DNA of 7,690 nt from an uncultured Erysipelotrichaceae bacterium (GTDB taxonomy: Bacteria; Bacillota_I; Bacilli_A; Erysipelotrichales; Erysipelotrichaceae). Shown one piece after another: positions 1 through 7,690 of the stretch (positions are counted from its first letter, which is position 1; each line of letters opens with the position of its first letter). The notes under the pieces were generated by a model, which worked only from the letters and a program-made list of their open reading frames with translations, made no database searches and was not told the origin of the DNA. The DNA lies in assembly GCA_905201565.1 (NCBI GenBank), contig CAJKOS010000083.1:1-7690 (forward strand), written 5' to 3'. A program made the translations under genes and the position numbers.

Positions 1-48
1 ATTATCAACCGTCTTTCCCGGGCGATTGATGCGATTATGTGAATTCAT
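1..48. other. Unresolved gene edge left of hup
   Basis: Two short open readings touch the window edge and the sequence does not decide between them. On the + strand a frame open from base 1 ends with TGA at 40-42 and would be the last 13 residues of a gene (ending RLSRAIDAIM). On the - strand an ATG at 48-46 follows GGAGG at 56-52 by only three bases and stays open to the edge (MNSHNRINRPGKTVDN), which would be the start of a divergent gene. The SD spacing is tight, and no convincing - strand promoter is visible in 49-120, which slightly favours the + strand reading. Neither fragment is long enough to name. Confidence 0.25.
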
Positions 49-68
49 TTTCCTCCATCATATTCTTC

Positions 69-97
69 TTGATTCACTATTATGAGTATAGTAAGAT
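69..97 (+). promoter_or_regulatory. Sigma-A type promoter of hup
   Basis: A -35 box TTGATT at 69-74 is followed by a 17-base spacer and a -10 box TAAGAT at 92-97. Transcription would begin near 104 and give a short leader of about 17 bases before the hup start. The spacing is ideal and both boxes are close to consensus. An alternative -10 TATAGT at 87-92 would leave only 12 bases to the same -35 and is less likely. Confidence 0.6.
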
Positions 98-108
98 AGT
101 GCGTGTTC

Positions 109-113
109 GGAGG
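109..113 (+). promoter_or_regulatory. Ribosome binding site that fixes the hup start
   Basis: GGAGG at 109-113 lies seven bases before the ATG at 121. This rules out the in-frame GTG at 103, which lies upstream of the SD and would add six residues (MFGGFI) foreign to HU proteins. Confidence 0.85.
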
Positions 114-120
114 TTTTATA

Positions 121-402
121 ATGAATATCACAAACAAAAAAATGCTTGCGGAAACACTTTCTGACAACTTTAAAATGACAAAGAAGGATGCCCTTGAAAT
201 CATTGATACACTCTTCAATGCCATGAGTGATGCGCTTGTCAATGGTGACCGCGTAGATATTACTGGTTTTGGCAGATTTGAAGTCAAGACAAGGGCTGCA
301 CGCAAAGGTGTCAACCCACAGACTGGTGAAGAGATTGCCATTGAAGCAACAAAGATTCCTGGCTTCAAGGCTTCCAAAAGTCTCAAGGATAAAGTCAGAT
401 AA
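121..402 (+). CDS. hup: HU-family DNA-binding protein
   Basis: This is a complete 93-residue histone-like HU protein, the usual length for the family. HU dimers bind and bend DNA without strong sequence preference and help compact the nucleoid and support replication, recombination and repair. The N-terminal half (1-45) is the helical dimerisation body. Then come the GFGRFEVKTRAARKG strand and turn (49-63), the flexible DNA-binding arm with the intercalating proline in NPQTG (P66), and the C-terminal IPGFKASKSLKDKV segment (79-92). The arm has GVNPQTG where many HU proteins have GRNPQTG, a mild deviation at V64. The ATG at 121 is chosen because of its SD. The gene has its own promoter and is followed by a hairpin terminator, so it is probably mainly monocistronic. 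An IHF subunit is unlikely in this type of organism. Confidence 0.96.
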   Translation: MNITNKKMLAETLSDNFKMTKKDALEIIDTLFNAMSDALVNGDRVDITGFGRFEVKTRAARKGVNPQTGEEIAIEATKIPGFKASKSLKDKVR

Positions 403-413
403 GGCATACGAAT

Positions 414-438
414 GATCATCTCAAACGATGATCTTTTT
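414..438 (+). terminator. Rho-independent terminator after hup
   Basis: A perfect 7-bp stem, GATCATC at 414-420 and GATGATC at 427-433, encloses a six-base loop (TCAAAC) and is followed directly by TTTTT at 434-438. It lies 11 bases after the hup stop. The stem is AT-rich and short, so termination may be partial and leave read-through into the acetyltransferase gene. Confidence 0.65.
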
Positions 439-446
439 GTTATGAT
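438..446 (+). promoter_or_regulatory. Possible extended -10 promoter for the three-gene unit
   Basis: TGTTATGAT at 438-446 matches the extended -10 pattern TG-N-TATGAT, which can work without a good -35 box; none is seen around 418-423. It would start transcription near 453, almost on top of the AGGAGA ribosome binding site at 453-458, giving a very short leader. It also abuts the T-tract of the hup terminator. Read-through from hup is the alternative source of transcripts. Confidence 0.3.
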
Positions 447-464
447 AAGTACAGGAGAACTACT

Positions 465-1370
465 ATGGAAACAAAACGACTCATCATCAGACCATTTACA
501 AGAGATGATCTGCCTGCTTTCTTTACCATCTACAGCAACATCAAGATCAACCGCTTCCTGCCATGGTTTCCCATCAAAGATATGTCGGAAGCAGAACAGA
601 AATTCGAAAAACATTGCGATCCGGATAGAAACAGGCGCTATGCAATCTGTCTGAAAGAAGATAACCCTCCAATAGGTTATGTCAACCTGTCTCTCAAACC
701 TCCCTATGATCTTGGCTATGCCATCCTTCCGCAATTCCATAACAAAGGCTATGTTACAGAAGCATCCACGGCTTTCATTGAGAAATTGAAAGCAGAAGGT
801 CACCCGTATATCACAGCTACCCATGATGTATTAAACCCGGCAAGCGGAAGAGTCATGCAGAAGGTGGGTATGCACTATTGTTACACCTATGAAGAACAAT
901 GGATGCCAAAGGACATCCTTGTCAACTTCCGCATGTATCAATTGAACCTCAATGGAAATCATCCGGTCTATGAACATTACAAGACACTCACAAACCATTG
1001 GATGATAGAACCAGAACTCTTTCTCAATACAGATATTGAAAAGACACAAGCGTACTACAAAGAAGAGAAAGAACAGTGTGATTGTGCCTTTTGCAAAGCC
1101 TTCAGGAAGTCATTTCCAATCCAATACCCTGAAACAACAAAACTGCTTTCTTTCTATGGTATCGATCCATTAATGCCTCTGGAAACCTCACCACTTGAAG
1201 AAAATGAATATGGTCCAATACAATATGTACTCAAAGGAAGTGCAATCAATGCAAACTACACCATCGAAGGACTTACCATCCAACAGGCAGAGAACCATCC
1301 TTCATATAGGGACAGTGACAACACCTTTGTCATTGCATTGCATGGAGTGAAACTGCCATGGGAAAACTGA
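465..1370 (+). CDS. GNAT acetyltransferase fused to a CxCxxC C-terminal domain
   Basis: This is a 301-residue, two-part protein. Residues 1 to about 165 form a RimJ/RimL-like (Acetyltransf_3) GNAT domain. It opens with TKRLIIRPFTRDDLPAFF, has the acetyl-CoA-binding region LGYAILPQFHNKGYVTEA (83-100) and the late motif NPASGRVMQKVGM (124-136). Such enzymes move acetyl from acetyl-CoA to an amino group; the substrate here cannot be told. The C-terminal part (about 200-301) has three close cysteines, C205, C207 and C210, then a FYGIDPLMPLE-like segment (230-240) and an ending KLPWEN. It resembles, from memory, a small uncharacterised Firmicute protein type with a C-x-C-x-x-C start, a GID..KP.E motif and an end rich in PW. 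The cysteines suggest metal binding, but that is inference. The start follows AGGAGA at 453-458. The end overlaps the next gene by 13 bases. Confidence 0.85.
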   Translation: METKRLIIRPFTRDDLPAFFTIYSNIKINRFLPWFPIKDMSEAEQKFEKHCDPDRNRRYAICLKEDNPPIGYVNLSLKPPYDLGYAILPQFHNKGYVTEASTAFIEKLKAEGHPYITATHDVLNPASGRVMQKVGMHYCYTYEEQWMPKDILVNFRMYQLNLNGNHPVYEHYKTLTNHWMIEPELFLNTDIEKTQAYYKEEKEQCDCAFCKAFRKSFPIQYPETTKLLSFYGIDPLMPLETSPLEENEYGPIQYVLKGSAINANYTIEGLTIQQAENHPSYRDSDNTFVIALHGVKLPWEN

Positions 1371-1675
1371 ATACAGCCATTCTGTTATCCGCAGCACTAT
1401 TAACAGGGTGCTCAAAAGATATGAATTACATCATTGAACATGAGCCAAGTATTGCCGGTACTGTTATAGAAACATATGAGGAATCCATCCTCATAGAAAA
1501 TGAAGAAGGGGAGTACAGTGTATCATTAGATGTAGAAAACTCTGACAGCATGACACACTTCAATGTTGGTGATGGTGTAAAGGTATTCTATGATGGTGTC
1601 ATAACGGAAAGCTGGCCAATGCAGATCAACCATGTCTATGCAATCGTGTTAGTTGATCCTGTAGAAACAGAATAA
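1358..1675 (+). CDS. Small lipoprotein with DUF3221-like domain
   Basis: This 105-residue protein begins with a short lipoprotein signal: K3, a hydrophobic run (about 6-16) and the lipobox LTGC with the modifiable cysteine at C18. The mature protein of about 88 residues should therefore be anchored to the outer face of the cell membrane. The rest is a compact beta-rich domain with the pattern GTVIETYEESILIE (34-47), YSVSLDV (53-59), FNVGDGVKVFYDG (68-80) and ESWPMQINHVYAIVLV (84-99). This resembles small secreted Firmicute proteins of the DUF3221/YobA kind, which typically carry a VGDxVxVxYxG-xxxESYPxQ pattern; the family assignment is from memory. Its biochemical role is unknown. The ATG overlaps the acetyltransferase end by 13 bases and has GGAGTG at 1344-1349, eight bases upstream, so the two genes are translated from one message. 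Confidence 0.8.
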   Translation: MGKLNTAILLSAALLTGCSKDMNYIIEHEPSIAGTVIETYEESILIENEEGEYSVSLDVENSDSMTHFNVGDGVKVFYDGVITESWPMQINHVYAIVLVDPVETE

Positions 1676-1694
1676 ATGTGATTGAATTCACAAG

Positions 1695-1701
1695 AAAGGA
1701 G
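1695..1701 (+). promoter_or_regulatory. Ribosome binding site that fixes the ybjQ-like start
   Basis: AAAGGAG at 1695-1701 lies ten bases before the ATG at 1712. An in-frame TTG at 1682 lies upstream of this site, has no SD of its own, and would add ten polar residues before the zinc-finger-like start, so the shorter protein is preferred. Confidence 0.75.
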
Positions 1702-1711
1702 AGAAGGGAAT

Positions 1712-2323
1712 ATGCAGAATCTCATTTGTAGTGTATGTGGCAAGCGTCCAAACGGAATCACAAATATCGCTAATCCTGTTGGCGTACATACAATTCTATG
1801 TTCCGATTGTCTTGCCAAACTGAAGCCATTCAGAATAGCACAGCAATACACTTCAGAAGAAGCAATCGTCAAAGATGAAAAAGATACCATTCAAAAAGCC
1901 GAACAAAACAACTTCCCAAAAATCGTTATCGACGACCTGAGAGCACATTTCAACGAGAAGCGAAAAGAATTCGCAAAACAGACAGGCAAAGATGTACAAG
2001 GCATCATTCTGTTGACGACAACCAATACCATTGAAGGAAAACCGATCAAAAAGTACTGTGGTATTGTATCTGGTCATACAGTTCTTGGTACAGGATTCAT
2101 CAGTGACTTTGCGGCAGGTTTTGCAGACTTTGCCGGTACAGAATCTACCACATACCGTGACAAGCTTGCATATGCAGAAAATGTAGCAATCCACAGAATG
2201 ATGCAGAATGCTTCAGCACTGAATGGAAATGCGATTGTGGGTATACGAATCGAACATGAAAACTTTGGTTCCATGATTGGTATTACAGCAACCGGAACAA
2301 GTGTTGTCATCGATGAAGAATAG
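1712..2323 (+). CDS. YbjQ/UPF0145-family protein with N-terminal zinc-finger-like module
   Basis: This is a 203-residue protein. Residues 97-203 are a YbjQ (UPF0145, DUF74, Pfam 'putative heavy-metal-binding') domain: ILLTTTNTIEGKPIKKYCGIVSG, then an acidic/aromatic stretch, YAENVAIHRMMQNASALNGNAIVGIRIE and a final GITATGTSVVI strand. These domains form multimeric beta-rich rings in solved structures; their physiological role is not established. The N-terminal part adds CSVC (C6, C9) and CSDC (C30, C33), a four-cysteine zinc-finger-like arrangement, followed by a charged, probably helical linker (about 45-95). Typical YbjQ proteins are near 105 residues, so this one is about twice as long. 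It lies 36 bases after the lipoprotein gene on the same strand and is the last gene of that unit. No membrane segment or signal peptide is seen, so it is probably cytoplasmic. Confidence 0.87.
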   Translation: MQNLICSVCGKRPNGITNIANPVGVHTILCSDCLAKLKPFRIAQQYTSEEAIVKDEKDTIQKAEQNNFPKIVIDDLRAHFNEKRKEFAKQTGKDVQGIILLTTTNTIEGKPIKKYCGIVSGHTVLGTGFISDFAAGFADFAGTESTTYRDKLAYAENVAIHRMMQNASALNGNAIVGIRIEHENFGSMIGITATGTSVVIDEE

Positions 2324-2327
2324 AATT

Positions 2328-2353
2328 ACATGCAGTTAAAGCTGCATGTTTTT
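2328..2353 (+). terminator. Rho-independent terminator of the acetyltransferase-lipoprotein-ybjQ unit
   Basis: A perfect 8-bp stem, ACATGCAG at 2328-2335 and CTGCATGT at 2342-2349, encloses a six-base loop and runs into a T-tract at 2349-2353. It begins four bases after the TAG stop, so it should end the + strand transcript efficiently. Confidence 0.8.
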
Positions 2354-2397
2354 CATTGCAGAATCAATAATGCAGGCACTTATAAGCAAAACATTAT

Positions 2398-2425
2398 ACT
2401 TCGCATAATGTATGTTATGCGATTT
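2398..2425. other. dif: Candidate dif site (Xer recombination site)
   Basis: The 28-base element has the 11-6-11 layout of a dif site: arm ACTTCGCATAA (2398-2408), centre TGTATG (2409-2414), arm TTATGCGATTT (2415-2425). The known B. subtilis dif, recalled as ACTTCCTAGAA, TATATA, TTATGTAAACT, and E. coli dif, recalled as GGTGCGCATAA, TGTATA, TTATGTTAAAT, share much of it. The CGCATAATGTAT block matches E. coli exactly, the ACTTC start matches B. subtilis, and the TTATG opening of the second arm matches both. I count 20 of 28 identities to E. coli dif. The inner arm bases form an 8-bp inverted repeat (2401-2408 with 2415-2422), as dif arms do. Orientation is uncertain because the reverse complement also resembles dif. 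The alternative is a second + strand terminator, since TTTTT follows at 2423-2427. However, a stronger terminator already lies 50 bases upstream, and the Xer recombinase gene begins its stop only 37 bases away. Confidence 0.5.
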
Positions 2426-2436
2426 TTATATATAAC

Positions 2437-2457
2437 AAAAGTCCTCCTGAGAGGACT
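2437..2457 (-). terminator. Rho-independent terminator of the dxs-recN-dinB-xerD operon
   Basis: Read on the - strand, a 7-bp stem AGTCCTC/GAGGACT (2457-2451 with 2446-2440) with a four-base loop is followed by three further T residues after the stem T (2440-2437), then G and a TTATATATA stretch. It starts four bases past the xerD stop codon. The stem is GC-richer than the other hairpins in this gap. Confidence 0.75.
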
Positions 2458-2461
2458 GATG

Positions 2462-3400
2462 CTATTTCTTCTTCTTTTCTATTTTGTTGACCACAATATT
2501 TCCAATCTCATCATCTGTTTCACCAGGATGAAACTTCTCATACGCAGTAAACATCTGCTGGTTCTGCACATGGGTATAGATCTCCGTTGTCTGTATGTCG
2601 GAGTGACCTAACATTTCCTGAATACTTCTGAGATCTGCACCACCCTGCAACATATGTGTGGCATAGGAATGTCTCAATTTATGTGGAGTGATGTGTTTCT
2701 TGAAATTGAGTTCATTGCATTTCCTCTGCAGAAGCAGTTCCACTGATTTCTGCGTAACTCTTCTACCAAAACGGTTGATGAAGAAGAGATTTGTATTCTG
2801 TTTGAGGAAGATGGATCTTGCTTTTGATATGTAGTCCTTTAACAGAGGTATTGTACCAGAAGGTATTGGTACGATTCTTTCCTTGTTTCCTTTGCCAAGT
2901 ACTCTGAGCTTGCCTGAAAGGATGTCTACTCTGTTTATTTCAAGGTTTACGGCTTCTGATACCCGTAAGCCACAGGAATAGATGAGTTCGAGTATTGTAT
3001 GCTGAAGCAGTTGTTCCGGGTCATGGTCATCAAAGGAAGACATGAGTCTTGTGATTTCTTCCTTTGTGCAGAATACCGGCAACCTGTGTTCTGCCTGTCT
3101 GACCTGTAGGTTGAGACTTGGATCACTTTCATCATACATGAAGGCGAGAAACTGGTGGAAAGAACGGATTGCGCCTGCCATACGGGAAAGAGAAGCAGAT
3201 GATTTGGATTTGCTTTGTTGATGCATAAAATCATCGATATAGGCATAAATGATGTCTTCCGTATCTTCTATACCATTCTTTGCAAGAAAGCCCGTATACT
3301 GCCTTAAATCGCTGCTATAAGCCTCAATTGTATTCTCACTTTTGCCATCGTTGATGTTTTGCTGTACAAGGTACTGCTTCAATGCTTTATCGAGTTTCAT
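2462..3400 (-). CDS. xerD: XerD-type tyrosine site-specific recombinase
   Basis: This 312-residue protein is a complete Xer tyrosine recombinase, the type that resolves chromosome dimers at dif during division, with FtsK activation. An N-terminal SAM-like core-binding domain (about 5-95) precedes the catalytic domain (about 107-290). All catalytic residues are in place: R146 in CGLRVSEA, K170 in VLGKGNKER, H240 and R243 in TPHKLRHSYATHML, H266 in LGHSDIQTTE, and the nucleophile Y275 in EIYTHV. Xer proteins are near 300 residues; this one has a short lysine-rich C-terminal tail (IEKKKK). The start overlaps the dinB stop as ATGA, with AAGGA at 3411-3407 six bases upstream. It is the last gene of the operon and is followed by a terminator and a dif-like site. 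XerD is the best label, but XerC or a lone Xer cannot be excluded without the rest of the genome; an integrase is unlikely in this housekeeping setting. Confidence 0.88.
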   Translation of the reverse strand: MKLDKALKQYLVQQNINDGKSENTIEAYSSDLRQYTGFLAKNGIEDTEDIIYAYIDDFMHQQSKSKSSASLSRMAGAIRSFHQFLAFMYDESDPSLNLQVRQAEHRLPVFCTKEEITRLMSSFDDHDPEQLLQHTILELIYSCGLRVSEAVNLEINRVDILSGKLRVLGKGNKERIVPIPSGTIPLLKDYISKARSIFLKQNTNLFFINRFGRRVTQKSVELLLQRKCNELNFKKHITPHKLRHSYATHMLQGGADLRSIQEMLGHSDIQTTEIYTHVQNQQMFTAYEKFHPGETDDEIGNIVVNKIEKKKK

Positions 3401-4569
3401 GACTTTTCCTTGAGAAGGTCACTCGCCCTTCTGAATACCTTTCCAGATAGCTGACGGTTGAGGTCCTGCAGGACAAAGGCAGTTTCCCGTTTGTCTTCTT
3501 CAGGATTGTTGAAGAGGTTGAGCTGGGTGACAAGTTCATCGCCATTCTTCAAACCGGAAAGAGAAATACCTGCCAGTCTGACCGGTTCACCATCCCAGTT
3601 ATCATCGAACAGTTCCATTGCCTTATCAAGGATGTCCTCCCCTCTCCATATAGGATGATCCAGACGAATGCTGCGATCGACATTGCGGAAATCAAAATAC
3701 TTGATTCGAATAGACAATGTTGTGCCAAGCTTCCGATCTTTCTTCATGCGCTGTGACAGTTTTCTTGAAAGCGTTCTGTATAAACCTCTTAATTCCTCAT
3801 AATCCGTCACATCTTCCAGCAGTGTTTCAGAAACACCCATGGACTTTGCATCCCATTCTTTGACAATTTCCCGCTCATCATAGCCATGTGCTCTTTTCAT
3901 CATGAATTCGGTATTCTTGCCAAAAATCTTTTCGAGCTTTGCCATATCCTTGTATCTTGCAAGATCCCCAATCGTTCTGATCCCTAATGCCAGCAATAAC
4001 GGCTCTGTCTTTTTGCCAACACCACGCATATCACCAATTGGCAATGGCCACATCTTGTCTTCGACATCACGAATACGAAGTACCGTGATACCCATCGGCT
4101 TTTTCATATCACTTGCCATCTTGGCAAGAAACATATTCGGTCCTACACCTATCGAACATGGTAATCCAATCTCGGTGAGTATCTCTTTCTGTATCCTTAC
4201 CGCAAGATCAAGCGGTCTTGCCATCTTCATGATTGTCTCCGTAACATCCGCGTAGCATTCATCAATGCTTGCCTGTTCGATTTCTGATGTGTACCGCTTT
4301 ACGATGTTCATAAACTGTTCAGACAGTTCCCGGTAGTACTGGTAGTGACCACCGACAATGACAAGGTCAGGACAGAGTTTGATGGCTTCCTGGATGGGTT
4401 GTGCGCTATGAACACCAAAAGCACGTGCTTCATAGGAAGCCGTGCTGACAACACTTCTTCTTGTTGTGCCGGAAACCGCTACCGGTTTGCCTTTCAGTGA
4501 TGGATCAAGAAGGATTTCTGCATTGACAAAGAAGGCATTCATGTCGATATGAAAGTACACCCTTGCCAT
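3397..4569 (-). CDS. dinB: DNA polymerase IV (Y-family translesion polymerase)
   Basis: This 390-residue protein is an error-prone Y-family polymerase that copies past damaged bases and lacks proofreading. The palm carries the metal-binding aspartate D9 in HIDMNAFF, with F14 five residues later as the likely steric gate against ribonucleotides, and the SIDECYADVT motif (101-110) with D103 and E104. The nucleotide-contact segment YYRELS is at 78-83. A helix-hairpin-helix-like thumb region (IGDMRGVGKKTEPLLLALGIRTIGDLA, about 178-204) and the little-finger domain (about 245-340) follow. QLNLF (349-353) is an excellent beta-clamp-binding motif, followed by about 37 more residues. All key residues are present. 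The ATG shares its A with the recN stop (TGATG), and GAAAGGA lies about ten bases upstream. No LexA-type GAAC-N4-GTTC box was seen nearby, so any SOS control would have to act at the operon promoter outside the window. Confidence 0.95.
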   Translation of the reverse strand: MARVYFHIDMNAFFVNAEILLDPSLKGKPVAVSGTTRRSVVSTASYEARAFGVHSAQPIQEAIKLCPDLVIVGGHYQYYRELSEQFMNIVKRYTSEIEQASIDECYADVTETIMKMARPLDLAVRIQKEILTEIGLPCSIGVGPNMFLAKMASDMKKPMGITVLRIRDVEDKMWPLPIGDMRGVGKKTEPLLLALGIRTIGDLARYKDMAKLEKIFGKNTEFMMKRAHGYDEREIVKEWDAKSMGVSETLLEDVTDYEELRGLYRTLSRKLSQRMKKDRKLGTTLSIRIKYFDFRNVDRSIRLDHPIWRGEDILDKAMELFDDNWDGEPVRLAGISLSGLKNGDELVTQLNLFNNPEEDKRETAFVLQDLNRQLSGKVFRRASDLLKEKS

Positions 4570-6212
4570 CAGCTTCTGTTCCTTTCAAACAGTTCTCGTG
4601 CAGCCTGTATAGAAGCTTCTGTTACCTCCCCCGAAGAAATGAGGGCAAGCTGACGGATTCTTTCCTCTTCATCCAGTTGTGTAACAGTCGTTCTTGTATC
4701 ATTATCATCACTGGATTTGGATACCAGGTACTGCATCTCTGCACAACTTGCGACAGGTGCAAGATGGGTGACGGCAAATACCTGACATGACTTTGACAAA
4801 GCGCGCATTTCCTTGCCGATAGAAGTCGCTACCGGACCGCTGACACCGGTATCAATTTCATCAAAGATGACGGTTTCAATACCCTGTAATCTAGTAAAGA
4901 TTACCTTGAGACCAAGCATGAGTCTTGAAAGTTCACCACCAGAAGCGGTCTTTGACAGCGGTTTGAGGTCTTCGCCTTTATTCATGGAAATCAGAAATTC
5001 CACCCTGTCACTGCCATACACAGATGGTCTGCCTTCTGTTATAGAAGTCTTGAATCGTGCATTTGGCAGCATCAGTTCCCTGAGATGGACCATGACTTCT
5101 TCATCGAGGTTATGGCATCCCATCATGCGCACTTCATGGAGTTTTGCTGCAAAGGTGTCATATTCCTGCTTTGCCCTTGCAATTTGCTTATCAATCTTTG
5201 CAAGATATTCCTGCTTATGGGCAAACATATCAACCTGCTGCTGCAGTTCATCCTTTTTGGCAAGGATGTCTTCTATGGTATGTCCATACTTGCGCTTGAG
5301 TTTCTGGATGGTATAGAGCCTTTCTTCCATGGCATTGATTTCTTCTTCTGAAAGATCCATGGTATCCCGCAATGCGCCTAAAGACTCCAGGGCATCGACC
5401 ATATTGTAGTAGGCATCAGAGAAGGCAGACTGCACCTTTTCAATCTCATCATCCGCCTTCAAAGACTCGATGGTCCTCAACATGTTATACAAACCACCTG
5501 ATACCTCTTCATCATAGGTTGTGAAGATGACATTGAGCTTGTCATAAGAGTCACGGACTGCCTTGTACTGTTTCTCTTTTGCCTCAAGTTCTTCATCTTC
5601 ACCAGGTGTTAATGAAGCTTCTTCTATCTCTTTGATCTGGTAAGAGAAATAGCTGAGGTCATTTTCGTTATATGTACTGTTTAAAGCTTCTTCTTTTTCC
5701 TTTTCCAGCCTGCGCAGTGCACCATATTTATCTTCTGTTTCTTTCAGCAGTTCTTCATCCTGCAGGTATCGGTCAAGAAGATGGATGTGCAGGGAATCTT
5801 TGAGCAGATAGGCATTGTCGCGCTGACCATGGATGTCAATTTCATCCTGCAGAGCATCACGCAATAGTGACAATGTCACAACCCGGTGGTCAATGCGGGC
5901 AACACTTTTGTTAGAGGCATGCAGTTCACGTGTAAATGTCGTTTCCTCTTCTGTTTCAAAACCTGCTTCTTCCAATACACGTGCCGCATGGGAATTCTTA
6001 TCGAAGGTGAATGTGCCTTCAATAATGGCTTTGTCTTTCCCTTTCATGATAAAAGAGGCGCTGGCACGCTCTGCACAAAGCAGAGAAATCGCATCGATCA
6101 GGATGGATTTGCCGGCACCTGTTTCACCAGTAAAGGCGCTGAATCCTTCTTCAAAGTCGAGGTTCAGCTCATCAATCAACACAAAGTTTTTAATATACAG
6201 ATGTCTGATCAT
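4569..6212 (-). CDS. recN: DNA repair protein RecN
   Basis: This 547-residue protein is an SMC-like ATPase that gathers DNA ends and assists RecA in double-strand break repair. Its length is close to E. coli RecN (about 553). The N-terminal head starts MIRHLYIKNFVLIDELNLDF and has the Walker A motif GETGAGKS (29-36). The middle (about 150-360) is glutamate- and lysine-rich helical coiled coil, shorter than in true SMC proteins, as is usual for RecN. The C-terminal head holds the ABC signature SGGELSR (424-430), Walker B VIFDEID (448-454) and the switch-histidine region VTHLAPVAS (481-489). The start ATG lies in an ATGA overlap with the dxs stop and has no clear SD just upstream, so translation probably depends on ribosomes finishing dxs. 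In many Firmicutes recN follows dxs, a TlyA-type gene and argR; here the last two are absent between them. Confidence 0.97.
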   Translation of the reverse strand: MIRHLYIKNFVLIDELNLDFEEGFSAFTGETGAGKSILIDAISLLCAERASASFIMKGKDKAIIEGTFTFDKNSHAARVLEEAGFETEEETTFTRELHASNKSVARIDHRVVTLSLLRDALQDEIDIHGQRDNAYLLKDSLHIHLLDRYLQDEELLKETEDKYGALRRLEKEKEEALNSTYNENDLSYFSYQIKEIEEASLTPGEDEELEAKEKQYKAVRDSYDKLNVIFTTYDEEVSGGLYNMLRTIESLKADDEIEKVQSAFSDAYYNMVDALESLGALRDTMDLSEEEINAMEERLYTIQKLKRKYGHTIEDILAKKDELQQQVDMFAHKQEYLAKIDKQIARAKQEYDTFAAKLHEVRMMGCHNLDEEVMVHLRELMLPNARFKTSITEGRPSVYGSDRVEFLISMNKGEDLKPLSKTASGGELSRLMLGLKVIFTRLQGIETVIFDEIDTGVSGPVATSIGKEMRALSKSCQVFAVTHLAPVASCAEMQYLVSKSSDDNDTRTTVTQLDEEERIRQLALISSGEVTEASIQAARELFERNRS

Positions 6213-7690
6213 ATAATCTTGTTCAACTCATCGATGATGGAATTGAGGTCAATATGCATCTCTTTGCGAAGGCGGGTTTCAGCCCCCTGCTGCACATAGT
6301 GATCACCAATACCCATCCGGCGCATGTTCATGGCAAGTCCATTATCGCACAACCAGCCAAGAATTGCTTCCGAAAGTCCGCCACTCAGCATATCCGATTC
6401 ATAGACGAGCACCGGCATATTGCTATTTGCAATTTCCCTTAACATGTCTTCATCCATCGGCTTGAAAAACCGGCAGTTGACCACCGTGACCGGAATCTCA
6501 TTGCCTTTGAGCTTTTCATAAATCGTATTGACTGCAGGTCCATATGTCAAGAGATACGCCTTATCATGGTCTGTCACAGACAATTTCTCCCATGAACCAA
6601 TCACAAGTTCATGCATATTCTCTTCTGTTGGTTTTCTGACCACACCCTTTGGATAGCGGATCGCAAATGGATGCTTCTGATGGAAGGCAGTATAAAGAAG
6701 ATCCCTTGCCTCATCTGCACTTGCAGGCTGGGCAAGGATGAGGTTAGGAAGAGGTCTTAACAAACCAATATCAAAGATACCATGGTGGGTTTCACCATCA
6801 TCCCCGACTAGTCCTGCATGGTCAATACCGATGACTACCGGCAAATCCATACGGCATACATCATGGTTGATCTGGTCATATGCCCTCTGTAAGAAAGAAC
6901 TGTAGACCGGAAGATATGGACGCTTGCCAGAAATGGCAAGACCTGCCGCAAATGTCATGCTGTGCTCTTCCGTAATACCACAATCAAAGGAACGATCCGG
7001 ATGCCTTGCAAAGAAGTTCTGCAGTCCGCTTCCCTGGATCATGGCTGGTGTCAGGGCGATGATATCTTTGTTTTCATCCGCAAAATCAGAAACGGTATTT
7101 GAGAAAAGATCTGCCCATTTGACATAGCCATCCGGTACACCATGCAATGGCTTTCCCGTTTCAATATTGAATGGTCCTACACCATGCCATCTGCCTTCAC
7201 GGTCATTTTCACAATAGCGGTAACCCTTTCCCTTACGGGTGATGACATGTACCACAACCGGTCCATCATGTTTTTCTGCTACCCGCAATACCTGGATGAG
7301 GTCCGCAAGATTATGACCATCTACCGGTCCCATGTATTCCAGGTTGAACTCACCAAAAATACCAGCATCGAGAATCGTTTCCTTGATACCCTGTTTGAAT
7401 GACATCAATCCGGAATAAATAGAACGTCCCAAATCATTGTGACTGAGGTTTTCCTTCAATCCTTCCTTGAATCTGTTATATCCATTGGATGCCCGAAGGT
7501 TGGCAAAACTCTTTGCCATAGCACCTACATTTTTGGAAATGGACATGTTGTTATCATTGAACACAATGACCATCTTCCGCTTCTCTTCACCAATATCATT
7601 CAATGCTTCAAGTGCCATACCACTGCCAAGGGCACCATCCCCAATGACCGGCACAACCGCATAGTTTTCATGGTTGAGGTCACGGGCAAC
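6209..7690 (-). CDS. dxs: 1-deoxy-D-xylulose-5-phosphate synthase (5' end cut by window)
   Basis: Dxs joins pyruvate and glyceraldehyde 3-phosphate with thiamine diphosphate to start the MEP isoprenoid pathway; it is cytoplasmic and dimeric. The frame stays open to base 7690, giving 493 residues here. Aligning GDGAL to E. coli G151-D152-G153 implies about 134 N-terminal residues lie beyond the edge. Seen here, counted from the edge residue: the ThDP/Mg motif GDG (17-19) to NDN (45-47); a histidine equivalent to E. coli H299 at 169; the catalytic glutamate in ITEEH at 241 (E370); FLQRAYDQ (266-273); DGETHHG with 302 equivalent to H431; and the C-terminal domain with VYESDMLSGG. Two differences stand out: DHAGLVG in place of DRAGLVG (position 291, E. 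coli R420) and RYPKG in place of RYPRG (position 348, E. coli R478). It is the first visible gene of the recN operon; the promoter is outside the window. Confidence 0.95.
   Translation of the reverse strand, partial: VARDLNHENYAVVPVIGDGALGSGMALEALNDIGEEKRKMVIVFNDNNMSISKNVGAMAKSFANLRASNGYNRFKEGLKENLSHNDLGRSIYSGLMSFKQGIKETILDAGIFGEFNLEYMGPVDGHNLADLIQVLRVAEKHDGPVVVHVITRKGKGYRYCENDREGRWHGVGPFNIETGKPLHGVPDGYVKWADLFSNTVSDFADENKDIIALTPAMIQGSGLQNFFARHPDRSFDCGITEEHSMTFAAGLAISGKRPYLPVYSSFLQRAYDQINHDVCRMDLPVVIGIDHAGLVGDDGETHHGIFDIGLLRPLPNLILAQPASADEARDLLYTAFHQKHPFAIRYPKGVVRKPTEENMHELVIGSWEKLSVTDHDKAYLLTYGPAVNTIYEKLKGNEIPVTVVNCRFFKPMDEDMLREIANSNMPVLVYESDMLSGGLSEAILGWLCDNGLAMNMRRMGIGDHYVQQGAETRLRKEMHIDLNSIIDELNKII

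Follow-up and report, generated by a model that had tools for sequence, protein, structure and literature searches.

Among the described systems closest to the locus reported here is the dif/XerCD/FtsK system of E. coli, which parts joined copies of the chromosome ahead of cell division and in which XerC and XerD occupy one half-site each, two sites synapse, and FtsK-gamma-activated XerD acts first and XerC last, according to the accessible portion of PMC5052618. Differences between the two half-sites tell XerC from XerD in E. coli dif. The portion of PMC2731167 available names positions 23 and 24 among the main determinants of XerD specificity in E. coli, predicts that position 24 contacts Q221 directly, and notes that positions 23-24 are variable in Proteobacteria; a partial text search found this paper alone on XerD Q221. 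In the same excerpt Carnoy and Roten describe the two genes of classical dif systems as scattered, and according to an extract of Kono et al. (PMC3025954), across bacteria xerC lies for the most part close to dif, and xerD close to the origin. The XerS/difSL and XerH/difH systems depend on a single recombinase, and a recombinase gene near its site is a possible hallmark of such systems in the available part of a review (PMC5357621).

The locus described here lies in the window, that is, the whole stretch of 7,690 nucleotides that was analysed. A partial text search found no literature on dif sites in Erysipelotrichaceae. The element at 2398-2425 is very likely a real dif with a variant XerD half-site that is co-adapted with its XerD, and we put at roughly 0.93 the probability that it is the chromosome dimer-resolution site and that the right half-site changes together with residues 220-221 of the adjoining XerD. 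Binding and recombination of the 28-mer by XerC and XerD are predicted by analogy with E. coli.

A predicted dif site between convergent gene blocks

Positions 2398-2425 of the window read ACTTCGCATAA TGTATG TTATGCGATTT, which is the layout of a dif site (28 bp, two inverted 11-bp half-sites flanking 6 bp), with an 8-bp inner inverted repeat, TCGCATAA/TTATGCGA. The exact 11-6-11 arrangement and inner repeat claimed in the original prediction are thereby borne out by the letters of the window, and so is its count of 20 of 28 identities to E. coli dif when that site is taken from NC_000913.3 (GGTGCGCATAATGTATATTATGTTAAAT, at about 1,590,777), with the CGCATAATGTAT block unbroken. The features that the argument draws on are as follows.

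1712..2323, plus strand: YbjQ-domain gene, left neighbour converging on dif
2328..2349, plus strand: terminator-like hairpin of the left gene block, flanking dif
2398..2425, plus strand: dif, predicted XerC/XerD recombination site (11-6-11), from sequence, family recurrence, the skew switch in relatives and the conservation pattern
2398..2408, plus strand: left (XerC) half-site ACTTCGCATAA, assigned to XerC by the orientation of E. coli dif
2401..2422, plus strand: hairpin of the dif arms, then T's; possible secondary terminator
2409..2414, plus strand: central hexamer TGTATG, from sequence
2415..2425, plus strand: right (XerD) half-site TTATGCGATTT, altered from the class-typical TTATGTWA
2420..2421, plus strand: dif positions 23-24 (CG), putative XerD specificity bases covarying with XerD residues 220-221
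2440..2457, minus strand: terminator-like hairpin of xerD
2462..3400, minus strand: xerD, tyrosine recombinase of 312 aa with 6 of 6 catalytic residues, transcribed toward dif
2747..2752, minus strand: codons of XerD Gln217-Lys218 (equivalent to E. coli XerD R220-Q221), predicted readers of dif positions 23-24
3397..7690, minus strand: dinB, recN and partial dxs, right-hand block converging on dif

Genes point toward the element from both sides, as had been claimed: the four on the left (HU, a GNAT acetyltransferase, a short predicted lipoprotein with a sub-threshold likeness to DUF3221, and the YbjQ-domain gene) are all on the plus strand, and the four on the right (the tyrosine recombinase, dinB, recN and dxs, the last cut by the window end) are all on the minus strand. 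The gap between dif and xerD is 36 bp. The protein of 301 aa encoded at 465-1370 is GNAT over its first ~138 residues, and its C-terminal half has no Pfam match at the threshold used.

Relatives were reached through a protein search of genome contigs with the window recombinase, which led to two Erysipelotrichaceae MAGs; the closer, G001, shares 82.8% DNA identity with the window across 7.7 kb. Family and class hereafter mean those of G001 in the genome collection, the family comprising 272 genomes and the class being, we assume, Bacilli. At up to 3 mismatches the 28-mer is found at 99 places in 96 of the 272 family genomes and a reversed-pattern control in 0 of 272; a broader pattern matches 215 of the 272 (its control 4), and 57 of the 272 have no match even to this broader pattern. 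The 96 genomes were by construction picked for closeness to the window's 28-mer, and counts of site composition take one site per genome, 96 of the 99 places. In G001 the 28-mer keeps 26 of its 28 bases, with one broken stem pair and three T's left of the five-T run. Positions 3 to 12, spanning most of the left half-site, are identical in 95 or 96 of the 96 family sites, and the central hexamer is TGTATG in 71 and TGTATA in 16. At the same tolerance 93 of the 96 genomes contain one copy and three (G036, G054, G069) contain two, which is the single-copy behaviour expected of dif.

Several of the additional sites have surroundings worth recording. The second site of G054 is a near-duplicate of the same flanks. 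G069 has two identical dif-like sites with different flanks (L165:1614-1641 and L166:262-289), one adjoining xerD and the other flanked by genes for a DHH-family protein of 318 aa and a protein of 431 aa with no Pfam match; the second site of G036 (L167:9482-9509) lies beside a DeoR regulator, and a weaker match in G044 (L169:4106-4133) shares its contig with an integrase gene located elsewhere on it. The idea that the second sites are mobile elements was considered and dropped: the near-identical flanks in G054 are those of strain duplicates, and no clear element was seen in G069, G036 or G044. Extra dif-like palindromes in G036, G044, G031 (L170) and G039 (L171) have other centres (TGTAGA, TGCTTA) or other outer bases (ACCTCG...CGAGGT) and are possibly mobile-element sites or terminators. 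Three contigs (L173, L174 and L175, of G044, G072 and G112) end 2 or 3 bases beyond dif, as if the sequence there were variable in the sampled population.

Two relatives have a chromosome-long contig, G016 (2,615,268 bp, dnaA at base 137) and G025 (1,545,033 bp, dnaA at 362). The identical 28-mer occupies 1,420,525-1,420,552 in G016, where the cumulative GC skew over the contiguous 190 kb around the site reaches its maximum at 1,420,500, and a one-mismatch site occupies 696,859-696,886 in G025, with the maximum at 697,225 over 130 kb; site midpoint and skew switch are thus 38 bp and 353 bp apart. In both relatives examined the 28-mer lies at the skew switch opposite the origin and is the sole match within 3 mismatches. 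The claim that the element marks the terminus accordingly stands for these two genomes and draws no support from the window itself, whose cumulative skew, over a stretch of 7.7 kb that is too short, peaks at 457 without a maximum at the site. Genome-wide skew, sampled as 20 stretches of 20 kb, includes irregular stretches far from the site in G016. A KOPS-like octamer, GNGAAGGG, has leading/lagging counts of 20/7 in G016 and 26/2 in G025, which are too few, and too confounded by the coding strand, to serve as evidence. As a terminus marker, dif would be a simple one for a poorly studied family.

Covariation of the right half-site with XerD

In place of the class-typical right arm TTATGTWA the window has TTATGCGA. 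Across the 96 family sites positions 22-25 read GCGA in 60, ACGA in 10, GTAA in 8, GTTA in 6, GCAA in 4 and otherwise in 8, and the change from TTATGTWA to TTATGCGA at positions 23-24 is, as far as these sequences indicate, a lineage-wide switch. The original prediction had hesitated over the departure of the second arm, which could signify a variant site or a look-alike; the family comparison resolves this in favour of the first. Because positions 23-24 are already known to vary in Proteobacteria, the arm of the window marks a variant and does not exclude dif.

The bases at these positions were compared with the XerD residues predicted to read them in 123 sequences, namely that of the window, 102 from the family and 20 from the class (20 of the 45 class-level genomes with sites); five of the 107 family genomes with sites (G005, G010, G058, G074, G085) are absent from this set. 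T at position 23 goes with Arg220 in 46 of 46 sequences (26 of 26 in the family), and C goes with Arg in 10 of 77. At position 24 the family sequences with G have Lys, Arg or Glu at residue 221 in every case (72 of 72; Arg or Lys in 45, Glu in 27, with Glu or Gln at residue 224), and those with A or T have Gln221 in 30 of 31, the exception being G171 (site CCAA, residue Ala), so that the rule holds in 102 of 103. Among the 20 class-level genomes, A or T at position 24 accompanies Gln in 14 of 19 (Val with T four times, Glu with A once), and the single G accompanies Tyr. By mutual information with base 24, residue 221 comes out on top of the columns compared (0.924, the next 0.746), and it also ranks first within the 77 sequences with C at position 23 (0.347, the next 0.202). 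When columns fully separated by arm type are counted, with G171 left out of both arm groups, there are five in XerD and five in XerC; the count alone therefore does not single out XerD, and the larger mutual-information set does.

The contrast is visible between the window and its closest relative, whose XerDs differ at 19 of 311 residues, three of these being 217, 220 and 221. The window pairs G at position 24 and the arm TTATGCGA with Lys218, and G001 pairs A and the arm TTATGCAA with Gln at the equivalent residue. All four GCAA sites, that of G001 among them, have Gln221, and we infer that they are reversions, on a tree that has no direction.

Shared ancestry could produce such an association with no direct contact between base and residue, and it is true that most of the split lies in one clade. 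When the reading helix is left out of the tree, four or more changes of base 24 fall on starred branches. Four independent pairs can be drawn, in which residue 221 moved along with the base or stayed and never went against it, and of which three or four agree and none is opposite when loss of Gln221 is scored with base 24 (mean 3.4 of 4 concordant over 200 random pairings), and two or three of the four agree when gain of Lys, Arg or Glu is scored (mean 3.0 of 4). The corresponding sign tests do not reach significance (p 0.125-0.25 and 0.25-0.5, respectively), which leaves room for ancestry as the sole cause, and base 23 with residue 220 provides one independent pair only. Standing against ancestry alone are the repeated changes of base 24, the first rank of residue 221 among the columns compared, and the contact between Q221 and position 24 predicted for E. 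coli in the excerpt of PMC2731167; we regard it as an unlikely account of the whole pattern. A functional pairing of arm and recombinase remains the preferred reading. Three loci that branch early and with weak support within the clade (L123 of G206, L179 of G094, L180 of G011) combine a CGA arm with a TGTATA or TGTTTA centre, and the arm may have changed before position 17 went from A to G.

The altered arm also makes the two half-sites more alike. The half-sites of the window agree at 9 of 11 positions, those of E. coli at 6 and those of a TTATGTAA family site at 7, and the median is 9 for the 73 sites with G at position 24 and 7 for the 50 with A or T. The position equivalent to 221 is Arg in all 35 unlinked XerCs examined. 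By analogy with E. coli, XerC would bind the left half-site and XerD the right, one each; FtsK would bring dif to the septum, where two sites would synapse, and FtsK-gamma would activate XerD for the first strand exchange, leaving XerC to resolve the junction. In the lineage of the window an XerD helix with Arg-Gln, which reads T-A/T, would have given way to one with mostly X-Lys/Arg/Glu, which reads C-G, and this shift of helix and arm would have brought the half-sites to 9 of 11 identity. A further possibility, which we advance tentatively and would not favour over its negation, is that the XerD half-site has turned into a copy of its XerC counterpart and the XerD helix shifted toward that of XerC, such that both recombinases read the core TCGCATAA. 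If true, it would fall to the outer bases, the central hexamer or FtsK, and not to the specificity bases, to determine which recombinase binds on which side and which exchanges strands first, and the system would be a natural halfway house between two-recombinase and single-recombinase types.

The known variation at positions 23-24 in Proteobacteria (PMC2731167, in part) is here joined by at least three or four joint changes of base 24 and residue 221 within a single tree. Such covariation of right arm and XerD would constitute a natural record of enzyme and target changing together, and the natural protein-DNA pairs are ready material on how a tyrosine recombinase reads its target.

The two recombinases and the position of xerD

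The dif reading anticipates two catalytically complete Xer recombinases and an FtsK-gamma domain, and relatives have both; the window itself contains xerD alone. Xer genes of XerC/D grade number two in 22 of 22 genomes of one set (with a third in G012) and two in 15 of 15 of another, and the full catalytic set (R-K-H-R-H-Y) is found in all 36 linked and all 35 unlinked sequences examined. FtsK-gamma occurs in 12 of 12 genomes tested. G016 has two FtsK-gamma genes (G016:C1:1831056 and 2138261). At the threshold used 16 of the 272 family genomes have no Xer match.

The Xer gene adjoining the window dif is, to judge by its sequence relationships, an XerD orthologue. In a tree of the Xers of 35 genomes (a fragment from G147 was omitted) the dif-linked sequences form one group and the unlinked another; E. 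coli XerC and XerD pair with one another there and fall with the unlinked sequences, a placement that carries a long-branch warning. A second tree separates 22 linked sequences (of 103) together with 20 class-level XerDs, all above the NCBIfam XerD equivalog cut-off, from 19 unlinked ones on a starred branch of 100, and when E. coli XerD is added it groups with the class-level XerDs (99, starred), with E. coli XerC nearest the unlinked group. None of 102 family entries matches the XerC set better than the XerD set. Orthology to accepted XerDs is thus what the trees indicate, at a score of 277.9 bits for the window protein that falls below the equivalog cut-off of 329.6; this cut-off is exceeded by matches in 2 of 272 family genomes and 38 of 45 class-level genomes.

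Scores against the two NCBIfam models follow the arm. The five unlinked proteins scanned all score better as XerC, the three linked ones from TTATGTAA genomes score better as XerD by 18-32 bits, the two linked ones from TTATGCGA genomes score equally within 1 bit, and the window recombinase favours XerD by 8.5 bits. Set against the E. coli proteins, 19 of 19 linked sequences from TTATGTWA-type genomes score closer to XerD, and of the 16 from TTATGCGA-type genomes 13 score closer to XerC. Judged by these scores, the linked XerD appears to have lost its XerD look where the arm changed. In one genome (L121, G038) the xerD frame runs for 720 codons from stop to stop, ~400 past the usual end, by fusion or assembly error.

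Family-wide, 109 sites were located in 107 genomes, and 86 of them share a contig with a Xer gene, the other 23 being on different contigs; of the Xers from the 22-genome set, those of at least 236 bits entered this count. The Xer is no more than 65 kb away at any of the 86 same-contig sites, within 20 kb at 83 and within 5 kb at 61, with a median distance of 1.8 kb; every one of these genes is transcribed toward its site, and 81 of the sites are oriented alike. In the class, 33 of 45 sites have a Xer gene on their contig, transcribed toward dif in all 33 and lying within 20 kb in 24, the farthest at 236 kb. Since linkage is seen at both levels, it probably predates the family.

This proximity bears on whether the locus belongs instead to the single-recombinase XerS/XerH type, in which one Xer would act on a near-symmetric site beside its own gene. 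The gene does adjoin the site, which is the possible hallmark named in the available part of PMC5357621, the arms are near-symmetric, and 7 of 72 genomes in a further set have a single Xer at threshold, a count that may reflect incomplete assembly. A single-recombinase system was rejected all the same, and we judge it highly improbable: a second Xer is present in 22 of 22 and 15 of 15 genomes, falling in the first of these sets in the unlinked (XerC) group, whose members are catalytically complete in 35 of 35; the centre is of 6 bp; and the linked Xer is of predicted XerD type. The supposed hallmark of single-recombinase systems, a recombinase gene near the site, is common among the two-recombinase genomes sampled.

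Other readings of the palindrome and comparison with known systems

The 28-mer could instead be an intrinsic terminator of the left gene block whose likeness to dif is accidental. Like such terminators it has a stem, here of nine pairs formed by the arms, and a T-rich tail, and a loose terminator rule fits 20 of 30 sites in relatives (30 loci examined of the 99 places). The pattern of change is nonetheless that of a site kept base by base. Over 42 distinct sites 31 stem cells are changed relative to the window: pairing is lost in 24 of them and survives as G-U in 7, and none is compensatory. The left inner half accounts for 2 of these changes and the right for 29, and the arm bases are conserved as sequence. 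Compensatory stem change with retention of the T-tract, the mark of an intrinsic terminator, was not found at these sites. The left gene has its own terminator-like hairpin at 2328-2349, and an accidental terminator also sits poorly with one match per genome in 93 of 96 and with the position at the skew switch in two genomes. The reading is largely refuted already, and we give it scarcely any credence; the 20 of 30 sites that satisfy the loose rule make a secondary terminator role possible for the dif hairpin. Two outcomes had been named in advance as telling against the original prediction, a better match elsewhere at the skew switch and a gap keeping only a hairpin and T-tract with freely varying arm bases. 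Neither occurred in the relatives, where the left half-site is near-invariant and 0 of 31 changes are compensated, and the reading of the dif-like element as dif is supported.

Least credible of all is a dif-like attachment site of a mobile element with its own adjoining integrase, which would suit a tyrosine recombinase gene 36 bp away and a second site in three genomes but conflicts with a recombinase that is a predicted xerD orthologue in a block with dinB, recN and dxs, with linkage spanning family and class, with the skew switch at the site in two genomes, and with the near-duplicate flanks of the second site in G054 (those of G069 and G036 being unexplained).

Read as dif, the locus is closest to the E. 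coli system, with which the window shares the 28-bp 11-6-11 layout and the CGCATAATGTAT block, and its relatives share two Xers, FtsK-gamma and location at the terminus. The differences lie in the right half-site, its reader and its setting: positions 23-24 are TT in E. coli and CG in the window, the half-sites are identical at 6 of 11 positions there and 9 of 11 here, and the R220-Q221 of E. coli XerD is missing from the window XerD. In E. coli dif lies near 1.59 Mb, xerC near 4.00 Mb and xerD near 3.04 Mb, whereas the window xerD is 36 bp off. Class-level dif sites of the ACTTCCTATAATATATATTATGTWAACT type, found by a pattern containing TTATGTWA with 3 mismatches allowed, have the same layout and a Xer gene directed toward dif in each same-contig case (33 of 33), and of the 20 class-level genomes whose XerD was compared, all have R220, 14 have Q221 and 19 have A or T as base 24. 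With XerS/difSL and XerH/difH the locus has in common a recombinase gene beside the site and near-symmetric arms; those systems use a single recombinase where the relatives here have two, and difSL has an 11-bp centre in a 31-bp site where the window has a 6-bp centre (PMC5357621, in the part available).
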